Origin: Kineococcus rubinsiae
Lineage (GTDB): Bacteria > Actinomycetota > Actinomycetes > Actinomycetales > Kineococcaceae
DNA: 64,000 bases
Assembly: GCF_011839805.1 (NCBI RefSeq)
Contig: NZ_VWPY01000001.1
Span: 248,001 to 312,000, forward strand
Reading direction: 5' to 3'
Positions within the stretch are counted from its first letter, which is position 1, and every line of letters begins with the position of its first letter. Below, in pieces: positions 1 to 64,000 of this stretch. The notes under the pieces were generated by a model, which was not told where the DNA came from, did no database searches, and worked only from the letters and a program-made list of their open reading frames with translations. Position numbers and translations under genes: made by a program.

Positions 1-1
1 C

Positions 2-382
2 GAGGTCCTGCAGTCGGCCATGACGGCCATCGACTTCGAGGAGGCGCTGCTCGACCGCGTCGAGGAGCTCGACGCCCTCGAGGAGGACCGCGGGCTGGCG
101 CCGCGCACGTCCGGCGAGGCTGCGTGCGCGCACCTGCGCACCGCCCCCGCGGCGGCCGCCCCGGGCGGCCCGGTGCCGGACTCGTGCCCCGACTGCGTCC
201 GCGAGGGCAGCGAGTGGGTGCACCTGCGCACCTGCCTGGCCTGCGGCTACACGGCCTGCTGCGACTCCTCGCCGCTGCGCCACTCCCGCCGGCACCACGC
301 GCAGACCGCGCACCCCGTCATCGTCAGCGCCGAGCCGGGCGAGGCCTGGCGCTGGTGCTGGGTGGACGAGATGCTCGGCTGA
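2..382 (+). CDS. UBP-type zinc-finger protein, 5' end outside window
   Basis: The readable product carries a UBP-type zinc finger: a CxH pair, CPDC, CLACG, CC and spaced histidines, ending in a Trp-rich tail. In eukaryotes this fold binds the ubiquitin C-terminus; in actinobacteria it occurs as small stand-alone proteins or as the cytoplasmic tail of cation/proton antiporters. An ATG lies at 20, but the frame stays open to the left edge. The acidic helical stretch before the finger (DFEEALLDRVEELDALEED) resembles an antiporter tail, so this may be the end of a longer gene. The finger is clear; the full protein is unknown. Confidence 0.75.
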   Translation, partial: EVLQSAMTAIDFEEALLDRVEELDALEEDRGLAPRTSGEAACAHLRTAPAAAAPGGPVPDSCPDCVREGSEWVHLRTCLACGYTACCDSSPLRHSRRHHAQTAHPVIVSAEPGEAWRWCWVDEMLG

Positions 383-410
383 CGCAGCCCACCTCAGTCC
401 GGCCCACCCC

Positions 411-1079
411 TCAGAGCGGGGCGGGCCAGTCCTCGTGGGCGAAGGCGGTGTCCCAGAACATCAGCTCGTAGCGCGTCGCGGTCGCGAAGGCCGTGTGCAT
501 GGCGTCGACCGGCCCGCCGGCCTCCGCGGCCGCGTCGACCAGGTCGCGCGCCGCCGCGGCCGAGGCGTGGAAGGCCTCGTCGTCGTAGGCCGCGACCCAC
601 CGCGCGAACGGGTGCTCAGGTCCCACGGCGGCCGCGGAGCGCGCGAGGCGGCGGGCGACGTCGGCGTAGACCCAGAAGCAGGGCAGGACGGCCGCGGCGC
701 CCACGGCGTAGGGGGCCGTGGCCGCGGTCGCGACGAGGTAGGACGTGTAGCCCAGCGTCGTCGGCGAGGGGCCCGCCGGGCCCGTGGCCGCGGGCAGCGC
801 GCCCGAGCCGAGGAGGTCGGCGTGCAGCGACGTCTCGACGAGGCCGGCCCCGTGCGCCGAGCGCGACCAGAACCCGGCGCTCGCGGCGTCGGGGGCGCGG
901 GCGGCCAGCAGGGACAGCGCCCGCGCGTAGCCGGCCAGGTAGAGGACGTCCTGCTCCAGGTAGTGCCGGAACGTCGCGGGCGCCAGCGTCCCGTCCCCCA
1001 GCTGCGTGACGAAGGGCGAGGCGTCGACGGCGGCGCGCAGGTCCGCCGTGCGCGCCCACGCGTCCGCCGTGAACGTCAC
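411..1079 (-). CDS. tenA: TenA/thiaminase II family aminopyrimidine aminohydrolase
   Basis: TenA proteins hydrolyse thiamin breakdown pyrimidines (amino-HMP salvage) or cleave thiamin. The 222-residue product has the normal family length, an all-helical TenA pattern, and the conserved LPCFWVYADVA segment containing the active-site Cys. GTG at 1079 is taken as start because it overlaps the thiD stop by four bases, and no other start is better placed. It is the last gene of a four-gene thiamin salvage operon read leftward from a TPP riboswitch. The TenA_C or TenA_E subclass was not resolved. Confidence 0.9.
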   Translation of the reverse strand: MTFTADAWARTADLRAAVDASPFVTQLGDGTLAPATFRHYLEQDVLYLAGYARALSLLAARAPDAASAGFWSRSAHGAGLVETSLHADLLGSGALPAATGPAGPSPTTLGYTSYLVATAATAPYAVGAAAVLPCFWVYADVARRLARSAAAVGPEHPFARWVAAYDDEAFHASAAAARDLVDAAAEAGGPVDAMHTAFATATRYELMFWDTAFAHEDWPAPL

Positions 1080-1912
1080 TGCGCACCCCGGCTCAGGCCG
1101 GAGTGGTCCAGCGGCCCGCTGCCGTGGCCGACGCCGAGGCCGATCCCGCCGGTCAGGGCGGTCTGCAGGTAGTCCCGCGCCGCGTCCACGACGCCGGTCA
1201 GGTCGGCGCCGGGGTCGTGGGCGAGCAGGGCGGCCATCGCCGAGGAGAGCGTGCAGCCCGTGCCGTGGGTGGCGGTCGTGGCGACGCGGGGGCGGGTCAC
1301 CAGGTGCGTCCCCCCCGCCCGGGCGAGGACGTCGACGCTGTCGTCGCCGTCGAGGTGGCCCCCCTTGAGCAGGACGGTGGTCCCGCTGCGGCGCAGCAGC
1401 TCCTCGGCCTGGGCGACGCACTCGTCGGGGCCGCGGGCGGCCTCCACCCCCAGCAGGACGGCCGCCTCCGGCACGTTCGGGGTGACGACGTCGGCCAGGG
1501 GCAGCAGCTCCTCGCGCAGCACCGCGACGGCGTCGGCGTCCAGCAGCCGGTCGCCGCTGGTGGCGACCATGACGGGGTCCAGGACCACGGGCCCGACGTC
1601 GCGCGCGCGCAGGACCTCGGCCACCGCGCGGGCGGTGGCGGCCCCCGCGAGCATCCCGATCTTCGTGGCGTGCACCGTGACGTCGTCGAGCAGCACGTCG
1701 AGCTGCTGCCGGACGAACCCCGGGTCGACGACGACGACCCCGGCCACCCCGCGGGTGCTCTGCGCGGTCAGCGCTGTCAGCACGGCCGTGCCGTAGGCGC
1801 CCAGCGCGGCGAAGGTCTTGAGGTCGGCCTGGACGCCGGCGCCGCCGCTGGGGTCGGACCCGGCGATGCTCAGAGCGACCCGCGCGGGGATGCCCCTCCC
1901 TCGGTCGCTCAC
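1076..1912 (-). CDS. thiD: Bifunctional hydroxymethylpyrimidine/phosphomethylpyrimidine kinase
   Basis: ThiD phosphorylates HMP and HMP-P to HMP-PP, the pyrimidine half of thiamin phosphate. The 278-residue protein has the ribokinase-fold N-terminal signature [17 protein letters not shown], the DPVMVATSG segment, and the C-terminal anion-hole motif [14 protein letters not shown] at 1912 gives VSDRGRG and overlaps the thiE stop by four bases, so translation is probably coupled. The frame stays open much further upstream inside thiE, but that extension is not ThiD-like. Confidence 0.95.
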
Positions 1913-2550
1913 GCGGCCGGTGCCCCGGCCCACGTCCGCACGAGCGCGCGGGCCGCGGCCTCCGGGTCCTCGGCGGCGCAGATCTCCGACACGACGCAGA
2001 ACCCCGCGATCCCGCTGCCCCGCAGCTGCTCCAGGGTCCCCGCGTGGATGCCGCCGATCGCGACGCAGGGCACGTCCGCCGCCGCGACGACGGCCGCGGT
2101 GCCCGCCGGGCCGAGCGGCGCCGCCGCCAGGGGCTTCGTCGGCGTGGCCCACACGGGCCCGACGCCGAGGTAGTCGACCGCGTCGCGCGGGGCCGCGTGG
2201 ACCTCCTCGACGCTGGAGACCGACAGGCCGACGAGCAGGTCCGGCCCGGCGAGGCGCCGCACGTCCTGCGCGGGCAGGTCGGACTGGCCGAGGTGGACGC
2301 CGTCGGCGCCCGCGATGAGCGCGAGGTCGACCGCGTCGTCGACGAACAGCGCGACGCCCGTGTCCCGCAGGACGTCCTGCACCCGGCGCACGAGCGCGAG
2401 GCGCTCGCGGTCGGAGGCGTCCTTGGCCCGGACCTGCACGGCGGTCACGCCGCCCGCCACGGCCGCGCGCACGACGTCGGGCACCCCGCGCGGCCCGCAG
2501 AGCGCCGTGTCGGTGACGAGGTACAGGGAGAGGTCGAGGGTGGCCCGCAT
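1909..2550 (-). CDS. thiE: Thiamin-phosphate synthase
   Basis: ThiE joins HMP-PP and thiazole phosphate to form thiamin monophosphate in the cytoplasm. The 213-residue TIM-barrel protein shows [10 protein letters not shown] near residue 40 (family form VQLReK), [12 protein letters not shown] for diphosphate and Mg binding, and [12 protein letters not shown]. Length is typical. Its ATG shares one base with the thiM stop (TGATG). Lying between thiM and thiD, it completes a salvage route from thiazole alcohol and HMP to thiamin phosphate. Confidence 0.96.
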
Positions 2551-3380
2551 CAGGCGAGGCGACCGGGCGTGACCGCCGCCGCGGCCAGAGCCGCACCGTC
2601 GACGGCGTCGAGCGCGTCGATCCAGGCGATGGCGAAGCTGCCGGGGCCCGCCGCGACGGCGGCGGCGCGCTCACCGGCGAGGGCGACGTGCAGGTGGGCC
2701 GCGACGGCCGCGAGCAGCGGGTCGTCGCTGACGGCGGCGTAGGCCGCCACCAGGGCACCGAGCGCGCAGCCGGCTCCCGTGGTCCGGGTCAGCAGCGGGG
2801 TCCCGCCGCTGACGCGCGTGGTCCGCTCACCCGAGACGACGACGTCGACCTCGCCGGAGACGGCGACGGCCCCGCCCGTGCGGCGGCTCAGCTCGCGCGC
2901 GGCCTCGAGGGCCTCGTCGACGCCGGACGTGGAGTCGACGCCCCGCCCTCCGGCGCCCGCGCCGGCGAGGCCGAGGACCTCGGAGGCGTTGCCGCGCACG
3001 ACGGTGGGGGCGTGCTCGAGCAGTTCCCGGGCCACCCGGGTGCGGAACTCCAGACCGCCCACAGCGACGGGGTCCAGCACCCACGGGGTTCCGGCCCGGC
3101 GCGCGGACTCGGCCGCGAGCAGCATGGCCTTCGCCCGGTCGTCGTCGAGGGTTCCGACGTTGACGAGCACCCCGGAGGAGATCGCCGCGAACGCCGCCGA
3201 CTCGTGGACGTTGTCGACCATCGCCGGGGCGGCCCCGACGGCCAGCAGGGCGTTCGCGGTGATCGTGGTCACCACCGAGTTCGTGAGGCACTGCACCAGA
3301 GGGGCGTTGCTGCGCAACGCCTCCCGGGCCGCGGCCAGGGCGTCCGCCGAGGGGCGTGGCGGAGTCGAGACGGCTGCCAT
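2550..3380 (-). CDS. thiM: Hydroxyethylthiazole kinase
   Basis: ThiM phosphorylates hydroxyethylthiazole, salvaging the thiazole half of thiamin. The 276-residue protein has the family hallmarks [37 protein letters not shown] and the catalytic [18 protein letters not shown] at 3380 follows GGGA by nine bases, and that purine run forms the 3' end of a TPP riboswitch. It is the first gene of the thiM-thiE-thiD-tenA operon. Biosynthetic thiC, thiG and thiS are absent here, so this unit is for salvage. Confidence 0.96.
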
Positions 3381-3386
3381 GCCGTG

Positions 3387-3468
3387 ACATCCCTTCGTCA
3401 GCACTACCTGCGTCAGGTTCGACGGGTGTGATCTCAGCCCCGCGATCTGCGCGGAGCACCCCGTGTCG
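3387..3468 (-). promoter_or_regulatory. TPP riboswitch (THI element) controlling thiM operon
   Basis: Read on the minus strand, the conserved blocks appear in order: CGGGGTGC near 3465, GGCTGAGATCACACCC near 3440-3425, GAACCTGA near 3420, CAGGTAGTGCTGACGAAGGGATG ending near 3387 (cited here by position because of length). The last block contains the thiM ribosome-binding site, so ligand binding should hide it and block translation initiation. A possible -10 hexamer TACGGT lies at 3480-3475, which would start the RNA at about the riboswitch 5' edge. Confidence 0.93.
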
Positions 3469-3513
3469 CGGCCGACCGTAGCACCCGCCCCGGCCCTCCC
3501 GGCCAGCACCGTC

Positions 3514-3558
3514 CCCCGCCGTGATCATGCAGGTAATCCCTGCATGATCACGGCGGGG
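3514..3558. terminator. Perfect 20-bp inverted repeat, likely terminator
   Basis: Arms at 3514-3533 and 3539-3558 are exact reverse complements (CCCCGCCGTGATCATGCAGG on the left) around a five-base loop TAATC. It sits 17 bases after the stop of the leftward epimerase gene and upstream of the thiM promoter. It would therefore stop read-through into the riboswitch. There is no U-tract on either side. A repeat-family or operator role is not excluded. Confidence 0.6.
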
Positions 3559-3574
3559 AGAGGGGTGACGGCCG

Positions 3575-4549
3575 TCAGAGCAGCGGCACCTCGGCGCCCG
3601 CGAGGTCGACCTCGCCCCGCTCGGCGAGGCCGCGCACGGCCTGCGCGGCGGCCTGCAGGGTCGTGTACCGGGGGACGTAGCCGAGCAGCCGCCGGGCCTT
3701 CGCCGTGCTGGCCGAGTGGCTGCGGGACAGGTGCTCCCAGCTCGCGTCGGCGTGCTCGCCGGCCGCGGCGCGGAACTCCTCCCACGGGACGGTGCGCAGC
3801 ACGGCGTCCCGGCCGAACCAGGCCGCGACCCCGCGGGCGAACCCCGTCACGGTCAGGGCCCGGTCGGAGACGACGTGGAAGCTCTCCCCCAGCGCGGCCG
3901 AGCGGTGCTCCAGCGCGCGCTGGAAACCCTGGGCGACGTCGTCGGCGTGCACGTGGTGCATCGTCTCCACGCCGGTCCCCGGCACGAGGAGTTCCCGCCC
4001 CGTGGCGAGGCGGTGCCACACGTCGGGGTCGAGGTTGCCCACCGGGGTGATGACGGGCCAGCCCGGGCCGCTGATGTGCCCGGGGTGCAGGACGGTGCAG
4101 GCCAGCCCGCCGCTGCGGGCCTCGGCGAGCAGCAGCGCCTCGATCTCGGCCTTCTGCGTGCCGTAGGGCCCGAACGGTTCCCGCGGATCCTCCTCGGTCA
4201 GCGGCGACGCGGCCGCGACGCCGTGCACCCAGATCGTCCCGCAGTGCAGCAGGAACCCCGTGCGGCCGCGCAGCGCCTCGACGAGCTGGCGCGCGGAGTC
4301 GGCGGTGAAGCACACGAGGTCGACGACCGCGTCCGCCCCGAGGCCGGCGATGCGGGCGCCGAACGTCCCGGCGGCGTCCTCGGCCTCGCGGTCGGCGACG
4401 ACCCGCTCGACCTGCGCCCACGCGGGGTGCGGGTGGTACGGCTCGCGGGTGCCGCGGCTGACCGCGACCACCTGGTGCCCCGCCGCGACGAGGCGGGGCA
4501 CCAGGTAGCTGCCGACGTGGCCCGTGGCCCCGACGACGACGACGCGCAC
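3575..4549 (-). CDS. NAD-dependent epimerase/dehydratase family protein
   Basis: This 324-residue Rossmann-fold protein begins with a dinucleotide motif, VVVGATGHVGSYLVPRLV, near residues 3-20. It continues like an extended or atypical SDR: DAVVDLVCFT in the middle, then YGTQKAEIEALL with the YxxxK-like pair (Tyr then Lys). The usual Ser is not obvious. The substrate cannot be told from sequence; a nucleotide sugar or similar is usual for the family. GTG at 4549 lies one base after the stop of the aldo/keto reductase gene, so the two form an operon. Confidence 0.85.
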   Translation of the reverse strand: MRVVVVGATGHVGSYLVPRLVAAGHQVVAVSRGTREPYHPHPAWAQVERVVADREAEDAAGTFGARIAGLGADAVVDLVCFTADSARQLVEALRGRTGFLLHCGTIWVHGVAAASPLTEEDPREPFGPYGTQKAEIEALLLAEARSGGLACTVLHPGHISGPGWPVITPVGNLDPDVWHRLATGRELLVPGTGVETMHHVHADDVAQGFQRALEHRSAALGESFHVVSDRALTVTGFARGVAAWFGRDAVLRTVPWEEFRAAAGEHADASWEHLSRSHSASTAKARRLLGYVPRYTTLQAAAQAVRGLAERGEVDLAGAEVPLL

Positions 4550-4550
4550 G

Positions 4551-5600
4551 TCAGTTCCCGGCCGCGGCGGTGTCGCCGGCCTCGCGGGCCGAGGCCCACA
4601 GGTCGACGCCGGAGTCGACGGCGAACTCGTCGATCGCGGCGAGCTCCTCGGCGCTGAACTCCAGGTTCGACACGGCCGCGACGTTGTCCTCGACCTGCTT
4701 GACGCTGCTCGCGCCGATCAGCGTGGTCGTGACGCGCTCGTCGCGCAGCACCCAGGACAGGGCGAGCTGCGCGAGGGTCTGCCCGCGCCCCTTCGCGATC
4801 TCGTTCAGCCCGCGGATGCGGGCCACGTTCTCGTCGTTCAGGATGCCCGGGTCAAGCGACTTGCCCTGCGCCGCACGCGAGTCGGCGGGGATGCCGTCGA
4901 GGTAGCGGTCGGTCAGCAGCCCCTGCGCGAGCGCGGTGAACGGGATGCACCCGACGCCCTCGGCGGCCAGGACGTCGAGCAGCTCCGACTCGATCCAGCG
5001 GTTGAACATCGAGTACGAGGGCTGGTGGATCAGCAGCGGCGTCCCCAGGTCGCGCAGGATCCGCGACGCCTGCAGCGTGCGCTCGGGGCCGTAGGAGGAG
5101 ATCCCGACGTGCAGCGCCTTGCCGGAGCGGACGATCGCGTCGAGCGCGCCCATCGTCTCCTCGAGCGGGGTCTCGCCGTCCGGGCGGTGGTGGTAGAAGA
5201 CGTCGACGTAGTCGAGGTTCATCCGCTCCAGCGACTGGTCCAGCGACGCGGTGAGGTACTTGCGCGAGCCGTGGTCGCCGTAGGGGCCGGGCCACATGTC
5301 CCAGCCGGCCTTGGAGGAGATCACGAGCTCGTCGCGGTAGGGCTTGAGGTCCTCCTTGACCAGGCGGCCGAAGTTCGTCTCGGCGCTGCCGTAGGGGGGG
5401 CCGTAGTTGTTGGCGAGGTCCATGTGCGTGATGCCGAGGTCGAACGCGCGGCGCACGATGGCCCGCTGCGTCTCGAACGGCTTGTCGTCGCCGAAGTTGT
5501 GCCAGAACCCGAGCGACAGGGCCGGGAGCTTCAGGCCGCTGCGCCCGCAGCGGCGGTAGGGCATGGAGTCGTAACGTCCGTCGTCAGCGATGTAGGTCAC
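4551..5600 (-). CDS. Aldo/keto reductase, YghZ/GAP-reductase type
   Basis: The 349-residue NADPH-dependent TIM-barrel reductase belongs to the AKR14-like group, which includes E. coli YghZ and potassium-channel beta subunits. Visible family features are MPYRRCGRSGLKLPALSLG at the N-terminus, the Asp and Tyr pair in HMDLANNYGPPYGSAE, Lys in VISSKAGWDMWPGPYG and the His pair in DVFYHHRPD. The C-terminal LIGASSVKQVEDN binds NADPH. Relatives reduce glyceraldehyde-3-phosphate and methylglyoxal. It is the promoter-proximal partner of the epimerase gene one base downstream. Confidence 0.9.
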   Translation of the reverse strand: MTYIADDGRYDSMPYRRCGRSGLKLPALSLGFWHNFGDDKPFETQRAIVRRAFDLGITHMDLANNYGPPYGSAETNFGRLVKEDLKPYRDELVISSKAGWDMWPGPYGDHGSRKYLTASLDQSLERMNLDYVDVFYHHRPDGETPLEETMGALDAIVRSGKALHVGISSYGPERTLQASRILRDLGTPLLIHQPSYSMFNRWIESELLDVLAAEGVGCIPFTALAQGLLTDRYLDGIPADSRAAQGKSLDPGILNDENVARIRGLNEIAKGRGQTLAQLALSWVLRDERVTTTLIGASSVKQVEDNVAAVSNLEFSAEELAAIDEFAVDSGVDLWASAREAGDTAAAGN

Positions 5601-5645
5601 GTTCCGGAGGGTAGTGGCGCGACCCCCGGCGCTCGACCGGACGGC

Positions 5646-6365
5646 TCAGCCGCCGACCGGCACCTGCGACGCGGCGACGGTCCCGTCCACCACGACGCCG
5701 GCGTCCGCGACCGTCAGGCGTTCGAGCGTGACCTCGCCCGGCACGTCGTCCAGCGGGACGTCGATGCGGTCCAGCGGGCTGTCGATGCCGGCCAGGTCGG
5801 CGAGGCGCCGCACCTGGCCGAGGCCGACCTCCCGCCCGCGCAGCGACGCGGACTCCGGCGTGAGGCGCACGACGTCGCCCGCGAGCTCCGGGGAGACGAC
5901 CAGCCCGAGCTCGCCCAGCACCGGCAGGCGCGTGGTGGCGCGCAGGTCCTGCCCGGCGCGCGCCAGGCTCACCGTGAGCCCGGCGACCGACGCCCGCTCG
6001 GCCAGCGAGGGGTAGGGCACGCTCGCGCGGAACGTCCCCGGCGGCAGCCGGAGCGTGCCGGGCCGCCCCAGCAGCAGCGACCGCGGCACCTCGGCGGAGG
6101 GGAAGGAGACGCGCACGTCGCGCAGCTCGACGTCGCCCGAGTACGCCGGCGCCGTGAGCGTGACGTCGTCGAAGCGCCCGCGCGCGGCCTGCAGCAGGAA
6201 GGACCCGCCGGCGACCGTGACGGTCGGCCGCGCGGGCAGCCGCTGGTCCTGCTGGATCTCCGTGGCCACCCGCCGCAGCGCCACCGAGCGGGCGCCGAGG
6301 TCCGCCGCGACGAGGATGACGGCGAGCGCCACGAGGGTGACGAGGACCCGCACCAGGCGCTTCAC
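5646..6365 (-). CDS. DUF2993 (LmeA-like) membrane-anchored protein
   Basis: The 239-residue protein starts with MKRL and a hydrophobic segment at about residues 6-22, a signal anchor. It then continues as an extracytoplasmic beta-rich DUF2993 domain (VTVAGGSFLLQAARGRFDDVTLTAP, repeated DVRLR-type strands). DUF2993 proteins include mycobacterial LmeA, a phospholipid-binding protein linked to lipomannan elongation. The function here is not determinable beyond envelope lipid binding. It is monocistronic and divergent from the DinB-fold gene. Confidence 0.82.
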   Translation of the reverse strand: MKRLVRVLVTLVALAVILVAADLGARSVALRRVATEIQQDQRLPARPTVTVAGGSFLLQAARGRFDDVTLTAPAYSGDVELRDVRVSFPSAEVPRSLLLGRPGTLRLPPGTFRASVPYPSLAERASVAGLTVSLARAGQDLRATTRLPVLGELGLVVSPELAGDVVRLTPESASLRGREVGLGQVRRLADLAGIDSPLDRIDVPLDDVPGEVTLERLTVADAGVVVDGTVAASQVPVGG

Positions 6366-6482
6366 CGGCGGGGCTCCTCGGGCGGTCTCATGCGCCCCAC
6401 TGTGCCCGGTCGGGACCTGTCCGCCTGTCGGAGGTCGCTCCTACGCTGCGCGCGTCAGCTCGCCCCTCACCGAGGAGGAACC

Positions 6483-7094
6483 GTGACCGACCAGACCACC
6501 CCCGACGAACGCCGGCTCTTCGTCACGGCCGACGAGGCCCTGCTGGGCGTCGTCCGCCAGGTCCGCGAGGACCAGTGGGACCTGCCCACCGCGGCCGAGG
6601 TGTCCACGAGCCGCCCGGACACCGACCCGCCGCTGCGGGAGATCGTCAACCACCACGCCTACGAGGACGCCTGGGTGCCCGCCATGCTCGCCGGCCGGAC
6701 GATGGCCGAGGTCGGCGAGGACGCCCACCGCGGCGACCTGCTGGGCGCCGACCCCGTCGCCGCCTTCGAGCGCGTCGTCGAGGAGGCGATCACCGCGGCC
6801 ACGGCGCTCGACGACCTCGAGCGCACCGTGCACTGCTCCTTCGGCGACTTCAGCGCCCGCGACTTCCTCTGGCAGTCGATCGTCTTCCGCGGCACGCGCG
6901 CCGTCGAGATCGCCCGGCTCCTGGGCCGCGACGACACCCTGCCGGACGAGCTGGTCGCCGGGATGCTCGCCTACATGCGGGAGAACGCGGAGCAGTGGCG
7001 GGCCTGGGGCGTGCTCGGCCCCGCCGTCGAGGCCCCCGCGGACGCGACCCCGCAGGAGGAGCTGCTGGCCGTCATGGGCCGCCGCCCGCGCTGA
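6483..7094 (+). CDS. DinB-fold / maleylpyruvate-isomerase-type protein
   Basis: The 203-residue helical protein has the DinB/MDMPI pattern: an early helix ending in VREDQWDLPT, then LREIVNHHAYEDAWVPAML with the metal-binding His, and FSARDFLWQSIVFRGTRAVEIARLLG with a changed second metal site (no clear His pair). Actinobacterial members often use mycothiol. GTG at 6483 is chosen because GAGGAGG lies five bases upstream; the frame is open far upstream, but that part is noncoding. Substrate unknown. Confidence 0.75.
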   Translation: MTDQTTPDERRLFVTADEALLGVVRQVREDQWDLPTAAEVSTSRPDTDPPLREIVNHHAYEDAWVPAMLAGRTMAEVGEDAHRGDLLGADPVAAFERVVEEAITAATALDDLERTVHCSFGDFSARDFLWQSIVFRGTRAVEIARLLGRDDTLPDELVAGMLAYMRENAEQWRAWGVLGPAVEAPADATPQEELLAVMGRRPR

Positions 7095-7162
7095 CGGAGG
7101 GCGGGCCCGGGGACGTCGCCGGGAGCGGGAAGGCTGCGCAGGCCGGCGTGGTTGCAAGGGGC

Positions 7163-7612
7163 ATGAGCACCAGTGCCCTGACCTTGGAGACCCACGACGA
7201 GACGGTGAAGGACGGGATCGTCCTCATCGACTTCTGGGCCGAGTGGTGTGGCCCGTGCAAGCAGTTCGGTCCGGTCTTCGAGCGCTCCTCGGAGACCCAT
7301 GCGGACATCACCTTCACGAAGGTGGACACCGAGGACCAGCAGCAGCTCGCCGCCCGCTACGGCATCACCTCGATCCCGACGCTCGTCGCCTACCGCGACG
7401 GCATCCCGGTCTTCGGCCAGCCCGGCGCGCTGCCCGAGCCCGCCCTCGAGCAGCTCATCGAGCAGGTCCGCGCGCTCGACATGGACCAGGTGAAGGTCCA
7501 GTACGCGCAGGCCCTCGCCGACCAGCAGGCCCAGGCCGAGGCGGCCGCCCAGCAGCAGGCGGCCCCGCAGCGCCAGGGCGTCCGCGCCGGCACGGACCCC
7601 GCCGCCTTCTGA
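7163..7612 (+). CDS. Thioredoxin with Gln/Ala-rich C-terminal tail
   Basis: This 149-residue cytosolic thioredoxin has the redox motif WAEWCGPCKQF near residue 30, the beta strand ITFTKVDTEDQQQLAARYGI and the cis-Pro loop SIPTL. Classical thioredoxins are about 105-110 residues long. Here roughly 40 extra residues follow, rich in Gln and Ala (QALADQQAQAEAAAQQQ), probably a helical or disordered extension. It stands alone, with a strong hairpin directly downstream. Confidence 0.93.
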   Translation: MSTSALTLETHDETVKDGIVLIDFWAEWCGPCKQFGPVFERSSETHADITFTKVDTEDQQQLAARYGITSIPTLVAYRDGIPVFGQPGALPEPALEQLIEQVRALDMDQVKVQYAQALADQQAQAEAAAQQQAAPQRQGVRAGTDPAAF

Positions 7613-7623
7613 GACCCGCCCCT

Positions 7624-7660
7624 CGACGGCCCCGCCCCCTCCCCGGGAGCGGGGCCGTCG
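7624..7660. terminator. Stem-loop terminator between convergent genes
   Basis: A 12-bp perfect stem (CGACGGCCCCGC at 7624-7635, complement at 7649-7660) with a 13-base loop lies 12 bases after the thioredoxin stop and 16 bases before the end of the opposing SRPBCC gene. It can serve both directions. No T-run follows it. Confidence 0.7.
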
Positions 7661-7676
7661 TCGTCCGTGAGGGGCG

Positions 7677-8153
7677 TCAGCCTCGGGTGCCCTGCGGCGC
7701 GACGGTCTCGAGGTGGGCGGCCAGCGCCCGCAGCCGGCGTCGCGTCTCCCAGCGGAACGCGCGCAGGGCGACCGCCTCGACGGGCCGGCGCAGCGGGGCG
7801 GGTGCCCCCGTGAAGGTGAGCGTGTAGACCACCTCGCTGCGCCCGCCGTCGAGGTTGCGGTGGCGCATCGAGGCGGCCCACACGGCGAAGAACGGCGACC
7901 AGGACGTCAGCGCGACGGCCGCGAGGTCCGGGCGCCGGAAGGTCACGTAGCGCGTGCGGAAGCTCAGCCCGCCGAGCGTCCACCGGGCGCGGCAGACGGC
8001 CTCGACGCCCCGCGCGGGCGCGGCACCGCCGACGGTGGTCGCCTCGCGCAGGAGGGTGTCCCAGCTCAGCCGGTTCGGGTAGTCGTGCACGACGTCGAAG
8101 GCGACGTCGGCCGGGACGGGCAGGACCTGCCGGACGACCGCGTGCGCGCTCAC
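7677..8153 (-). CDS. SRPBCC (START-like) family protein
   Basis: The 158-residue protein matches the polyketide cyclase/dehydrase (SRPBCC) pattern: VVRQVLPVPADVAFDVVHDYPNRLSWDTLLREATTVGG at the start, an antiparallel beta sheet, then a long C-terminal helix. The fold makes a hydrophobic ligand pocket; its ligand is not known. GTG at 8153 gives the expected start. It is divergent from the tRNA-Lys gene 70 bases away and is the last chromosomal gene before the integrated element. Confidence 0.8.
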   Translation of the reverse strand: MSAHAVVRQVLPVPADVAFDVVHDYPNRLSWDTLLREATTVGGAAPARGVEAVCRARWTLGGLSFRTRYVTFRRPDLAAVALTSWSPFFAVWAASMRHRNLDGGRSEVVYTLTFTGAPAPLRRPVEAVALRAFRWETRRRLRALAAHLETVAPQGTRG

Positions 8154-8223
8154 CCGTCGAGGGTGTCACCCCCCGCGCGCCTCGGCTCTCGTCTGAGAGA
8201 CTGCGCGCGGACGTCCGCGTCCG

Positions 8224-8297
8224 GGGCCTCTAGCTCAACTGGTTAGAGCAGCGGACTTTTAATCCGCGGGTTGTGGGTTCGAGCCCCACGGGGCCTA
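8224..8297 (+). tRNA. tRNA-Lys(UUU)
   Basis: A full cloverleaf can be drawn. The acceptor stem is GGGCCTC with GGGGCCT (one G-U at each of two positions), the D arm is GCTC/GAGC, and the anticodon loop is CTTTTAA with anticodon TTT. The T arm is GTGGG-TTCGAGC-CCCAC and A73 is the discriminator. CCA is not encoded. The 3' half from 8256 is duplicated at 30908, so this gene is the integration site of the element to its right and remains functional. Confidence 0.95.
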
Positions 8298-9571
8298 CGG
8301 CTTTGACCTGCAGCTTCACCAGCAGGGGGGCTTCTGCCGAGGTCTGCGGAAGCCCTCCGCGCTAACACCTCGCTAACATCCTCGACTGTCCCGCCGCGGG
8401 TGTAGGCCACCACCGCGGCGATCGCGTCCGCGGCGGAGCGGGCCACGGCCGGCACGACGTGGGTGTACAGGTTGCTCGTGATGTTGGTCGTCGAGTGACC
8501 CAGCCGGTCGCTGACCACCTTGATGTCCACGCCCGCTGCCAGCGCCAGGCTCGCGTGGGTGTGGCGCAGGTCGTGCAGCCGGATGATCGGGACGCCGGCC
8601 TGCTCCACCAGCTTGCGGAAGGTGTGGGTGACGACGTCGGGGCGCAGGAGGTCACCGCTCTCCCGCGTGAACACCAGGCCGCGCCCCTGCCAGGCCTCAC
8701 CCCACGCAGCCCGCTCGGCTTCCTGGACGACCTGGTGGTTGCGCAAGACCTCCACGGTGAGCGGGTCGATCGGCACGACGCGCGAGCCGGCGGCCGTCTT
8801 CGGCACCCCAAGCCGCGGGCGCCCGTCCCCCTCGGTGACCTGCCAAGCGACGACGACGTGCGCGCGGTCCAGGTGAACGTCGCTCCAGTGCACGCCGATG
8901 GCCTCGCCTCGCCGCATGCCGGTGAAGGCGATGAGGTGGAAGAGGGCGTACAGACGATGGTCGGCGGCGGAGTCGAGGAAGACACCGATGTGCTGCGGCT
9001 CCCAGACGGAGCTGCGCGCGGCGCGGTGCTGCGGGAGCTCGACCTGCACCGCCGGGTTCCAGGCGATGAGGCGGCGCTTCACCGCACTGTTCAGGGCCGA
9101 ACGCAGGGTGCGGTGCACGTGCTGGACCGTGGCCGGCGTCGTCGCGCCGAGCCGGTGGCCGAGCAGGTCGGAGTAGAGAGCGTCGATGTGGTCGGCGCGC
9201 AGATCCTGCAGCCGGTAGTGCCCCAGCGAGGGGGTGAGGTAGCGGCGGATGTGCATCGCGTAGCTGCGACGCGTCGTGTCCCGGAGGTTGCGCTTGGCGG
9301 TCAGCCACTCCTCGAGGTACTGCGCGACCGTGAGCGGGCGGTCCTGCCGCACGCCGGCCTGCTGTCGGGCGACCTCCGCGTCCAGCGCTTGCTGTGCGTC
9401 TCGCTTGGTGGCGAAGCCGGAGCGCGTCACTTGTCGCCGCGCTCCATCGGGACGCCGTCCCGCGTCGACGACGAACCCCCACAGGCCGCGGCAGCGATGC
9501 GGCAGGAGCTCACCGTCTGCGTTCCGTGGACAAGCGGCGGTGTGACGCTGCCACACGGTGCCCCTCTTCAC
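8243..9571 (-). CDS. Tyrosine recombinase (site-specific integrase)
   Basis: The 442-residue integrase has an AP2-like N-terminal arm domain (residues 1-60), a SAM-like core-binding domain (LTVAQYLEEWL onward) and a C-terminal catalytic domain. Catalytic residues are visible: Arg in FTGMRRGEAIG, the HxxR in RLHDLRHTHAS, His in SDRLGHSTTNIT and the nucleophile Tyr in NLYTHVV. GTG at 9571 overlaps the excisionase stop by four bases. The last codons, ARTHNPRIKSPLL, are read from the antisense of the tRNA-Lys gene, so the gene end is fixed by the integration site. It catalyses insertion at, and excision from, tRNA-Lys. Confidence 0.95.
   Translation of the reverse strand: MKRGTVWQRHTAACPRNADGELLPHRCRGLWGFVVDAGRRPDGARRQVTRSGFATKRDAQQALDAEVARQQAGVRQDRPLTVAQYLEEWLTAKRNLRDTTRRSYAMHIRRYLTPSLGHYRLQDLRADHIDALYSDLLGHRLGATTPATVQHVHRTLRSALNSAVKRRLIAWNPAVQVELPQHRAARSSVWEPQHIGVFLDSAADHRLYALFHLIAFTGMRRGEAIGVHWSDVHLDRAHVVVAWQVTEGDGRPRLGVPKTAAGSRVVPIDPLTVEVLRNHQVVQEAERAAWGEAWQGRGLVFTRESGDLLRPDVVTHTFRKLVEQAGVPIIRLHDLRHTHASLALAAGVDIKVVSDRLGHSTTNITSNLYTHVVPAVARSAADAIAAVVAYTRGGTVEDVSEVLARRASADLGRSPPAGEAAGQSRRPRGARTHNPRIKSPLL
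8256..8320 (+). repeat. attL: direct repeat in tRNA-Lys 3' end
   Basis: The 65 bases match 30908-30972 with a single mismatch (T at 8304 against C at 30956), giving a 48-bp perfect core from the anticodon loop through the tRNA 3' end. It marks the left boundary of a 22.65-kb integrated element. The adjoining integrase gene ends inside it. Confidence 0.95.
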
Positions 9572-9777
9572 CGGTGCACCCCGACCAGGTCGAGCAGCGG
9601 AGCGGTGGGCACGCGGATGAGCTTGCCGAGCCGGACGACGGGCGTGGGCCAGTTGTCGGTGCGGATCAGCTCGTAGGCCGCGGTGCGCCCTATGCCGAGC
9701 AGCGCAGCGGCGGTGGGGACGTCCACGACGGGGGGCAGCGCCATGATCTGCTGCAGGTCCAGCGTGACGCGGCTCAT
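9568..9777 (-). CDS. Excisionase/MerR-like DNA-binding protein
   Basis: This 69-residue protein carries an HTH_17 excisionase-type motif: VPTAAALLGIGRTAAYELIRTDNWPTPVVRLGKLIRVPTAPLLDLVG (cited as residues 20-66 because of length; key residues AAALLGIGRTAAYELI). Such proteins direct the integrase toward excision. ATG at 9777 is preferred over the longer frame because the extra N-terminal residues are low complexity. It overlaps the integrase start by four bases, the usual xis-int arrangement in actinomycete integrative elements. Confidence 0.88.
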   Translation of the reverse strand: MSRVTLDLQQIMALPPVVDVPTAAALLGIGRTAAYELIRTDNWPTPVVRLGKLIRVPTAPLLDLVGVHR

Positions 9778-9832
9778 GAGCGCTCTCCCGTCGTGGTGGT
9801 GCGAAGCATCGCGCGGACACGGGCACGGTGCA

Positions 9833-10924
9833 TCAGTCGATGAACGAGACGTGGACGTGGTCGTAGTGACCTCCGGTGGGGTCACCGGCGTCGTAGACCC
9901 CACCTCCGGTGTAGATCCGCCAGCCCTCGCCGTTGCGGCCGGCGGACCAGATGCGGCCCTGCCAGATGACGTACTTCACGTGCAGGGGGCCGGCGTTCAT
10001 CTGCAACCAAGCGGCGAGCTGCCAGCCGGAGGTGACATCGGCAGGGGCGGGGAAGGATCCCAGTCGACCGAAGGTGATGTCGCAGCCCTTGCCCTGCGGG
10101 TGGTCGGACGTCGGATTCCACGCGTGCGCGTCCCAGCAGGAGGCGGGGCGCTCGCCGAACGTCGCCCAGATCTGTCGCACACCCCAGTCCGTGGCCGCGG
10201 TGACGCACCCCCCGGTGCCGGTGGGATCGGACAGTCGGCAGCCCGCTGAAGCGCCGGCGAAGGCGACCGCTTGTCCACCGAAGGGGGCTGCAGGAGCGGC
10301 CGTGTACTCGTCGAGGTAGCGGTGGATCGCCCCGAGGTAGTCGGTCACCTGACGGGCGCAGCTCGGCCCGCACCCGGCCTCCCCGCTGATCGGGATGCCA
10401 GTGGCCGAGCCGGTGACTCGCGAGCACCCGGCGATGTGACAGACCGCCATGGCGTCGAGCGGACTGGCGCTCTTTCCTGTCGCTCGGAGGTGGGACGTCA
10501 TCGAACGCAGGTTGCTGCACATCCACGGCAGGGCGACCGTGAAGTGCCGCGCCGGGTCCCACACGTCGTGACTGGCCGGCGGCTTCGAGCCGGCGTCCCA
10601 GCCGCCCCCTCCTCTGGCGGCCGCCCACGTCGCGGGCATCACCTGCAGGAGCCCAGCCGCGCCGGCGCTCGAGAAGGCGTGCGGGTCCCACCCGGACTCG
10701 GCTTGAACCTCCGCCACGAGCCAGGTGAGGGGTAGCTCCGGACACGAGGCGTCACGGGCCGTCTCTAGGTCACTGAGCCACGTCCTCGCTGCGGATGGGA
10801 GCGCTTCGACGTTGAGCGCTTGCCCCGAGGCCACAGCAGCTTGGGCGCCCGAGTCCCCCATGGCTCCCCCGAGCAGGAGCACAGCACCGAAAAGGACGGT
10901 CGCGCCTGCGAAGACTGTCTTCAC
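9833..10924 (-). CDS. Secreted lytic transglycosylase with C-terminal peptidase-like domain
   Basis: The 363-residue protein starts with a signal or anchor sequence (VFAGATVLFGAVLLLGG). It then has an SLT-type lysozyme-fold domain with the catalytic Glu in WLVAEVQAESGWDPHAFSSAGAAGLLQVMPATW (about residues 68-100). The C-terminal domain holds SDHPQGKGCDITFG and GGHYDHVHVS, the His/Asp/His spacing of LAS-type (M15-like) metallopeptidases and related actinobacterial domains. It should cut peptidoglycan outside the membrane. In conjugative elements such enzymes open the wall for DNA transfer. Its divergent neighbour is the EspR-like regulator. Confidence 0.85.
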   Translation of the reverse strand: MKTVFAGATVLFGAVLLLGGAMGDSGAQAAVASGQALNVEALPSAARTWLSDLETARDASCPELPLTWLVAEVQAESGWDPHAFSSAGAAGLLQVMPATWAAARGGGGWDAGSKPPASHDVWDPARHFTVALPWMCSNLRSMTSHLRATGKSASPLDAMAVCHIAGCSRVTGSATGIPISGEAGCGPSCARQVTDYLGAIHRYLDEYTAAPAAPFGGQAVAFAGASAGCRLSDPTGTGGCVTAATDWGVRQIWATFGERPASCWDAHAWNPTSDHPQGKGCDITFGRLGSFPAPADVTSGWQLAAWLQMNAGPLHVKYVIWQGRIWSAGRNGEGWRIYTGGGVYDAGDPTGGHYDHVHVSFID

Positions 10925-10998
10925 GAACCGCTACCCCCTTGACGACTACGGTTGGACCTTCGGGGCGCACGCCCGCGTGTCGAAGGGCATGACGCGAT

Positions 10999-11078
10999 GA
11001 ACGGACTGAGGAGAGGCGAAGGTTGTGAGTCGATGTCAGCCGCCGCGCCTGTCCGTCTGGGCGGATCAGTCCGTTCAC
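10999..11078. promoter_or_regulatory. 12-bp inverted repeat in divergent intergenic region
   Basis: TGAACGGACTGA at 10999-11010 and its exact complement TCAGTCCGTTCA at 11067-11078 flank 56 bases between the leftward transglycosylase gene and the rightward regulator gene. The spacing suggests paired binding sites, perhaps for the EspR-like protein encoded next to it. Function is inferred from position only. Confidence 0.45.
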
Positions 11079-11158
11079 ATGAGTTAACGCGACGCCTCAA
11101 ACAGTAGTCCACCGTGAAGACCTGTCAAGGCGCGGCACCAGAGAGGAGGGGATGACCC

Positions 11159-11644
11159 GTGGCGGACGCACGCCCGGACGGTGACGAGGCGGCAGTCGCC
11201 GCAACCTCGCCCGATGCCCCAGACGCGGGGCCGCTCGCGAAGAAGGTCGACCATCTCTTCCGCACGGTGAGACCTGCCAAGGGCGAGTACTCCTTCGAGC
11301 ACGTCGCGACCACCATCAAGGCCACCGGCGGGCCAACCATCTCGGCGGCTTACCTGTGGATGCTGCGTAACGGCAAGCGCGACAACCCGACCATGCGGCA
11401 CCTCGAGGCGTTGGCGTCCTTCTTCGGCGTCCCTCCGGGCTATTTCTTCGACGACGCCCTCGCGGCAAAGGTGGACGAGCAGCTAGACCTGCTCGCCTCG
11501 TTGCGGGACGTTGATGTGCGACGAGTGGCGCTACGCGCCTCGGGCCTCAGCACTGAAAGTCTGGCGACGATCGCGGAGATGATCGAGCGCGTGCGTCAGC
11601 TCGAGGGTCTGTCAGAAGGTGGCCGTCAAGGAGACGCCCGTTAA
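11159..11644 (+). CDS. EspR-like helix-turn-helix regulator
   Basis: The 161-residue protein has an N-terminal HTH domain (residues 25-95: KVDHLFRTV, SAAYLWMLRNGKRDNPTMRHLEALASFFGV, YFFDDALAAKVDEQLDLL). It continues with RDVDVRRVALRASGLSTESLATIAEMIERVRQLEG, closely following the layout of mycobacterial EspR, a dimeric nucleoid-like regulator that bridges distant sites. GTG at 11159 has GAGGAGGG upstream. The position beside the transglycosylase promoter suggests control of element genes. Confidence 0.85.
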   Translation: MADARPDGDEAAVAATSPDAPDAGPLAKKVDHLFRTVRPAKGEYSFEHVATTIKATGGPTISAAYLWMLRNGKRDNPTMRHLEALASFFGVPPGYFFDDALAAKVDEQLDLLASLRDVDVRRVALRASGLSTESLATIAEMIERVRQLEGLSEGGRQGDAR

Positions 11645-11689
11645 GGGAGCGGCCAGCCCCGACGAACGCGTGCATCACGGGGCCAAGCG

Positions 11690-12559
11690 GTGGTGCGTGT
11701 AAGGCCACGCCGTCGACGAGGCCAACCAGGGCGCGACGCCAAAGACAAGCGCGACTGCCGGCGCTGTCGTGCTGATGCGCTCCAAACCTTGCGCGAGGCC
11801 AACGACAAGCTCTCCAATTGCATCTCACTCACGCCACGCGAGGTCGCCCGCGATGCGATCAGCGCGGCCGTGCACGACGCCGCGGCAGCCGAGCTCGGCG
11901 AGCCCCGCATCGAGGACGACGCGCAGGCGTGGAAGCGCGAGCACGCCGATCCACTGCACCAGCGCCGCCACGCGCTGCGCTGCGTCGCCGTCGCCCACGG
12001 GCTCGCGCTCGAGCTCGACGGGTGAATCGCCAACGCCCGCGCGACCGGCTCAACGTGGCAAGACATCGCCGACGCGATCGGCACCAGCCGCCAAGGGGCG
12101 CACCGCCGCTACGCCAGCGCCGAGGGGACCGCGCAGTCGCTGCGCACGGAGGTACCGCGCGCATTCGCAGACCCCGCACCCGTCGACGGGTGGCCGGCTG
12201 CTGGCGACTCGCTCGACCCAGGTCCCGAGCCGGACCGGGACCTGCACATCGTCGTCGACCTCTCGTCGGGCTACTGGCAGTGCCGTCGCTGCGGGCTCGG
12301 GTGGGATGCGCAGCAGGCCGCGCCAGCGCGTTGCAGCGATCGGCCGCGGGTGGCCGCGGGTGGCCGCGGAGTCCGTGCTCGACGACTCCCTCGACCCCGG
12401 CCCCGAGCCGGACCGGGAGGCCGAGGACCGCGACCGGGAGCAGGCGCTGCGCCGGTCGCTGATCAGCCCCGTCGAGACCGCACGCCGGAGCAGTTGGCCG
12501 AGGAAGACCGTCAGCGCGACGAGGACGAGCAGCGGCTGCGCGAGGACGAAGAGCGCTAG
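11690..12559 (+). pseudogene. Decayed gene for an HTH/coiled-coil protein
   Basis: The frame reads LREANDKLSNCISLTPREVARD and onward to LALELDG, then hits TGA at 12023. It then resumes in the same frame with a convincing HTH, ATGSTWQDIADAIGTSRQGA, followed by RRCGLGW. Near 12342 the 10-mer GTGGCCGCGG is tandemly duplicated, which shifts the frame. DSLDPGPEPDR lies in one frame and DDSLDPGPEPDR in another, so parts of the coding repeat are also duplicated. The C-terminus is highly charged (EEDRQRDEDEQRLREDEER). The original family is probably a small element-encoded DNA-binding protein. Confidence 0.6.
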
Positions 12560-12576
12560 CGCGAGGAGCTCGGCGA

Positions 12577-12819
12577 GTGACGCAGGTCGACGCGGTTTGG
12601 ACGTGGTGGGCCGGACTCGACGACGTCGACCGCGGCCGGGTGCTGCGCCTGACCGACGACCAGCTGCTGCCCGAGGACCTGTTCGTCGGGCTCGCCATGC
12701 ACGGCGTCCCGGTGACGGCCGCGGACGTCTCACCCGTGGACGGTCAACCCGCCGGGTACTTCCCCCCGGCGGTGTCCGAGGACCTGCTTCAGTGCCTGCG
12801 CCGACCCTGCCAGCCGTGA
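12577..12819 (+). CDS. Small hypothetical protein
   Basis: This 80-residue acidic protein begins VTQVDAVWTWWAGLDDVDRG and continues RVLRLTDDQLLPEDLFVGLAMHGVPV. Trp-rich acidic openings of this kind recur in short actinobacterial proteins of unknown function. GTG at 12577 has GAGGAGCT upstream at good spacing. It follows the decayed gene by 17 bases and may have shared its operon. No function is proposed. Confidence 0.55.
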   Translation: MTQVDAVWTWWAGLDDVDRGRVLRLTDDQLLPEDLFVGLAMHGVPVTAADVSPVDGQPAGYFPPAVSEDLLQCLRRPCQP

Positions 12820-12844
12820 CGTCAGCGGCCGGCGGGGTCGGTGA

Positions 12845-13228
12845 TCAGTGGGTGAGGTCGTAGGTGAACCAGATGACTTTGCCCTGTCCGTTCGGTCCCA
12901 GGTTGTGACCCCAGGCGGTGGCGAGCATGTCGACCAGGGCTATCCCTCGCCCACCGGTGGCTTCGGGGGAGGCGTGACGCAGCTGCGGCGGGTGAGGGCT
13001 GGCGTCGCTGACGGCGACGTGCACGGCACGCGGGTCGCAGTCCACGTCCAGGGCGAAGGGTGCGGCCCCGTGCAGGACGGCGTTGGCGACCAGCTCGCTG
13101 GTCAGCAGCTCTACGACCTGGCGGGCGGACTCGTCGTCTAGGTGCTGCACGCAGTGCTGGTTGGTCCAGTGCCGGGCGGTGGGTACCGCGCGGAGGTGGG
13201 CAGCCAGGGGCAGGGTGGCGTGGGCCAC
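12845..13228 (-). CDS. ATP-binding (RsbW/SpoIIAB-type) regulatory kinase
   Basis: The 127-residue protein is a stand-alone GHKL (HATPase_c_2) domain. It shows the N box ELVANAVLHGAAPF (Asn binds Mg), the G1 box VAVSDASPHPPQL (altered, Asp retained) and the G2 box TGGRGIALVDMLA. Such proteins act as anti-sigma factors or kinases in partner-switching stress circuits. It is divergent from the GAF-PP2C phosphatase gene, its likely functional opponent. No STAS anti-anti-sigma or sigma factor gene is next to it. Confidence 0.88.
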   Translation of the reverse strand: MAHATLPLAAHLRAVPTARHWTNQHCVQHLDDESARQVVELLTSELVANAVLHGAAPFALDVDCDPRAVHVAVSDASPHPPQLRHASPEATGGRGIALVDMLATAWGHNLGPNGQGKVIWFTYDLTH

Positions 13229-13444
13229 GAGGTCCTCTCTCTTTTCTTGCGTCAGGACCTTGGTCGTGGCGCCCCGCTGGCGTCTCGATCACTTGTGGTT
13301 GCCACCGGCACCTTCATGATTCCTCCACTGTCAAGTCACGTGTGATCGCTGGCAAGTGCACCCAAATCGCGAGGATGCGGAAGACTGAGGTGGCAGGTCG
13401 CGCGGGTGATCTGGTGGGTGCTTGCCGCGGCTAGAGGAGTTGGT

Positions 13445-15367
13445 GTGGCGACTTCGGACGACGCGTGGCTGGACGCTGCGGGTGGCTTCGGTGCCGACAG
13501 CACGGAGCCTCCCTCCGCGTCTCGCGCCGCTCAGGACCGCGACCGCGCCGCTCGGCGGCTGCTGCCGGCCAACGGCGATCCGGGCCTGCAGGCCATCGCC
13601 GCTCTCGCCGCGCGCTTGCTCGCCGCTCCTGGTGCGGAGGTGTCCCTGCTGACTGAGGTGCGCACCATCGCCGCCGCCGGCGGAAGCGTCGCCGGCCGCA
13701 CCGGAGAGCAGACTCCGCTCAGCGAGGCGCTGTGCACGCTGGCCGCGGCCAGCGGCGCCTGCTTCACCGTGCGCGATGCCCGCAGCGACGTCCGCGTCTT
13801 ACACCTGAGCCCGGTCATGCGGGGGGAGGTGGGGGCCTACCTCGCGCAACCTCTCATCTCTGACGACGGGCACATCGTGGGCGCTCTGTGCGTCTACCAG
13901 GCCAGCCCACGCGCGTGGAGTGCCGCCGAGGGGGAGCTGTTGCAGCAGCTGGCCGTGGCGGCCTCCGCCCAGCTCGAGGTCGCCGCCCTGGGCCGTGAGT
14001 TCGAGGACTCCGTCCGGCGGGACGTGCTGGTAGGGGTGTCGAAGTTCGCCCTGGCCCTGACCGGGGTCGACGACATCGACGACCTGGTGACCACCGTCGC
14101 CGAGCAGGGCTTGACGATGCTGGGCTGCGACGGCGGGGCCGTGGCCGTCGTCGACCCCGAGGACGAGACCACCCTACTGTCCTACCTGACCAGCAGCTAC
14201 GGCCAGGACGCTCAGGTCACCTACGCCCACATCCCCCTCAGCGCCCGGCTTCCCGTTGCCGAGGCCGCCCGGACCGCACAGACGGTCCTGCTGGCCGATC
14301 GCGACGTGTGCTTGGCCTATTCCAGTGACATGGCTGGTGTGCTGACCGCCACGGGGGCCCACGCTTTCGCGAGCGTCCCGCTGCGCGTGGGGGCCGAGGT
14401 GCTGGGGGTGGTGACCGCCGGCTGGAAGCAGCCCCAGACTTTCGACACCGAGCAGGTGGCGTTGCTGGAGACCTTCGCCGCCCAGTGCGCTCAGGCCTTG
14501 AACCGCCTGCAGGCACTGAAGGCGGAGCGGGCCGCGGCGCACCGGGTGGCGCGCATGGGTGAGGCGCTGCAGCGCTCTCTGCTGACCGAGCTTCCAGAGC
14601 CGGACCACCTGGAGCTGCTCGCCCGTTACGTGCCTGCTGCGGATGAGGCGCAGGTCGGTGGGGACTGGTACGACGCGTTCATGGTGCGCGATGGCACCAC
14701 GTGCCTGGTCATCGGTGACGTCAGCGGTCACGACCAGGACGCCGCGGTGCAGATGGCTCAGGTCCGCAACGTGCTGCGTGGGGTGGCCCACGCCGTGGTG
14801 GATCCCCCGGCGAGGATCCTGCGATCTCTGGACTGGGCCATGCGGGACCTGGCCATCGGGGCGCTGTCCACCGCGCTGCTGGCCAAGGTCGAGCAGGGAC
14901 CTCGAGACGCCGACCAGGGTCTGCGCACCTTGCGCTGGTCCAACGCCGGTCATCTGCCCCCGCTGCTGATCCAGGCGGACGGTCGAAGTGAGTTCCTCGA
15001 GCGTCCGCACGACTTGCTGCTGGGCTTGAGCGTGGACACCGACCGCCACGATCACAGCGTGCACCTTCTACCCGGCTGCACGGTGCTGCTCTACACCGAC
15101 GGCCTCGTCGAGCGGCGCGGGGAACATCTCGAAGACGGCCTGCACCGGTTGCAGACGTTGGCGACGGCTTTGTCGCACCTGCCGTTGCAGGAGCTGTGCG
15201 ACGACCTCATCGCCCGCCTCGCCGAGGACGCGGAGGACGACGTCGCCCTGCTCGCTGTGCGCGCTCACCGTGAGGACCGCCCCCGCCCTGCCGAGGCCGG
15301 CCCACGGCGACTACCCGCCGACCTCACCCGCGACACTCCCACCGACATCGACGCCCACATCGACTGA
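13445..15367 (+). CDS. GAF-GAF-SpoIIE (PP2C) serine phosphatase
   Basis: The 640-residue protein has two GAF sensor domains (about residues 30-180 and 190-360), a linker helix with RMGEALQRSLL, and a C-terminal SpoIIE/RsbU phosphatase domain. Metal and catalytic motifs are GGDWYDAF near 404, IGDVSGHD near 423, SNAGHLPPLL near 498 and LLYTDGLVE near 547. It probably dephosphorylates an anti-anti-sigma protein in response to a small ligand, light or redox. GTG at 13445 follows GAGGAG; a start at 13406 is possible. It is cytosolic. Confidence 0.9.
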   Translation: MATSDDAWLDAAGGFGADSTEPPSASRAAQDRDRAARRLLPANGDPGLQAIAALAARLLAAPGAEVSLLTEVRTIAAAGGSVAGRTGEQTPLSEALCTLAAASGACFTVRDARSDVRVLHLSPVMRGEVGAYLAQPLISDDGHIVGALCVYQASPRAWSAAEGELLQQLAVAASAQLEVAALGREFEDSVRRDVLVGVSKFALALTGVDDIDDLVTTVAEQGLTMLGCDGGAVAVVDPEDETTLLSYLTSSYGQDAQVTYAHIPLSARLPVAEAARTAQTVLLADRDVCLAYSSDMAGVLTATGAHAFASVPLRVGAEVLGVVTAGWKQPQTFDTEQVALLETFAAQCAQALNRLQALKAERAAAHRVARMGEALQRSLLTELPEPDHLELLARYVPAADEAQVGGDWYDAFMVRDGTTCLVIGDVSGHDQDAAVQMAQVRNVLRGVAHAVVDPPARILRSLDWAMRDLAIGALSTALLAKVEQGPRDADQGLRTLRWSNAGHLPPLLIQADGRSEFLERPHDLLLGLSVDTDRHDHSVHLLPGCTVLLYTDGLVERRGEHLEDGLHRLQTLATALSHLPLQELCDDLIARLAEDAEDDVALLAVRAHREDRPRPAEAGPRRLPADLTRDTPTDIDAHID

Positions 15368-15424
15368 ACGCTTTCCGAGTCCTCGCCGAGCGTCCGCGTC
15401 GCCGTTCGATGGCTGAATCCGCGA

Positions 15425-16732
15425 TCAGTCCGTCGATGTAGGGGTGGAAGCAGCCGGGTGGGCACGGGTGTCTCGCGCCTGCGGTGGCAGTACGTCCTCC
15501 AGAGCGGTCATGAGGTCGGCCGACAGCGGTTCTCCCCTGCTGACACTGCTGGTAATCGCGTCGGCGACGTCGATGAGCTTGCGGTTGGTGTTCATCGACA
15601 CCTTCTTCAGCACTGCGACCGCAAGCTCCTCACCACACGGCATGAGCATCATGATCATGCCGACGGCGTGCTCGATGCGGGGGCGGCTGCTGAGCGCGGT
15701 CTGTAGCTGCTCCACCGTGGCTTCCAGCTGCGTGATGCGTGCCAGGTCTTCCAGCCTGGCCGAGGCGCGCTCGTGCGTCGAAGGCGCTGCCGGGGCCGGG
15801 GCAGGCGTGGTCGCGTCAGCACGCGAAGCGTCGGCCCGGCGTGGGGTTAGCCGTCGTGGGACCGGCCGTTCTACCGTCCGGTCCCGCTCGGTGGCGCTTT
15901 CGGGGGCGTTGCCGTCGCCGGATGACGGCTGCCCCTGCAGAGTGGCGAGGTCGACGTCTCCGGTGGCGATGTTGTGAGCGAAGGCGTCGAGGGTCTGCCC
16001 CCGCGAGACGGCACTGGCGCGCAGCAGGGCCAGCGCGTCTTCGTGCTGGAGACCTAGGGCGAGGTTGGCCATGCCGGCCGCGACCCAGACGTCGCGGCGC
16101 TGGTTAACCGCTGAGGTGTCCAGCCAGCCATCCGGTACGTCCTGAACCTCGCTGCCCGAGACCGACAAGGCCGTATCCGGGCGCAGCTTGTCGAGGAAGG
16201 CGTCGGCGACCGCTTGGGCGATGAGTTGGGCGGCGATGATGTCCTCACCTTTCAGCGACCGGGGATGCACCAGGTAGAGGTCCAGCACCCCGAAGCGGGT
16301 GTGGCCGGCGCGCAAGGGCACGCTGATGCCGCCGGTGAACGGGGTGGCTTCGCCGTGCAGGGCCGCGAGCACCGGCCAGCGCTCCCGCATCGAGGTCTCA
16401 CTGATGGTGATGGGGCGGCCGGTGGTCATCGCTTCGAAGCACGGACCTTCCCCGGCGGTGAACTGCAGACGCTCCGCGGTCGCTGAGTGTGCGTCGCTGG
16501 CACCGAGGGGGAGGCGGAGTCCGGTGGCGGTCTGCAGCAGCAGCGCGGCCCCGTCGACCCCGAGGACCCGCTTCGCCACCTGGCACAGCAGCGAGGGGAG
16601 CTCGCTGTCGTCCTCACCATCGGTGACTTCCGCAAGCGAGCGTTCGAAGCGGGCGACCAGCGCCGGAACGTGGTGTAGGCCCGCGTGGCGGGACGCATCA
16701 GAGGAAGGGGCAGCGGCTGACGACACGACCAT
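15425..16732 (-). CDS. GAF protein with two ANTAR domains
   Basis: The 435-residue protein has a GAF domain (about 25-180) and a first ANTAR-like helical domain at about 208-265 (VWVAAGMANLALGLQHEDAL). A Pro/Ala-rich linker, a short coiled coil and a second ANTAR at about 340-400 (RPRIEHAVGMIMML, ALLKKVSMNTNRKL-type layout, DVADAITSSV) follow. ANTAR domains bind paired RNA hairpins and prevent termination. One GAF and one ANTAR is the common layout; two ANTAR domains in one chain is unusual. It is convergent with the phosphatase gene. Confidence 0.85.
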   Translation of the reverse strand: MVVSSAAAPSSDASRHAGLHHVPALVARFERSLAEVTDGEDDSELPSLLCQVAKRVLGVDGAALLLQTATGLRLPLGASDAHSATAERLQFTAGEGPCFEAMTTGRPITISETSMRERWPVLAALHGEATPFTGGISVPLRAGHTRFGVLDLYLVHPRSLKGEDIIAAQLIAQAVADAFLDKLRPDTALSVSGSEVQDVPDGWLDTSAVNQRRDVWVAAGMANLALGLQHEDALALLRASAVSRGQTLDAFAHNIATGDVDLATLQGQPSSGDGNAPESATERDRTVERPVPRRLTPRRADASRADATTPAPAPAAPSTHERASARLEDLARITQLEATVEQLQTALSSRPRIEHAVGMIMMLMPCGEELAVAVLKKVSMNTNRKLIDVADAITSSVSRGEPLSADLMTALEDVLPPQARDTRAHPAASTPTSTD

Positions 16733-16871
16733 CGCTCCAAGATCGGGGTGCCGACAGGGACCGCACCCCGGTCATGGAGTGCTTGCTTGCTCCTTGAAGC
16801 ATACGCACCAGGCTTGTCGTCGCCCCTTCATGAGCTGCCGCGAGCTCGGTGCCTTCTTCGCCGGTGCAGCC

Positions 16872-17621
16872 TTAGGGCAAGCGTGGATCCTCACCGCGCA
16901 CGGCGTCCGCGACCAACTCGGCGGCGACATCGCGCAGCTTGCGGTTGGCGCGCTGGGACCGCTTGGTCAGCAGCAGGAACGCTTCGTCGGCCTCACAGCC
17001 CACGAGTCTCATGACGATGCCCTTGGCCTGGTCGATGACGGCACGGCCCGCCAGGGCCGTGTGCAGGTGGGTGGCACGTCGCTCTCGGCTGGCCAGCAGG
17101 GCGGCGTTGGCCAAGGTGGCGGCGGCGTAGGTGACGAACGTCGAAGCGGCAGCCTCGGTCTGGGGACTGAAGGGCTGCGTGCCGCGCAGGCGGTAGAGGG
17201 TCAGCCCGCCGTGGATCTGCGCCGAGGCGGGAAGGCCGATGGCCAGGACACTGGTGACACCTTGGCGACCAGCGATAGCCGCGAAGTCCGGGTACTCGCC
17301 CGAGGAGGTGGTGTCGTCGACGCGGATGACGCTTCGGGCACGGGCTGCATCCAGGCCGGGACCGAAACCGCTGTCGTACTGGCGCTCGTCGAGGGTGGCC
17401 GCCAGGGATCCGCTGAAGGCTGCGGTCTGGGTGCGGTCGTCATCGATGAGCACGATGGAGACCTCGTCGACGTCGCGGATGCTCGTGGCGGCAAGGAGGC
17501 AGATGTCGTGCACGAGTTCGGCGAGCGGCTTCGCGCCCAGCATCAAGGCCACCAGGTGATGTAGTGCCCCCATGGTGTCGAGGGGGACCGGAGGCTGCAC
17601 CGCACGAGACTCATCAGCCAT
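16872..17621 (-). CDS. GAF-ANTAR antiterminator-like protein
   Basis: The 249-residue protein has a GAF domain (about 20-170) and a single C-terminal ANTAR domain. The latter opens LHTALAGRAVIDQAKGIVMRLVGCEADEAF and contains LLTKRSQRANRKLRDVAAELV. It should bind nascent RNA dual hairpins when its sensor domain is active. ATG at 17621 has GGAGG eight bases upstream; a longer frame begins at 17696. It lies just upstream of, and in the same direction as, the double-ANTAR gene, with 139 bases between. Confidence 0.88.
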   Translation of the reverse strand: MADESRAVQPPVPLDTMGALHHLVALMLGAKPLAELVHDICLLAATSIRDVDEVSIVLIDDDRTQTAAFSGSLAATLDERQYDSGFGPGLDAARARSVIRVDDTTSSGEYPDFAAIAGRQGVTSVLAIGLPASAQIHGGLTLYRLRGTQPFSPQTEAAASTFVTYAAATLANAALLASRERRATHLHTALAGRAVIDQAKGIVMRLVGCEADEAFLLLTKRSQRANRKLRDVAAELVADAVRGEDPRLP

Positions 17622-17929
17622 GAGCGTTCCTCCGTCCGCCAAGATCTGACCGGTAGCTAGGCGAGATTTCGGATCAGTACATGCTCGCCGTACCACCGGC
17701 GGTCACGGGCGGTCACTGCTGGCTGTAGGTCTCACCGGTTCGCATGGCTGAGGCGAAGAAGCTGACCCAGGCCGCGATAAGCAGTCGTCACAGTATGTAC
17801 GCACCGTGAGCCAGTTCATGAGCGTCGGCTGGCGTTGAGAGCGCCGGCCCCGAGGCAAAGACTCCCCGCACGGAGCGTTCCCGCTCGCGCGGGAGCGACC
17901 GCAACCGACCCCGCCGCGCCGACCGGGCC
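17622..17929. other. 308-bp intergenic stretch
   Basis: It holds the upstream region of the GAF-ANTAR gene and the downstream region of the AraC gene. A nine-base-pair stem (17876-17884 with 17889-17897, loop TCGC, one G-U pair) lies 33 bases past the AraC stop and is a likely terminator. No supportable gene was found here; short reading frames lack starts or homology signals. Confidence 0.55.
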
Positions 17930-18937
17930 TCAGCGGCGCAGGGTGGTGGCCGGGCTGACCTCGTACTCGGTCTGGTAGGCGGCGGCGAAGCGCCCGGGAT
18001 GGGCGAAGCCCCACCGGGCGGCGATGGCGGCCACGGTGTCCCCGGCGGTGGGGTCGCCCGCGCGCAGGTCGGCGTGGGCGCGCTCCAGGCGGACGCGGCG
18101 CAGGTGGGTCATGGGGGTCGCGCCCAGCTGCGTGGTGAAAGCCTGCTGCAGGGCGCGGACCCCGATCCCGGCGGCCCCGGCCAGGTCGCCCACGGTGAGG
18201 GGCTCGGCGGCGTGGGCGTGCAGGTGGGCCAGGGCGCGGCGCAGGGTGGCCGGCCCGACGTCGCCCGGGCCGGCGAGGTAGTCGGTGGTCATGGTGGTGT
18301 TGGGGAAGGTCACCAGCGCGGCCTGGGCGAGAGTGCGGACGAGCTGCGCGCGCACGAGCGGGCTGTTCAGCGGGGAGTCGGGTGCGGTGGCCTGCTGGTA
18401 GGCGAAGCGGACCAGCCCGGCCCAGTACTGCTGGCCGGCGGCGTCGACGGGGGCGGTGTCCAGGAAGCGGACCGCGGCCGCGGTCGTGTCGGTTGCGCCG
18501 GCGCGGCCGGACTCCGCGGCGGCCTCGTCGATGGTGGTGAGCGGGAGCTGCTGCAGGACGAACGCGGACTCCGGGCCGTAGCCGGCGCGCAGCTCCTGGT
18601 TGGTGTTCCAGCGCCACACCTCGCCGCTGCCCATGGTGGTCTCCGGCTCGGCACCGGAGGCCACGGACAGGGAACCGGCCTGGACGACGACGGTGGTGAA
18701 GGTGTCCACCGGGGCGACCTCCGCCCGGCCCTCGAAGCCGTAGCGCACCGTGCTTATGGACAGCGGACCAGCGCTGGCGTGGGCCAGGCGGAACTCGTAG
18801 TCCTCGCCGGGACGGCCCAGCTCGACGCGGGCGTCGGCGTACAGGCGCTGGATGATCGCGGTGGCGACGGCGACGTCGTGGGTGACGATCGCCGAGCGCT
18901 GCACCGTGTCGCCGAGCGTGCTGCTGTTGGTACTCAC
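17930..18937 (-). CDS. AraC family transcriptional regulator
   Basis: The 335-residue protein has a ligand-sensing N-terminal half (AraC-binding-like, residues 30-190) and a C-terminal double HTH: PLTVGDLAGAAGIGVRALQQAF and the conserved GATPMTHLRRVRLERAHADL, then IAARWGFAHPGRFAAAYQTEYEVSP. The pattern resembles the AraC_binding_2 type regulators of catabolic or stress genes. GTG at 18937 begins VSTNSSTL. No adjacent metabolic target is oriented to share its promoter, so the regulon is unknown. Confidence 0.9.
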   Translation of the reverse strand: MSTNSSTLGDTVQRSAIVTHDVAVATAIIQRLYADARVELGRPGEDYEFRLAHASAGPLSISTVRYGFEGRAEVAPVDTFTTVVVQAGSLSVASGAEPETTMGSGEVWRWNTNQELRAGYGPESAFVLQQLPLTTIDEAAAESGRAGATDTTAAAVRFLDTAPVDAAGQQYWAGLVRFAYQQATAPDSPLNSPLVRAQLVRTLAQAALVTFPNTTMTTDYLAGPGDVGPATLRRALAHLHAHAAEPLTVGDLAGAAGIGVRALQQAFTTQLGATPMTHLRRVRLERAHADLRAGDPTAGDTVAAIAARWGFAHPGRFAAAYQTEYEVSPATTLRR

Positions 18938-19456
18938 GCGGGTCCCCTGATCCCGTCGGGTCGGGGACCGGCTGTTGGAGTCCCGCCCGGCGGGAGGGTA
19001 GTCCAAATGCGAAGTCCTCAGCCAGATTGCGCAGCCCAAGCCAGGTTGCAGCCCATCGAGCGGAGCTTGACCGCTCAATAGAGGTATCGCCTTCACTGAC
19101 CGAGCGTCAGTGGCAGCGTGAGGCTCGGGGGCTGTAACAGCCTGGTCCCCGAGCCGCCTCACGGGCGCGCTTGACGCGGCGGCCGTCTTGGGTCGGCAAG
19201 ATCGTCGGTCGCTCGAGCCGCGCGACCGCAGACGTCCTCGGTGGGTTCCTGACCCTTTTCAAGCGTCACCGTCAGTGCCTACTGATGTCGAGGCAAACCG
19301 CAGATGTAGGAAGTCGCTTTGCCTCGGGTGTCAGTCGTCGTCGGCGATGAAGCCGATCAGTCGTGCTGGGAGCGTCGTACCGGCGGAGAGCACCTGAGCT
19401 CGGCTCGCCCGCCGGGCGTAGGTGGCATCCGGCATCAGCACCCGGAAGCGGGTCTC
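18938..19456. other. 519-bp intergenic stretch with two stem-loops
   Basis: No gene is supported. It contains the AraC promoter region and two adjacent hairpins: CACTGAC-CGAGC-GTCAGTG at 19094-19112, and a 13-base-pair stem with a three-base bulge at 19118-19162. The hairpins may end the leftward PAS gene transcript or form a dual-hairpin RNA target of the nearby ANTAR proteins. Confidence 0.5.
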
Positions 19457-20065
19457 CTAGCGCCGCCCGGTCCGCAGCGACTCCTCCAGTGCGGCTTCGA
19501 CGTGCGGGCGGTCATCGGGGTGCAGCACCTGCGACACGGCGGCGGCGGCGACCGCGGTCACCGCTGTAGCGGGCGCCGGGTGCTGCTCGTGCAGCTGCGG
19601 GAGTAAGACGCCACGCCCGGAATGGTGTCCGATCCCGAGCAGCCGCGCGCAGAAGGCATCGAAGCTGACGACACCGTTAGCAGCGTCCAGCTCCCACAAG
19701 CCGCACCGCTCATCGGGCAGAACGGCTAGGCCCGGACTCGTCTGCGATGAGGTGAGCTCCCCGCTGACGAGACCAGCCTCGGTGAGTCGCTGCCGCAGTC
19801 GCGGGGGGAGCTTGGCCAGTGCCCGAGAGCGCGGTCCGGTCGCCAGGAGTGCTTCGGCCAGCTGGCGGTAGGTCAGGCCGTCGCCGTGCACCACGACCTC
19901 CCCCGCGTGGCCGAGCTCGTCATCGCCGGCCAGCGCGTCCATCAGCGTGGCCAGCCGAGGGTCGGTGCCCGGTGGGGGGCGGTCACCCCACAGCTCGGTC
20001 AACAGGGCCGCGGCCTGCTCTGCGCGCGTACGCAGCTGGTGCTCATGATCCAGCCACGTGTCCAT
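19457..20065 (-). CDS. PAS-domain protein, probably C-terminally truncated
   Basis: The 202-residue protein has a helical N-terminus (WLDHEHQLRTRAEQAAALLTELW). A PAS_3-like sensor domain follows, starting GLWELDAANGVVSFDAFCARLLG and reaching VLHPDDRPHVEAALEESLRTGRR. In this family the motif HPDDR is normally followed by about 40 more residues (an EYRI and RWV strand pair). Here a stop comes directly after, so the domain and any output domain are missing. It is likely a remnant of a larger sensor. Confidence 0.7.
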   Translation of the reverse strand: MDTWLDHEHQLRTRAEQAAALLTELWGDRPPPGTDPRLATLMDALAGDDELGHAGEVVVHGDGLTYRQLAEALLATGPRSRALAKLPPRLRQRLTEAGLVSGELTSSQTSPGLAVLPDERCGLWELDAANGVVSFDAFCARLLGIGHHSGRGVLLPQLHEQHPAPATAVTAVAAAAVSQVLHPDDRPHVEAALEESLRTGRR

Positions 20066-20329
20066 CGCATCCTCGCAAGGTCTAGGCCGGTCGTTCGACC
20101 CGTGCTCGGGCTCGGACCGGCCCTACGTCCCCCTTACCAACAAGCTCTTCCCGGTAAACGACCCGCCGACCTTGCGAGCCCCGCTACCCGTCAGGTCCCC
20201 CGGTGACGGAGAGCTCGAACTTCGAGGTGTCAGCCACCGCCCGCAGCGCAGGGCCAGGCAGTCCCCTGACGCCCGAAGATAAAGGACGTTATCTGCGGGT
20301 TGGGGAGGGAGTGACGTCGACGGTCAGAG

Positions 20330-21037
20330 CTACTGGGCTATCGACGCGGGCGCGGCGTCCGACAAGCGCATGAGAGCTCGGTAGACCTGTCCGCGCGAAG
20401 GTGGGGCCGGTAGCGGGTGAGCGGCATCGGCCGCGAAGGCCTGCAGCAGGTAGCCCACGACACGGCGCCACGCCTCGGGGGCAGCCGAGCGAGTGGCGTT
20501 GATGACCCCGGCGTTGGCCATGAGGATCAACGGGACGTCTTGGTGCACGAAGTCCGCCCGCAATCGACCGCTCGCCTTGGCCCGGTCGATCACTTCGGTC
20601 AGGGCGTGGGCGGAGCGGTCGCGCTCGGCCTCCAGCGCCTTGGCGTTGGGGAAGGTCATCGTCAGGACGTCCGCGAAGCCACGGTCGCCGGCCTGCATCT
20701 GGCAGACCCGCTCGATGAAGCCGCAGAAGCCCGCCCATGGGTCAGGGTTGGCCAGCGCCTGCTCGGTGGCAGCGCTGTAGTCGGCCATCTTGTCGGCGAA
20801 GACGGCCCCGACCAGGTCATCGCGGGTCGGGAAGCGACGGAACAGCGTGGCCACCCCCACACCGGAGCGGCGGGCGACCTCGTTGGTCGAAGCCTCCAAG
20901 CCCTGCTCGGCGAAGACCTCCCGAGCAGCATCCAGGATCCGCTCCCGGTTGCGCTCGGCATCAGCACGCAGCCCACGCCCACCCGCCAAACCGGAGGCGA
21001 CGGGAGCGGGAGAGGCGCAGGGTTCCTTCTTCACCAC
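20330..21037 (-). CDS. TetR family repressor of the redox operon
   Basis: The 235-residue protein has an N-terminal TetR HTH (RERILDAAREVFAEQGLEASTNEVARRSGVGVATLFRRF, cited as residues 31-69; key motif GVATLFRRFPTRDDL) and a C-terminal ligand-binding half of the SbtR-like type. It is divergent from the quinone-reductase operon starting at 21161. A palindrome lies between them, so it most likely represses that operon and itself. The inducer is unknown; substrates of the operon (quinones, reactive aldehydes) are candidates. Confidence 0.92.
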   Translation of the reverse strand: MVKKEPCASPAPVASGLAGGRGLRADAERNRERILDAAREVFAEQGLEASTNEVARRSGVGVATLFRRFPTRDDLVGAVFADKMADYSAATEQALANPDPWAGFCGFIERVCQMQAGDRGFADVLTMTFPNAKALEAERDRSAHALTEVIDRAKASGRLRADFVHQDVPLILMANAGVINATRSAAPEAWRRVVGYLLQAFAADAAHPLPAPPSRGQVYRALMRLSDAAPASIAQ

Positions 21038-21052
21038 CCCAGACTACCGCAA

Positions 21053-21069
21053 GAGTGGAATACCCACTC
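21053..21069. promoter_or_regulatory. Candidate TetR operator
   Basis: GAGTGG-AATAC-CCACTC is a perfect six-base inverted repeat with a five-base spacer. It sits 16 bases before the TetR start and 92 bases before the quinone-reductase start. The related string CTACTCCACTC occurs again near 21105. The assignment is by position only. Confidence 0.55.
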
Positions 21070-21160
21070 CACATGCCGTGTTAGTCTCGAAGCAAGCGGA
21101 ACGGCTACTCCACTCATCGAGTTGGGTCGACCCGCCCCATCGCCTTCTCAAGGAGCACTC

Positions 21161-22090
21161 ATGCGCGCGTTCGTCCTGACCGAGTTCGGAGCCACCCCCC
21201 AGGTCGTCGACATCGACGTCCCCGAGCCCGCTGCGGGTGAGGTGCGTGTCCGCGTGCACGCCGCCTCAGTCAACGGCTTCGACCTCTCCGTGGCCAAGGG
21301 TCGCCTGGAGGGGATGATGGAGCACCGTTTCCCCGTCGTGTTGGGCAAGGACTTCGCCGGTGTCGTCGACGCTCTGGGCGAAGGGGTGGCGGACTACGCG
21401 GTCGGTGACCGTGTCTTCGGTGTCGTGACCAAGGCCCACCTCGGTGACGGTTCCTTCGCCGAGTACGTCACCGTCTCTACCGCCGTGGGCCTGGCCAAGC
21501 TGCCTGAGGGTGTCGACTTCACCACTGGCGCCGCTCTCGGTCTAGCCGGTGCCGCCGCGGTGTCCTCCGTCGACGCGGCCGAGCTGCAGTCCGGGGAGAA
21601 GGTCCTTGTCGTCGGGGCCACCGGCGGGGTCGGCAACCAGGCCGTGCAGTGGGCCACCGCCGCCGGCGCCCACGTCACTGGCACCGCCGCCACGTCGCAG
21701 GAGAAGGACCTGGTCGCCACCCTCGGTGCGCAGGCCACTGTCGATCACACCGGTGACCTCATCGCCCAGGTCCGTGAGCTGCACCCCGAAGGTGTCGACG
21801 TCGTCTTCCACTTCGCCGGTGACGCCCAGGCACTGCTGTCAGTGCTGCGCCCGGGCGGGCGTCTGGTCTCCACCATCGTCCAGCCTGCGCAGCTGCCGAC
21901 GGAGGACGCCACCGTCATCGGCATCTACACCAACCCCGACGCCGACACGCTGGGCCGCATCGCCGCCGGGGCCGCTGGGGGCACGACGCAGCTGACCATC
22001 CAGCACACCCTGCCGCTGGAGCAGACCCAGCAGGCCTTCGACACCTTCGCCGGCGGCACCCTCGGCAAGGTCGTCGTCACCACCGCCTGA
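21161..22090 (+). CDS. Zinc-free quinone oxidoreductase (MDR superfamily)
   Basis: The 309-residue NADPH-dependent oxidoreductase opens with MRAFVLTEFGATPQVVDIDV and has VLGKDFAGVV plus the nucleotide motif VLVVGATGGVGNQAV at about residue 147. The zinc-binding Cys set of alcohol dehydrogenases is missing, as in quinone reductases and enone reductases. ATG follows AAGGAG. It is the first gene of a TetR-controlled set of reductases that probably detoxify electrophiles or quinones. Confidence 0.92.
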   Translation: MRAFVLTEFGATPQVVDIDVPEPAAGEVRVRVHAASVNGFDLSVAKGRLEGMMEHRFPVVLGKDFAGVVDALGEGVADYAVGDRVFGVVTKAHLGDGSFAEYVTVSTAVGLAKLPEGVDFTTGAALGLAGAAAVSSVDAAELQSGEKVLVVGATGGVGNQAVQWATAAGAHVTGTAATSQEKDLVATLGAQATVDHTGDLIAQVRELHPEGVDVVFHFAGDAQALLSVLRPGGRLVSTIVQPAQLPTEDATVIGIYTNPDADTLGRIAAGAAGGTTQLTIQHTLPLEQTQQAFDTFAGGTLGKVVVTTA

Positions 22091-22163
22091 CTGGCACCGC
22101 TGACGCCCCCCACCCCGCACCGCACCGCACCGCACCCACGACCACCTGATGAAAGGACGCCCC

Positions 22164-22805
22164 GTGCGCGTCACCGTCTTCGGCGCCACCGGCGCCATCG
22201 GCTCCCTCATCGTCACCGAACTCCTCGCCCGCGGGCACACCGTCACCGCCTACGCCCGCAACCCCGCCAAGGTCTCCGCCGCCTGGCTGCAAAAAGTGGA
22301 GCTGGTCATCGGTGAGATGGACGACGCCGCGGCTATCGACTCCGCCGTCTCCAACGCCGACGCCGTCATCAGCGCGCTGGGCCCGAGCATGGACCGCAAG
22401 GCCATCGGTCTGCCCCTGGTCACCGGCACCGAACTCGTCCTGGCCTCGATGAAGGCCCACGGGGTACGCCGCTACATCGGCCACGGCACCCCCAGCGTGC
22501 TGGACCCGCGGGAGAAGCCCACCGCCCAGACCCGCCTGGTCGGGTTCATGGGCCGCCGCGGCCTGCCCCGTGCCTACGCCGAACTGCAGGGCATGAGCAA
22601 GGCCATCATGACCGCCGGCGTGGATTGGACGATCGTTCGCTTCACCGCCCCCAACAACAAGGCCAAGAAGAGCAGCGTCCGCGCCGGGTTCTACGGCCGC
22701 GACCGCATCGGCTTCCCCATCACCCGCGCCGACATCGCCGCGTTCACCGCCGCCCAGGTCGACGAGGGCACCTACGTCAACGCCGCGCCGGCCATCAGCA
22801 ACTGA
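22164..22805 (+). CDS. NAD(P)-binding SDR/NmrA-like reductase
   Basis: The 213-residue Rossmann protein begins VRVTVFGATGAIGSLIVTELLARGHTVTAYARNP, given here as residues 1-34 (key motif GATGAIG). It continues as an atypical SDR (NAD_binding_10) of the flavin-reductase/BLVRB-like type. GTG at 22164 is chosen because GAAAGGA sits six bases upstream; ATG at 22149 would place that purine run inside the gene. It is the second gene of the redox operon. Confidence 0.85.
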   Translation: MRVTVFGATGAIGSLIVTELLARGHTVTAYARNPAKVSAAWLQKVELVIGEMDDAAAIDSAVSNADAVISALGPSMDRKAIGLPLVTGTELVLASMKAHGVRRYIGHGTPSVLDPREKPTAQTRLVGFMGRRGLPRAYAELQGMSKAIMTAGVDWTIVRFTAPNNKAKKSSVRAGFYGRDRIGFPITRADIAAFTAAQVDEGTYVNAAPAISN

Positions 22806-22859
22806 CCCACCCGGCCATCCCTGGCCACACCACCACCCTCGCTTTGAAGGAGCACCACC

Positions 22860-23732
22860 ATGTCCATCGTCATCACCGCCACCTCCGGCAAGCTCGGCCG
22901 CGCCATCGTGCAGGACCTGCTGGCCCGCGGGGTCACCCCCACCGACATCGTCGCCACCGCCCGCAACCTCGAGACCATCACCACCGGTGAGAACAACCTC
23001 GCCGCCACCGGCGTGCGCACCGCCGCCCTGGACTACGACGACACCGCCACGGTCGAGGCCGCGGTGAACGCCGGCGACACCCTGGTCCTCATCTCCGGCA
23101 GCGACCAGGTCCACCGCGACCGTCAGCACGCCGACGTCATCGCCGCCGCGACCCGTGTCGGCGTCGGGCACCTGATCTACACCAGCGGTCTGCAGGCCTC
23201 CACCAGCGCCAGCCCCATCGCGGCCAGCCACGCCGTCACCGAGGACGCCGTCAAGGCCAGCGGCCTCCCCTTCACCATCACCCGCAACGGCTGGTACACC
23301 GAGAACTACGCCATGCCCCTGACCGGCGCGAAGGACTCCGGCGTCCTGCTGGCCAGCGTCGGCGATGGCCGCGTCGCCTCGGCGACCCGCGCCGACATGG
23401 CCGCCGGTGTCGGCGCCGTCATCACCGCCGGCTCCGACGAGCACCTGGGCAAGACCTACGAGTTCTCCGGCGACCAGGCGTGGGACTACAACGACCTCGC
23501 TGCCGCCTTCAGTGAGGTCCTGGGCCGCGAGGTCACCTACCAGGCCGTCACGCCGCAGCAGCAGAGCGAGATCCTCACCGGCGCCGGGGTTCCCGAGCAG
23601 TTCGTGGGCATGATGGTCGGAGCCGACGCCGGCATCCGCGACGGCGCGTTCGCCTTCACCAACGGCGACCTCTCCCGCCTGATCGGACGCCCCACCACCT
23701 CCCTGGTCGAGGGCCTGCGCCCGCTGACCTGA
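22860..23732 (+). CDS. NmrA-like NAD(P)H:quinone oxidoreductase (QorB type)
   Basis: The 290-residue protein starts MSIVITATSGKLGRAIVQDLL and reads like E. coli QorB: LVLISGSDQVHRDRQHADVIAAATRVGVGHLIYTSGL followed by TEDAVKASGLPFTITRNGWYTENY (residue ranges about 75-112 and 125-150). Relatives reduce quinones with NADPH. The ribosome site GAAGGAG precedes the ATG. It is the third gene of the operon; a long hairpin separates it from doxX. Confidence 0.9.
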   Translation: MSIVITATSGKLGRAIVQDLLARGVTPTDIVATARNLETITTGENNLAATGVRTAALDYDDTATVEAAVNAGDTLVLISGSDQVHRDRQHADVIAAATRVGVGHLIYTSGLQASTSASPIAASHAVTEDAVKASGLPFTITRNGWYTENYAMPLTGAKDSGVLLASVGDGRVASATRADMAAGVGAVITAGSDEHLGKTYEFSGDQAWDYNDLAAAFSEVLGREVTYQAVTPQQQSEILTGAGVPEQFVGMMVGADAGIRDGAFAFTNGDLSRLIGRPTTSLVEGLRPLT

Positions 23733-23789
23733 GCACCAGCAACACCGCCGCACTCACCGCCCACGCGGTCCTCACACCAGGCCGCGCCT

Positions 23790-23838
23790 GATGACGCGGC
23801 TACTCCCCCACACCCGCACGCGGAGTAGCCGCGTCATC
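23790..23838 (+). promoter_or_regulatory. 17-bp perfect hairpin before doxX
   Basis: Arms GATGACGCGGCTACTCC (23790-23806) and its exact complement (23822-23838) enclose a 15-base loop and end 14 bases before the doxX start. The position inside the operon suggests a partial terminator, an RNA processing site or a second operator. No T-run follows it. Confidence 0.6.
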
Positions 23839-23852
23839 TCCGAAAGAAGCCC

Positions 23853-24200
23853 ATGTTCATCGCCACCATCATCGTCTCGGCCCTCATGGCCCTGGTCCTC
23901 ATCTCCTCCGCCGCAGGCAAGCTCCAAGGCAAAGACGCCATCGTGCAGCAGATGGGCAACGTCGGAGTCACCGGCAAGATGATTCCCGCCCTTGGTGTCA
24001 TCGAGATCGCCGGCGCCATCGGCCTGATCGCCGGGCTGTTCTGGGCGCCCATCGGCATCGCCGCGGCCATCGGGGTGATCCTCTACTTCGTCGGAGCCGT
24101 CATCGCCCACGTTCGCGCCCACGACAGCGCCATCGCCCCGCCCGCGGTCCTGGCCCTGGTCGCCGTGGCCGCCCTGGTCCTGCGCGTGCTCAGCGCCTGA
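23853..24200 (+). CDS. DoxX-like membrane protein
   Basis: The 115-residue hydrophobic protein has four predicted transmembrane segments (about residues 2-20, 45-65, 68-88, 93-112) and a DoxX-like opening with SSAAGKLQGKDAIVQQMGNVGV. Family members are linked to thiosulfate/quinone redox and to oxidative-stress complexes. Within this operon it may give the soluble quinone reductases a membrane link. That role is inferred from the company it keeps. Confidence 0.8.
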   Translation: MFIATIIVSALMALVLISSAAGKLQGKDAIVQQMGNVGVTGKMIPALGVIEIAGAIGLIAGLFWAPIGIAAAIGVILYFVGAVIAHVRAHDSAIAPPAVLALVAVAALVLRVLSA

Positions 24201-24294
24201 CCTGCCGCACCCGCCATACCTCACCTCGCGCGACCCACGGCCGCGTCCCACCCGCGCGCACGGCCGTGACCTGCGCACTCCACGAGGACCTGAC

Positions 24295-25329
24295 ATGACC
24301 TTCGAACTCGGCGTCTACTCCTTCGCCAACACCCCCCGCACCAGCACCAACGGCCAGAGCCCGACCGCCCAGGCCATCCGGAACCTGCTCGAAGCTGTCC
24401 ATGTGGCCGAGGAGGTCGGGCTGGACTTCTTCGGCTTCGGTGAGCACCACACGCCCTCCATGCCGCTGTCCTCCCCCACCTCCCTGGTCACGGCTGCCGC
24501 CGCATCGACCTCGCGGATCAAGTTGGGCACCGCCGTGTCGGTGCTCTCCACCGACGAACCGCTGCGGGTGTTCCAGCAGCTGGCCACCGCTGCTGCCATC
24601 GCCCCCGGACGCGTCGAGGCAGTCGCCGGGCGCGGGTCCTCCGACATCACCTTCGGGCTCTTCGACCTCGACCCGAACGACTACGACATGCTCTTCGCCT
24701 CCAAGCTCGACCTGCTGCTGGCCGCCAACGCCGGCGAACGCGTCACCTTCAACGGCCCGCATCGCCGCCGCCCCCTCAAAGACGCCCTCGTCGTGCCCCG
24801 CCCCGACGAAGCCCTGCGCATCTGGCTGGGCTCCGGTGGCAGCCCGCAGTCGGTCATGCGCGCCGTCGAGCTCGGTGTGCCGCTGTTCCTGGGCATCCTG
24901 GGCGGCAACCCCGCGCACTGGGCCCAGTACGGCCACGCCTACCGCACCGCCTGGGCCGAGGTCGGCCACCCCGCCGAGGCTGCTGACATCGCCGTCGCCG
25001 TGCACGGCTTCGTCGGCGCCGACGACCGAAGCGCCAAGGAGACCTACCTCAAGTACGAGGTCGAGATGTTCGCCACCGGCTCCGCCGAGGTCGGACGCCC
25101 CGCTCCCCCGGCTGCGGCCCGTGCCGCTGCCTACGGAGCTGATGGCATGGTCTTCGTCGGCGGACCCAACGAGGTCGCCGACCGCATCCTGGGCCTGCAC
25201 GAGGTCCTGGGCCACTCCCGCCAGATCCTGCAGATGGACGTGGGCGGCATGCCCCACGACGTCTCCCTCAAGAGCATCGAACGCCTCGGCAACGACGTCC
25301 TGCCCCAGATCCGCAAAGAGCTGTCCTGA
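24295..25329 (+). CDS. LLM-class flavin-dependent oxidoreductase
   Basis: The 344-residue protein has the bacterial luciferase-like TIM barrel: MTFELGVYSFANTPRT, AEEVGLDFFGFGEHH (Glu-His-His flavin-site signature), LGTAVSVLSTDEPLRVFQQLATAAAIAPGR and RIWLGSGGSPQSVMRAVELG. Members use reduced FMN or F420 for monooxygenation or reduction. ATG at 24295 follows a weak GAGGACCTG. It lies in the redox operon after doxX; the substrate is unknown. Confidence 0.9.
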   Translation: MTFELGVYSFANTPRTSTNGQSPTAQAIRNLLEAVHVAEEVGLDFFGFGEHHTPSMPLSSPTSLVTAAAASTSRIKLGTAVSVLSTDEPLRVFQQLATAAAIAPGRVEAVAGRGSSDITFGLFDLDPNDYDMLFASKLDLLLAANAGERVTFNGPHRRRPLKDALVVPRPDEALRIWLGSGGSPQSVMRAVELGVPLFLGILGGNPAHWAQYGHAYRTAWAEVGHPAEAADIAVAVHGFVGADDRSAKETYLKYEVEMFATGSAEVGRPAPPAAARAAAYGADGMVFVGGPNEVADRILGLHEVLGHSRQILQMDVGGMPHDVSLKSIERLGNDVLPQIRKELS

Positions 25330-25419
25330 CCTGACCCGGCCACCTCGCCGCACGATCGGCGGTCTCTAGACCCACCGCCCGCTGCATCGAACCGTCAGCC
25401 CTTCCTGAGGAGAGTCCCT

Positions 25420-26157
25420 GTGCCTGCAGTCCTGATCCCCGGCGCCACCACCGTTCCCTCCCTCAAGGCCCACCTGGCCGTCCCCCCGGTCGGGGACGGT
25501 CCGTGGCCGGCGGTCGTGGTCCTGCACGAAGCCTTTGGGCTGACCGACGACACCCGCCAGCAAGCCGACCGCCTCGCCGCTGCCGGCTACCTCGCGGTGG
25601 CCCCTGACTTGTTCAGCGCCGGTGGGATTCGCTGTCTGCGCGCCACCTTCTCAGCCATGGCGTCCGGCCACGGGCCGGCCTTCGGTGACATCGAAGCTGC
25701 CCGACTCTTCGCCGCCGGGCACCCGCAGTCCACCGGTGTCGTCGGTGTCTTGGGCTTCTGCATGGGCGGTGGCTTTGCCCTCATGGCTGCTACTCGCGGC
25801 TTCGACGCTGCAGCCCCCAACTACGGTCTGCTGCCCAAGAACGCCGAGGAGATCCTGCGCGGGGCGTGCCCCATCGTGGGCAGCTACGGCGGGCGTGACC
25901 GCGGCCTGCGCGGGGCCGCGCAGCGCCTGGAGACCATCCTCACCGACGCCGACATCGACCACGACGTGCGCGAGTACCCCGACGCTGGGCACTCCTTCCT
26001 CAACCGCCACAACTCCGGTCCGTTGGCGGTGCTGGAGAAGGTCGGTGGCTTCAGCTACCACCAGCCCTCCGCCGAGGACGCCTGGGGACGCATCCTGCGC
26101 TTCTTCCACACCCACCTCCAAGACCCCGCGGCCACGGCCGCCACTCCTGGGTCTTGA
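25420..26157 (+). CDS. Dienelactone hydrolase family protein
   Basis: The 245-residue alpha/beta hydrolase has the DLH nucleophile elbow GVLGFCMGGGFAL with Cys near residue 113, an Asp in YGGRDRG and His in PDAGHSFLN, forming a Cys-Asp-His triad. DLH enzymes open lactones formed during aromatic degradation. GTG at 25420 follows GAGGAGAG. As the last gene of the operon it may hydrolyse the product of the flavin oxidoreductase. A strong hairpin follows at once. Confidence 0.9.
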   Translation: MPAVLIPGATTVPSLKAHLAVPPVGDGPWPAVVVLHEAFGLTDDTRQQADRLAAAGYLAVAPDLFSAGGIRCLRATFSAMASGHGPAFGDIEAARLFAAGHPQSTGVVGVLGFCMGGGFALMAATRGFDAAAPNYGLLPKNAEEILRGACPIVGSYGGRDRGLRGAAQRLETILTDADIDHDVREYPDAGHSFLNRHNSGPLAVLEKVGGFSYHQPSAEDAWGRILRFFHTHLQDPAATAATPGS

Positions 26158-26161
26158 ACCG

Positions 26162-26196
26162 AGGACTTGGACCGGCCATGGCCGGCTCCAAGTCCT
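26162..26196 (+). terminator. Terminator after the redox operon
   Basis: A 10-bp perfect stem AGGACTTGGA (26162-26171) with its complement (26187-26196) encloses the self-complementary CCGGCCATGGCCGG, making a long rod-like hairpin. It begins five bases after the dienelactone hydrolase stop. Confidence 0.75.
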
Positions 26197-26224
26197 TGTC
26201 CTCCCCGTCGACAAGACTGCAGCC

Positions 26225-27210
26225 ATGACCGATCTCGTGGTGCAGGCCTCACCCATCACCACCGCTGCGCCCCCTGCGCGGCCCGCTCCGCTAGACCGCC
26301 TACCCGGCTCCTCGAGCGATGACCCCTTCCACCGCATCGCTGCGGCCTGGCTGCTTAGCTACGGCGGCAACACCCAGATCGCCTACCGCCGCGACCTCGC
26401 GGCCTGGGCGACCTGGTGCGAGCACAGGGGCGTGCACCCCCTCGCTGCTGAGCGCTTCCACGTCGATGCCTGGGTGCGCCACCTGACCACCGAGCCTCAG
26501 GCCCGCACGGGCCGACCCGCGTCGGCGGCCACGATCGCGCGACGCCTGTCGGCGCTGTCGCGCTTCTATGACTACGGCCTACACGACGCCGAGGTGCTGA
26601 CCCACTCCCCCGTCGCCTCAGTGCGTCGTCCGAAGGTGAGCGACGAGAGCCAAGCAGTTGGCCTCACCTCTGATGAGCTGCGCCGGTTGCTCGCCGCTGC
26701 GGGGACCCACTCCCCCCGTTCTGCTGCGCTGGTCTCGCTCCTGACCTTCTGCGGGCTGCGGATCTCCGAGGCCCTCGGCGCGGACGTGCGTGACTACGGC
26801 CACGACCAGGGCCACCGGGTCCTTAAGATCATCTGCAAGGGTGGCAAGGCTGCGCGTGTGCCGCTTCCTCCCCCGGCTGTCCGCGTGCTTTACGACTACC
26901 TCGGAGATCGCACGAGTGGCCGCTCTTCCTCGCCAGCGACACCACCAGCCGCTACCCGTACAAGAGCGCGTATGAGCAGCTGGGGCGGCTCTGCCGGGCT
27001 GCTGGCCTGCCCGCTGGGGTCACGCCTCACAGCCTGCGCCACTCCTACGCGACCGAGAGCCTGCGCCTCGGCGCACCCTTGCAGGATGTCCAAGACGCCA
27101 TGGGCCACGCCGACCCACGCACGACGCGGCGCTACGACCGCAGCCGCCACAACCTCGACCGCTCCCCCAACTACCTTCTCGCCACTGCCCTCACCAGCAC
27201 CGACGGCTAG
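26225..27210 (+). pseudogene. XerD-like tyrosine recombinase, frameshifted
   Basis: The first frame (from ATG 26225) encodes a core-binding domain and the start of the catalytic domain with Arg in LTFCGLRISEALG and the KGGKAARVPL Lys turn, up to YDYLGDRTSG near 26915. The remaining catalytic part continues one base out of frame: LFLASDTTSRYPYK, HSLRHSYATESLRLG, DAMGHADPRTTRRYDRS, ending at TAG 27208. Adding one base near 26918 restores all catalytic residues (R, K, HxxR, H, Y). It is either a recent inactivating deletion or a sequencing error. Confidence 0.85.
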
Positions 27211-27523
27211 CCAGCACCGCAGAGGAGGAGCCCCGGCCACGGTTTCTGAGACGGCGTGTCGAACCTTGAAGCCCGCTTCCCCCGTCGCGTCTCACAACCG
27301 GTCGGCTGTGGGACGCGGGATGCCGTTGTGGAGAACCTCCAAAGGGCGACGTGGACATCAGCGCCCAGATCCGAGCACGGTTGACCGGTGTCCCGAGCCC
27401 CTGTCCCGAGCCCCGGATGATCCTTCGCTCATGTCGACAAGCGGGCGATCGAAGGCCATCAGGCGGGGCGTTCAGTGGTCGCGCCTGCTGCGATGGTCGA
27501 CAGCATCACCGGCGAAGGCAGCG
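27211..27523. other. 313-bp stretch without a gene
   Basis: No supportable coding frame is seen. It contains a perfect 13-bp tandem repeat TGTCCCGAGCCCC at 27389-27401 and 27402-27414. It lies between the broken recombinase and the end of a leftward small membrane-protein gene, and may mark an old recombination junction. Confidence 0.45.
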
Positions 27524-27712
27524 TCACCGCGGGTCCTCCCTCTCCGCCATGACGACCGCCCCAACAGCCAGCCCCGGCAGCAGACCCATCAAAGACGTGC
27601 CCACCAATGAATCCACCCACTCGTAAGTGCTGCCAGAGCTCCACATGAGGACAACGGCGAGAAGGGCACCTGCTCCTATCCCGGCGACAGCGCTCAGAGC
27701 CAGGTAGCGCAT
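27524..27712 (-). CDS. Small two-segment membrane protein
   Basis: This 62-residue protein has two hydrophobic stretches, LALSAVAGIGAGALLAVVLM (residues 4-23) and LVGTSLMGLLPGLAVGAVVM (36-55), separated by SSGSTYEWVDS. ATG at 27712 is preceded by GGCGGAGG at good spacing. It follows the DUF2637 gene by 129 bases in the same direction, so it may belong to the transfer-like module. No family recognised. Confidence 0.5.
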   Translation of the reverse strand: MRYLALSAVAGIGAGALLAVVLMWSSGSTYEWVDSLVGTSLMGLLPGLAVGAVVMAEREDPR

Positions 27713-27841
27713 CGCGCCTCCGCCTCATGCCGACGTCCACGAGGGCCACGCCCCTCCCACAGGGTGACGGCCTGCCCCGCTCTAACTCAAGACCACGACT
27801 TCACGGTCATGTCGCGACCCACGCGGCCGGCGACCCAGCGG

Positions 27842-28798
27842 TCATGACGATGTCCGCGTAGTCGCGGGAGCCCACCAGCAAGATCGAACCAGTAGCTGCG
27901 CGGTGCGGGTGGACACCTCATGTCCCGCCGCTCGCAGGACGCCGGCGAGCGCGACAGCGGTGATGTCTGGCGCTCGTCGCACCGCATCGACGGCGATCGC
28001 GGTGCGGTCCGCCACGGGAGTGACGGCCAGCGACGGGGGCGCCGACGCCGGGCGCGACGTGGCAGGAGGCTCACTAACCGGTGCTTCCGTTTCGCTGGCA
28101 GTCGGCGTATCCGCAAGGGGATGCGCACCGAGTGAGCGACGAGACGAGACGTCACCCTGGTTCGGGACCTCGTCGCGGTGAACCGCCGGCATCAGCGGCT
28201 GCCTGGGGACCGGAGGGGGCGGCGTCGCGTCAGGCAACGGCGTCGCAAGCACGTGGTCTCGCCACAACGTCCACGTCTGACGGGGGGCCAAGAGCCACCG
28301 AATGCGCGGCAGCGACGGCCGCCCGTCCTGAGTGCCGCGCTGGGCGGGGACGGTGACAGCCCGGCGGGCACCGGCGGCGAGGGTCTCGAAGCAGATGACG
28401 AACATCGCCGGCGGGACGGCGTGCAGCAACCGGCCCACAAGGGTCTGCGAGGCGGCGCTGTTGGCCACCACGGTCGCCGAGGACAGGACGATGACGAGTG
28501 CTCTCAGCAATCGCGCAGGCCGACCGCACCGGGCAGCCAGAACGACCTTCAGGCTGAGCACCACGACGCCGACGTCAAAGGACAGCGGCACCAGCGGCGC
28601 CAGCCACGCTGAGAAGCCACCGACCTCCGCGGCCAGGTCGCGCAGGGTGCTGTAGCTGGCGGCGAAGCCGGTCACGATGAGGATGCCCACGCCGATCGCG
28701 GCGGCCCGCTCGGCCAGGACGTCGAAGGGTTGGCCTTCTTCCCGGTCAGGCCGCTGGCCGCTCCGGTCGATCGGCCAGCGCCCGGACATCGCCGTCAC
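27842..28798 (-). CDS. DUF2637 membrane protein (transfer/spread-associated)
   Basis: The 318-residue protein has several transmembrane helices in its first half: AAAIGVGILIVTGFAASYSTL, WLAPLVPLSFDVGVVVLSLKVVL, ALVIVLSSATVVANSAASQ, AVPPAMFVICFETLAAGARR. A Pro-rich linker and a C-terminal HTH-like segment (RRAPDITAVALAGVLRAAGHEVSTRTAQLLVR) follow. DUF2637 proteins are common in actinomycete plasmids and integrative elements, near transfer or spread genes. GTG at 28798 overlaps the MobC stop by four bases. Confidence 0.82.
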   Translation of the reverse strand: MTAMSGRWPIDRSGQRPDREEGQPFDVLAERAAAIGVGILIVTGFAASYSTLRDLAAEVGGFSAWLAPLVPLSFDVGVVVLSLKVVLAARCGRPARLLRALVIVLSSATVVANSAASQTLVGRLLHAVPPAMFVICFETLAAGARRAVTVPAQRGTQDGRPSLPRIRWLLAPRQTWTLWRDHVLATPLPDATPPPPVPRQPLMPAVHRDEVPNQGDVSSRRSLGAHPLADTPTASETEAPVSEPPATSRPASAPPSLAVTPVADRTAIAVDAVRRAPDITAVALAGVLRAAGHEVSTRTAQLLVRSCWWAPATTRTSS

Positions 28799-29262
28799 GA
28801 GTGCCCCTCGCCCGTTAAACCAGGTGTCCCGGTCACCGGGCGACCGCGCCGGACCGGGCGGCGAGTCGCCGCGGCCAGGTCAGCGGCCACGTCATCCAGG
28901 CGAGCAACGGCGCGACTGGTGACAGCCACCGCACCGGCCAACCACTCCGGCGGCTGGCCAGTGGCGTGCAACGCGGCCACCGCCTGGTTGACGTTGATGG
29001 CGAACCGGCGCACCTGGGACCGGGCGGCCATCACCTCCACCAGTGCAGCACGCACGGGTGCGATCGATGGCGCTTCGACGCCGCGGGCGGCCGCGAGGGC
29101 CGCTTCGGCGGCGTACCCGCTGACCGTCAGGCCCGCCAGACGCGCGGCCTCCGCCAGGGCGATGAACTCCTCGTCGGTGCATCGCAGCTTCACCTGCCGG
29201 TTGCGGCCCGGCGAGACGTGCACCCGGTCCCGGCCGGGGGTGCGCCGGCGCTGCCCGCTCAT
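28795..29262 (-). CDS. MobC-like relaxosome accessory protein
   Basis: The 155-residue basic protein has the MobC/ribbon-helix-helix pattern: RQVKLRCTDEEFIALAEAARLAGLTVSGYAAEAALA (residues 22-57), then QVRRFAINVNQAVAALHATGQ, the typical MobC core with NVNQ. MobC proteins bind oriT and help a relaxase nick DNA. No relaxase gene is seen in this window, so a partner would have to come from elsewhere. It overlaps both neighbours by four bases. Confidence 0.82.
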   Translation of the reverse strand: MSGQRRRTPGRDRVHVSPGRNRQVKLRCTDEEFIALAEAARLAGLTVSGYAAEAALAAARGVEAPSIAPVRAALVEVMAARSQVRRFAINVNQAVAALHATGQPPEWLAGAVAVTSRAVARLDDVAADLAAATRRPVRRGRPVTGTPGLTGEGHS

Positions 29263-29531
29263 CGCGCACCCCCGCCCTGAACGCCGTTCTGGCCTCGACC
29301 GCGCCCGGTCGAGGCCTCCTCGCGCTCGAGGACGGCGGTCGCCGCGGACGCGCGCCGCGGCGCCGGCGGCATCTGGGGACCAGATGCATATCTTGCTCCC
29401 GCCGTTTCAGCAGCAGCCTCAGCTGCTGTCACCGACCGGGAACCGGAGGCGCACCGGCCAGCGACCGCAGCGACGACGTCGCGATGGCAACCCGTACGAT
29501 AGGCATCGCACTGAACCGTGGTGCCCCTCAC
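29259..29531 (-). CDS. Small unknown protein in mobilization operon
   Basis: The 90-residue Ala/Arg-rich product (VRGTTVQCDAYRTGCHRDVV at the start) matches no family I recognise. It is supported mainly by context: its GTG overlaps the previous stop (GTGA at 29531-29528) and its own stop overlaps the MobC start (ATGA at 29262-29259). A chance frame would rarely fit both junctions exactly. The C-terminus is low complexity. Confidence 0.45.
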   Translation of the reverse strand: MRGTTVQCDAYRTGCHRDVVAAVAGRCASGSRSVTAAEAAAETAGARYASGPQMPPAPRRASAATAVLEREEASTGRGRGQNGVQGGGAR

Positions 29532-30706
29532 CCTGCGGCCCTACCGTCCAGCAGCTCGCACGCCCGACGCAACACCGTGGCGCGGGTGACGGGCATGCCC
29601 TCATGCGCGAGCTGGGCACGTGCTGTTGCTTGAAGGCCGACACGCTGCCCACCCAGCTCCGCCAGGCGCTGCTCCAGCTCGGCCAGCTCCATCGGGCTCA
29701 CCTGGCCACCACTGGCCTGGCTATCCGTGGCGGACACCTGGTCCCACCACGGCCCGGCCTCGGCCAGCCGCATGGGCGATTGACTGGCCGGATCGGCGGC
29801 CACAGCCACCAACGCCGCAGCGGCCAACTCCGCCGGCCAGCCACGACCACGGACAGCCAGGTGCAGCGCGGCGGCCACACACCTCGGAGCCCACCGCGTG
29901 GCCGACAACCCCAGCGACCGCCGAGCCGCCGCGCAACGCGCGGCCAGCGCACCGAGGTCGTCCACCTGGCACTGGCTCATCAGCTCGGCATCCACCTCCT
30001 CCACCCGCCGCGGAGCCGCCGGCCGCTGTGCACGGGGCGGTGCCGAGGAACTGGAAGGAGGAGGGGGTGTGCTCTGGGTAAGAAGCTCTGGGTCGTGCCG
30101 CACATCTGCGGCCACCCTGCCCGCATCCGTGCGGCCAGGGGTAGCCGCAGATCCGCGACCACGGGTAGCCGCACCCGTGCGGCTAGCGGTGGCCGCATCC
30201 GTGCGGCCACCTCCACCTCCGGTCGGCGCCTGCACTGGGGTAGCCGCGGAAGTGCGGCCACCCGCCGACGACCCCACTTGGGCTGCCTGTCCCGCCTCGG
30301 GGAAGGGAGCGGAGGTGCGCACGTGGTAGCGGTTGGACAGGTACTGCTGGCCGTTGCGGCGGTGCTCCACCCGCACGATGCCAGCGGTGACCAGCTCGCG
30401 CATCGCCCGGTCCACCGCGTCGACGGAGCGGTGCATCCGCCTCGCCAGCGTCGTGCGCGAGGGCATGCGGTGCCCGGAGGTGCCGCCGTAGCGCAGCAGC
30501 AGCGAGTACAGGCGGAAGGAGGAGTCGGGGATGGGGGCGTCGATGACCCACTCGGGCACCAGCGCAAAGCGGGGCTCTTCGACGACCAGCGAGATGTCGT
30601 CGGCCTGGCTGGGATGGTCGCCGGGGTTCGTGGCGTCGGTGGGGTGGAAGTCGGTCGAGGTGGGCGCCTGCCGGTCGGCAGGCACGTGGATCGGTGGGGT
30701 GTTCAT
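29528..30706 (-). CDS. Winged-helix replication/partition-like protein
   Basis: The 392-residue protein has a MarR/replication-initiator-like winged helix at about residues 60-145 (SFRLYSLLLRYGG, MPSRTTLARRMHRSVDAVDRAMRELVTAGIVRVE). A repetitive linker rich in GRTxAAT and a C-terminal helical half with RCVAAALHLAVRGRGW follow. Such proteins start plasmid or element replication in actinomycetes; this is probable, not shown. ATG at 30706 follows GGAGAG. It is the first gene of a four-gene overlapping chain. Confidence 0.7.
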   Translation of the reverse strand: MNTPPIHVPADRQAPTSTDFHPTDATNPGDHPSQADDISLVVEEPRFALVPEWVIDAPIPDSSFRLYSLLLRYGGTSGHRMPSRTTLARRMHRSVDAVDRAMRELVTAGIVRVEHRRNGQQYLSNRYHVRTSAPFPEAGQAAQVGSSAGGRTSAATPVQAPTGGGGGRTDAATASRTGAATRGRGSAATPGRTDAGRVAADVRHDPELLTQSTPPPPSSSSAPPRAQRPAAPRRVEEVDAELMSQCQVDDLGALAARCAAARRSLGLSATRWAPRCVAAALHLAVRGRGWPAELAAAALVAVAADPASQSPMRLAEAGPWWDQVSATDSQASGGQVSPMELAELEQRLAELGGQRVGLQATARAQLAHEGMPVTRATVLRRACELLDGRAAG

Positions 30707-30803
30707 AGGGTCTCTCCGCAGCATCGCGAGGGCAGCCGCGGGTGGCGCACGAGCCGACATCAGCCGGACGCGCGCTCACACCGCGCTAACGGATGCACCG
30801 GCA

Positions 30804-30878
30804 CCGCCCGGTCCAGGGGGACCGGGCGGCACCAGCCAGGAAGAGAAGCTGCAGGTCACAGGCCTGGTCAGGCCTGGT
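30804..30878. repeat. Hairpin and tandem 10-mers next to attR
   Basis: An 11-bp perfect stem (CCGCCCGGTCC at 30804-30814 with 30819-30829) is followed by a tandem copy of CAGGCCTGGT at 30859-30868 and 30869-30878. These lie 30-100 bases inside the right att site. Short repeats there often serve as integrase arm-binding sites; that role is inferred. Confidence 0.5.
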
Positions 30879-30907
30879 CGGCACCATCCGGACGAGGGCC
30901 GGGTTGC

Positions 30908-30972
30908 CTTTTAATCCGCGGGTTGTGGGTTCGAGCCCCACGGGGCCTACGGCTTCGACCTGCAGCTTCACC
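30908..30972 (+). repeat. attR: partial tRNA-Lys duplicate
   Basis: This repeats the tRNA-Lys 3' half and 23 bases beyond it, matching 8256-8320 with one mismatch. It lacks the tRNA 5' half, so it is not a functional gene. It marks the right boundary of the element; chromosomal genes resume with the M56 peptidase. Confidence 0.95.
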
Positions 30973-31009
30973 GCGCCGACGGCGCGGTGCCGCCCCGCAC
31001 CCCTGGCGC

Positions 31010-32113
31010 TCACGGCACCTGGGCGGGCGGCGCACCCAGCGAGACCACGCGGTCCTGGGCGTGCAGGAGGCGGGCCGTGACGCTGTAGAGCGTGCCGGCC
31101 GACGTCAGCGTCGACAGGACGACGACCAGGCCCAGCGCCAGCGCACCGACGCGGTCGGAGCGGGCGGGAGCCGGGCGGAGCAGGTGCTCGACCCGGCTGA
31201 CGACGTCGCCCCCGGTGGCCTGCAGCGCACCCGCGACCGCGGTCGGCGGGCGGCGTGCACCCGTGCGGGCCAGGGCCGCGGCGGCGATCGCCTGGGCCGT
31301 CAGCGTGGCGTCCCCCACCCGCGCGACGGCGCAGAGGTCGGCCTGGCGCTCGGCCGCCGAGCGGACGAGCGGGGGGATGCGCCGCAGGGCGGGGTTGAGC
31401 ACCGCGGCGACCTCGCTCAGCTGGATCCAGAGGTAGTGGCGGTGGCGCAGGTGCGCTCGCTCGTGCTCGAGCAGGACGCACTGCTGGGCGGGCGTCAGCA
31501 CGTCGAGCATCCCCTGAGAGACGACGATGCGGCCGCGCTGCCCGGCCGGAGCGCTGCCTCCACGCCGACGACGTGCCCACGGCCAGCCGGCCGGGAGCCG
31601 CAGCCCCGAGGGGACCGCGTAGGCCTCGGGCCGGGCCTCCTCGACGACGAGCCACTCGGCGTCGACCGGGCCACCGGCCGTCTCCCGGGTCTCCGCCGGC
31701 GCCCCGGTCCGGGTCGCGGGTGGGTCCGCGGGGGTGCGGCAGACGTCCTGCGCCAGCCGCAGCTGGTGGAGCACGACGAGGAGGTGGCGGGCTCCGGCCA
31801 GCACCGAGACGAGCGCCACCACCGCCAGGGGCAGCGCCCAGTGCCAGGTCAGACCGGGCTCCGGCAGAGCGCCTCGCGCCCACCGGCCCCAGGCGGCGAT
31901 GTCCGGCACCCGCGCCAGCAGGACGCAGACCACGGCGACCACCGCGGCACCGGCGGCGAGCGTCGCGCCCGTGGCGGCGGCGCTCAGCAGCCGGACCGCC
32001 CGCCCCGGTGACACGGACGCGGCCAGGCGCGGCCCGAGGAGGGCGAGGAGGGCCGTCCACGCCAGCGCGAGGGGCACGAGGACGTCGAGGGCGTCGGTGA
32101 CGTAGATGAACAC
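31010..32113 (-). CDS. M56 family (BlaR1-like) metallopeptidase
   Basis: The 367-residue membrane protein has N-terminal helices (VPLALAWTALLALLGP, LLSAAATGATLAAGAAVVAVVCVLL, WALPLAVVALVSVLAG). A cytoplasmic zinc protease domain follows with LLEHERAHLRHRHY, the HExxH motif, and ALRRIPPLVRSAAERQADLCA with the third ligand Glu. A last helix is near residue 330. There is no penicillin-binding sensor domain. GTG at 32113 lies seven bases after the BlaI gene; the pair forms a protease/repressor switch in which cleavage of the repressor induces transcription. Confidence 0.9.
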   Translation of the reverse strand: MFIYVTDALDVLVPLALAWTALLALLGPRLAASVSPGRAVRLLSAAATGATLAAGAAVVAVVCVLLARVPDIAAWGRWARGALPEPGLTWHWALPLAVVALVSVLAGARHLLVVLHQLRLAQDVCRTPADPPATRTGAPAETRETAGGPVDAEWLVVEEARPEAYAVPSGLRLPAGWPWARRRRGGSAPAGQRGRIVVSQGMLDVLTPAQQCVLLEHERAHLRHRHYLWIQLSEVAAVLNPALRRIPPLVRSAAERQADLCAVARVGDATLTAQAIAAAALARTGARRPPTAVAGALQATGGDVVSRVEHLLRPAPARSDRVGALALGLVVVLSTLTSAGTLYSVTARLLHAQDRVVSLGAPPAQVP

Positions 32114-32120
32114 GGGTCCG

Positions 32121-32510
32121 CTACCTCGACGCTTCCGGCGGGGAGGCGGGACCGGACCCACCGAGCACGGACCTCAGGTAGTCCTCGTCCGCCGGGTCGA
32201 GCTCGGCGACGAAGCGGGCCAGCACGTCCCCGCGCCGCCCCTCGGCGTCCAGCAGGCGCCGCATGCTGCGGGCGGTCTGAGCCGCGGTGGTGCCCTCCCG
32301 GCTGGCCGCCGGGGCGTAGACGTGGCCGCGGCCCTGCGTCTCCCGGGTGAGGGCGCCCTTGGTCCACAGCCGGGCGAGGGTCGTCATCACCGTGGTGTGG
32401 GCGGGTCCCCCGTCGAGGAGCGCCGCGACCTCGGCGACCGAGACCGGACGCTCGGCCGCGTGCACCGCGGCGAGGACCTCCTCCTCGAGAGCTCCACGTC
32501 TCCGCCTCAC
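32121..32510 (-). CDS. BlaI/MecI/CopY family repressor
   Basis: The 129-residue protein has the winged helix of the BlaI family: LEEEVLAAVHAAERPVSVAEVAALL, then TTVMTTLARLWTKGALTRETQGRGHVYAP with the wing. The C-terminal dimerisation part (ARFVAELDPADEDYLRSVLGG) follows. It probably represses its own operon with the downstream M56 protease. A palindrome at 32537-32554 lies in the promoter region. Confidence 0.92.
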   Translation of the reverse strand: MRRRRGALEEEVLAAVHAAERPVSVAEVAALLDGGPAHTTVMTTLARLWTKGALTRETQGRGHVYAPAASREGTTAAQTARSMRRLLDAEGRRGDVLARFVAELDPADEDYLRSVLGGSGPASPPEASR

Positions 32511-32536
32511 GAAGAGACACCTCCCACGCCTCGGAC

Positions 32537-32554
32537 CTACTATCTTGACAGTAG
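32537..32554. promoter_or_regulatory. Candidate BlaI operator
   Basis: Half-sites CTACTATC (32537-32544) and GACAGTAG (32547-32554) form an inverted repeat with one mismatch and a two-base spacer, 27 bases before the BlaI start. TTGACA at 32545-32550 could also be a -35 for rightward transcription of the DUF2231 gene, giving shared control. Confidence 0.6.
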
Positions 32555-32645
32555 TAGATCGGCCCCGTCAGAGAGCGTCACACGCCTCCTCCGAGTCAGT
32601 GTGCGTCACGTCGACGCCCTCGGGCGTCCGCCAGGAGGAGTACCC

Positions 32646-33113
32646 GTGCTCGACACCGTCGGCGGCCTGCCCGTCCACCCCCTCGTGGTCCACGCCGTCG
32701 TGGTCCTGCTCCCCCTCGCCGTGCTCGGCAGCATCGCGGTGGCCGTCCGGCCCACCTGGCGGGCCCGCTACGCCGGCCTCAACGCGCTGGTGGCCGTCGT
32801 CGGCACCGCGCTGTGCCCCGTGGCCACCAGCAGCGGCGAGACCCTGGAGCACCGGGTGGGTGATCCCGGTGCGCACGCCGAGCTCGGTGACCAGCTCCTC
32901 TGGTTCGCCCTGCCGATGGCGCTGCTCGCCGTGGCCCTGTGGTGGACGCAGCGCCGGCGCACGGTGCGGGGCACCGGCGTCCTCGCGGTCCTGACCGTCG
33001 TGGCCGCCGTCGCGGCGGGCCTGCAGGTCTACCGGGTCGGCGACTCCGGCGCGCAGGCGGTGTGGGCCGACCAGATGACCGCCTCCCCGGCGCAGTCCGG
33101 CGACGGCGACTGA
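32646..33113 (+). CDS. DUF2231 membrane protein
   Basis: The 155-residue protein has four transmembrane helices and the DUF2231 opening GGLPVHPLVVHAVVVLLPLAVLG (residues 5-27; key HPLVVH). The second conserved block is LEHRVGDPGAHAELGDQLLWFALP. The domain resembles small heme or quinone-binding membrane proteins, but its role is unknown. GTG at 32646 has AGGAGGAG at proper spacing. It may share the BlaI operator region with the divergent operon. Confidence 0.85.
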   Translation: MLDTVGGLPVHPLVVHAVVVLLPLAVLGSIAVAVRPTWRARYAGLNALVAVVGTALCPVATSSGETLEHRVGDPGAHAELGDQLLWFALPMALLAVALWWTQRRRTVRGTGVLAVLTVVAAVAAGLQVYRVGDSGAQAVWADQMTASPAQSGDGD

Positions 33114-33157
33114 TCCGCCTCTCGTCACCCGTCGTCCGCACCCCGCGAAGGAGCGTC

Positions 33158-34369
33158 GTGTCCGAGCCCGTGCCCGCAGGAGCACCTCACCTGCCTCACA
33201 CCACCGTCGCCCCGGCACGGGGGTGGGGGTTCCGCGCCGACGTCGAGGGCCTGCGCGCCGTCGCCATCGTGTTCGTCCTCCTCTTCAACGCTCACGTCCC
33301 CCGGTGGGGCGGCGGGTACGCGGGCGTCGACGTCTTCTTCGTCATCTCCGGCTACCTCATCACCGGGCTGCTGGTGCGGGAGGTGGAGCGCACGGGCACG
33401 GTCTCGCTGGCGGACTTCTACGCCCGCCGGGCGCGCCGCATCCTCCCCAGCGCCTACCTCGTCCTGGTGGTGGTGCTCGCCGCCACCGCGCTCCTGGCGG
33501 GTTCTGCGGAACGGCGCGCCGTCGCCCACGACGTCGTGGCGGCCGCGCTGCAGGTGGCCAACCTGTGGTTCCTGTCCTTCGACACCACGACGGTGTCCCC
33601 CACGATCGCCGGCAGTCCGGTGCTGCACTACTGGTCCCTGGCCGTCGAGGAGCAGTTCTACCTGGTGTGGCCGCTGGTGGTGCTCGTCGTCGCGCGGGTC
33701 GCCGCCCGGCGCGGCCGCGGTGTGCGCCGCCCGCTCACCCTCGTCATCGGCGTCCTGTCCCTCGCGTCCGGCGTCCTGTACCTGGCGTGGTTCGGGCCGG
33801 CGTTCCAGGCCTCCTACTTCGCCAGCCCCGCCCGGGCGTGGCAGCTCGGCGCCGGCGCCGTCGTCGCCCTCGCGGAACCCGCGCTGCGTCGCCTGCAGGT
33901 CCGCGGGAGTTCCCGCCTCGCCGCGTCGCTGCTCGCCGTGGCCGGGGCGCTCGCCATCGTCGCGGTCCCGGCCGCGGACGGGATCGGGGTGTACGCCGCG
34001 GCCGCCGCGGCCACCGCGGGCGCTGCCGCGGTCATCGCCGCGGGCTCGGTGGGCGGCGGCGCGGGAACGGTCGTCGCACGGCTGCTGTCGCTGCGCCTCG
34101 TGCGCTTCGTCGGTCGCGTCTCGTTCACCTGGTACCTGTGGCACGTCCCGGTCGTCGTCCTCGCGGAGCGCCTGGGGGCCGAGAGCTGGCCGCTGCTCCT
34201 GGCCGCCGAGGCGGTGGCCCTGCTGCCGGCTCTGGCCACCACCCGCTGGGTCGAGGGACCCGCACGCGTCGCACCACGGCTGCGCTCCTCGCGGGCCGCG
34301 CTGTCCGCCGGGGCGGGCGGCGCGGTGCTCGTGGTCACCCTGGCTCTGCTGCAGACGACCTGGGACTGA
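33158..34369 (+). CDS. Acyltransferase family (OafA-type) membrane protein
   Basis: The 403-residue integral membrane protein has about ten helices and the acyltransferase-3 signature near residue 30: FRADVEGLRAVAIVFVLLFNAH (key RADVEGLRA and the catalytic His), then GGYAGVDVFFVISGYLITGLL and FYARRARRILPSAYLVL. SLAVEEQFYLVWPL marks the second conserved block. The C-terminal SGNH domain of long OafA proteins is missing. It would O-acylate a cell-surface sugar or lipid. GTG at 33158 follows GAAGGAG. Confidence 0.92.
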   Translation: MSEPVPAGAPHLPHTTVAPARGWGFRADVEGLRAVAIVFVLLFNAHVPRWGGGYAGVDVFFVISGYLITGLLVREVERTGTVSLADFYARRARRILPSAYLVLVVVLAATALLAGSAERRAVAHDVVAAALQVANLWFLSFDTTTVSPTIAGSPVLHYWSLAVEEQFYLVWPLVVLVVARVAARRGRGVRRPLTLVIGVLSLASGVLYLAWFGPAFQASYFASPARAWQLGAGAVVALAEPALRRLQVRGSSRLAASLLAVAGALAIVAVPAADGIGVYAAAAAATAGAAAVIAAGSVGGGAGTVVARLLSLRLVRFVGRVSFTWYLWHVPVVVLAERLGAESWPLLLAAEAVALLPALATTRWVEGPARVAPRLRSSRAALSAGAGGAVLVVTLALLQTTWD

Positions 34370-34559
34370 CGCCTCGCCCGTCGCCGAGGTCGTCGCGTCC
34401 TCCGACCGCGCCTCAGGCTGAGCAGGACGGGTGAGCTGCGGTTCCGACGGCCCTCCCGCGCGGTCGACGACGACCGGCGGTCGTCCTGGCAGTGGGATGA
34501 TCCGTCTGCGCGCCGCGCATCCCGGCCACCTCTCCCCGCCCCACCCTGGAGTTCCCCGC

Positions 34560-35513
34560 ATGCGCGCTGCCGTCGTCTACAACCCCGTCAAGATCGACCT
34601 CGACGCCGTCCGCGCCGTCGTCGAGCGCGAGGAGGCCGCCGCCGGCTGGGAACCGACCCTCTGGTTCGAGACCTCCCGCGAGGATCCCGGTCGTGGGCCC
34701 ACCCTGGAGGCCGTCGAGGCCGGGGTCGACCTGGTCATCGCCGCCGGCGGGGACGGCACCGTCCGCCTCGTGGCCGAGACCCTCGCCGAGCACGGCACCA
34801 CCCTGGCCCTGCTGCCCTCCGGCACGGGCAACCTCCTCGCGCGCAACATGGACCTCACCCTCGACGACGTCGAGCACTCCCTGCACACCGCCTTCAACGG
34901 CCGCAACCGGCCCATCGACCTCGGGCACATCGAGATCCGCCGCACCGACGGCACCGTCGACGAGCACTCCTTCCTCGTCATGGCCGGTCTCGGCATCGAC
35001 GCGGAGATGCTCGCGGCGACCGACGAGGAGCTCAAGGCCAAGGTGGGCTGGCTGGCCTACGTCAAGGCGATCGCGACGGCCCTGCGGGCCACCAACACCT
35101 CCCGCCTGCAGTACCGCCTCGATGACGGCCCGCTGAAGCGGCTGCGCGCCCACACCGTCATCGTCGGCAACTGCGGGACGCTCACCGGCAACATCCTGCT
35201 GCTGCCCGACGCGGCCCTGGACGACGGGCTCTTCGACGTGCTCCTGCTGAGCCCCGAGGGGATCGGCCACTGGCTGCAGATCCTGGGCAAGGTCTTCATC
35301 GAGAACGGGATCATCCGGCGCACCCCGCTGAAGCACCTCGTGGGCCGGCGCCACGTCGAGGCGCTGAACTACGTCACCGCGCAGACGGTGAGCGTCACCC
35401 TCGCCGAGGCGCAGCAGATCGAGCTCGACGGTGACCACCTCGGCCGGGCGACCGGGTTCCGCACCCGGGTGCGGCCGGGCGCCATCACCATCCGGGTCCC
35501 GGCCGACTCCTGA
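34560..35513 (+). CDS. Diacylglycerol/sphingosine kinase-family lipid kinase
   Basis: The 317-residue protein has the DAGK catalytic motif AAGGDGTVRLVAETL at about 62-76 and PSGTGNLLARNMDL at about 85-98. A second domain with MAGLGIDAEML and GNCGTLTGNILLLPDA follows. Such enzymes phosphorylate diacylglycerol or related lipids at the membrane. ATG at 34560 is chosen over upstream frames because the preceding 43 residues are low complexity. A terminator overlaps its stop. Confidence 0.93.
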   Translation: MRAAVVYNPVKIDLDAVRAVVEREEAAAGWEPTLWFETSREDPGRGPTLEAVEAGVDLVIAAGGDGTVRLVAETLAEHGTTLALLPSGTGNLLARNMDLTLDDVEHSLHTAFNGRNRPIDLGHIEIRRTDGTVDEHSFLVMAGLGIDAEMLAATDEELKAKVGWLAYVKAIATALRATNTSRLQYRLDDGPLKRLRAHTVIVGNCGTLTGNILLLPDAALDDGLFDVLLLSPEGIGHWLQILGKVFIENGIIRRTPLKHLVGRRHVEALNYVTAQTVSVTLAEAQQIELDGDHLGRATGFRTRVRPGAITIRVPADS

Positions 35514-35775
35514 CCCGCCGCTCCTCCGGCGGGTCGAGAACCTGCTGCTCGAGGGCCCCGCGGACGAGGGTCCGTTGCGCCGTTCGGGTGACCTCGTCGA
35601 GGCTCACGGTCGCCGGAGCGCCTCGCGCCGGTGCCGGAGGGGCCCCTCCCCCTCCGGCGGACGGCACGGCGTGAACCGCCTCCAGGAGGTGACGGCCCGA
35701 GCCGGGGCGAGCGGCGAGGGGTGCGCCCCGCGGGGACGCATCGTCCTCCGGGACTCGTTGCCCCGCAGCGCTCAT
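35485..35775 (-). CDS. Possible small protein, low confidence
   Basis: A 96-residue leftward frame from ATG 35775 reads MSAAGQRVPEDDASPRGA and ends with a helix-like VSLDEVTRTAQRTLVRGALE. It overlaps the end of the lipid kinase by 29 bases on the other strand. Third-position GC is lower than in neighbouring genes and no ribosome site is clear, so it may be noncoding. Confidence 0.2.
   Translation of the reverse strand: MSAAGQRVPEDDASPRGAPLAARPGSGRHLLEAVHAVPSAGGGGAPPAPARGAPATVSLDEVTRTAQRTLVRGALEQQVLDPPEERRVRSRPGPGW
35512..35535 (+). terminator. Terminator overlapping the lipid kinase stop
   Basis: A nine-base perfect stem GACCCGCCG (35512-35520) with CGGCGGGTC (35527-35535) and a six-base loop starts within the stop codon. 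Confidence 0.65.
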
Positions 35776-36042
35776 CGGGCACCCCACCCGCGTCGACGAG
35801 TAGCAGGGGAGTTCGAGGGGCACCGCGCGGACGTCCCCGACGGCGCGGGAACCCTTGCGGCTCGGCGCGATACGCGCCGCTCCTGGAGCGGTACACCGGG
35901 CCGCACGACGGGAGTTCCCACGGTCGGCGGGCCTCCCACCGGCGGGCGCACCGGGGAGCGGGGGTGCTGCGCACTGTCCGGGGCACCCCGTCAGGACTAC
36001 TGTCCGCGGGCACCTCACTCCCGACCGCGAAGAAGGTTCCAC
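35536..36042. other. 507-bp stretch with no confident gene
   Basis: Apart from the weak leftward frame above, nothing supportable was found. The right end holds the upstream region of the small DUF6131-like gene. Composition is GC-rich but without the strong codon periodicity of the flanking genes. Confidence 0.4.
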
Positions 36043-36189
36043 GTGATCACCCTCGGCGTCATCCTCCTGATCCTCGCCCTGCTCGTCCCCGCGCTGAAGG
36101 TGCTGCTGTGGGTGGGCGTCGTCCTGCTCATCGTCGGCCTGGTGCTGAACCTGGTGCCGATCGGCGGCAAGCGCCGCCGCTACTACTGA
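36043..36189 (+). CDS. DUF6131-like small membrane protein
   Basis: This 48-residue protein is nearly all hydrophobic: VITLGVILLILALLVPALKV and LLWVGVVLLIVGLVLNLVPI form two membrane segments, ending in GGKRRRYY. It matches the short two-helix proteins annotated as DUF6131 in actinobacteria. GTG at 36043 follows AGAAGG at eight bases. The role is unknown; it is probably a stress-induced envelope peptide. Confidence 0.75.
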   Translation: MITLGVILLILALLVPALKVLLWVGVVLLIVGLVLNLVPIGGKRRRYY

Positions 36190-36204
36190 GCGAGAACCCC
36201 TGCG

Positions 36205-36233
36205 GCGCCCCGCGGCTCAGGCCGCCGGGGCGC
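36205..36233 (+). terminator. Terminator after the small membrane protein
   Basis: Stem GCGCCCCG (36205-36212) with CGGGGCGC (36226-36233), extended by an inner CGGC/GCCG pairing around TCAG, begins 16 bases after the stop. Confidence 0.65.
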
Positions 36234-36298
36234 TGCGGTCTTCGGAACGACTCCACGAGAACCCGGGCCGAGGCCCCGGCCGGTGGCAGGGGCAGTTC

Positions 36299-37154
36299 TC
36301 AGGCCGGGGCGGCGCTGCCCACCCTGACGACGGCCGGTCCCTCCGCAGAACCGACCACCTCCGCCAGCCGGGCCTCGTCCGCGGAACCCGGCGCCGCGGT
36401 CAGGAACAGCGCCGCCAGGTCGTCACCGGGGACGGCGAGCAGGTTCCCGACGAGCGTGACGGCCTCCCCGTCGTCGCGGGTGAACGTCGCGCTGCTCTCG
36501 TAGGCCCCCACGGGACGCGGGGTGCGCCACGCGGCGTCGAACCGCGGGCTCCGGGTGCGCAGCTCGTCCACGAGCTCGGCGAGCGGGGCGTCGGTGGGGT
36601 AGCGCAGCCGCGCACCCCTCAGCTGGGCGACGAGCACCGCCTCGTGCTCGGTCGCGTCGGCCGCGACCTGCTGGAAGGCGGCGAACGGGTCGCAGAACGT
36701 GCGCCAGGCGACGTTCCACTGCCAGCGCTCCCCGGTGAGGTTCCAGTGCCCGAGCGCCAGGAACGCGCTGTTGACCGCGACGAGGTTCATCGCCGCGTCG
36801 GAGACGAACATCGGGGTGTCCGCGAACCGCTCGAGCAGCCGCGTGGCACCCCGGGCCGAGGTCGGTCGGCACCTGCCCCTGCGCGGCCGCGTACCCGGCC
36901 AGGCCGCACAGCCGCTCGTAGTCCGCCCGCCCGACCCGCAGGGCCCGGGCGAGGGCGTCGACCACCGCGGCCGACGGGTGGCTGCGCCCCTGCTCCAGCC
37001 GGCGGACGTAGTCCGCGGACATCCCCGCGAGCTCGCCGAGCTCCTCGCGCCGCAGGCCGCGCACGCGCCGGCCACCCTCCGCCAGCCCGACGGTCCGGGG
37101 CGCCGTCGCCTCCCGCAGGTGACGCACCGCGGCCCCGAACTCGTGACGCTCCAC
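36299..37154 (-). pseudogene. MmyB-type HTH regulator split by a frameshift
   Basis: From ATG 37154 one frame encodes the HTH (RRVRGLRREELGELAGMSADYVRRLEQGRSHPS, key RREELGELAGMSADYVRRLEQ) up to GYAAAQGQVPTDLGPG. The ligand-binding MmyB half continues in the next frame: ATRLLERFADTPMFVSDAAMNLVAVN to the stop at 36299. A single extra base near 36848 accounts for the shift, because removing it gives LGPGATRLLERF. Natural inactivation or a sequencing error are both possible. It is divergent from the quinone-reductase-like gene, which it probably controlled. Confidence 0.85.
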
Positions 37155-37378
37155 GGCGCCAGTGTGCCCGGGCCCGGCAGCGGCGGGAGGCGTCCCCGGC
37201 GGCGGGTGCCCCGGACGGCGGACCGGCGGTCCTCAGGGTGGGCCGGTCTGGCCCAGGTTCAGAGCGCCGCGACCTGCCACGGTGACGCCGTCGCACCGCG
37301 CAGGACCGGGTGATCACCCGTGACCCGTCCCGCGGAGGCGACGTCCCACGACCACCCCGCGACAGGAGCAGTCCAGCG

Positions 37379-38311
37379 ATGAAGGCAGTCCGTTTCCACG
37401 AGGTCGGCGGCCCCGAGGTCCTGCGGGAGGAGGAGGTCCCCGTGCCCACCCCGTCGGCCGGGCAGGTGCGGGTCCGGGTGGCGGCCTCGGCCTACAACGC
37501 CGCCGACAACGGCATGCGCGGCGGGTTCCTGCCGATCCCGGTCGTCCTCCCGCACGTGCCCGGCTACGACGTCTCCGGCACGGTCGACGCGCTCGGGGAG
37601 GGCGTGGAGGGCCTCGCGGTCGGGGACGAAGTGATCGGGTTCCTGCCCATGGAGCGCGACGGCGGCGCCGCGGAGCACGTCGTCGCGCCCGCCGGGGCGC
37701 TGGTCGCGGCCCCGACGAGCATCCCCCTCACCGACGCGGCCGCCCTGCCGTCGGTGGCGCTGACGGCGTGGCAGGCCCTCTTCGACGACGGAGGCCTGCA
37801 GGCGGGTCAGCGGGTACTGATCGTCGGGGCCGGCGGGGTCGTCGGCAAGTACGCCGTCGCGCTGGCGGAGCGCGCGGGCGTGCACGTCGTGGCGACCGCG
37901 AGCCCGCGCAGCGCCGACGCCGTCCGGGCCGCCGGCGCGGACGAGGTCGTCGACCACACCCGCGACGACCTGCTCGACGTCGTCGGGGAGCAGGTGGACG
38001 TGCTGCTCAACCTCGCGCCCCTCGAGCCGGAGCGCTTCACCGCGCTCGTGTCCCTGGTGCGCGACGGCGGCGCGGTCGTCAGCACCACCGCCTTCATCCC
38101 CACGCCGGGCGACGAGGCGCGCGGCGTCCGCGCGGCGACCGTCTTCGTCCGGCCCCAGCGCGAGCGCCTCGCCGAGCTCGTGTCCCTGGTGGACGCCGGG
38201 GCGCTGCACGTCGAGGTCACCCGCCGCATCCCGCTGGCCGGCCTGCCCGCCCTGCACGCGGAGGCGGCCGCCGGCCGCATCGCCGGGAAGGTCGTCGTCC
38301 TGGCCGGGTGA
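37379..38311 (+). CDS. NADP-dependent zinc-free MDR oxidoreductase
   Basis: The 310-residue protein starts MKAVRFHEVGGPEVLREEEV, has VPGYDVSGTV and the nucleotide loop VLIVGAGGVVGKYAVALA near residue 145, and lacks structural zinc Cys residues. It is like quinone or enone reductases. ATG at 37379 lies after ACAGGAGC. Two MmyB-type HTH genes flank it, one divergent and broken, one convergent. Confidence 0.9.
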   Translation: MKAVRFHEVGGPEVLREEEVPVPTPSAGQVRVRVAASAYNAADNGMRGGFLPIPVVLPHVPGYDVSGTVDALGEGVEGLAVGDEVIGFLPMERDGGAAEHVVAPAGALVAAPTSIPLTDAAALPSVALTAWQALFDDGGLQAGQRVLIVGAGGVVGKYAVALAERAGVHVVATASPRSADAVRAAGADEVVDHTRDDLLDVVGEQVDVLLNLAPLEPERFTALVSLVRDGGAVVSTTAFIPTPGDEARGVRAATVFVRPQRERLAELVSLVDAGALHVEVTRRIPLAGLPALHAEAAAGRIAGKVVVLAG

Positions 38312-38366
38312 GCGGCGGGTCAGCCTCCGGCGGCGGACCGCGGCCGGGGGCCGACCCGCGGCGGCG

Positions 38367-39323
38367 TCACCGGTCCGGGTGCGCCGTCGGGGTGGCGCGG
38401 GAGGACCGCGTCAGCGTCCCGTCGAGCGCGAGCGGACCGTCCGGCGGCGTGGCGGCGAGCTCGGTCGCGGCCCAGGAGGCCAGCAGCCCCAGGCGCTCCG
38501 CGGTGGGGCTGGCGGGCTCGGCGGTGTAGACGGTCAGGACGAGCCCCGGTTCGGCGACCACGTCCGTGGACTCGTAGGCGAGCTCGAGGTCCCCGACGGC
38601 GGTGTGGTGGAACGTCTTCGTCCCCGTGCCGTGGTGGCGCACGTCGTGGGAGGCCCAGAGCCGGCGGAACTCCTCGCTGCGGGTCGAGAGCTCGCCCACG
38701 AGGTCGTGCATCTCCTTGTCGGCGGGGTCGCGGCCCGCGGTGGTGCGCAGGATGGCCACGCAGATGGCGGCCGCCGTGTCCCAGTGCGGGTAGAACCGGC
38801 GCCCGTCGCGGTCCAGGAACGTGTAGCGGGCGAAGTTGGGCGGGCCCCCGGCCGGGGCGGCGTGCGGGGACTCGTACACCGAGGAGTGCATGGCCCGGCC
38901 CAGGCCGTTGGCGGCCAGCAGGTCCATCCGCCCGTTGACGACGATCGCCGGGGCGGTGATGGCGTCCAGGGTCCACTGCAGGCTCGGGCGCGGGACCCAG
39001 GAGGCGGTGGGACGCCGGCGCGGCCGGGCCAGGGCGCTGGTGCCCTCCGCGGCCTGCGCGAGGGCGAACAGGTGGGCGCGCTCCGCCTCGTCGAGCTGCA
39101 GCGCGCGGGCCAGGCCCTCCAGCACCGAGGCCGAGACCCCGCCCAGCGCACCGCGTTCGAGCTTCGCGTAGTACTCCACGCTCACCCCGGCGAGCGAGGC
39201 GACCTCCGCCCGGCGCAGCCCGGGGACCCGCCGCGGCCCGCCCTCCGGCAGCCCCGCCTGCGCCGCGCTGACCTTGGCGCGGCGGGTGACGAGGAAGTCG
39301 CGGACCTCGGCGCGGTTGTCCAT
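38367..39323 (-). CDS. MmyB-type helix-turn-helix regulator
   Basis: The 318-residue protein has an N-terminal XRE-like HTH: RRVPGLRRAEVASLAGVSVEYYAKLERG (residues about 28-55). A MmyB ligand-binding domain follows: WVPRPSLQWTLDAITAPAIVVNGRMDLLAANGLGRAM onward, ending with YTAEPASPTAERLGLLASWA. MmyB-domain regulators respond to fatty-acid-like ligands. They usually control a nearby reductase gene, here the MDR oxidoreductase or the divergent flavoenzyme gene at 39418. Confidence 0.92.
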   Translation of the reverse strand: MDNRAEVRDFLVTRRAKVSAAQAGLPEGGPRRVPGLRRAEVASLAGVSVEYYAKLERGALGGVSASVLEGLARALQLDEAERAHLFALAQAAEGTSALARPRRRPTASWVPRPSLQWTLDAITAPAIVVNGRMDLLAANGLGRAMHSSVYESPHAAPAGGPPNFARYTFLDRDGRRFYPHWDTAAAICVAILRTTAGRDPADKEMHDLVGELSTRSEEFRRLWASHDVRHHGTGTKTFHHTAVGDLELAYESTDVVAEPGLVLTVYTAEPASPTAERLGLLASWAATELAATPPDGPLALDGTLTRSSRATPTAHPDR

Positions 39324-39417
39324 GCTGCGACGGTAGGCGCCGGTCCGGGCCCCGGCGAGTCCCTGCGCAGGGGTGTACCGGTGGGGCACCCCTCGCGGCG
39401 CAGGGGACGATGACGCC

Positions 39418-40587
39418 ATGACCAGCACCCGTCACGTCGTCGTGGGTGCGGGGCTCGCCGGCTCGGCCGCGGCGCACAGCCTCGCGCGGCGCGGGCACGA
39501 GGTGACCGTCCTGGAGCGCACCCGGCCCGCCGCCCCGGACGGCAGCTCGCACGGCTCCGCGCGCATCTTCCGCTACGCCTACCGCGACCGCTTCTGGACC
39601 GACCTGGTCGTCCGCGCGAAGGACGGCTTCGACGAGCTGGAACGCCTCAGCGGCCGGCGCCTCGTCACCCCGACGGGGTCGCTGGACCACGGCGCCACCC
39701 GGGACCCGGTGGCCCTGGCCGCGGTGCTGGCCGCGTGCGGCGTCGAGCACGAGCTCCTCGGGCGCGCCGCCGCGCAGCAGCGCTGGCCGGGGATCGCCGT
39801 CGAGACCGACGTGCTCTGGCACCCGGGCGCCGGGGTGGTCGACGCCGAGAGCACCGTGACCGCGCAGCTCGAGCTCGCCGCGCGGCACGGGGCGCAGGTC
39901 CTCCCCGGCTGGGACGTCGAGCGCGTGGTCGCGACGGCGACGGGGTACCGGCTCACGAGCACCGACGGCCGGGTGCTCGACGCCGAGCGGGTCGTGGTCG
40001 CCGCCGGCGGCTGGCTGCCCGGCCTGCTCGGGCGCCTGCCCCTGCCGGCGGGCTTCCTCGACCGGGTCCCGCCCCTGCGCGTCACCCAGGAGCAGACCTT
40101 CCACTTCCCCTACCGCGAGCCGGTCGCCGACGGCCGGGGCTGGCCGACGACGATCCACGGCGACGACGGCGTCGACCACTACACCCTGCCCGGCGGTCGC
40201 GACGCGGGCTTCCGCGGCCAGAAGGTCGCCGAGTTCGCCGCGGGCCGCCCGCTGCGCTCGGCCGCCGCGCAGGACGGCGTCGTCGACCCGGCGAACCGCG
40301 CGCGCGTCACCGCCCACGTCGAGCGGTACCTGCCCGGGCTCGTCCCGGAGCCCTACGCCGAGTCGACGTGCCTGTTCACCAGCACGCCCACCGAGGACTT
40401 CCTGATCGACCGCGTCGACGGGATCACCCTGCTGTCGCCGTGCTCGGGTCACGGGGCGAAGTTCGCCCCCGTGCTCGGCGAGCTGGCGGCCGACGTCGTC
40501 ACCGGTTCCGGCGGCCCCGCCCGGTTCACGGTCGCGGGCCTCGCGGCGGCCGGGGCGGCGAGCCGCTCCGCACCCTCCAGCGCCTGA
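39418..40587 (+). CDS. FAD-dependent amine oxidase (SolA/MSOX-like)
   Basis: The 389-residue protein has an N-terminal FAD motif VVVGAGLAGSAAAHSLARRG (residues 7-26) and a sarcosine/N-methyltryptophan-oxidase-type sequence: DGSSHGSARIFRYAYRD, VVAAGGWLPGLL, and the C-terminal LLSPCSGHGAKFAPVLGELAAD with the Cys that covalently holds FAD in this family (SPCSGHG). It would oxidise an N-methyl or secondary amine to release aldehyde and peroxide. It is divergent from the MmyB regulator and ends at a hairpin before the nitrogen-starvation operon. Confidence 0.88.
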   Translation: MTSTRHVVVGAGLAGSAAAHSLARRGHEVTVLERTRPAAPDGSSHGSARIFRYAYRDRFWTDLVVRAKDGFDELERLSGRRLVTPTGSLDHGATRDPVALAAVLAACGVEHELLGRAAAQQRWPGIAVETDVLWHPGAGVVDAESTVTAQLELAARHGAQVLPGWDVERVVATATGYRLTSTDGRVLDAERVVVAAGGWLPGLLGRLPLPAGFLDRVPPLRVTQEQTFHFPYREPVADGRGWPTTIHGDDGVDHYTLPGGRDAGFRGQKVAEFAAGRPLRSAAAQDGVVDPANRARVTAHVERYLPGLVPEPYAESTCLFTSTPTEDFLIDRVDGITLLSPCSGHGAKFAPVLGELAADVVTGSGGPARFTVAGLAAAGAASRSAPSSA

Positions 40588-40595
40588 CCCGGGCG

Positions 40596-40636
40596 ACCCT
40601 CCGCGGAGGACGGACGTACCGGCCGCCGCGGAGGGT
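40596..40636 (+). terminator. Terminator between flavoenzyme and nit operon
   Basis: An 11-bp perfect stem (ACCCTCCGCGG at 40596-40606 with 40626-40636) and a 19-base loop starts nine bases after the flavoenzyme stop. It separates that gene from the following operon. Confidence 0.65.
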
Positions 40637-40685
40637 GTGAGGCGCACGAAACCCAGACTTGATCCGGTGGTGACCAGCCGGAAAC
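40637..40685 (+). promoter_or_regulatory. Two GlnR-box-like sites before the nit operon
   Basis: GTGAG-N6-GAAAC at 40637-40652 and GTGAC-N6-GAAAC at 40670-40685 match the actinobacterial GlnR half-site pattern GTnAC-N6-GAAAC, the second exactly and the first with one change. They are 17 bases apart, so their starts lie about three helical turns (33 bases) apart and would be on the same DNA face. They end 23 bases before the first gene start. Confidence 0.65.
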
Positions 40686-40708
40686 AGTTCCTGCGTTGAC
40701 TGCTCGTC

Positions 40709-41605
40709 GTGACCCCGTCCCGGACGCACGACGCGCACCGCCACCTCGGCCGGCTGCCCGCGTACCCGTTCTACGGCGGCCCGCCCGTGAACCCCGACAC
40801 CACGGCGCGCGAGGAGATCGCGGACCTGCTCGCGGACCTCGACGCCGAGGGCACCGAGCGGGCCCTGCTGCTGCCGAACTACGGCGTCCCCGTCGCGGAG
40901 GCCTCCTTCGCCCTCAACGACCTCGTCCTGGAGACCACGGCGAAGGACGACCGGTTCGTGTGCGGGTTGTGGACGTCGCCGCGGGCGCAGGACGCGGCCC
41001 TCACCGACGCCGCCCTGGCCCTGGCCGGCGAGGCCGGTGTCGTCGCCCTGAAGACGAGCTTCCTGCTGGGCGGTGGCGTCGACGACCCCACCTCGCAGCC
41101 GCAGCTGGAGAGGATCTTCGCCACGGCCCGCGACCGGGACCTCGTCGTCCACGTCCACACCTCCCCCGGCGCGGCCTCGGACATCGACGAGGTCGGCAAG
41201 CTCGTCGAGCGCTACGGCGACGACGTCCGCATCCACCTCGTCCACCTCGGCGGCGGGATGAGCGCGCACATCAAGCTCATCAGCGGCCGGTTCTTCGACT
41301 GGATCGAGGCCGGCAAGAAGGTCTACACCGACACGAGCTGGGCCATCGGGTTCGCCCCCCGCTGGCTGGCCCGCGAGGTCGAGCGGCGTGGGATGGGCGC
41401 CGACCGCGTCCTGTTCGCCAGCGACGAGCCCTGGGGCGACCACGCGGGCGAGCTCGCCCGCCTGCAGGCCGCCGCCGGGGACGGCGAGCTCGCGCGGATG
41501 TTCCTGCGCGACAACTTCTCCACCCTGTACTCCCGTCCACCCCGCGCGACGGGCGGCACCACCGGAACGACCGCAGCAGCGACAACCCCGAGGAGCTCGA
41601 CGTGA
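40709..41605 (+). CDS. Amidohydrolase (TIM-barrel metal hydrolase), first gene of nit operon
   Basis: The 298-residue protein has the amidohydrolase-2 layout: HDAHRHLG (HxH metal pair), VHVHTSPGAASDIDE, RIHLVHLGGGMSAH and the metal Asp in LFASDEPWGDHAGEL. These enzymes hydrolyse or decarboxylate small ring or acid substrates. It ends in a short low-complexity tail. GTG at 40709 is the only suitable start after the GlnR-like sites. Its stop overlaps the next gene by four bases, so it belongs to the operon, and its hydrolytic role may open a nitrogen-containing ring. Confidence 0.82.
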   Translation: MTPSRTHDAHRHLGRLPAYPFYGGPPVNPDTTAREEIADLLADLDAEGTERALLLPNYGVPVAEASFALNDLVLETTAKDDRFVCGLWTSPRAQDAALTDAALALAGEAGVVALKTSFLLGGGVDDPTSQPQLERIFATARDRDLVVHVHTSPGAASDIDEVGKLVERYGDDVRIHLVHLGGGMSAHIKLISGRFFDWIEAGKKVYTDTSWAIGFAPRWLAREVERRGMGADRVLFASDEPWGDHAGELARLQAAAGDGELARMFLRDNFSTLYSRPPRATGGTTGTTAAATTPRSST

Positions 41606-42156
41606 CCCAGACCACCACCTCCCCCGCGACCACCACCGAGGTCGACGCGCTCATCGCGGCGAACATCGCCGCGTCCCTCGCGGAGATCCCGCACCCCAGC
41701 CAGCCCAAGGGCACGAACATCTACGGCACGACCAAGGTGTTCCCCGACTACCAGGCCGAGGGCGGGGAGACCTACTTCACCCTCGTGCACGGCATCGCCC
41801 ACGAGTCCTCGGTCAGCTTCGTCGCCGTCCTGCAGGCCACCCGCGCCCTGCGCAAGGGGTTCGACTCGGCCATCTACTTCTACGGGCCCGGGTCGATGAA
41901 CTGCATCGCCACCCGCGGGTTCCCCACCGTCGGCGACTCGGGGTTCCCCGGCGAGCAGAACATCAACGGCGCCCTGGAGACGTTCATCGCCGAGGGCGGG
42001 ACGGTGTACTGCTGCCGCTTCGGCCTGGCGCTGCACGGCAACCGCGAGGAGGACCTCATCGCCGGCGTGATCCCGTGCCACCCGCTCGACGTCCAGGACG
42101 CCGTCATCCACTACGCGCGCAAGGGCGCGATCATCAACTCCACCTACATGGTCTGA
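41602..42156 (+). CDS. MSMEG_0572/Sll0783-family nitrogen-starvation protein
   Basis: The 184-residue protein has the family signature: IPHPSQPKGTNIYGTTKVFPDY, ETYFTLVHGIAHESSVSFVAVLQATR, YGPGSMNC (a Cys), GFPGEQNINGALETFI and GGTVYCCRFGLALHG, ending at ARKGAIINSTYMV. Its counterparts are annotated as induced by nitrogen starvation in M. smegmatis and Synechocystis. The chemistry is unknown; the fold may be DsrE/F-like. GTG at 41602 overlaps the previous stop and has GAGGAGCT upstream. Confidence 0.9.
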   Translation: MTQTTTSPATTTEVDALIAANIAASLAEIPHPSQPKGTNIYGTTKVFPDYQAEGGETYFTLVHGIAHESSVSFVAVLQATRALRKGFDSAIYFYGPGSMNCIATRGFPTVGDSGFPGEQNINGALETFIAEGGTVYCCRFGLALHGNREEDLIAGVIPCHPLDVQDAVIHYARKGAIINSTYMV

Positions 42157-42188
42157 GGAGGGGGACGGACGAGGACGGGGAGGAACCC

Positions 42189-43289
42189 GTGAGCTGCGCG
42201 AACGCGACCCCGGCCCCGGGCGGGGACGTCAGGACGCGGGTGGACCTGGCGATCCGCGGGGTCCGGCTGGCCGCGCCCGTGCGCCGCACGGGCGGGGCCG
42301 GGCCGAGCGACGACGGCCACGTCGTGCTGGACGGCCTGGCCACCGCGCTGCCGCTGCGTGCGGACAGCCCCTACCTCGTCCGGGACGGGCGCATCCTCCG
42401 CGAGGAGCTGGGCGCCGTGACCGACCTCGGCGTCGACGTCGAGCCCGTGCGACGGCCGGCGTTCTACGACCTGAGCACGGCCGACGGCGTCCCCTACGAG
42501 AAGATCGCCCGGCTGCACGGCAGCGAGGTGCTGGCCACGACCGTGGTGCAGACCTGCTCGCGCTACGACCCGGCGGACCGCTGCCGGTTCTGCGCCATCG
42601 AGTCCTCGCTGGAGTCGGGGGCGACCATCGCGGTGAAGACCCCGGCGATGCTGGCCGAGGTCGCCGAGGCGGCCGTCCGCCTCGACGGCGTCAAGCACGT
42701 CGTCCTGACGACGGGGACGTCGACGGCGCCGGACCGGGGCGCCCGGCACCTGGCCCGGTGCGTGCGGGCGATCCGGGAGGCGGTGCCAGGCCTCCCCGTC
42801 CAGGTGCAGTGCGAACCGCCCGCCGACCTCGCGACCCTCACCGAGCTGAAGGAGGCCGGAGCCGACTCGATCGGCATCCACGTCGAGTCCCTCGACGACG
42901 CGGTCCGGCGCCGCTGGATGCCCGGCAAGTCGACCGTGACGCTGGCCGAGTACCGGGCCGCGTGGCGCGAGGCCGTACGCGTCTTCGGCCGCAACCAGGT
43001 CTCCACCTACCTGCTCGTGGGCCTCGGCGAGGACCCGGACGAGCTCGTCGCCGGGGCCGCGGAACTCGTCGAGATGGGCGTCTACCCGTTCGTCGTGCCG
43101 TTCCGGCCGCTCGCGGGAACGCTCGCGGTCGACGAGGACGGCGCCCTCGCCCCGGAGGCCGCGGTGCTCGAGGACGTCTCGCGCCGGGTGGCGGAGGCGC
43201 TGCGGGCCGGCGGGATGCGGGGCGCCGACCAGATGGCCGGGTGCGCGGCGTGCGGCGCCTGCTCCGTGCTGCAGAACCTGAGCGCCTGA
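42189..43289 (+). CDS. MSMEG_0568-family radical SAM protein
   Basis: The 366-residue protein is a radical SAM enzyme with an unusual cluster motif CSRYDPADRCRFC (Cx8Cx2C), where most of the superfamily has Cx3Cx2C. GGATS-like glycine-rich and QCEPPADLATLTELKEAGADSIGIHVES core motifs follow. The C-terminus ends with CAACGAC (CxxCxxC), possibly an auxiliary cluster. It should generate a 5'-deoxyadenosyl radical to rearrange an unknown substrate. GTG at 42189 follows GAGGAAC. It overlaps the next gene as TGATG. Confidence 0.9.
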   Translation: MSCANATPAPGGDVRTRVDLAIRGVRLAAPVRRTGGAGPSDDGHVVLDGLATALPLRADSPYLVRDGRILREELGAVTDLGVDVEPVRRPAFYDLSTADGVPYEKIARLHGSEVLATTVVQTCSRYDPADRCRFCAIESSLESGATIAVKTPAMLAEVAEAAVRLDGVKHVVLTTGTSTAPDRGARHLARCVRAIREAVPGLPVQVQCEPPADLATLTELKEAGADSIGIHVESLDDAVRRRWMPGKSTVTLAEYRAAWREAVRVFGRNQVSTYLLVGLGEDPDELVAGAAELVEMGVYPFVVPFRPLAGTLAVDEDGALAPEAAVLEDVSRRVAEALRAGGMRGADQMAGCAACGACSVLQNLSA

Positions 43290-44713
43290 TGCAGCTGTTC
43301 ACGCCGCACGCGCTCGTGCGGCCTCCCGAGGTCAGCGTCCTGGCGGGCCTGCCCCGGCAGCGGCCGCCGTTCACGGTCACCGTGGCCGACGGTGCCGGGG
43401 AGGCGGCCTACCTGGCGCTGCGCCGGGAGGTGTTCGTCGCCGAGCAGGGCCTGTTCGCGGGCGACGACCGCGACGACGTCGACGACGACCCCCGCCGCCG
43501 GGTCCTCGTCGCCCGGGCGCCCGACGGCACCGTCGTGGGCGGGGTCCGGCTCGCCCCGGCCGTGCCCGGCCCCGACCTGGGCTGGTGGCGCGGCAGCCGC
43601 CTCGTGGTGCGCCGCGAGGCCCGCACCCTCGGCGGCACGGGTTCCGCCCTCGTGCGGGCCGCGTGCGCCCACGCCGACGAGCTCGGCGCGCTGCGCTTCG
43701 ACGCGACCGTCCAGGCGGCCAACGAGGTGCTGTTCCGGCGCCTGGGCTGGGAGCGGCTGCGCGACGTCGTCGTGCAGGGAGCTCCCCACGTGCTGGTGCA
43801 GCACCCGACGGCCCGCGTGCAGCGGCTCGTGGACGCCACGAAGGCCCCGCTGGCGGGGGTGCTCGCAGCCCTCGACACCGGTCCCGACGCCCTCGGCGGC
43901 CGGGGGTTCCGCGGCGACGACGGGGCACCCGTGCCCGGTAGCGACCTCGTGGCGGCCTGCGACGCGATCCTGCCGTCCCTGGTCGAGCGCGACCCGGAGT
44001 GGGCCGGCTGGTGCGCGGTCCTCGTGAACCTCAACGACCTCGCCGCCATGGGCGCGGAACCCGTCGGGATCCTCGACGCGCTGGCCGCGCAGGACGCGGC
44101 CGCGGCCCGGCGGATCGTCAGCGGCCTGCGGGCCGCGACGGACGCGTGGGGCGTGAGCGTCCTCGGCGGCCACACCCAGCTCGGCGTCGCCGCCGCCCTG
44201 TCCGTCACGGCCCTGGGCCGCACGGCCGACCCGGTGCCCGCCGGGGGCGGCCGCGCCGGGGACGTCGTGTCCCTCACCGCCGACCTGGGCGGCGGCTGGC
44301 GGCCCGGGCACTCCGGGCAGTGGGACTCCACGTCCGGCCGGAGCCGGGAGGAGCTGCGCGCCATGGGTTCCTTCGTCGCCCGCTCGCGGCCCGACGCCGC
44401 GAAGGACGTCTCGATGGCCGGGTTCGTCGGCACCACCGGGATGCTCGCCGAGGCGAGCGGGTGCGCCGCCGAGATCGACGTGGCCGCCGTCCCCCGCCCC
44501 GCCGGCGCGGGCGTCGGCGACTGGTTCACCTGCTTCCCCGGGTTCGGGATGGTCACGGCCTCCCGGCCCGGCTGGCGGGCGGAACCCGCGGGGCCGGCGA
44601 CGACGGCCGCCTGCGGGCGCCTCGTGGCGGGGGCCGGGGTCAGCCTGCGCTGGCCTGACGGAGAGGTGACCCGGACCGTCCGGGACACCGTGACCGGATG
44701 GGGACAGGCATGA
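43289..44713 (+). CDS. MSMEG_0567/Sll0786-family: GNAT acetyltransferase fused to AIR-synthase-like domain
   Basis: The 474-residue fusion has a GNAT half: AYLALRREVFVAEQGLF and the acetyl-CoA loop VVRREARTLGGTGSALVRAAC (up to about residue 165). An AIR-synthase/PurM-like half follows with VNLNDLAAMGAEPVGILDALA (near 248), LGGHTQLG and the ATP-binding GTTGMLAEASG region. The first half should acylate an amine, the second should use ATP to activate or phosphorylate a substrate. Start ATG overlaps the radical SAM stop by one base; its stop overlaps the nitrilase start by four. Confidence 0.9.
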   Translation: MQLFTPHALVRPPEVSVLAGLPRQRPPFTVTVADGAGEAAYLALRREVFVAEQGLFAGDDRDDVDDDPRRRVLVARAPDGTVVGGVRLAPAVPGPDLGWWRGSRLVVRREARTLGGTGSALVRAACAHADELGALRFDATVQAANEVLFRRLGWERLRDVVVQGAPHVLVQHPTARVQRLVDATKAPLAGVLAALDTGPDALGGRGFRGDDGAPVPGSDLVAACDAILPSLVERDPEWAGWCAVLVNLNDLAAMGAEPVGILDALAAQDAAAARRIVSGLRAATDAWGVSVLGGHTQLGVAAALSVTALGRTADPVPAGGGRAGDVVSLTADLGGGWRPGHSGQWDSTSGRSREELRAMGSFVARSRPDAAKDVSMAGFVGTTGMLAEASGCAAEIDVAAVPRPAGAGVGDWFTCFPGFGMVTASRPGWRAEPAGPATTAACGRLVAGAGVSLRWPDGEVTRTVRDTVTGWGQA

Positions 44714-45606
44714 GGCTCGCCGCAGTCGCGGACAACTTCGGGCGCGACCTGGACGCGACCTACGCCCGGATGGCCGCGATCCTCGAGACCGCCCGGGGCG
44801 AGGGCACCGCTCTGGTGGCGTTCCCCGAGGCGTGCCTGGGCGGGTACCTGTCCAGCCTGGGTTCCGCCGAGGACCGGGGGACGGCCTCGAGCCGCCGCAC
44901 GCGCTCCGGTCCGCCCGCGCTCCGCCTCGACGGGCCCGAGCTGCGGCGCGTGGCCCGGCTCGCGGGGGACGTCGTGGTCGTCGTGGGGTTCTGCGAGGAC
45001 GCCGGCGACGACCGCTACAACACCGCCGTCGCGCTGACCGGTGACGGGATCCTCGGCGTGCACCGCAAGGTGCACCAGCCGCTGGGCGAGAACCTCTCCT
45101 ACGCCGCGGGTTCGGTGTTCGAGGCGTTCGACTCGCCCGTGGGCCGCATGGGGATGCAGATCTGCTACGACAAGGCGTTCCCCGAGGCCGCCCGCGCCGC
45201 GGCCCTCGACGGGGCCCGGATCGTCGTGAGCATCTCCGCCTGGCCCGGGTCCCGCACGGCCGCCGCGGCCGACCTCGCCCAGGACCGCTGGCGCCGGCGC
45301 TTCGACCTCTACGACCAGGCGCGGGCGCTGGAGAACCAGGTCGTCTGGGTCGCGGCGAACCAGGCCGGGGAGTTCGGCTCCCTGCGCTTCGTGGGCAACG
45401 CCAAGGTCGTCGGCCCCGGCGGGGAGGTGCTGGCCAGCACGGGCACCGAGGCCGGGGTCGCCGTGGCCGACGTCGACGTGGAGCAGGAGCTCGCCCTCGC
45501 GCGGCGGGCGATGTTCAACCTGCGCGACCGCCGTCCGGACGTCTACGGGGCGGTCGTGGAACCCAACGGTCACGCCGTCCGCGAGGAGGCCCCGAGCCTT
45601 GCCTGA
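44710..45606 (+). CDS. Carbon-nitrogen hydrolase (amidase branch), intact triad
   Basis: The 298-residue nitrilase-fold protein has the complete catalytic set: Glu40 in FPEACLGGY, Lys120 in HRKVHQP and Cys152 in QICYDKAFPE. The C-Y-D context resembles carbamoylputrescine and other amidases; true nitrilases such as Nit6803 have C-W-E. So it probably hydrolyses an amide or carbamoyl group. ATG 44710 overlaps the previous stop as ATGA; ATG 44698 is possible. The nitrogen-starvation context suggests it releases ammonia or carbamate. Confidence 0.9.
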   Translation: MRLAAVADNFGRDLDATYARMAAILETARGEGTALVAFPEACLGGYLSSLGSAEDRGTASSRRTRSGPPALRLDGPELRRVARLAGDVVVVVGFCEDAGDDRYNTAVALTGDGILGVHRKVHQPLGENLSYAAGSVFEAFDSPVGRMGMQICYDKAFPEAARAAALDGARIVVSISAWPGSRTAAAADLAQDRWRRRFDLYDQARALENQVVWVAANQAGEFGSLRFVGNAKVVGPGGEVLASTGTEAGVAVADVDVEQELALARRAMFNLRDRRPDVYGAVVEPNGHAVREEAPSLA

Positions 45607-45898
45607 GATGACGTTCACGGTCCGCTGGCCCGATGCGAGCGTGCAGCACTGCTACTCCCCCTCCCTCGTCGTCCACGACCACCTCGACGTCGGCGCCGAG
45701 TACCCCGTCAGCGAGTTCCTCGCCCGGGCCGCGACGGCCCTGACCACCGCGAGCGAACGGGTCCGCGCCCGGTACGGCATGACCTGCACCTCGGCGCTGG
45801 CCCAGCTCGACGACCTCACCGCCCGCGCGGCGACCTTCGCCCCGGACGCGCCCGTGCGCGTCCTGGGCCTCGAACCGCCGCTGCCTCCCCCGACCTGA
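45599..45898 (+). CDS. MSMEG_0570-family nitrogen-starvation protein
   Basis: The 99-residue protein begins MPEMTFTVRWPDASVQHCYSPSLV, the exact opening style of this small family. YPVSEFLARAATALTTASERVRARYGMTCTSALAQL follows; the central part is residues 34-69. TTG at 45599 (overlapping the nitrilase stop by eight bases) gives the family start MPEM; ATG 45608 is the alternative. Function is unknown. It may be a small carrier or partner subunit for the neighbouring enzymes. Confidence 0.85.
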   Translation: MPEMTFTVRWPDASVQHCYSPSLVVHDHLDVGAEYPVSEFLARAATALTTASERVRARYGMTCTSALAQLDDLTARAATFAPDAPVRVLGLEPPLPPPT

Positions 45899-45923
45899 CC
45901 GTCCCTCCCCCTCGGAGCCCCCC

Positions 45924-47249
45924 GTGAGCACTCCCGAGCACCACGCCGTCGTCATCGTGGGCGCCGGCCAGGCCGGACTGTCCCTCAGCTGGCACCTGAC
46001 CCGGCGCGGCACCGACCACGTCCTGCTGGAGCGGGACACCGTCGCGCACGAGTGGCGCGACGGCCGCTGGGACGAGTTCACCCTCGTCACCCCGAACTTC
46101 CAGTGCCGCCTGCCCGGCTGGAGCTACGGCGGGGAGTTCGGGGGCACCGACCCCGACGGGTTCATGCGCCGCGACGAGGTCCACCGCTTCGTCACCGCCT
46201 ACGCCCGCTCGTTCGGGGCCCCCGTGCGCGAGGGCGTCGAGGTCACCGACCTGCAGCAGGGCGGCCCCGCCGCGTTCACGCTGGCCACCACGGCCGGGAC
46301 GTTCACGGCCGACCAGGTCGTCATCGCCACCGGCGGGTACCACACGCCCGTCGTCCCGCGGGCGGCCGAGCGGATCTCCCCCGACGTGCGGCAGCTGCAC
46401 TCCTCCGCCTACCGCGGCGCGGCGCAGCTGCCGGCGGGCGCCGTGCTCGTGGTGGGGTCGGGGCAGTCGGGGGCCCAGATCGCCGAGGACCTGCACCTCG
46501 CCGGCCGGACCGTGCACCTCGCCGTGGGCGCCGCGCCCCGCTGCGCCCGCACCTACCGCGGGCGCGACTGCATCGCCTGGCTGGAGGACATGGGCACCTA
46601 CGACGTCACGGCGGTCGAGGTCCCGGGTGGTGCTGCGGCGCAGGAGAAGACGAACCACTACATGACGGGCCGCGACGGCGGCCGCGACATCGACCTGCGC
46701 GGCTTCGCCCTCGAGGGGATGCAGCTGCACGGCCGCCTCGAGGACGTCCGCGACGGCGTGGCCCGGTTCTCCCCCACCCTCGGGGCCGCGCTCGACCACG
46801 CCGACTCCGTCGCCGAGAGCATCAAGGACGCGATCGACCGGTGGATCGCCCTGCAGGGCATCGACGCACCGGTCGAGGACCGCTACCGGCCGGTCTGGCG
46901 GCCGGGCCCCGAGGTCCTCGACCTCGACCTCGCCGCCGCCGGCATCACCTCGGTGGTCTGGAGCGTCGGGTACCGCGCCGACCACCGCTGGGTCGGGCCC
47001 GGCGTCTTCGACGGCCGCGGCCGCCCCCGCCAGACGCGCGGCGTCACGGGAACCCCAGGACTGTTCTTCCTCGGCCTGCCGTGGATGCACACGTGGGGTT
47101 CCGGCCGCTTCGCCGGCATCGCCCGCGACGCGCAGTTCACCGCGGACCAGATCACCGCGCACCAGATCGCGACAGGTCCGGTCGCGGGCCCCACGGCCCG
47201 GGTCCCCCAGCCGCAGCACGCGCAGCGCGAGACCGCGGACGCGCGCTGA
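45924..47249 (+). CDS. MSMEG_0569-family flavin-dependent oxidoreductase
   Basis: The 441-residue protein has an N-terminal FAD motif VVIVGAGQAGLSLSWHL (residues 8-24) and a second nucleotide motif VVGSGQSGAQIAEDLHLAG at about 176 for NAD(P)H. This is the two-domain pattern of N-hydroxylating or flavin monooxygenases. LPWMHTWGSGRFAGIARDAQFTAD marks the C-terminus. It probably oxidises an amine or ring nitrogen in the pathway. GTG at 45924; 25 bases after the small family gene. Confidence 0.9.
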   Translation: MSTPEHHAVVIVGAGQAGLSLSWHLTRRGTDHVLLERDTVAHEWRDGRWDEFTLVTPNFQCRLPGWSYGGEFGGTDPDGFMRRDEVHRFVTAYARSFGAPVREGVEVTDLQQGGPAAFTLATTAGTFTADQVVIATGGYHTPVVPRAAERISPDVRQLHSSAYRGAAQLPAGAVLVVGSGQSGAQIAEDLHLAGRTVHLAVGAAPRCARTYRGRDCIAWLEDMGTYDVTAVEVPGGAAAQEKTNHYMTGRDGGRDIDLRGFALEGMQLHGRLEDVRDGVARFSPTLGAALDHADSVAESIKDAIDRWIALQGIDAPVEDRYRPVWRPGPEVLDLDLAAAGITSVVWSVGYRADHRWVGPGVFDGRGRPRQTRGVTGTPGLFFLGLPWMHTWGSGRFAGIARDAQFTADQITAHQIATGPVAGPTARVPQPQHAQRETADAR

Positions 47250-47251
47250 CC

Positions 47252-48391
47252 GTGCGGATCGCGCTGACCACCTACTCCACCAAGCCCCGCGGCGGGGTCG
47301 TCCACACGCTGGCCCTGGCCGAGGCCCTCGTCGAGGCCGGGGCGCAGGTCAGCGTGTGGACGCTCGGCCGCGGCGGTGACGGCACGTTCTTCCGCCCCGT
47401 CGACCCGCGCGTCGACGTGCGCGTCGTGCCGTTCGAGGCGTCGCCGCACGAGAGCGTCGGGCACCGCATCCTGCGCTCGATCGAGGTGCTGCGCGCGGGT
47501 TTCGACCCGGCGGGCTACGACGTCGTGCACGCCCAGGACTGCATCAGCGCGAACGCCGTCGGGCGCTGCGTGCGCACGGTCCACCACCTCGACACGTTCA
47601 CGACGCCGGAGCTCGCGGCCTGCCACGAGCGGGCCGTCGTCGCCCCGCACGCCCTGGTCTGCGTCTCGGCCGCCGTCGCGGCCGAGGTGCGCGCGGGCTG
47701 GGGCCGCTCCCCCGCCGTCATCCCGAACGGCGTGGACGGCGCCCCGTTCGCGGCCGCCGCCGCGGACACCCCCGCCGCCCGGGCCGCCCGCTCCGCGTGG
47801 CGCACGCGGTTCGGGCGCTACGTCGTCGCGGTGGGCGGCATCGAACCCCGTAAGGGCAGCACCGACCTCCTGCGGGCCGTGGCCCTGCTGCGGCGCGACC
47901 TGCCCGACGTCTCCCTCGTCGTCGCCGGCGGCGAGACCCTGTTCGACTACCGCGACTACCGCGCGGAGTTCGACCGGCTCGCCGGGGAGCTCGGGGTCGA
48001 CCCGCACGTGCTCGGCCCGGTGCCGGTCGACGACCTGCCCTCCCTCGTGGCCGGCGCCGCCGCGATGGGTTTCGTCTCCACCAAGGAGGGTTTCGGCCTG
48101 GCCGCCATGGAGGCGCTGGCCGCCGGGGTCCCGCTGGTGACGCGCGACCTGCCCGTCCTGCGCGAGGTGTTCGACGGCGCCGCGGCCTTCGCCACCGATC
48201 CGGCCTCCACCGCCGCCGCGCTGCACGACGTCCTCACCGACCCGGGGTCGCGGGAGCTGCGGCGCCGGCGCGCGGCGGGCGCGGAACTGGTGGCCCGCCA
48301 CACCTGGTCCGCGGCGGCCCTCGCCCACCTGGAGCTCTACGGGCGCCTGGTGGCGGCCGGGAGGACGACGGGTGCCGACTACGCTCGATGA
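47252..48391 (+). CDS. MSMEG_0565-family glycosyltransferase
   Basis: The 379-residue GT-B family-4 type enzyme has the donor-binding pattern: GGIEPRKGSTDLLRAVALL (about 200-218) and FVSTKEGFGLAAMEALAAGVPLV (about 270-292, with the E-x7-E type acidic pair). The N-terminal acceptor half starts VRIALTTYSTKPRGGVVHTL. It should add a sugar to an unknown acceptor. GTG at 47252 follows the flavin gene stop by two bases. Its end overlaps the last gene by 20 bases. Confidence 0.9.
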   Translation: MRIALTTYSTKPRGGVVHTLALAEALVEAGAQVSVWTLGRGGDGTFFRPVDPRVDVRVVPFEASPHESVGHRILRSIEVLRAGFDPAGYDVVHAQDCISANAVGRCVRTVHHLDTFTTPELAACHERAVVAPHALVCVSAAVAAEVRAGWGRSPAVIPNGVDGAPFAAAAADTPAARAARSAWRTRFGRYVVAVGGIEPRKGSTDLLRAVALLRRDLPDVSLVVAGGETLFDYRDYRAEFDRLAGELGVDPHVLGPVPVDDLPSLVAGAAAMGFVSTKEGFGLAAMEALAAGVPLVTRDLPVLREVFDGAAAFATDPASTAAALHDVLTDPGSRELRRRRAAGAELVARHTWSAAALAHLELYGRLVAAGRTTGADYAR

Positions 48392-49250
48392 GGTGTCGCA
48401 CCCCGTCCGCATCGCCGCCGCGGCCGCCCACTTCGGGCGCGACCTCGACCGCGGGGTGGAGAAGGCGCTGGGCATCGTCGCGGGCGCGCGGGAGGGCGGG
48501 ATCGACCTGCTCGTGCTGCCGCACGGCACCCTGGGCGGTTACCTCTCCGACCTCGACGACCCGCACGCCGACGAGCTCCCGCCCGCCCTGGCCGTGGACG
48601 CCCCCGAGATCGCCGCGGTGGCCCGGGCCGCCGGGCCGATGACCGTCTGCCTGGGTTTCACCGAGGTCGACGTCGTCCACGGTTCTCCCGCGTGGTTCAG
48701 CGCCGCGGTGTGCGTCAGCGGGGACGGCGTCCTCGGCCGGCACCGCAAGGTCCACCAGCCCGCGGGCGAGGCGAAGGTGCTCTCGGCCGGCGACGGCTTC
48801 GCGGCGTTCGACACGCCCGCCGGGCGCCTGGGGATGCTGATCGACTACGACAAGACGTTCCCGGAGGCGAGCCGCTCGCTGGCCCTCGCCGGGGCGCACG
48901 CGATCGCGTGCCTGTCCGCGTGGCCGGCGAGCATCACCGACCGGGTCTCGCGCCTGTCGGCGGACCGGCAGTCGCGGCTCTTCGACCTGTACGACTCCTC
49001 GCGGGCGGCCGAGAACCAGGTCGTGTGGATCTCCTCGAACCAGACGGGGATCCAGGGGAACCTGAGGTTCCTGGGCCAGGCCAAGGTGGTCGGCCCCGGC
49101 GGGGACGTGCTGGCGCGCACCGGGTCCAAGGGTGGGCTGGCCGAGGTCTCCCTCGACGTCGAGCACGAGGTCGCCCGGGCCCGCCGCACGCTGCACCACC
49201 TCGCGGAACGTCGTCCCGACGCCTACCGCGTCGACCTGCCACCCCGGTGA
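48372..49250 (+). CDS. Nitrilase-fold protein lacking catalytic Glu and Cys
   Basis: The 292-residue protein is a paralogue of the operon's carbon-nitrogen hydrolase (shared HRKVHQP, YDKTFPEA, NQVVWISSNQ, AKVVGPGG). Two catalytic residues are replaced: Glu by His51 (LPHGTLGGY) and Cys by Asp158 (LIDYDK). Lys126 is kept. It is therefore probably not a hydrolase, but may bind substrate, form a heteromer with the active paralogue or have new chemistry. GTG 48372 has GGGAGG upstream; GTG 48393 is an alternative with one-base gap. Confidence 0.85.
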   Translation: MPTTLDEVSHPVRIAAAAAHFGRDLDRGVEKALGIVAGAREGGIDLLVLPHGTLGGYLSDLDDPHADELPPALAVDAPEIAAVARAAGPMTVCLGFTEVDVVHGSPAWFSAAVCVSGDGVLGRHRKVHQPAGEAKVLSAGDGFAAFDTPAGRLGMLIDYDKTFPEASRSLALAGAHAIACLSAWPASITDRVSRLSADRQSRLFDLYDSSRAAENQVVWISSNQTGIQGNLRFLGQAKVVGPGGDVLARTGSKGGLAEVSLDVEHEVARARRTLHHLAERRPDAYRVDLPPR

Positions 49251-49267
49251 CCCGCGGGCCGGGGCGG

Positions 49268-49864
49268 TCAGGAGCGCGCGAGCGCCGGGGCGTCCGCCGC
49301 GGCGACGGCCCGCAGGCCGTGGTCGAGGAAGTCGATCACCCACGCGAAGCTCTCGTCGACGGAGGCGTCGATCTGGAACCCGCCGGCCGCCTCTGAGGTC
49401 GCGAACCCGTCCAGGACGCTGCGCAGCATCCGCAGGGCGTGGATCTCCTGGCGGGGGTCGAGCCGGTAGCCGTGCACCATGGCGCCCCACGAGGCGAGGA
49501 CCCGTTCGACGGCCGGCTGCAGCGGGTCGTCGGGGCCGCTCGAGCGGGCCGCGTTCCCGGCCGCGTAGCGGCCGGGGTGCGCCGTCACCCACGCGCGCAT
49601 CGCCTGCGCGCCCGCGGCCAGGGCGTCGCGGCCCGCGAGGCCCTGCAGGGCGTCGCGCAGGGTGTCGCCGAGCTCCACCATGGCCAGGACGCCGACCCGG
49701 TGGGTGAGGTCCGCCTGGCTGGGCACGTGCTTGTACAGCGACGGCGTCTTGACCCCGAGCCGCTCGGCGACCAGGCCCATGCTCAGGCCGGTCAGCCCGA
49801 TCTCGTCGGCCAGGTCGGCGGCCGCGGCGGTCACCGCGGCCGGCGTGAGCCCGGCCCTAGGCAC
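49268..49864 (-). CDS. TetR family regulator
   Basis: The 198-residue protein has a TetR HTH (AAVTAAAADLADEIGLTGLSMGLVAERLGVKTPSLYKHV; key LVAERLGVKTPSLYKHV) and a WHG-type C-terminal domain (QEIHALRMLRSVLDGFATSEAAGGF). GTG at 49864 overlaps the hydrolase stop by eight bases, so it is co-transcribed with that gene and probably represses it from the palindrome at 50716-50744. It is convergent with the nit operon, 17 bases away. Confidence 0.9.
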   Translation of the reverse strand: MPRAGLTPAAVTAAAADLADEIGLTGLSMGLVAERLGVKTPSLYKHVPSQADLTHRVGVLAMVELGDTLRDALQGLAGRDALAAGAQAMRAWVTAHPGRYAAGNAARSSGPDDPLQPAVERVLASWGAMVHGYRLDPRQEIHALRMLRSVLDGFATSEAAGGFQIDASVDESFAWVIDFLDHGLRAVAAADAPALARS

Positions 49865-50693
49865 GGGCGGTCGTCCGGGCCAGGAACGGCAGGACCAGGG
49901 CGACGACCTCGTCCGGGGTCTGCGCGTGGGGGTAGTGGCCGGCCCCGTCGATGACCGCGAGCTCGCCGAGACCGTCGGGCAGGTCGGCGAGGATCTTCTC
50001 GCCCTCGGCGCGGGGGTCGGCCCAGTCGGGGTCGGCGCCGCCCTGGACGACGAGGACCGGGCAGGGGACGTTCGCCAGCTGCGCACCGGCGTCGGCCGGG
50101 CTCGTCCCGCACATGGCCTGCAGCACCTTCATCCGGCCAGGCTGCCCCATCGTGGTCGTGATCCGCGCCATCTCGGCGTCCCAGTCGGCCGGCTTGGCCG
50201 GGTAGGCCAGGTCGAGGTACTTGCGCCAGCTCGACAGGCGGCCGAGGGCCATCGTCAGGGCCAGCTGCGTGGACCCCGCCCGGTAGCGCCCGGTCCGCAG
50301 CAGCCCGGTCAGGTCGATCGACTGCTTGCGCGTGAACGGCGCGAGCTCGACGACCCCGACGACCTCGCCGGGTGCGGTGGCGGCCGCGATGGTGGCGGCA
50401 CCGCCGCTGATCGACTGCCCGACGATCACGGCCGGGCCGCCCAGGTGGCGCACGAGGGCCACGAGGTCGCCGGCGATGTCGGTGCGGCTGTAGCCCTCCC
50501 AGTCGAGGCTGGACTCGCCGCAGCCGCGGATGTCGACGTTGGCGACCCGGTAGCCGGCGGCGACCAGGGCCGGGGCGACGAAGCGGTAGGAGTGCCGGCT
50601 GTCCCCCATGCCGTGGGCCAGGACGACGAGCGGGCCCTCGCCGGTCAGGTCGTAGGCGAGGGTGCCGCCGTCGATGCTCAGGTGCTCGGTCAT
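49857..50693 (-). CDS. Alpha/beta hydrolase
   Basis: The 278-residue protein has the nucleophile elbow VGQSISGG (Ser near residue 93), an Asp in GGADPDWADP and His in GAGHYPHAQTP, and an oxyanion-type HGMGDSRHSYR near residue 27. It is like haloalkane-dehalogenase-fold esterases and hydrolases. The substrate is unknown. It is the first gene of a two-gene operon with its TetR regulator. Confidence 0.9.
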   Translation of the reverse strand: MTEHLSIDGGTLAYDLTGEGPLVVLAHGMGDSRHSYRFVAPALVAAGYRVANVDIRGCGESSLDWEGYSRTDIAGDLVALVRHLGGPAVIVGQSISGGAATIAAATAPGEVVGVVELAPFTRKQSIDLTGLLRTGRYRAGSTQLALTMALGRLSSWRKYLDLAYPAKPADWDAEMARITTTMGQPGRMKVLQAMCGTSPADAGAQLANVPCPVLVVQGGADPDWADPRAEGEKILADLPDGLGELAVIDGAGHYPHAQTPDEVVALVLPFLARTTARA

Positions 50694-50715
50694 GGTGTCC
50701 TCCTGGGTGCTGGCT

Positions 50716-50744
50716 AATGCTGATAGCTAAAAGCTAGTCGCATT
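50716..50744. promoter_or_regulatory. Candidate TetR operator
   Basis: AATGCTGATAGCT (50716-50728) and AGCTAGTCGCATT (50732-50744) form a 13-base inverted repeat with 10 matches and spacer AAA, 22 bases before the hydrolase start. It is also unusually A/T-rich for this chromosome. Confidence 0.65.
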
Positions 50745-50831
50745 CGCCCAACGCGTCAAGGGGTCTCCCCGGCGGCGCCGGCGGCGCGCCCGCCGTGGAA
50801 TGGACGGCGTCCCGCCGCGCCTTGCACCAGC

Positions 50832-51512
50832 ATGAGCAGCATCGGAATCATCGGCAGCGGCAACATCGGCAGCGCGCTGGCCCAGCTCGCGGTGGACGCC
50901 GGCCACGACGTCGTCATCGCCAACTCCCGCGGGCCGCAGTCGCTCACGGAGCTCGTGGACCGGCTCGGGCCCCGGGCCCGCGCGGGCACCACCGCGGAGG
51001 CCGCGGCGGCCCCGACCCTCGTCGTGGTGACCATCCCCCTCGGGAAGGTCCAGGACCTGCCCGCGGACCTCCTCACGGGCAAGGTCGTCATCGACACCTG
51101 CAACTACTACCCCGAGCGCGACGGCGACATCGCCGTCCTCGACGACCACACGCAGACGACGAGCGAGCTGGTCCAGCACCACCTCGCCGGGGCTCGCGTG
51201 GTCAAGGCGTTCAACAACATCTTCGCGCAGAACCTGGCCGAGATGCAGCGTCCCGCAGGCGATCCCGAGCGGACGACGCTCCTCGTCGCCGGGGACGACG
51301 AGGGCGCGGAGGAGGTCGTCGCGGAGTTCGTCGAGACCATCGGCTACGACGTCGCCGACGCCGGGAGCCTCGCCGACAGCTGGCGCTTCCAGCGGGACCA
51401 GCCCGCCTACGCCGCGGCGTACACCGCGAACGGCGACCCGGCCGAGCCGCGGCGGATGACCCGCGAGGACCTGCTGCCCCTGCTCGAGCAGGCGGACCGC
51501 TCGATCCGCTGA
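50832..51512 (+). CDS. NAD(P)/F420-type reductase-family protein
   Basis: The 226-residue protein starts MSSIGIIGSGNIGSALAQLAVDAG, a Rossmann motif typical of the F420-dependent NADP reductase family (coenzyme F420 or NADP binding). It has VVTIPLGKVQDLP and VVKAFNNIFAQNL. It probably oxidises or reduces an unknown small substrate. It starts 88 bases after the operator region, divergent from the hydrolase; the TetR could control both. Confidence 0.85.
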   Translation: MSSIGIIGSGNIGSALAQLAVDAGHDVVIANSRGPQSLTELVDRLGPRARAGTTAEAAAAPTLVVVTIPLGKVQDLPADLLTGKVVIDTCNYYPERDGDIAVLDDHTQTTSELVQHHLAGARVVKAFNNIFAQNLAEMQRPAGDPERTTLLVAGDDEGAEEVVAEFVETIGYDVADAGSLADSWRFQRDQPAYAAAYTANGDPAEPRRMTREDLLPLLEQADRSIR

Positions 51513-51520
51513 CCACCGGC

Positions 51521-51551
51521 CCGGCCCGCCGCCGCACCGGCGGCGGGCCGG
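51521..51551 (+). terminator. Terminator after F420/NADP reductase-like gene
   Basis: A 13-base perfect stem CCGGCCCGCCGCC (51521-51533) with its complement (51539-51551) and loop GCACC begins eight bases after the stop. Confidence 0.75.
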
Positions 51552-51576
51552 TCCCACCCCGCACCCGAGGAGCCCC

Positions 51577-52452
51577 GTGTCCAGGACCGCCACCCCCCTC
51601 TCGCTCGGTCTGGCGTTCGTGCCGGACCTGCCCCCGGAACGGCTGCGCGCGCTCGTGACGACCGCGGAGCTCGCCGGTCTGGACGAGTTCTGGGTGTGGG
51701 AGGACTGCTTCAAGGAGAGCGGGATCGCCACCGCCGCAGCCGCTCTCGCGTGGACGGACCGCATCGCCGTGGGCATCGGCCTCCTGCCGGTGCCGCTGCG
51801 CAACGTCGCCCTGACGGCCATGGAGATCGCGACGCTGGAGCGGCTGTTCCCGGGCCGGCTCCGCGCCGGGGTCGGTCACGGGGTGCAGGACTGGATGCAG
51901 CAGGTCGGCGCCCGCGCGGCCTCCCCGATGACGCTGCTCGAGGAGCACGCGCGTGCGCTGCGCGCCCTCCTGGCGGGTGAGCGGGTCACCACGGCGGGGC
52001 GCTACGTCACCCTGAACGACGTCGCGCTGGACTGGCCGCCGTCCACACCCCCGCCCCTGCTCGTCGGCGGGACCGGGCCGAAGTCGCTGGCCCTGGCGGG
52101 CCGGCTGGGCGACGGCACCCTGCTCGCCACCGCCATGACCGAGGAGGACGTGCGCTCCTCCTGCGAGACGGTGTTCGCCGCGCGGGACGGGGTGCGGCAC
52201 CCGGTCGTGGTGACCGTCATCGTCGCGACCGGGCCCGGCGCCCGGGAGCGCGTCGACCGCGAGGTCCCGCGGTGGGGCCGGCGGGCCGACGAGGGCATCG
52301 GCCTGGCCGGGGACGCGGAGGAGATCGCGGCGGGGCTGCAGCGGCTCGCGGAGCTCGGCATCACCTCGGTCGTCGCCCAGCCGACCCGGGACGAACCCGA
52401 CCTGGACGGCCTGGTGCACCTGCTCGGCCGGGAGGTCCGTCCCCTGCTCTGA
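51577..52452 (+). CDS. LLM-class flavin-dependent oxidoreductase
   Basis: The 291-residue luciferase-like protein opens VSRTATPLSLGLAFVPDLPPERL and has LAGLDEFWVWEDCFKESG, IAVGIGLLPVPLRNVALTAMEIATLERLFPGR, LRAGVGHGV and LLVGGTGPKSLALAGRLGDG, the usual F420/FMN-binding barrel pieces (about residues 45-180). GTG at 51577 follows GAGGAG. It may follow the reductase-like gene, which could supply reduced cofactor; a hairpin between them weakens that. Confidence 0.88.
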   Translation: MSRTATPLSLGLAFVPDLPPERLRALVTTAELAGLDEFWVWEDCFKESGIATAAAALAWTDRIAVGIGLLPVPLRNVALTAMEIATLERLFPGRLRAGVGHGVQDWMQQVGARAASPMTLLEEHARALRALLAGERVTTAGRYVTLNDVALDWPPSTPPPLLVGGTGPKSLALAGRLGDGTLLATAMTEEDVRSSCETVFAARDGVRHPVVVTVIVATGPGARERVDREVPRWGRRADEGIGLAGDAEEIAAGLQRLAELGITSVVAQPTRDEPDLDGLVHLLGREVRPLL

Positions 52453-52504
52453 GCGTCCCGGAGCTCGCGCGGCCGCCACGGCGACCGGCCGCTACGGTCA
52501 GGGC

Positions 52505-53473
52505 GTGGACACCGTGGACCTCGGCCGCACCGGCCTGCGCACCTCCCGCCTCGTGCTGGGCACCATGACCTTCGGCGGGCAGGCCGACGCCGACGCCTCG
52601 CGGGCGATGGTCGACATGGCCGCCGAGGCGGGCGTGACGCACCTCGACACCGCCATCACCTACGAGGAGGGCCGCTCGGAGGAGATCCTCGGCGACCTCC
52701 TCGCCGGCCGCCGCGACGAGTTCGTCCTGGCCTCGAAGGTCTTCGGGGCCCACGGCCCGGGGCCCGAGGACCGGGGCCTGTCCCGCGCCGCGATCGTGCG
52801 CGCCGTCGAGGCCAGCCTGCGGCGCCTGCGCACCGACCACCTCGACCTGTACTACCTCCACGCTCCGGACTGGACCGTGCCGCTGGAGGAGTCGCTCGCC
52901 GCGATGCACGAGCTCGTGCAGGCGGGCAAGGTCACCGCCGTCGGGATGTCGAACCACGCGGCCTGGCAGCTCGTCGAGGCGGAGCGCCTCGCGGGCCTGA
53001 ACGGCTGGGCGCCCGTCACGGTGTCGCAGGTGATGCTGAACCCGCTCGCGCGCTCCCTGGAGGAGGAGTACACGGCGGCGGCCGCGCAGAAGGGCTGGTT
53101 CAACGTCGTCTACAACCCGCTGGCCGGCGGTCTGCTCACCGGCAAGCACCGCCGCGACGCCGAACCCACCGCCGGCACCCGGTTCAGCGGGGCCGCCTAC
53201 CGCGACCGGTACTGGAACGAGCAGCAGTTCTCCGCGGTCGAGGCGCTCGCGGGCATCGCGGCCGACGCGGGCTGCAGCCTCCTGGAGCTGTCGATGCGCT
53301 GGGCCGTCCACCACCCCGCCGTCGGGGCCGTCCTGCTCGGCGCCTCGTCGCCGGAGCAGCTGCGCGCCAACCTCGACGCGGCCGCGGGCCCGGCGCTGGG
53401 GCAGGACGTCCTCGACGCGTGCGACGAGGTCTACGCGGCGCTGCGCGGCCCGGTGCCGAAGTACAACCGCTGA
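52505..53473 (+). CDS. Aldo/keto reductase
   Basis: The 322-residue NADPH-dependent barrel has the catalytic set: Asp in HLDTAITYEEGRSEE with Tyr, Lys in VLASKVFGAHG and His in LYYLHAPDWT. The C-terminal VLLGASSPEQLRAN loop binds NADPH. GTG at 52505. It is convergent with the AAA ATPase gene, 19 bases apart. Substrate unknown. Confidence 0.9.
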   Translation: MDTVDLGRTGLRTSRLVLGTMTFGGQADADASRAMVDMAAEAGVTHLDTAITYEEGRSEEILGDLLAGRRDEFVLASKVFGAHGPGPEDRGLSRAAIVRAVEASLRRLRTDHLDLYYLHAPDWTVPLEESLAAMHELVQAGKVTAVGMSNHAAWQLVEAERLAGLNGWAPVTVSQVMLNPLARSLEEEYTAAAAQKGWFNVVYNPLAGGLLTGKHRRDAEPTAGTRFSGAAYRDRYWNEQQFSAVEALAGIAADAGCSLLELSMRWAVHHPAVGAVLLGASSPEQLRANLDAAAGPALGQDVLDACDEVYAALRGPVPKYNR

Positions 53474-53492
53474 CGCCGCGGGCGGCGGGAGG

Positions 53493-54521
53493 TCAGCCGA
53501 GCCAGCGCCGCCACCCCGTCGGGTCGGGCAGCGGTTCCGGCAGGGGCTCCTCACCCAGCGCGCGGGCGGCCTCCGCCACGTCCTCGGCCGTGAGCGTCGA
53601 GACGTCGGCGCGGTCGAGCTGGTCCGCGCGGTCCCCGTCGCGCGTCAGCCGCAGCGCCTGGCGGTTCAGCGCCTGCTCGAACAGCGTGCGGGCGAAGCGC
53701 GCGTTGCCCGACTCCTCCCCGGCGCGCAGACCGCCGAGGATCTGGCGGAGCACCACCTCGGCGCCGGCCTCCAGCTCGTACTCGTGCTGCGCCGCGATGA
53801 TCGAGAAGATCGACAGCAGCTCGTCGGTGGAGTAGTCCGGGAACTCGATCTCCCGGGCGAACCGGGAGCGCAGCCCGGGGTTGGAGAGCAGGAACGCCTC
53901 CATCAGCCGTGGGTAGCCGGCCACGATCACCACGAGGCGGTGGCGGTGGTCCTCCATGCGCTTCAGCAGGACCTCGATGGCCTCCGCCCCGAAGTCGAGC
54001 CGGCCCTCACCCTCCGGCGACAGCGAGTAGGCCTCGTCGATGAACAGGACGCCGTCCAGCGCCCGGCGGATCACGCGGTCCGTCTTGATCGCGGTCGCGC
54101 CCACGTACTGCCCGACGAGGGCGGCCCGGTCCACCTCCACGAGGTGGCCCCGCTGCAGCAGGCCGACCGCCCGGTACATCTCGGCCAGCAGCCGCGCCAC
54201 GGTCGTCTTGCCCGTACCGGGGTTGCCGAGGAACACGAGGTGCTGCGAGGTCGCCACCTCGGGCAGGCCGTGCGTCTTGCGGCGCGCCTGCACCTGCAGG
54301 AAGGCCACGAGCCCCCGCACCTGCTCCTTCACGGACTCCAGCCCGATGAGGCCGTCCAGCTCGGCCTGCACCTCGGCGAGCGGGCGCGCCGGGGCGGGAC
54401 GGGTGCCGAGGCGGTCGCCCGTCCCGTCCTCGCTGCCGCGCAGGCCGGAGCGTCCGAGCTGGTCGCTCAGGCGGCCGACGGTCTCCCGCAGCTCGTCGAG
54501 GGGGTTGCGGTTCAGGGGCAT
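53493..54521 (-). CDS. AAA family ATPase (CbxX/CfqX-like)
   Basis: The 342-residue protein has Walker [21 protein letters not shown] (near residue 98), Walker [20 protein letters not shown], sensor region [16 protein letters not shown] and the arginine-finger segment [18 protein letters not shown]. The order matches CbxX/CfqX and type VII EccA-like AAA proteins. It probably acts as a hexameric remodelling ATPase. No partner gene is adjacent. Confidence 0.9.
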
Positions 54522-54567
54522 GCCGCGACCCTAGGCGCCCCGGGCGCGGGCGACCTCCCGGACGGCA

Positions 54568-54604
54568 GGACGCCCCGGCCCGCAGCGTGCGGGCCGGGGC
54601 GTCC
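54568..54604 (-). terminator. Terminator after katG
   Basis: A 17-base perfect stem (54568-54584 with 54588-54604) with loop GCG lies 30 bases past the katG stop. In between, TGCTCAGT-type 10-mers occur three times (54611-54640), overlapping the stop. Confidence 0.8.
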
Positions 54605-54634
54605 CGGTGGTGCTCAGTCGTGCTCAGTCCCTGC

Positions 54635-56851
54635 TCAGCGCAGGTCGAAGCGGTCCAGCTCCATGACCTTCTGCCACGCCGCGGCGAAGTGCCGCACGAA
54701 CAGCTCCTGGGCGTCGTCGGAGGAGTAGACCTCGACGATGCCGCGGAGGATGGAGTTCGAGTTGAACACCAGGTCGACGGCGGTCGCCGTGCGCGTGACG
54801 GTGCCGTCGGCGTCCAGGCCCTCGTAGACGCCCTCACCCTCGCGCGCCGAGCGCCACTGCACGCCCAGGTCGAGGAGGTTGCGGAAGAAGTCCTGCGACA
54901 GGACGCCCGGGGTGTCGGTGAACACGCCGTGCGTCACCCCACCCGTGTTCGCGCCCAGCACCCGCAGCCCGCCGACGAGGACGGTCATCTCGCGGGCGGT
55001 CAGCTCGAGCATGGCGGCGCGGTCCAGGAGGAGCGTCTCCGCGGGCAGCTTGCTGCCCGGGGTGATCCAGTTGCGGAACCCGTCGGCCCGCGGCTCGAGC
55101 CAGCGGTAGTTCTCGACGTCGGTCTGCTCCTGGCTGGCGTCGGTGCGACCGGGCGAGAACGGCACCGTGACCGTCACGCCCGCGTCGGCGGCCGCCTTCT
55201 CCACCGCGGCCGTGCCGCCGAGGACGATGAGGTCGGCGAGGGACACCTTCCTGCCGGTCGCCGCCTCGAACTCGCCCTTGACGCGCTCGAGGACCGGCAG
55301 GACGTCCTGGACGCCCTCGTTGGCGGCCCAGCCGAGCTGGGGCTCCAGGCGCAGGCGGGCGCCGTTGGCGCCGCCGCGCTTGTCGGTGCTGCGGAAGGAC
55401 GCCGCCGCGGACCAGGCCGTGTGCACGAGCTGCGAGACGCTCAGCCCCGCGGACAGCAGGCGCTGCTTGAGGTCGGCGACCTCGGCCTCGCCCACGAGCT
55501 CGTGGTCGACGGCCGGCGTCGGGTCCTGCCAGACGAGCTCCTCGGCCGGGACGTCCGGGCCCAGGTAGCGGCTCTTCGGGCCCATGTCGCGGTGCAGGAG
55601 CTTGAACCAGGCGCGGGCGTACTGGTCCGCGAAGTACTCCGGGTCGCGGTAGAAGCGCTCGGAGATCTCGTGGTACGCCGGGTCCGCCATGAGCGCGAGG
55701 TCGCTCGTCAGCATGATCGGGGCGTTGCGCTTGCCCTCGATGTGCGCGTCCGGCACCAGGTCGGCGGCCGCGGGGTCCTTCGGGGTCCACTGCTTCGCGC
55801 CGGCGGGGCTCTCCGTGAGCTCCCACTCGTGGCTGAACATCGTCTCGAAGTAGGTGTTGTCCCACGTCGTCGGCGTGGGCGTCCACGCCCCCTCGAGGCC
55901 GCTGGTGATGGCGTCCGCACCCTTGCCGGTGCCGAACTCGCTCTTCCAGCCCAGGCCGTTGCCGTGCACCGGGCAGCCCTCGGGCTCCGGGCCGACGAGC
56001 TCCGGGTTCCCGGCGCCGTGGGTCTTGCCGAAGGTGTGGCCGCCGGCGACGAGCGCGACGGTCTCGACGTCGTTCATGCCCATGCGGCCGAACGTGACGC
56101 GGATGTCGTGGGCCGAGCCCAGCGGGTCCGGCTGCCCCTTCGGGCCCTCCGGGTTCACGTAGATCAGGCCCATCGTGACGGCCGCGAGGTGGCCCTCCTC
56201 GAGGTCCAGCGGCGCGTCGGCGGCGTAGCGCTCGTCACCCAGCCAGGTGTCCTCGGGGCCCCAGAACACCTCACCGGGCTGCCAGTTGTCGGCGCGCCCG
56301 AAGCCGAACCCGAACGTCTTCAGGCCCATGTCGTCGTGCGCGACGTTGCCGGCGAGCACGAGCAGGTCGGCCCAGGAGATCTTGCGGCCGTACTTCTGCT
56401 TGACGGGCAGCAGCAGGCGGCGCGCCTTGTCGAGGTTGGCGTTGTCGGGCCAGCTGTTCAGCGGCGCGAAGCGCTGCCCGCCCTCGCCGCCACCACCGCG
56501 GCCGTCGGCGATCCGGTAGGTGCCGGCCGCGTGCCACGACATGCGGATGAACAGGGGGCCGTAGTGGCCCCAGTCGGCCGGCCACCACTCCTGCGAGGTG
56601 TGCATGACCTCGACGAGGTCGCGCTTGAGCGCCTCGACGTCGAGCTTCGCGAACTCGGCCGCGTAGTCGAAGTCCTCGCCCAGCGGGTCGGAGTCCTTCG
56701 ACGGCTTGTTCAGGACCGACAGGTCGATCTGGTTCGGCCACCAGTCCTGCGCGGTGCGGGGACGGCCGTTCGTCGCCGCCTCCGGCGCCTTGATCGCCGG
56801 GTTCTCGCTCTCGCTGGTGGACTGGGACTGGGCCTTGTCGAGCTCGGTCAC
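54635..56851 (-). CDS. katG: Catalase-peroxidase
   Basis: KatG breaks down hydrogen peroxide and organic peroxides using heme. The 738-residue protein has the distal-site [18 protein letters not shown] (Arg, Trp, His), the covalent-adduct Tyr in [11 protein letters not shown], and the proximal His in [17 protein letters not shown]. Length matches the family (about 740). GTG at 56851 overlaps the furA stop as GTGA. It is the second gene of a furA-katG operon controlled by FurA. The reported isoniazid-activating role belongs to mycobacterial KatG. Confidence 0.97.
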
Positions 56852-57330
56852 GGAGTGCCTCTCTCTGCTGAAGGACGACCGGGGGCTGAGGGGTCGGTGG
56901 CGGGGGCCGGGGCCGTCGCGCAGGACCGGCACCGGCCCCAGTAGATGACCTCGGCCTCGTCGACGACGAAGCCGTCGACGGGGGGCGGGGTGAGGCAGGG
57001 CGCCTGCCCGGTGGCGCAGTCGACGTCGCTGATGTCCCCGCACACCCGGCACACCAGGTGGTGGTGGTTGTCGTGGACCCGCGCCTCGTAGCGCGCGACG
57101 GAACCCTGCGGCTGGATGCGGCGCACCAGGCCGCTGTCGGTGAGCACGCGCAGCACGTCGTAGACCGCCTGGTGCGAGACCGCGCCCATGCGCGAGCGGG
57201 CGGCGACGATGAGCGCCTCGGTGTCCCCGTGGGGCTGGGCGTGCACCGCGTCGAGGACGGCCAGGCGCGGCCGGGTCACCCGCAGACCTGCGCCGCGCAG
57301 CACGCGCTCGAGGTCCTGGGTGGTGGGCAT
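56848..57330 (-). CDS. furA: FurA, Fur-family repressor of katG
   Basis: The 160-residue metal-dependent repressor has the Fur HTH ([37 protein letters not shown]; key residues [14 protein letters not shown]), the metal-binding [21 protein letters not shown] and a C-terminal [12 protein letters not shown] typical of FurA. ATG 57330 is preferred because the FurA box lies at 57351-57367; the longer start at 57375 would put the box inside the gene. It probably senses peroxide or iron and represses itself and katG. Confidence 0.95.
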
Positions 57331-57350
57331 CCGGTCATCCTGCCCACCGG

Positions 57351-57367
57351 ACTTGAACGAGTCAAGA
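57351..57367 (-). promoter_or_regulatory. FurA box
   Basis: On the minus strand the site reads TCTTGACTCGTTCAAGT, with CTTGA and TCAAG as inverted arms. It resembles the AT-rich FurA site described in mycobacteria (TCTTGACT followed by a T-rich half), 21 bases before the furA start. Confidence 0.75.
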
Positions 57368-57482
57368 TCGTGCATCCGGACGACCAGGCCACGGGTGGCC
57401 GCGCTCACCACGCCCGGGGGTGACAGCCGGCATCCCGTCAGTCACACTCCAAGAGGTTGAACACTCATCTTCTGGAGGACCC

Positions 57483-58088
57483 GTGACCGTCAAGCTGTCC
57501 GTCATCTACTACTCCGCCACCGGCACCGTGCGCGGCATGGCCGAGCGCCTCGCCGCGGCCGCCGAGCAGGCCGGCGCCGAGGTGCGCCTGCGCCAGGTCG
57601 AGCGCCAGGCCACCGGCGGGGAGAAGGCCGCGACCGACGCGCAGTCCGCCGAGGCCGAGGCCGCGCAGGGCGCCCCGGGCGCGACCGCGGACGACGTGGT
57701 GTGGGCCGACGCCGTGCTCTTCGGCTCGCCCACCCGCTACGGCAACATCGCCGGGCAGCTGAAGATCTTCCTCGACTCCCTGGGCGCGCAGTGGGCCCAG
57801 GGCCAGCTCGCCGACAAGGTCTACGCCGGCTTCACGTCGTCGCAGACCGCCCACGGCGGCCAGGAGACCACCCTCCTCGCGCTGTACAACTCGATCTACC
57901 ACTTCGGCGGGATCATCGTCCCGCCCGGCTACACCGCGGGCCTGAAGTTCGTCGACGGCAACCCCTACGGCGTCAGCCACGTCACGGGCGCGAACAACGA
58001 CCAGCCGCTGGGCCAGGCCGAGCTGGACGCGCTCGACCACCTCGCGACCCGCGTCGTGACGATCGCCGGGCGCCTCGCGGGCGAGTGA
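57483..58088 (+). CDS. wrbA: NAD(P)H:quinone oxidoreductase, type IV
   Basis: The 201-residue flavodoxin-like protein has IYYSATGTVRGMAERLAAAAEQ at the N-terminus (FMN phosphate loop), SPTRYGNIAGQLKIFLD, GFTSSQTAHGGQETTLLAL and the C-terminal PYGVSHVTGAN, the WrbA pattern. It reduces quinones by two electrons, protecting against redox cycling. GTG at 57483 follows GGAGG. It is divergent from furA-katG, so both may answer oxidative stress. Confidence 0.93.
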   Translation: MTVKLSVIYYSATGTVRGMAERLAAAAEQAGAEVRLRQVERQATGGEKAATDAQSAEAEAAQGAPGATADDVVWADAVLFGSPTRYGNIAGQLKIFLDSLGAQWAQGQLADKVYAGFTSSQTAHGGQETTLLALYNSIYHFGGIIVPPGYTAGLKFVDGNPYGVSHVTGANNDQPLGQAELDALDHLATRVVTIAGRLAGE

Positions 58089-58111
58089 TCCCGCTGCAGG
58101 TCCGCTGAACC

Positions 58112-58142
58112 GTCCCGTCCGCCGATCCCCGGCGGGCGGGAC
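58112..58142 (+). terminator. Terminator after wrbA
   Basis: A 12-base stem with one G-U pair (58112-58123 with 58131-58142), loop GATCCCC, begins 24 bases after the wrbA stop. Confidence 0.7.
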
Positions 58143-58213
58143 GTCCTGCGTCGGGGGGGATCCGTCCGGGTGACGTCCCCCCGCGTTCGCTGCACTCGGC
58201 GCGCCAGGGTGCA

Positions 58214-60604
<2,391 letters not shown>

Positions 60605-60606
<2 letters not shown>

Positions 60607-60664
60607 CCTCCGGTCCACGGACCTGCGGTCGGCGAACCTGCGGTCGACGAACCACCGGCGGACG
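60605..60664 (+). repeat. Four imperfect 15-bp tandem repeats
   Basis: GACCTCCGGTCCACG, GACCTGCGGTCGGCG, AACCTGCGGTCGACG and AACCACCGGCGGACG lie in direct succession right after the exporter stop. They end at the following terminator stem. Likely slippage-derived; no function is implied. Confidence 0.7.
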
Positions 60665-60691
60665 CCGGGTGCCCACGCGGGCACCCGGCGT
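60662..60691 (+). terminator. Terminator after exporter
   Basis: A 13-base perfect stem (60662-60674 with 60679-60691) and loop ACGC, followed by TTCG, lies 55 bases after the exporter stop. Confidence 0.8.
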
Positions 60692-60732
60692 TCGCCGCGT
60701 CCGGGACCTCTCCGCACGCATCCGCGAAAACA

Positions 60733-60761
60733 TTGACGTCCTCATATTTTGGGCTTAGCGT
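60733..60761 (+). promoter_or_regulatory. Sigma-70-like promoter of the MFS/GH1 operon
   Basis: TTGACG (60733-60738) and TAGCGT (60756-60761) are 17 bases apart in an A/T-rich patch, 79 bases before the MFS start. Confidence 0.6.
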
Positions 60762-60839
60762 TCCTGCCACCCCGACGACGGGGTGAACGTCGACGACGAC
60801 ACCGGCCGACCCGCTCGGCCCCGTCCGGCAAGGAAGCCC

Positions 60840-62153
60840 ATGGCCCTCTCGTCCGACTCCGCCCGCACGCAGACCGGCCCGCTCCGCGCGGCCGCCGTCC
60901 CGCCGGGCGCCCCCCTCACGCCCCCGACGCACGCCCCGCAGCGCCGCGGGTTCCTGTTCTTCCTGGTCCTGGCGGCCGTGGGCGCCGGGGCTGCGGAGAT
61001 GTCCGCGGCCCTGCTGACCCTGACGCTCAAGGCGAACGTCCTCGACGCCGCCGGGGCGACCACCACCATCGCGGTCTCCAGCGGGATCGCGGGGTTCTTC
61101 ACCCTCTTCGCCCTGCCGGTCGTCGGGGCGCTCAGCGACCGCTCGCGCTCCCGCCGCGGGCGCCGCCGCCCCTACCTGCTCGGCGGGGCCCTCGCCTTCG
61201 TCGCCGGTGGCGTGCTCCTCGTGGCCGCGCCGAACCTCCCGGTCTTCGTGCTCGCCCACGTGCTGATCACCACGGGTTTCGTCGCCACGGGCGTCACCAC
61301 CACCGCCCTCGTCGCCGACCAGCTGCCGGCCGACCGCCGCGGCCCGGCCGCCGCCTTCCTCAGCCTGTCCGTCGCGGTCGGCGCGCTGCTGGGCATCGCG
61401 GTGTCCCAGCCGTTCGGCGCCGACCTCGTCCCGCTCGTCGGCATCCCCACGGCCTTCGCCGTCGTCTCGATGCTGCTGCTCGCGGCCGTGCTGCGCGATC
61501 CGCAGGCCCCGCAGCGGCGCGCGCGACTCGACGTGCGCGAGGTCGCCGGGATCTTCTGGGTGAACCCGCGCCGGTACCCGGACTTCAGCCTCGTCTTCGC
61601 CAGCCGCATGCTCGTGTTCTCCGGCGTCGCGGCGCTCAACGGGTTCCAGGCCGTGTACCTGCTGCAGCACCTCGGCCTGGCCCCCGCCGGCCTCGGTTCG
61701 GCGATCCTGCTGACCGTCGTCGTCAACGCCGGCATCTCGATGCTGGTGGCGCCCGCAGTCGGCCGGCTCAGCGACCGCCTCGGCGTGCGCAAGCCGTTCA
61801 TCCTCGTCGCGGCGCTGATCCTGGCCGCCGGGCTGGTGGCCGCGGCGACCGCGTCGAGCTTCCCCGCCTACCTCGTGGCGTGCGGCGTCGTGGCGCTCGG
61901 CCAGGGCGTGTACTTCGCCGTCGAGCTCGCCCTCGCGACCCGCGTGCTGCCCGACGTGGACAACCCCGCCAAGGACCTGGCCATCATCAAGGTCGCCGAC
62001 AACCTGCCCGTGACGATCGTCGCGGCCCTCGCCCCCGCCCTGCTGGCGATCGGGGCGGGCGGCGGCAGGAACTTCGCGGCCCTGTTCCTGGCCGGCGCCC
62101 TCTCGGCCGTCGTCGGCGGCCTGCTCATCCAGTTCGTCCGCGGCACCCGCTGA
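60840..62153 (+). CDS. MFS transporter, probably for sugars or glycosides
   Basis: The 437-residue protein has 12 membrane segments, motif A GALSDRSRSRRGRRRPYLLGG and FLSLSVAVGALLGIAVSQPF. It is a major-facilitator protein like sugar-efflux or glycoside permeases. ATG at 60840 follows AGGAAG; the N-terminal 30 residues are polar. It precedes a GH1 glycosidase by 43 bases with a good ribosome site between, so import or export of a glycoside is the natural guess. Confidence 0.88.
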   Translation: MALSSDSARTQTGPLRAAAVPPGAPLTPPTHAPQRRGFLFFLVLAAVGAGAAEMSAALLTLTLKANVLDAAGATTTIAVSSGIAGFFTLFALPVVGALSDRSRSRRGRRRPYLLGGALAFVAGGVLLVAAPNLPVFVLAHVLITTGFVATGVTTTALVADQLPADRRGPAAAFLSLSVAVGALLGIAVSQPFGADLVPLVGIPTAFAVVSMLLLAAVLRDPQAPQRRARLDVREVAGIFWVNPRRYPDFSLVFASRMLVFSGVAALNGFQAVYLLQHLGLAPAGLGSAILLTVVVNAGISMLVAPAVGRLSDRLGVRKPFILVAALILAAGLVAAATASSFPAYLVACGVVALGQGVYFAVELALATRVLPDVDNPAKDLAIIKVADNLPVTIVAALAPALLAIGAGGGRNFAALFLAGALSAVVGGLLIQFVRGTR

Positions 62154-62196
62154 CCACCGCACCCGTCCACCACCGCACCGCAGGAGAGAGCACGAG

Positions 62197-63456
62197 ATGA
62201 CCGACACGTCCGCCGCCGCAGAGCTTCCCGCCGGGTTCCTCTGGGGTGTGGCCACCGCGGGGCACCAGACCGAGGGTGACAACGTCGCCAGCGACACCTG
62301 GTTCCTGGAGCACACCACGCCGACGCTGTTCCGCGAGCCGAGCGGACCCGCCTGCCGGTCCCTCGAGCGGTGGGCGGAGGACCTCGACCTGGCCGCCTCG
62401 CTCGGGCTGGACGCGTTCCGGTTCTCGGTGGAGTGGGCGCGCGTCGAGCCCGTGCGCGGGCAGGTCGACGCCGCGGCGCTCGACCACTACGAGCGCGTCG
62501 TCGACGGCTGCCTCGAGCGCGGCCTCGCCCCGCTCGTCACGTACAACCACTTCACCTCGCCGCACTGGTTCTCCGCGGCCGGTTCCTGGCTCGCCGACGA
62601 CGCGGCCGAGGTGTTCGCGGCGCAGTGCGACCGCGTGACGGCCCGCGTCGGGGACCGGATCGCCGCGGCGGTGACGTTCAACGAGCCGAACCTGGAGCAG
62701 CTCCTGCAGGCCGGGCACAAGCTCCCGCCCGAGGCCGAGCAGCTGAAGAAGGCCATGCTCGCGGCCGCGGCCCGCGCCGCGGGGACCCCGAGGTACTTCT
62801 CCTCCAACGTCGTCCCCGCGGCCGTGCAGGAGGAGTTCCAGGAGGCGATGACGCGCGCGCACCGCACGGCGCGCGCCGCGGTGAAGGCCCGTCGCGGCGA
62901 CCTGCCCGTGGGGGTCTCCCTCGCCGTCGCCGACGAGGTGGCGCTGCCCGGCGGCGAGGCGCACCGCGACGCCAAGCGCGCGGCCGTCTACGACCACTGG
63001 CTGCGCGTGGCCCGCGAGGACGACTTCGTCGGGGTGCAGAACTACGAGCGCCTCTTCCACGGCCCCGACGGCGAGGTCGTCCCCGGCGGCCCCCGCAACG
63101 GCATGGGGTCGGTGGTCGACCCGGCCTCGCTCGCCGGAGCCGTGCGCTACGCCCACCAGGTGTCCGGGGTCCCCGTCCTGGTCACCGAGCACGGCGTGCA
63201 GACCGACGACGACTCCGTGCGCGCCGCGTTCCTCCCGGCCGCCCTGGGGCTGCTGGCCGCGGAGGTCGCGGCGGGGACCCCGGTGCTGGGCTACTGCCAC
63301 TGGACCCTGCTGGACAACTTCGAGTGGATCTTCGGGTACGGGCCGAAGCTGGGCCTCGTGGCCGTGGACCGCGAGACGTTCGCGCGCGTCCCGAAGCCGA
63401 GCGCGGCCGTGTACGCGGACGTCGTCCGGGCGCACCGCGCCGTGCCGGTGGGCTGA
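62197..63456 (+). CDS. Family 1 glycoside hydrolase (beta-glycosidase)
   Basis: The 419-residue protein has the GH1 layout: FLWGVATAGHQTEGDN at the N-terminus, acid/base Glu163 in TFNEPN, nucleophile Glu331 in VTEHGV, and WTLLDNFEW near the C-terminus. It hydrolyses beta-glucosides or related glycosides in the cytosol with retention. ATG follows GGAGAG. Its transporter partner precedes it; a TetR-type regulator follows. Confidence 0.93.
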   Translation: MTDTSAAAELPAGFLWGVATAGHQTEGDNVASDTWFLEHTTPTLFREPSGPACRSLERWAEDLDLAASLGLDAFRFSVEWARVEPVRGQVDAAALDHYERVVDGCLERGLAPLVTYNHFTSPHWFSAAGSWLADDAAEVFAAQCDRVTARVGDRIAAAVTFNEPNLEQLLQAGHKLPPEAEQLKKAMLAAAARAAGTPRYFSSNVVPAAVQEEFQEAMTRAHRTARAAVKARRGDLPVGVSLAVADEVALPGGEAHRDAKRAAVYDHWLRVAREDDFVGVQNYERLFHGPDGEVVPGGPRNGMGSVVDPASLAGAVRYAHQVSGVPVLVTEHGVQTDDDSVRAAFLPAALGLLAAEVAAGTPVLGYCHWTLLDNFEWIFGYGPKLGLVAVDRETFARVPKPSAAVYADVVRAHRAVPVG

Positions 63457-63475
63457 GCGCCGCGGCGCGACCGTA

Positions 63476-64000
63476 GTGTCGACCCCCGTGCCGGGACCAC
63501 GGGGTGAGTACCGCAAGAGCGCCCAGCGGCGCGAGGAGATCCTCGACGCCGCGTTCGAGGTGTTCTCGCGCTCGGGCTACGCCGCGTCCTCGGTCAGCGA
63601 GATCGCCCGGACCGTGGGGATGACGCAGACCGGTCTCCTGCACCACTTCGACGGCAAGCTCGCACTCCTGCAGGCGGTCCTGGAACGTCGCGACCGCGAC
63701 GCGCGGGAGGTCCTCGAGGGCCGCCGCGGGGTGGAGTGGCTGGCCGGGCTGCTCGAGATCAACCGGCGGAACACCGGACGGCGCGGGGTGGTGCAGCTCT
63801 ACGCGATCCTCGCGGCGGAGGCCACGGTCCCCGACCACCCCGCGCGGCCCTACTTCGTCGACCGGTTCGCGGTCATCGTCGACGCCACCGAGCGGGCGTT
63901 CGTGCAGTGCCGCGAGGACGGGGTCCTGCGGCCCGGCGTCGACCCCCGGCAGACGGCCGTGGACACGGTCAGCCTGACCGAGGGCGCCCAGCTGCTGTGG
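63476..64000 (+). CDS. TetR family regulator, 3' end outside window
   Basis: The frame reads to the right edge with no stop. Its HTH is clear: RREEILDAAFEVFSRSGYAASSVSEIARTVGMTQTGLLHHF (key residues SEIARTVGMTQTGLLHHF). A C-terminal ligand half follows with LEINRRNTGRRGVVQLYAILAAEATVPDHP. GTG 63476 gives VSTPVPGPRGEYRKS; GTG 63488 is an alternative. It may be leaderless, because no ribosome site is clear. It lies 19 bases after the GH1 gene and could regulate the glycoside operon. Confidence 0.88.
   Translation, partial: MSTPVPGPRGEYRKSAQRREEILDAAFEVFSRSGYAASSVSEIARTVGMTQTGLLHHFDGKLALLQAVLERRDRDAREVLEGRRGVEWLAGLLEINRRNTGRRGVVQLYAILAAEATVPDHPARPYFVDRFAVIVDATERAFVQCREDGVLRPGVDPRQTAVDTVSLTEGAQLLW

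Follow-up and report, generated by a model that had tools for sequence, protein, structure and literature searches.

An integrase gene that reads antisense into its tRNA-Lys attachment core has different predicted C-termini in the integrated and excised states of a Kineococcus mobile element

The window analyzed here, a 64-kb stretch (64,000 nucleotides) of the Kineococcus rubinsiae genome, carries a 22.65-kb mobile element in a tRNA-Lys(TTT) gene, the integration target (8224..8298, forward strand, called by ARAGORN). The element is bounded by a 48-bp exact direct repeat, which provides the att core copies at attL (8256..8303) and attR (30908..30955), both on the forward strand; the attR copy is a tRNA 3' fragment. 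The repeat begins at 8256, so that 8224-8255 (forward strand) is the host-derived 5' half of the tRNA gene and the 3' half is att core. Its first base is the first base of the tRNA-Lys anticodon loop. Beyond the core, the two copies share 0 bp leftward, and rightward a single mismatch (8304/30956) is followed by 16 identical bases, to 8320. A chance repeat was ruled out because the repeat rebuilds the tRNA 3' half and because matches to the 65-base att sequence are practically confined to the two ends, with one 46-base match at 83% identity elsewhere in the genome. Such a repeat, with an int gene adjoining one end, is a feature of tRNA-targeting tyrosine-recombinase elements. A search of phage and plasmid collections for close relatives of the element found none.

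The position of the core is shared with other elements. In 15/15 elements with two ends (the window and 14 others) the first core base falls between tRNA positions 28 and 35, in the anticodon loop or adjacent to it, G172 having been removed before the counts because its second copy begins in the T loop. Six of the 18 entries in the first batch had no usable second end (G007, G003, G018, G084, G119 and G158 contig 32), as had 7/11 in the second, and these 15 elements were left in all. The ends are less certain for G008 and for the element on contig 30 of G000, whose exact second copies are 17 and 18 bp, respectively. The host flank outside attR (30956-30972) carries GACCTGCAGCTTCACC, the right-arm sequence of the element, with one mismatch just before it; a related element that once occupied the same tRNA may have left this as a scar.

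The int gene (8243..9571, reverse strand) encodes a tyrosine recombinase of 442 aa, with a predicted GTG start. The longer mechanical ORF, 8243-9826, overstates the gene: homologs begin at the same residue as the GTG at 9571, and this start also agrees with where the upstream HTH gene ends (9568). Int has arm-binding, SAM-like and catalytic domains (Pfam Arm-DNA-bind_4, SAM_3 and Phage_integrase, the last at 1.8e-21). Residues R220, H333, R336, H359 and Y369, which we take to be the catalytic residues, all fall in invariant alignment columns. Within the 442 residues, the catalytic Tyr stands at 369, the whole catalytic domain precedes the tail, and the state-dependent residues lie about 70 further on. 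AlphaFold gave residues 374-442 a pLDDT below 50, which is weak evidence of disorder since the alignment was shallow (7 sequences). Compared with the Int of Kineococcus indalonis, 333/389 positions are identical through residue 389, and identity falls to 24/34 over residues 390-423 and 10/15 over residues 424-438; the host-templated last four residues are identical (4/4). The final codons are antisense to tRNA-Lys, and the stop codon (8245-8243) lies in the host half of the tRNA.

Adjoining int is a gene for a small HTH protein (9568..9903, reverse strand; HTH_17, E 0.0048, under the Pfam cut-off), which from its position would be xis-like. A NikA-like mobilization protein (28795..29262, reverse strand; PF21983, 2e-09) adjoins a DUF2637 protein (the pair spanning 27842-29262, reverse strand), and this pair suggests a mobilizable element. 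The defining features of an actinomycete integrative and conjugative element (AICE) are an FtsK-like translocase and a replication initiator. A Pfam scan of 10 element ORFs matched NikA-like, DUF2637 and HTH_36 profiles and found no translocase among those 10. A second tyrosine-recombinase ORF (25622-27610, forward strand) matched the catalytic Pfam profile over its first half only and is possibly frameshifted. The cargo includes a GAF-SpoIIE phosphatase (13406-15367, forward strand) and a GAF-ANTAR regulator (15425-16732, reverse strand).

In the integrated state, the int frame ends ...RIKSPLL (in the longer stretch, ...GARTHNPRIKSPLL). The tail SPLL and its stop (8243..8257, reverse strand) are templated by the host tRNA half, with the first codon shared with the core. 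The predicted circle would join 30907 and the bases to its left to 8256 and the bases to its right. Translation across that junction reads ...RIKRQPGPRPDGADQA, giving an excised-state tail RQPGPRPDGADQA plus stop (30868..30907, reverse strand; stop codon 30868-30870) in which the core completes the first codon. The first-pass annotation had read both tails correctly to the letter. Because the att copies diverge immediately to the left of 8256/30908, any crossover in the core replaces codon 439 onward. Thus the change of C-terminus upon excision proposed in that annotation follows from the att assignment, and it is supported by natural tandem-array cases (L207 and G158 contig 32, below). Its proviso that a crossover right of 8256 would leave the tail unchanged was topologically mistaken, since such an exchange would still swap the tail. 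The length of the excised tail is unremarkable alone, the background probability of a stop within 14 codons being 0.22 for this element.

We surveyed 45 homologous int loci, comprising 38 loci (the window among them) and 7 new ones. The int frame reads past the core at 13 of the 45, stops earlier inside the tRNA at four and stops before the tRNA at 24; the other four have no tRNA nearby. Neither the frame nor the tRNA is constant among the read-through loci, which have endings such as RIKSPLL (Lys), GLEPTTRGLRVRCSAS (Lys-CTT), RITSASL (Thr) and RRIMSPLL (Met). On an Int tree of 36 rows, a subset of the loci found, the read-through label is phylogenetically clustered, requiring 5 changes against a shuffled mean of 12.1 (0/500 shuffles were as low), and well-supported branches force at least three changes. 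That int overlaps the tRNA is therefore a heritable trait, while the sequence of the tail itself is written by the tRNA. For instance, the integrated tail in K. indalonis is SPLLCQLS instead of SPLL because the D-loop of the host tRNA differs.

After K. indalonis, the nearest relatives (63-64% identity; in tRNA-Thr and tRNA-Phe) have int frames that stop 28-29 nt into the tRNA. These stops are inside the tRNA 3' half, and thus their C-termini would not change. A second core copy was looked for in the Phe-targeting relative, and none was found. The close relatives G008 and G007 have no state-dependent tail, and the Int of G002, which is 41% identical and has the same tRNA-Lys target, ends before the tRNA. 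Tail use varies, and homologs do without a tail even at the same tRNA-Lys.

The genome of the window carries a second such element, in tRNA-Thr(CGT) (the element on G000 contig 30; L026, L094 and L095), whose int also reads past the core; its tails are RVRCSGQLS when integrated and, as predicted, D* when excised; its second core copy is only 18 bp long. Viral contigs L361-L396 represent a tRNA-Lys hotspot in which several element types share a 36-base core (one contig measured, 61% GC). In this hotspot, an int-length frame reads through in only one element type.

Alternative tails also occur naturally. In the viral contig L207, a truncated family Int is followed by the core and then by no tRNA, and the frame gives RIKRHDDSVVVPLFSEPLERAA; we infer that the DNA past this core is the arm of another element. 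G158 has two closely similar Ints with different endings: the first finishes as GLEPTTRGLRVRCSAS within tRNA-Lys(CTT), and the second, on contig 32, extends beyond the core by about 110 residues in a joined tail that is non-acidic and basic-rich. Contig 32 (L450-L452) has three tRNA-Lys core copies, between which arms and integrases of two kinds alternate, and is a tandem or recombined array. As judged from these frames, the tail follows whatever DNA lies past the core, and a long, non-acidic joined frame exists in nature.

The DNA on either side of the core contains repeats. Right-arm TGACCTGCAGCTTC (8304..8317, forward strand) has an inverted copy in the left arm (30845-30858). Among 17 loci tested, 10, window included, have right-arm TGACCTGC starting 1-7 nt past the tRNA, and inverted GCAGGTCA is at -56 to -58 in 4/15 left arms, again with the window included. 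Two copies of CGCTAAC (at 8360 and 8371; 8360..8377, forward strand) are candidate arm-type sites. With a third copy at 30784, they are the only three on both strands of the window, and all lie in attP arms. These right-arm and left-arm repeats and CGCTAAC are probable Int or accessory sites.

Five Lys elements have Pro in common at tail position 7, and three of these share PDG at the same codon. PDG is the complement of CACCnnnCGG, which in the window is CACCATCCGG (30882..30891, forward strand), -26 to -17 from the core and a candidate recombinase site. In a register comparison, G147 (7/7) and G008 (6/7) have the block at an equal distance from the core. The other 8 of 15 elements, among them a read-through element (G000 contig 30), lack it or have it in part (2-5 of 7). 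The Int of neither G147 nor G008 reads through. A conserved PDG peptide was therefore set aside, as a block that is present without read-through is more simply explained by a DNA-binding site.

Several integration systems in the literature resemble the one described here. In the IntP system of the Myxococcus phage Mx8 (and in Mx9), as presented in PMC6070905, which cites Tojo et al. 1996 for Mx8, the coding sequence of int contains attP, so that the 3' end of the gene is replaced on integration. From its computed frames, the window int is likewise a gene with attP inside it, open across attP and with C-termini that differ between the two states, and Mx8 is its direct precedent. In contrast to Mx8, where that account reports that the change alters integrase behaviour, only the last residues of a probably disordered tail change in the window, its target is the anticodon loop of a tRNA, and its new end is antisense tRNA. 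The mycobacteriophage BPs, known for integration-dependent immunity, also has attP in an open frame and a C-terminus that changes on integration, but according to PMC4557955 the protein changed is the repressor, whose viral form carries a degradation tag; the window attP lies in int and not in a repressor gene. The archaeal suicidal integrases (SSV1, pTN3 and pT26-2) have an att site inside the integrase gene and are described in PMC8371274 as inactivated by a split that leaves an N and a C fragment, whereas the catalytic domain in the window ends well before the core and stays whole. The tRNA islands of Islander class A have an anticodon-centred attP, as in the window, and Islander allows integrases that extend across attP, with Mx8 and SSV named; state-dependent tails are not part of the account of this class given in PMC4383910. 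In a pleolipovirus, a coding sequence spans attP and its protein is described as made only in the circular state, but this is a separate small gene adjoining the integrase rather than an integrase tail (PMC7911831). ICEKp1 is described with a state-dependent int promoter (PMC13023037). A literature search at title and abstract level, which is not proof of absence, found no description of actinobacterial tRNA elements whose integrase tail depends on the state.

We considered whether the excised tails carry signs of selection. The predicted tails are RQPGPRPDGADQA in the window, STGPEIPDGVAE in G006, RAQPPVPDGDA in G085, SRVDGVPGDAAG in G292 and SPVDDVPRGYDPFY in G340, together with SQNESVTPDDGETQ, SQNESVMPDDGESH and SQNPEVIDTDPDSS from viral contigs; L367 comes from a contig with a truncated Int (199 open codons). 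All of the two-ended read-through elements (6/6) have a stop in the excised frame within 14 codons, compared with 9/39 control frames (Fisher, 6e-4), which were other frames of the same DNA (3/12 stop early) and frames of non-read-through elements (6/27). This argument is weakened by the relatedness of the elements and by the non-read-through elements at one tRNA-Lys core, where that frame also stops after 4-19 codons (7 loci). Additionally, Asp and Glu number 2-4 per 12 codons in eight read-through excised tails, whereas 16 elements without read-through have 0-2 (p 6.7e-5; with near-copies removed, 7 versus 13 elements and p 3e-4), in a small sample of elements that share related attP-arm DNA and by a measure picked after the sequences were seen. 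The comparison left out L390, L371 and the G000 contig-30 element, which is in a different frame. Early stops and acid richness, both of them weak and post hoc signs, and the clustering of read-through on the tree may mean that some selection acts on the excised tail or on the overlap itself, and a functional excised tail is possible.

The window thus holds a tRNA-Lys-integrated element whose int runs antisense into the att core, and we consider it probable that the tail is mostly a neutral extension of a complete recombinase. The int frame crosses the tRNA-derived core, which has no stop in that frame, and thus ends in the DNA beyond it. In the integrated element this is the host 5' half of tRNA-Lys, and in an excised element, after strand exchange at the anticodon loop, it would be the element's own left attP arm, with both forms of Int presumably translated. 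The choice of target tRNA and the DNA sites in the attP arm would then determine the tail sequence, and selection would at most favour an early stop when the element is excised. The state-dependent tail looks mostly like a by-product of the insertion site. The suggestion of the first-pass annotation that the tail tunes activity or stability was unsupported, given a region modelled as disordered about 70 residues past the Tyr, homologs that lack the tail, close relatives whose C-termini would not change and a host-dictated sequence.

It is unlikely, in our estimation, that Int is coded by state, such that the Int made from the circle ends in a short, acidic, Pro/Gly-containing tail and that of the integrated element in a neutral or hydrophobic one, with a resulting bias in DNA binding, directionality or stability. 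The acid content described above, early stops that use TGA three times and TAG twice at differing distances, and the possible analogy to Mx8 IntP are each consistent with such coding. In addition to the post hoc measure and the related arms, however, G147, which does not read through, reads RQPGDDPPGAKV* in the same frame; between the close relatives L372 and L381, a hand count over 14 codons gives about 4 replacement changes and 2 silent ones; in the other read-through element of the window's genome, nothing but D* follows the core; the close relatives G008 and G007, and G002 at the same target, have no such tail; and the joined frame found in G158 is long and basic-rich.

Alternatively, the element could be fixed or int silent, so that the excised tail is never made. 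No excised circle was seen, and a right-flank search for an empty attB site found no clear one among 12 family genomes, as such a reading would predict, but the int frame is uninterrupted, the att sites at the two ends are intact, a gene for an HTH protein adjoins int, and relatives sit in tandem arrays, which indicates that the family is active; we regard a fixed or silent element as very unlikely. The ssrA tag ends in LAA, and neither tail of the window Int ends in this way. A C-terminal degron giving a state-dependent stability switch, for which the precedent is BPs, where integration removes a proteolysis tag from the repressor and the integrase has a C-terminal proteolysis signal of its own (as related in PMC4557955), is the most improbable of these explanations and was set aside, as no terminal motif is common to the excised ends (DQA, VAE, GDA, AAG, PFY, TQ, SH and SS) or the integrated ends (LL, LS, AS, AG, SL and SP).

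The neutral tail is the reading that we prefer, and we think it quite unlikely that Lys-targeting read-through elements encode a circle-only acidic Pro/Gly tail in the left attP arm, by which one gene would yield an integration-phase and a residence-phase integrase without an extra regulator. Were the tail to matter, DNA topology would tell the enzyme the state of its own gene, a regulator-free switch that would extend the principle of Mx8 and BPs to tRNA-targeting elements. If the tail is neutral, the finding is a warning for genome annotation: in many such integrases the final residues are host-supplied antisense tRNA, as in the endings RTHNPRIKSPLL and GLEPTTRGLRVRCS, and therefore the protein annotated from an integrated element differs from the product of the circle.

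Follow-up and report, generated by a model that had tools for sequence, protein, structure and literature searches.

In this study, the nitrilase-fold gene that closes a nitrogen-starvation cluster in the window (the whole stretch of 64,000 nucleotides analysed, from Kineococcus rubinsiae) was found to encode a conserved pseudoenzyme, here named PSD, with lost catalytic residues, purifying selection and a defined clade. An intact paralogue, here named ACT, is encoded in the same cluster (Table 1). We are highly confident that PSD is a selected protein that does not use the Cys chemistry of its family. Clusters with PSD are found across many soil actinobacteria. As for its function, we tentatively prefer, at slightly less than an even chance, the reading that PSD is a non-catalytic partner that would associate with ACT and affect it.

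Table 1. Genes, active-site codons and regulatory-like sites of the cluster (positions in the window)
Feature	Position	Strand	Remark
Two GlnR-box-like sites 5' of the cluster	40637..40685	+	Motif match
Amidohydrolase (PF04909)	40709..41605	+	Heads the cluster here; profile match
MSMEG_0572/Sll0783 family nitrogen-starvation protein	41602..42156	+	TIGR04044
MSMEG_0568 family radical SAM protein	42189..43289	+	TIGR04043
MSMEG_0567, GNAT domain fused to AIR-synthase-like domain	43289..44713	+	TIGR04045, TIGR04050
ACT, intact CN-hydrolase paralogue (E40, K120, E127, C152)	44710..45606	+	Corresponds to MSMEG_0571
MSMEG_0570 family protein	45608..45898	+	TIGR04042
MSMEG_0569 family flavin-dependent oxidoreductase	45924..47249	+	TIGR04046
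MSMEG_0565 family glycosyltransferase	47252..48391	+	TIGR04047; 20 bp overlap with PSD
PSD, nitrilase-fold pseudoenzyme, 292 aa (H51, K126, E133, D158)	48372..49250	+	MSMEG_0566 orthologue by synteny
His51 codon CAC, catalytic Glu position	48522..48524	+	Orthologues D, H, G, Y, Q; never E
Lys126 codon AAG	48747-48749	+	Tetrad Lys retained in PSD
Glu133 codon GAG	48768-48770	+	Tetrad Glu retained in PSD
Asp158 codon GAC, catalytic Cys position	48843..48845	+	Asp in every orthologue read

The frame of PSD was intact from a GTG start codon (48372), GGAGG was located at 48360-48364, seven bases 5' of the start, and the glycosyltransferase stop codon lay inside PSD at 48389-48391; the in-frame copy with a ribosome site and an overlap described in the original prediction was thus found. 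An in-frame GTG at 48393, where the ORF of the genus orthologue L218 starts, is an alternative start. The scores of PSD and ACT against the Pfam profile CN_hydrolase (PF00795, cut-off 23.2 bits) were 94 and 132 bits, respectively. The AF2 model of PSD had a pLDDT of 94.3, and the predicted structure gave its best Z of 35.3 to amidases; by the alpha-beta-beta-alpha fold and the PF00795 profile, PSD is a member of the nitrilase superfamily. The model resembled MtCPA (N-carbamoylputrescine amidohydrolase, 5h8i) and the Pyrococcus horikoshii amidase (1j31, 6ypa) with a Z of about 34-35 and a deviation of 1.6-2.7 A over 253-277 residues, but the identity was just 23-26%, and the tetrad Glu and Cys are missing from PSD. 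The profile of the N-carbamoylputrescine amidase AguB (TIGR03381, cut-off 410 bits) gave only 68 bits for PSD and 101 bits for ACT.

Catalysis in this superfamily depends on a Glu-Lys-Cys triad or a Glu-Lys-Glu-Cys tetrad, and PSD lacks both, with His in the Glu position and Asp in the Cys position; its orthologues show the same loss. The original prediction had read the nitrilase scaffold, Lys126 and the two substitutions correctly, and Glu133 can be added to the retained residues. Its Glu40, Lys120 and Cys152 of ACT were confirmed too, and with Glu127 all four tetrad residues are present. The numbering of ACT starts from 44710; an upstream ATG at 44698 is an alternative start.

Of 11 genomes of the genus, 6 carry PSD, and the five orthologues outside the window are 71-86% identical to the window PSD. 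Orthologues were also found in 34 of 395 class genomes, in 35 of 198 Nocardioidaceae genomes and in a single genome from a different class. In the searches of the class, the family and the genus, the query was the whole protein, with no pattern containing Asp158, and position 158 was Asp in 34/34 class copies read. The 80 named loci came from a contig scan whose pattern includes Asp158, so the invariance of this residue is argued from the former searches and not from these loci. Lys126 and Asp158 were present in all 113 distinct PSD sequences, Glu133 was replaced by Asp in one, and His128, Pro130 and the AWP loop (183-185) were invariant. Position 51 was mostly D; His was not conserved beyond close relatives of the window PSD, and it occurred at separate places of the tree. 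Because position 51 drifts, the His found here is only a local variant, and the change shared by the whole family is Cys-to-Asp; of the two substitutions in the original prediction, Asp158 is kept in homologues and His51 varies. A role of His51 as a new catalytic residue was considered and dropped as a family trait.

In the tree, PSD formed one clade (SH-aLRT 94) whose sister was a group of intact stand-alone copies, and ACT formed a separate clade. The mean identity over 85 paired loci was 71% for PSD versus 63% for ACT. Within the genus, dN was about 0.08-0.28 and dS about 0.45-0.78, the latter probably underestimated owing to saturation, and dN was lower than dS for both genes. The clade, the intact frames and a conservation above that of ACT bear out the proposal that a degenerate copy is retained by selection.

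Hydrolysis in the nitrilase family proceeds through a thioester on the catalytic Cys; without the Cys there is no thioester. PSD has no such Cys; judging from its residues, the family mechanism is closed to it for both amides and nitriles, and it is very unlikely to work as an ordinary amidase or nitrilase. Because PSD is conserved too well for a dying gene, it probably has a non-hydrolytic job, for example as a partner subunit or a binding protein.

The partner reading starts from co-occurrence. In the class sample, 33 genomes carried both genes, 1 carried PSD alone and 16 carried ACT alone (seven of the 16 confirmed by reading the sequence and the remainder by score), that is, 33/34 PSD genomes had ACT. 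In Nocardioidaceae, 35/35 PSD genomes also had ACT, and neither gene was found alone. Fisher P values, which ignore phylogeny, were 8e-35 for the class and 1e-39 for Nocardioidaceae. PSD directly adjoins ACT in several lineages (L039, L041, L042, L044-L047, L207, L208, L214 and L215), and where the PSD cluster has no ACT (L090, L101 and L110), ACT is located elsewhere in the same genome. Some results weigh against this partnership, among them the one genome with PSD alone (G038) and the place of PSD in three genus members (L218-L220), both described below. In three split clusters, PSD remains with the glycosyltransferase, 0567 and the radical SAM gene and not with ACT. At locus L158 of the same genus (genome G007), 0572, 0568, 0567, ACT, 0570, 0569 and the glycosyltransferase are present and PSD is absent, which makes it a natural knock-out of PSD for comparison. 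Together with the 16 class genomes, it means that PSD is not essential to ACT. ACT differed between PSD-bearing and PSD-free genomes at positions 99, 208, 225 and 241, and the two sets also differ in phylogeny. In the split clusters (L174-L177 with L090, L101 and L110), ACT with 0569 and/or 0572 is located apart from the PSD portion, and 0572 is present in both places in two of these genomes.

In the nitrilase superfamily, the helices of the region around 185-215 form the main dimer surface, and we take the loop and helix 199-215 of PSD to be the would-be alpha6 of this surface. Sixteen positions, Asp158 and Thr162 among them, do not vary within PSD and carry other residues in ACT, and six of the 16 fall in 185-215 (Arg191, Arg194, Gln200, Leu203, Tyr207 and Ala213; expected 1.8, P 0.004). 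This cluster of PSD-specific positions is compatible with an altered oligomer surface. The A-interface is described in PMC6637149 and PMC6214922. PSD arose by a single ancient duplication, with Asp replacing the catalytic Cys. In the preferred reading, PSD and ACT would form mixed assemblies through the dimer or oligomer surfaces that nitrilases normally use. The fixed Lys126-Asp158-Glu133 site would then serve as a structural or ligand-sensing element, and PSD within the mixed assembly would tune the activity or specificity of ACT. Studies have shown that catalytically dead C182A nitrilase subunits pass their own substrate preference to active subunits (PMC6214922), and grass (Poaceae) nitrilases require heterocomplexes, according to work cited there. 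We preferred the ACT-partner reading because dead subunits can steer active ones and such heterocomplexes exist.

A second explanation, which we consider rather unlikely, is that PSD acts by itself as a binding or scaffold protein of the pathway, which would bind the cluster's intermediate in its retained pocket and pass it to the glycosyltransferase, MSMEG_0567 and the radical SAM protein, and not to ACT. In 79 of the 80 named loci, PSD and the glycosyltransferase are neighbours, and they stay together when the cluster splits; the invariant Lys126, His128, Pro130 and AWP loop, with the nearly invariant Glu133, would suit a binding pocket. The partial correlation of divergence, with other genes controlled, was highest for PSD with the glycosyltransferase and with 0567 (0.27 each) versus 0.10 for PSD with ACT; this test does not single out ACT and is confounded by common operon history and varied arrangements. 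However, loci L158-L165 have the glycosyltransferase, 0567 and ACT without PSD, and proteobacterial Nit1C clusters have the glycosyltransferase and 0567 without PSD. At L208, PSD adjoins ACT and no glycosyltransferase was seen within 14 kb, and inside the genus PSD is sometimes distant from the glycosyltransferase.

It is less likely again that PSD is still an enzyme but works by a different chemistry, in which Asp158, Lys126 and Glu133, together with position 51 (D or H in most orthologues), would make up a new acid-base, nucleophilic-carboxylate or metal-binding site. Every orthologue read has Asp at the Cys site, with no case of Ser, Ala or Gly, and two base changes are required for Cys to become Asp. 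The invariance of Lys126, the near-fixation of Glu133 (one Asp) and a constraint across the whole protein that exceeds that of the intact ACT also agree with this explanation. In contrast, position 51 is central to catalysis in the family, and a choice of D, H, G, Y or Q would be uncommon for such a residue. An invariant Lys-Asp pair could equally well come from a buried salt bridge, and a search of the open literature found no nitrilase-fold enzyme with Asp at the Cys site.

That PSD is a duplicate in decay, or that its substitutions are sequencing errors, is hardly credible: the missing Glu and Cys and one relic-like orphan are what this view can call on, and it is refuted for the family by recurrence of the same substitution in different species and families and in one other class, which makes Asp158 neither an error nor chance, by relatives at the locus that carry neither Glu nor Cys, and by intact frames, a conservation above that of ACT and retention through rearrangements. 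This orphan (genome G038, L173 8342-9205) has the otherwise-fixed Thr162 changed to Val, and no MSMEG_0572 gene, ACT or cluster was found in its genome; it looks like the remnant of a cluster since lost. PSD is tied to the cluster. Its place varies, and the claim that it is the last gene of the operon holds for the window and L216, where it lies at the 3' end, and not for other clusters even of the genus: it lies behind an AMP-ligase-like gene in L217 and 5' of GlnR-like boxes in L218-L220. The operon-end place is therefore only one of several, and in L218-L220 PSD is probably outside the GlnR-driven transcript, since it is located just 5' of the boxes. The AMP-ligase-like gene of L217 (6199-7640, minus strand) is between the glycosyltransferase and PSD.

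The cluster had matches above cut-off to the NCBIfam profiles TIGR04044, TIGR04042, TIGR04046, TIGR04043, TIGR04045, TIGR04050 and TIGR04047 together with two CN-hydrolase genes, which is the composition of the gpr cluster; relatives carry the same gene set. One GlnR-box-like site (40670-40685) is an exact GTNAC-N6-GNAAC, and the other (40637-40652), 33 bp upstream, has one mismatch. An exact box-like site precedes the cluster in 5/5 other genus clusters, with a second copy at equal spacing in 4/5. A scan for sigma-70 promoters and terminators found nothing. The nitrogen-starvation operon named in the original prediction agrees with these gene families, and the box-like sites suggest putative GlnR-type control. 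The amidohydrolase (PF04909) gene is common in Nocardioides-type clusters and outside the published eight-gene gpr cluster.

The closest known system is the MSMEG_0565-0572 gpr cluster (GlnR-dependent peroxide resistance) of Mycolicibacterium smegmatis (PMC6039565), with which eight gene families are in common. The gene order differs, there is one amidohydrolase gene extra here, and the control by GlnR in M. smegmatis has its counterpart here only in GlnR-box-like sites. In mycobacterial loci other than M. smegmatis itself, the order was 0572-ACT-0570-0569-0568-0567-PSD-0565, and PSD and ACT are therefore MSMEG_0566 and MSMEG_0571, respectively, by synteny. In nitrogen starvation of M. smegmatis, msmeg_0566 was up 8.9-fold and msmeg_0571 up 48-fold (PMC4222082). 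The gpr cluster gives mycobacteria peroxide resistance in nitrogen starvation, a phenotype not attributable to single genes (PMC6039565). The same study described MSMEG_0566 as a putative aliphatic amidase and possible contributor to nitrogen assimilation; this activity is unlikely, as neither the catalytic Cys nor the catalytic Glu is present in its orthologues. It also proposed that selenocysteine is inserted at the UGA stop of MSMEG_0571, so that translation continues into MSMEG_0569. In the window, the TGA of ACT directly precedes a separate 0570 gene, and this looks like an ordinary operon junction.

Public databases label PSD as 'carbon-nitrogen hydrolase family protein' or 'aliphatic amidase', and a search of the open literature found no description of a conserved nitrilase-fold pseudoenzyme family. 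With the catalytic Cys missing family-wide, the pathway model has one such hydrolase instead of two, and a precise question is raised, namely whether Asp158 or ACT is behind the function of MSMEG_0566. It is possible, though somewhat unlikely, that this would be a natural mixed CN-hydrolase in which Cys-to-Asp inactive subunits set the specificity, or an Asp-Lys-Glu enzyme that acts beyond amide and nitrile hydrolysis. Heteromeric plant nitrilases and mixtures with inactive C182A subunits (PMC6214922) show that a dead subunit can alter an active partner; in those mixtures the dead subunits were made by mutation in the laboratory, and the plant proteins are helical nitrilases, whereas a complex of PSD and ACT is a prediction.

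The gpr-type cluster is related to the Nit1C cluster of Pseudomonas and cyanobacteria (PMC11049912). The Nit1C clusters of Proteobacteria and cyanobacteria (NitC/Nit6803, TIGR04048) share the 0572, radical SAM, GNAT, AIR-synthase-like, 0570 and 0569 genes, and the 0565 glycosyltransferase is often present as well. Against the TIGR04048 profile (Nit6803 family nitrilase, cut-off 502.6 bits), ACT scored 36 bits and PSD had no match, and ACT was thereby ruled out as the Nit1C nitrilase; by profile scores, it is closer to N-carbamoylputrescine amidases. A search of the whole genome with this profile found no gene above the cut-off. Since proteobacterial Nit1C clusters (L154, L156) have one Nit6803-type nitrilase and no PSD, and the genome studied here has no TIGR04048 gene, the actinobacterial cluster appears to use ACT and PSD, which belong to a different branch of the superfamily, in place of the Nit6803 nitrilase.
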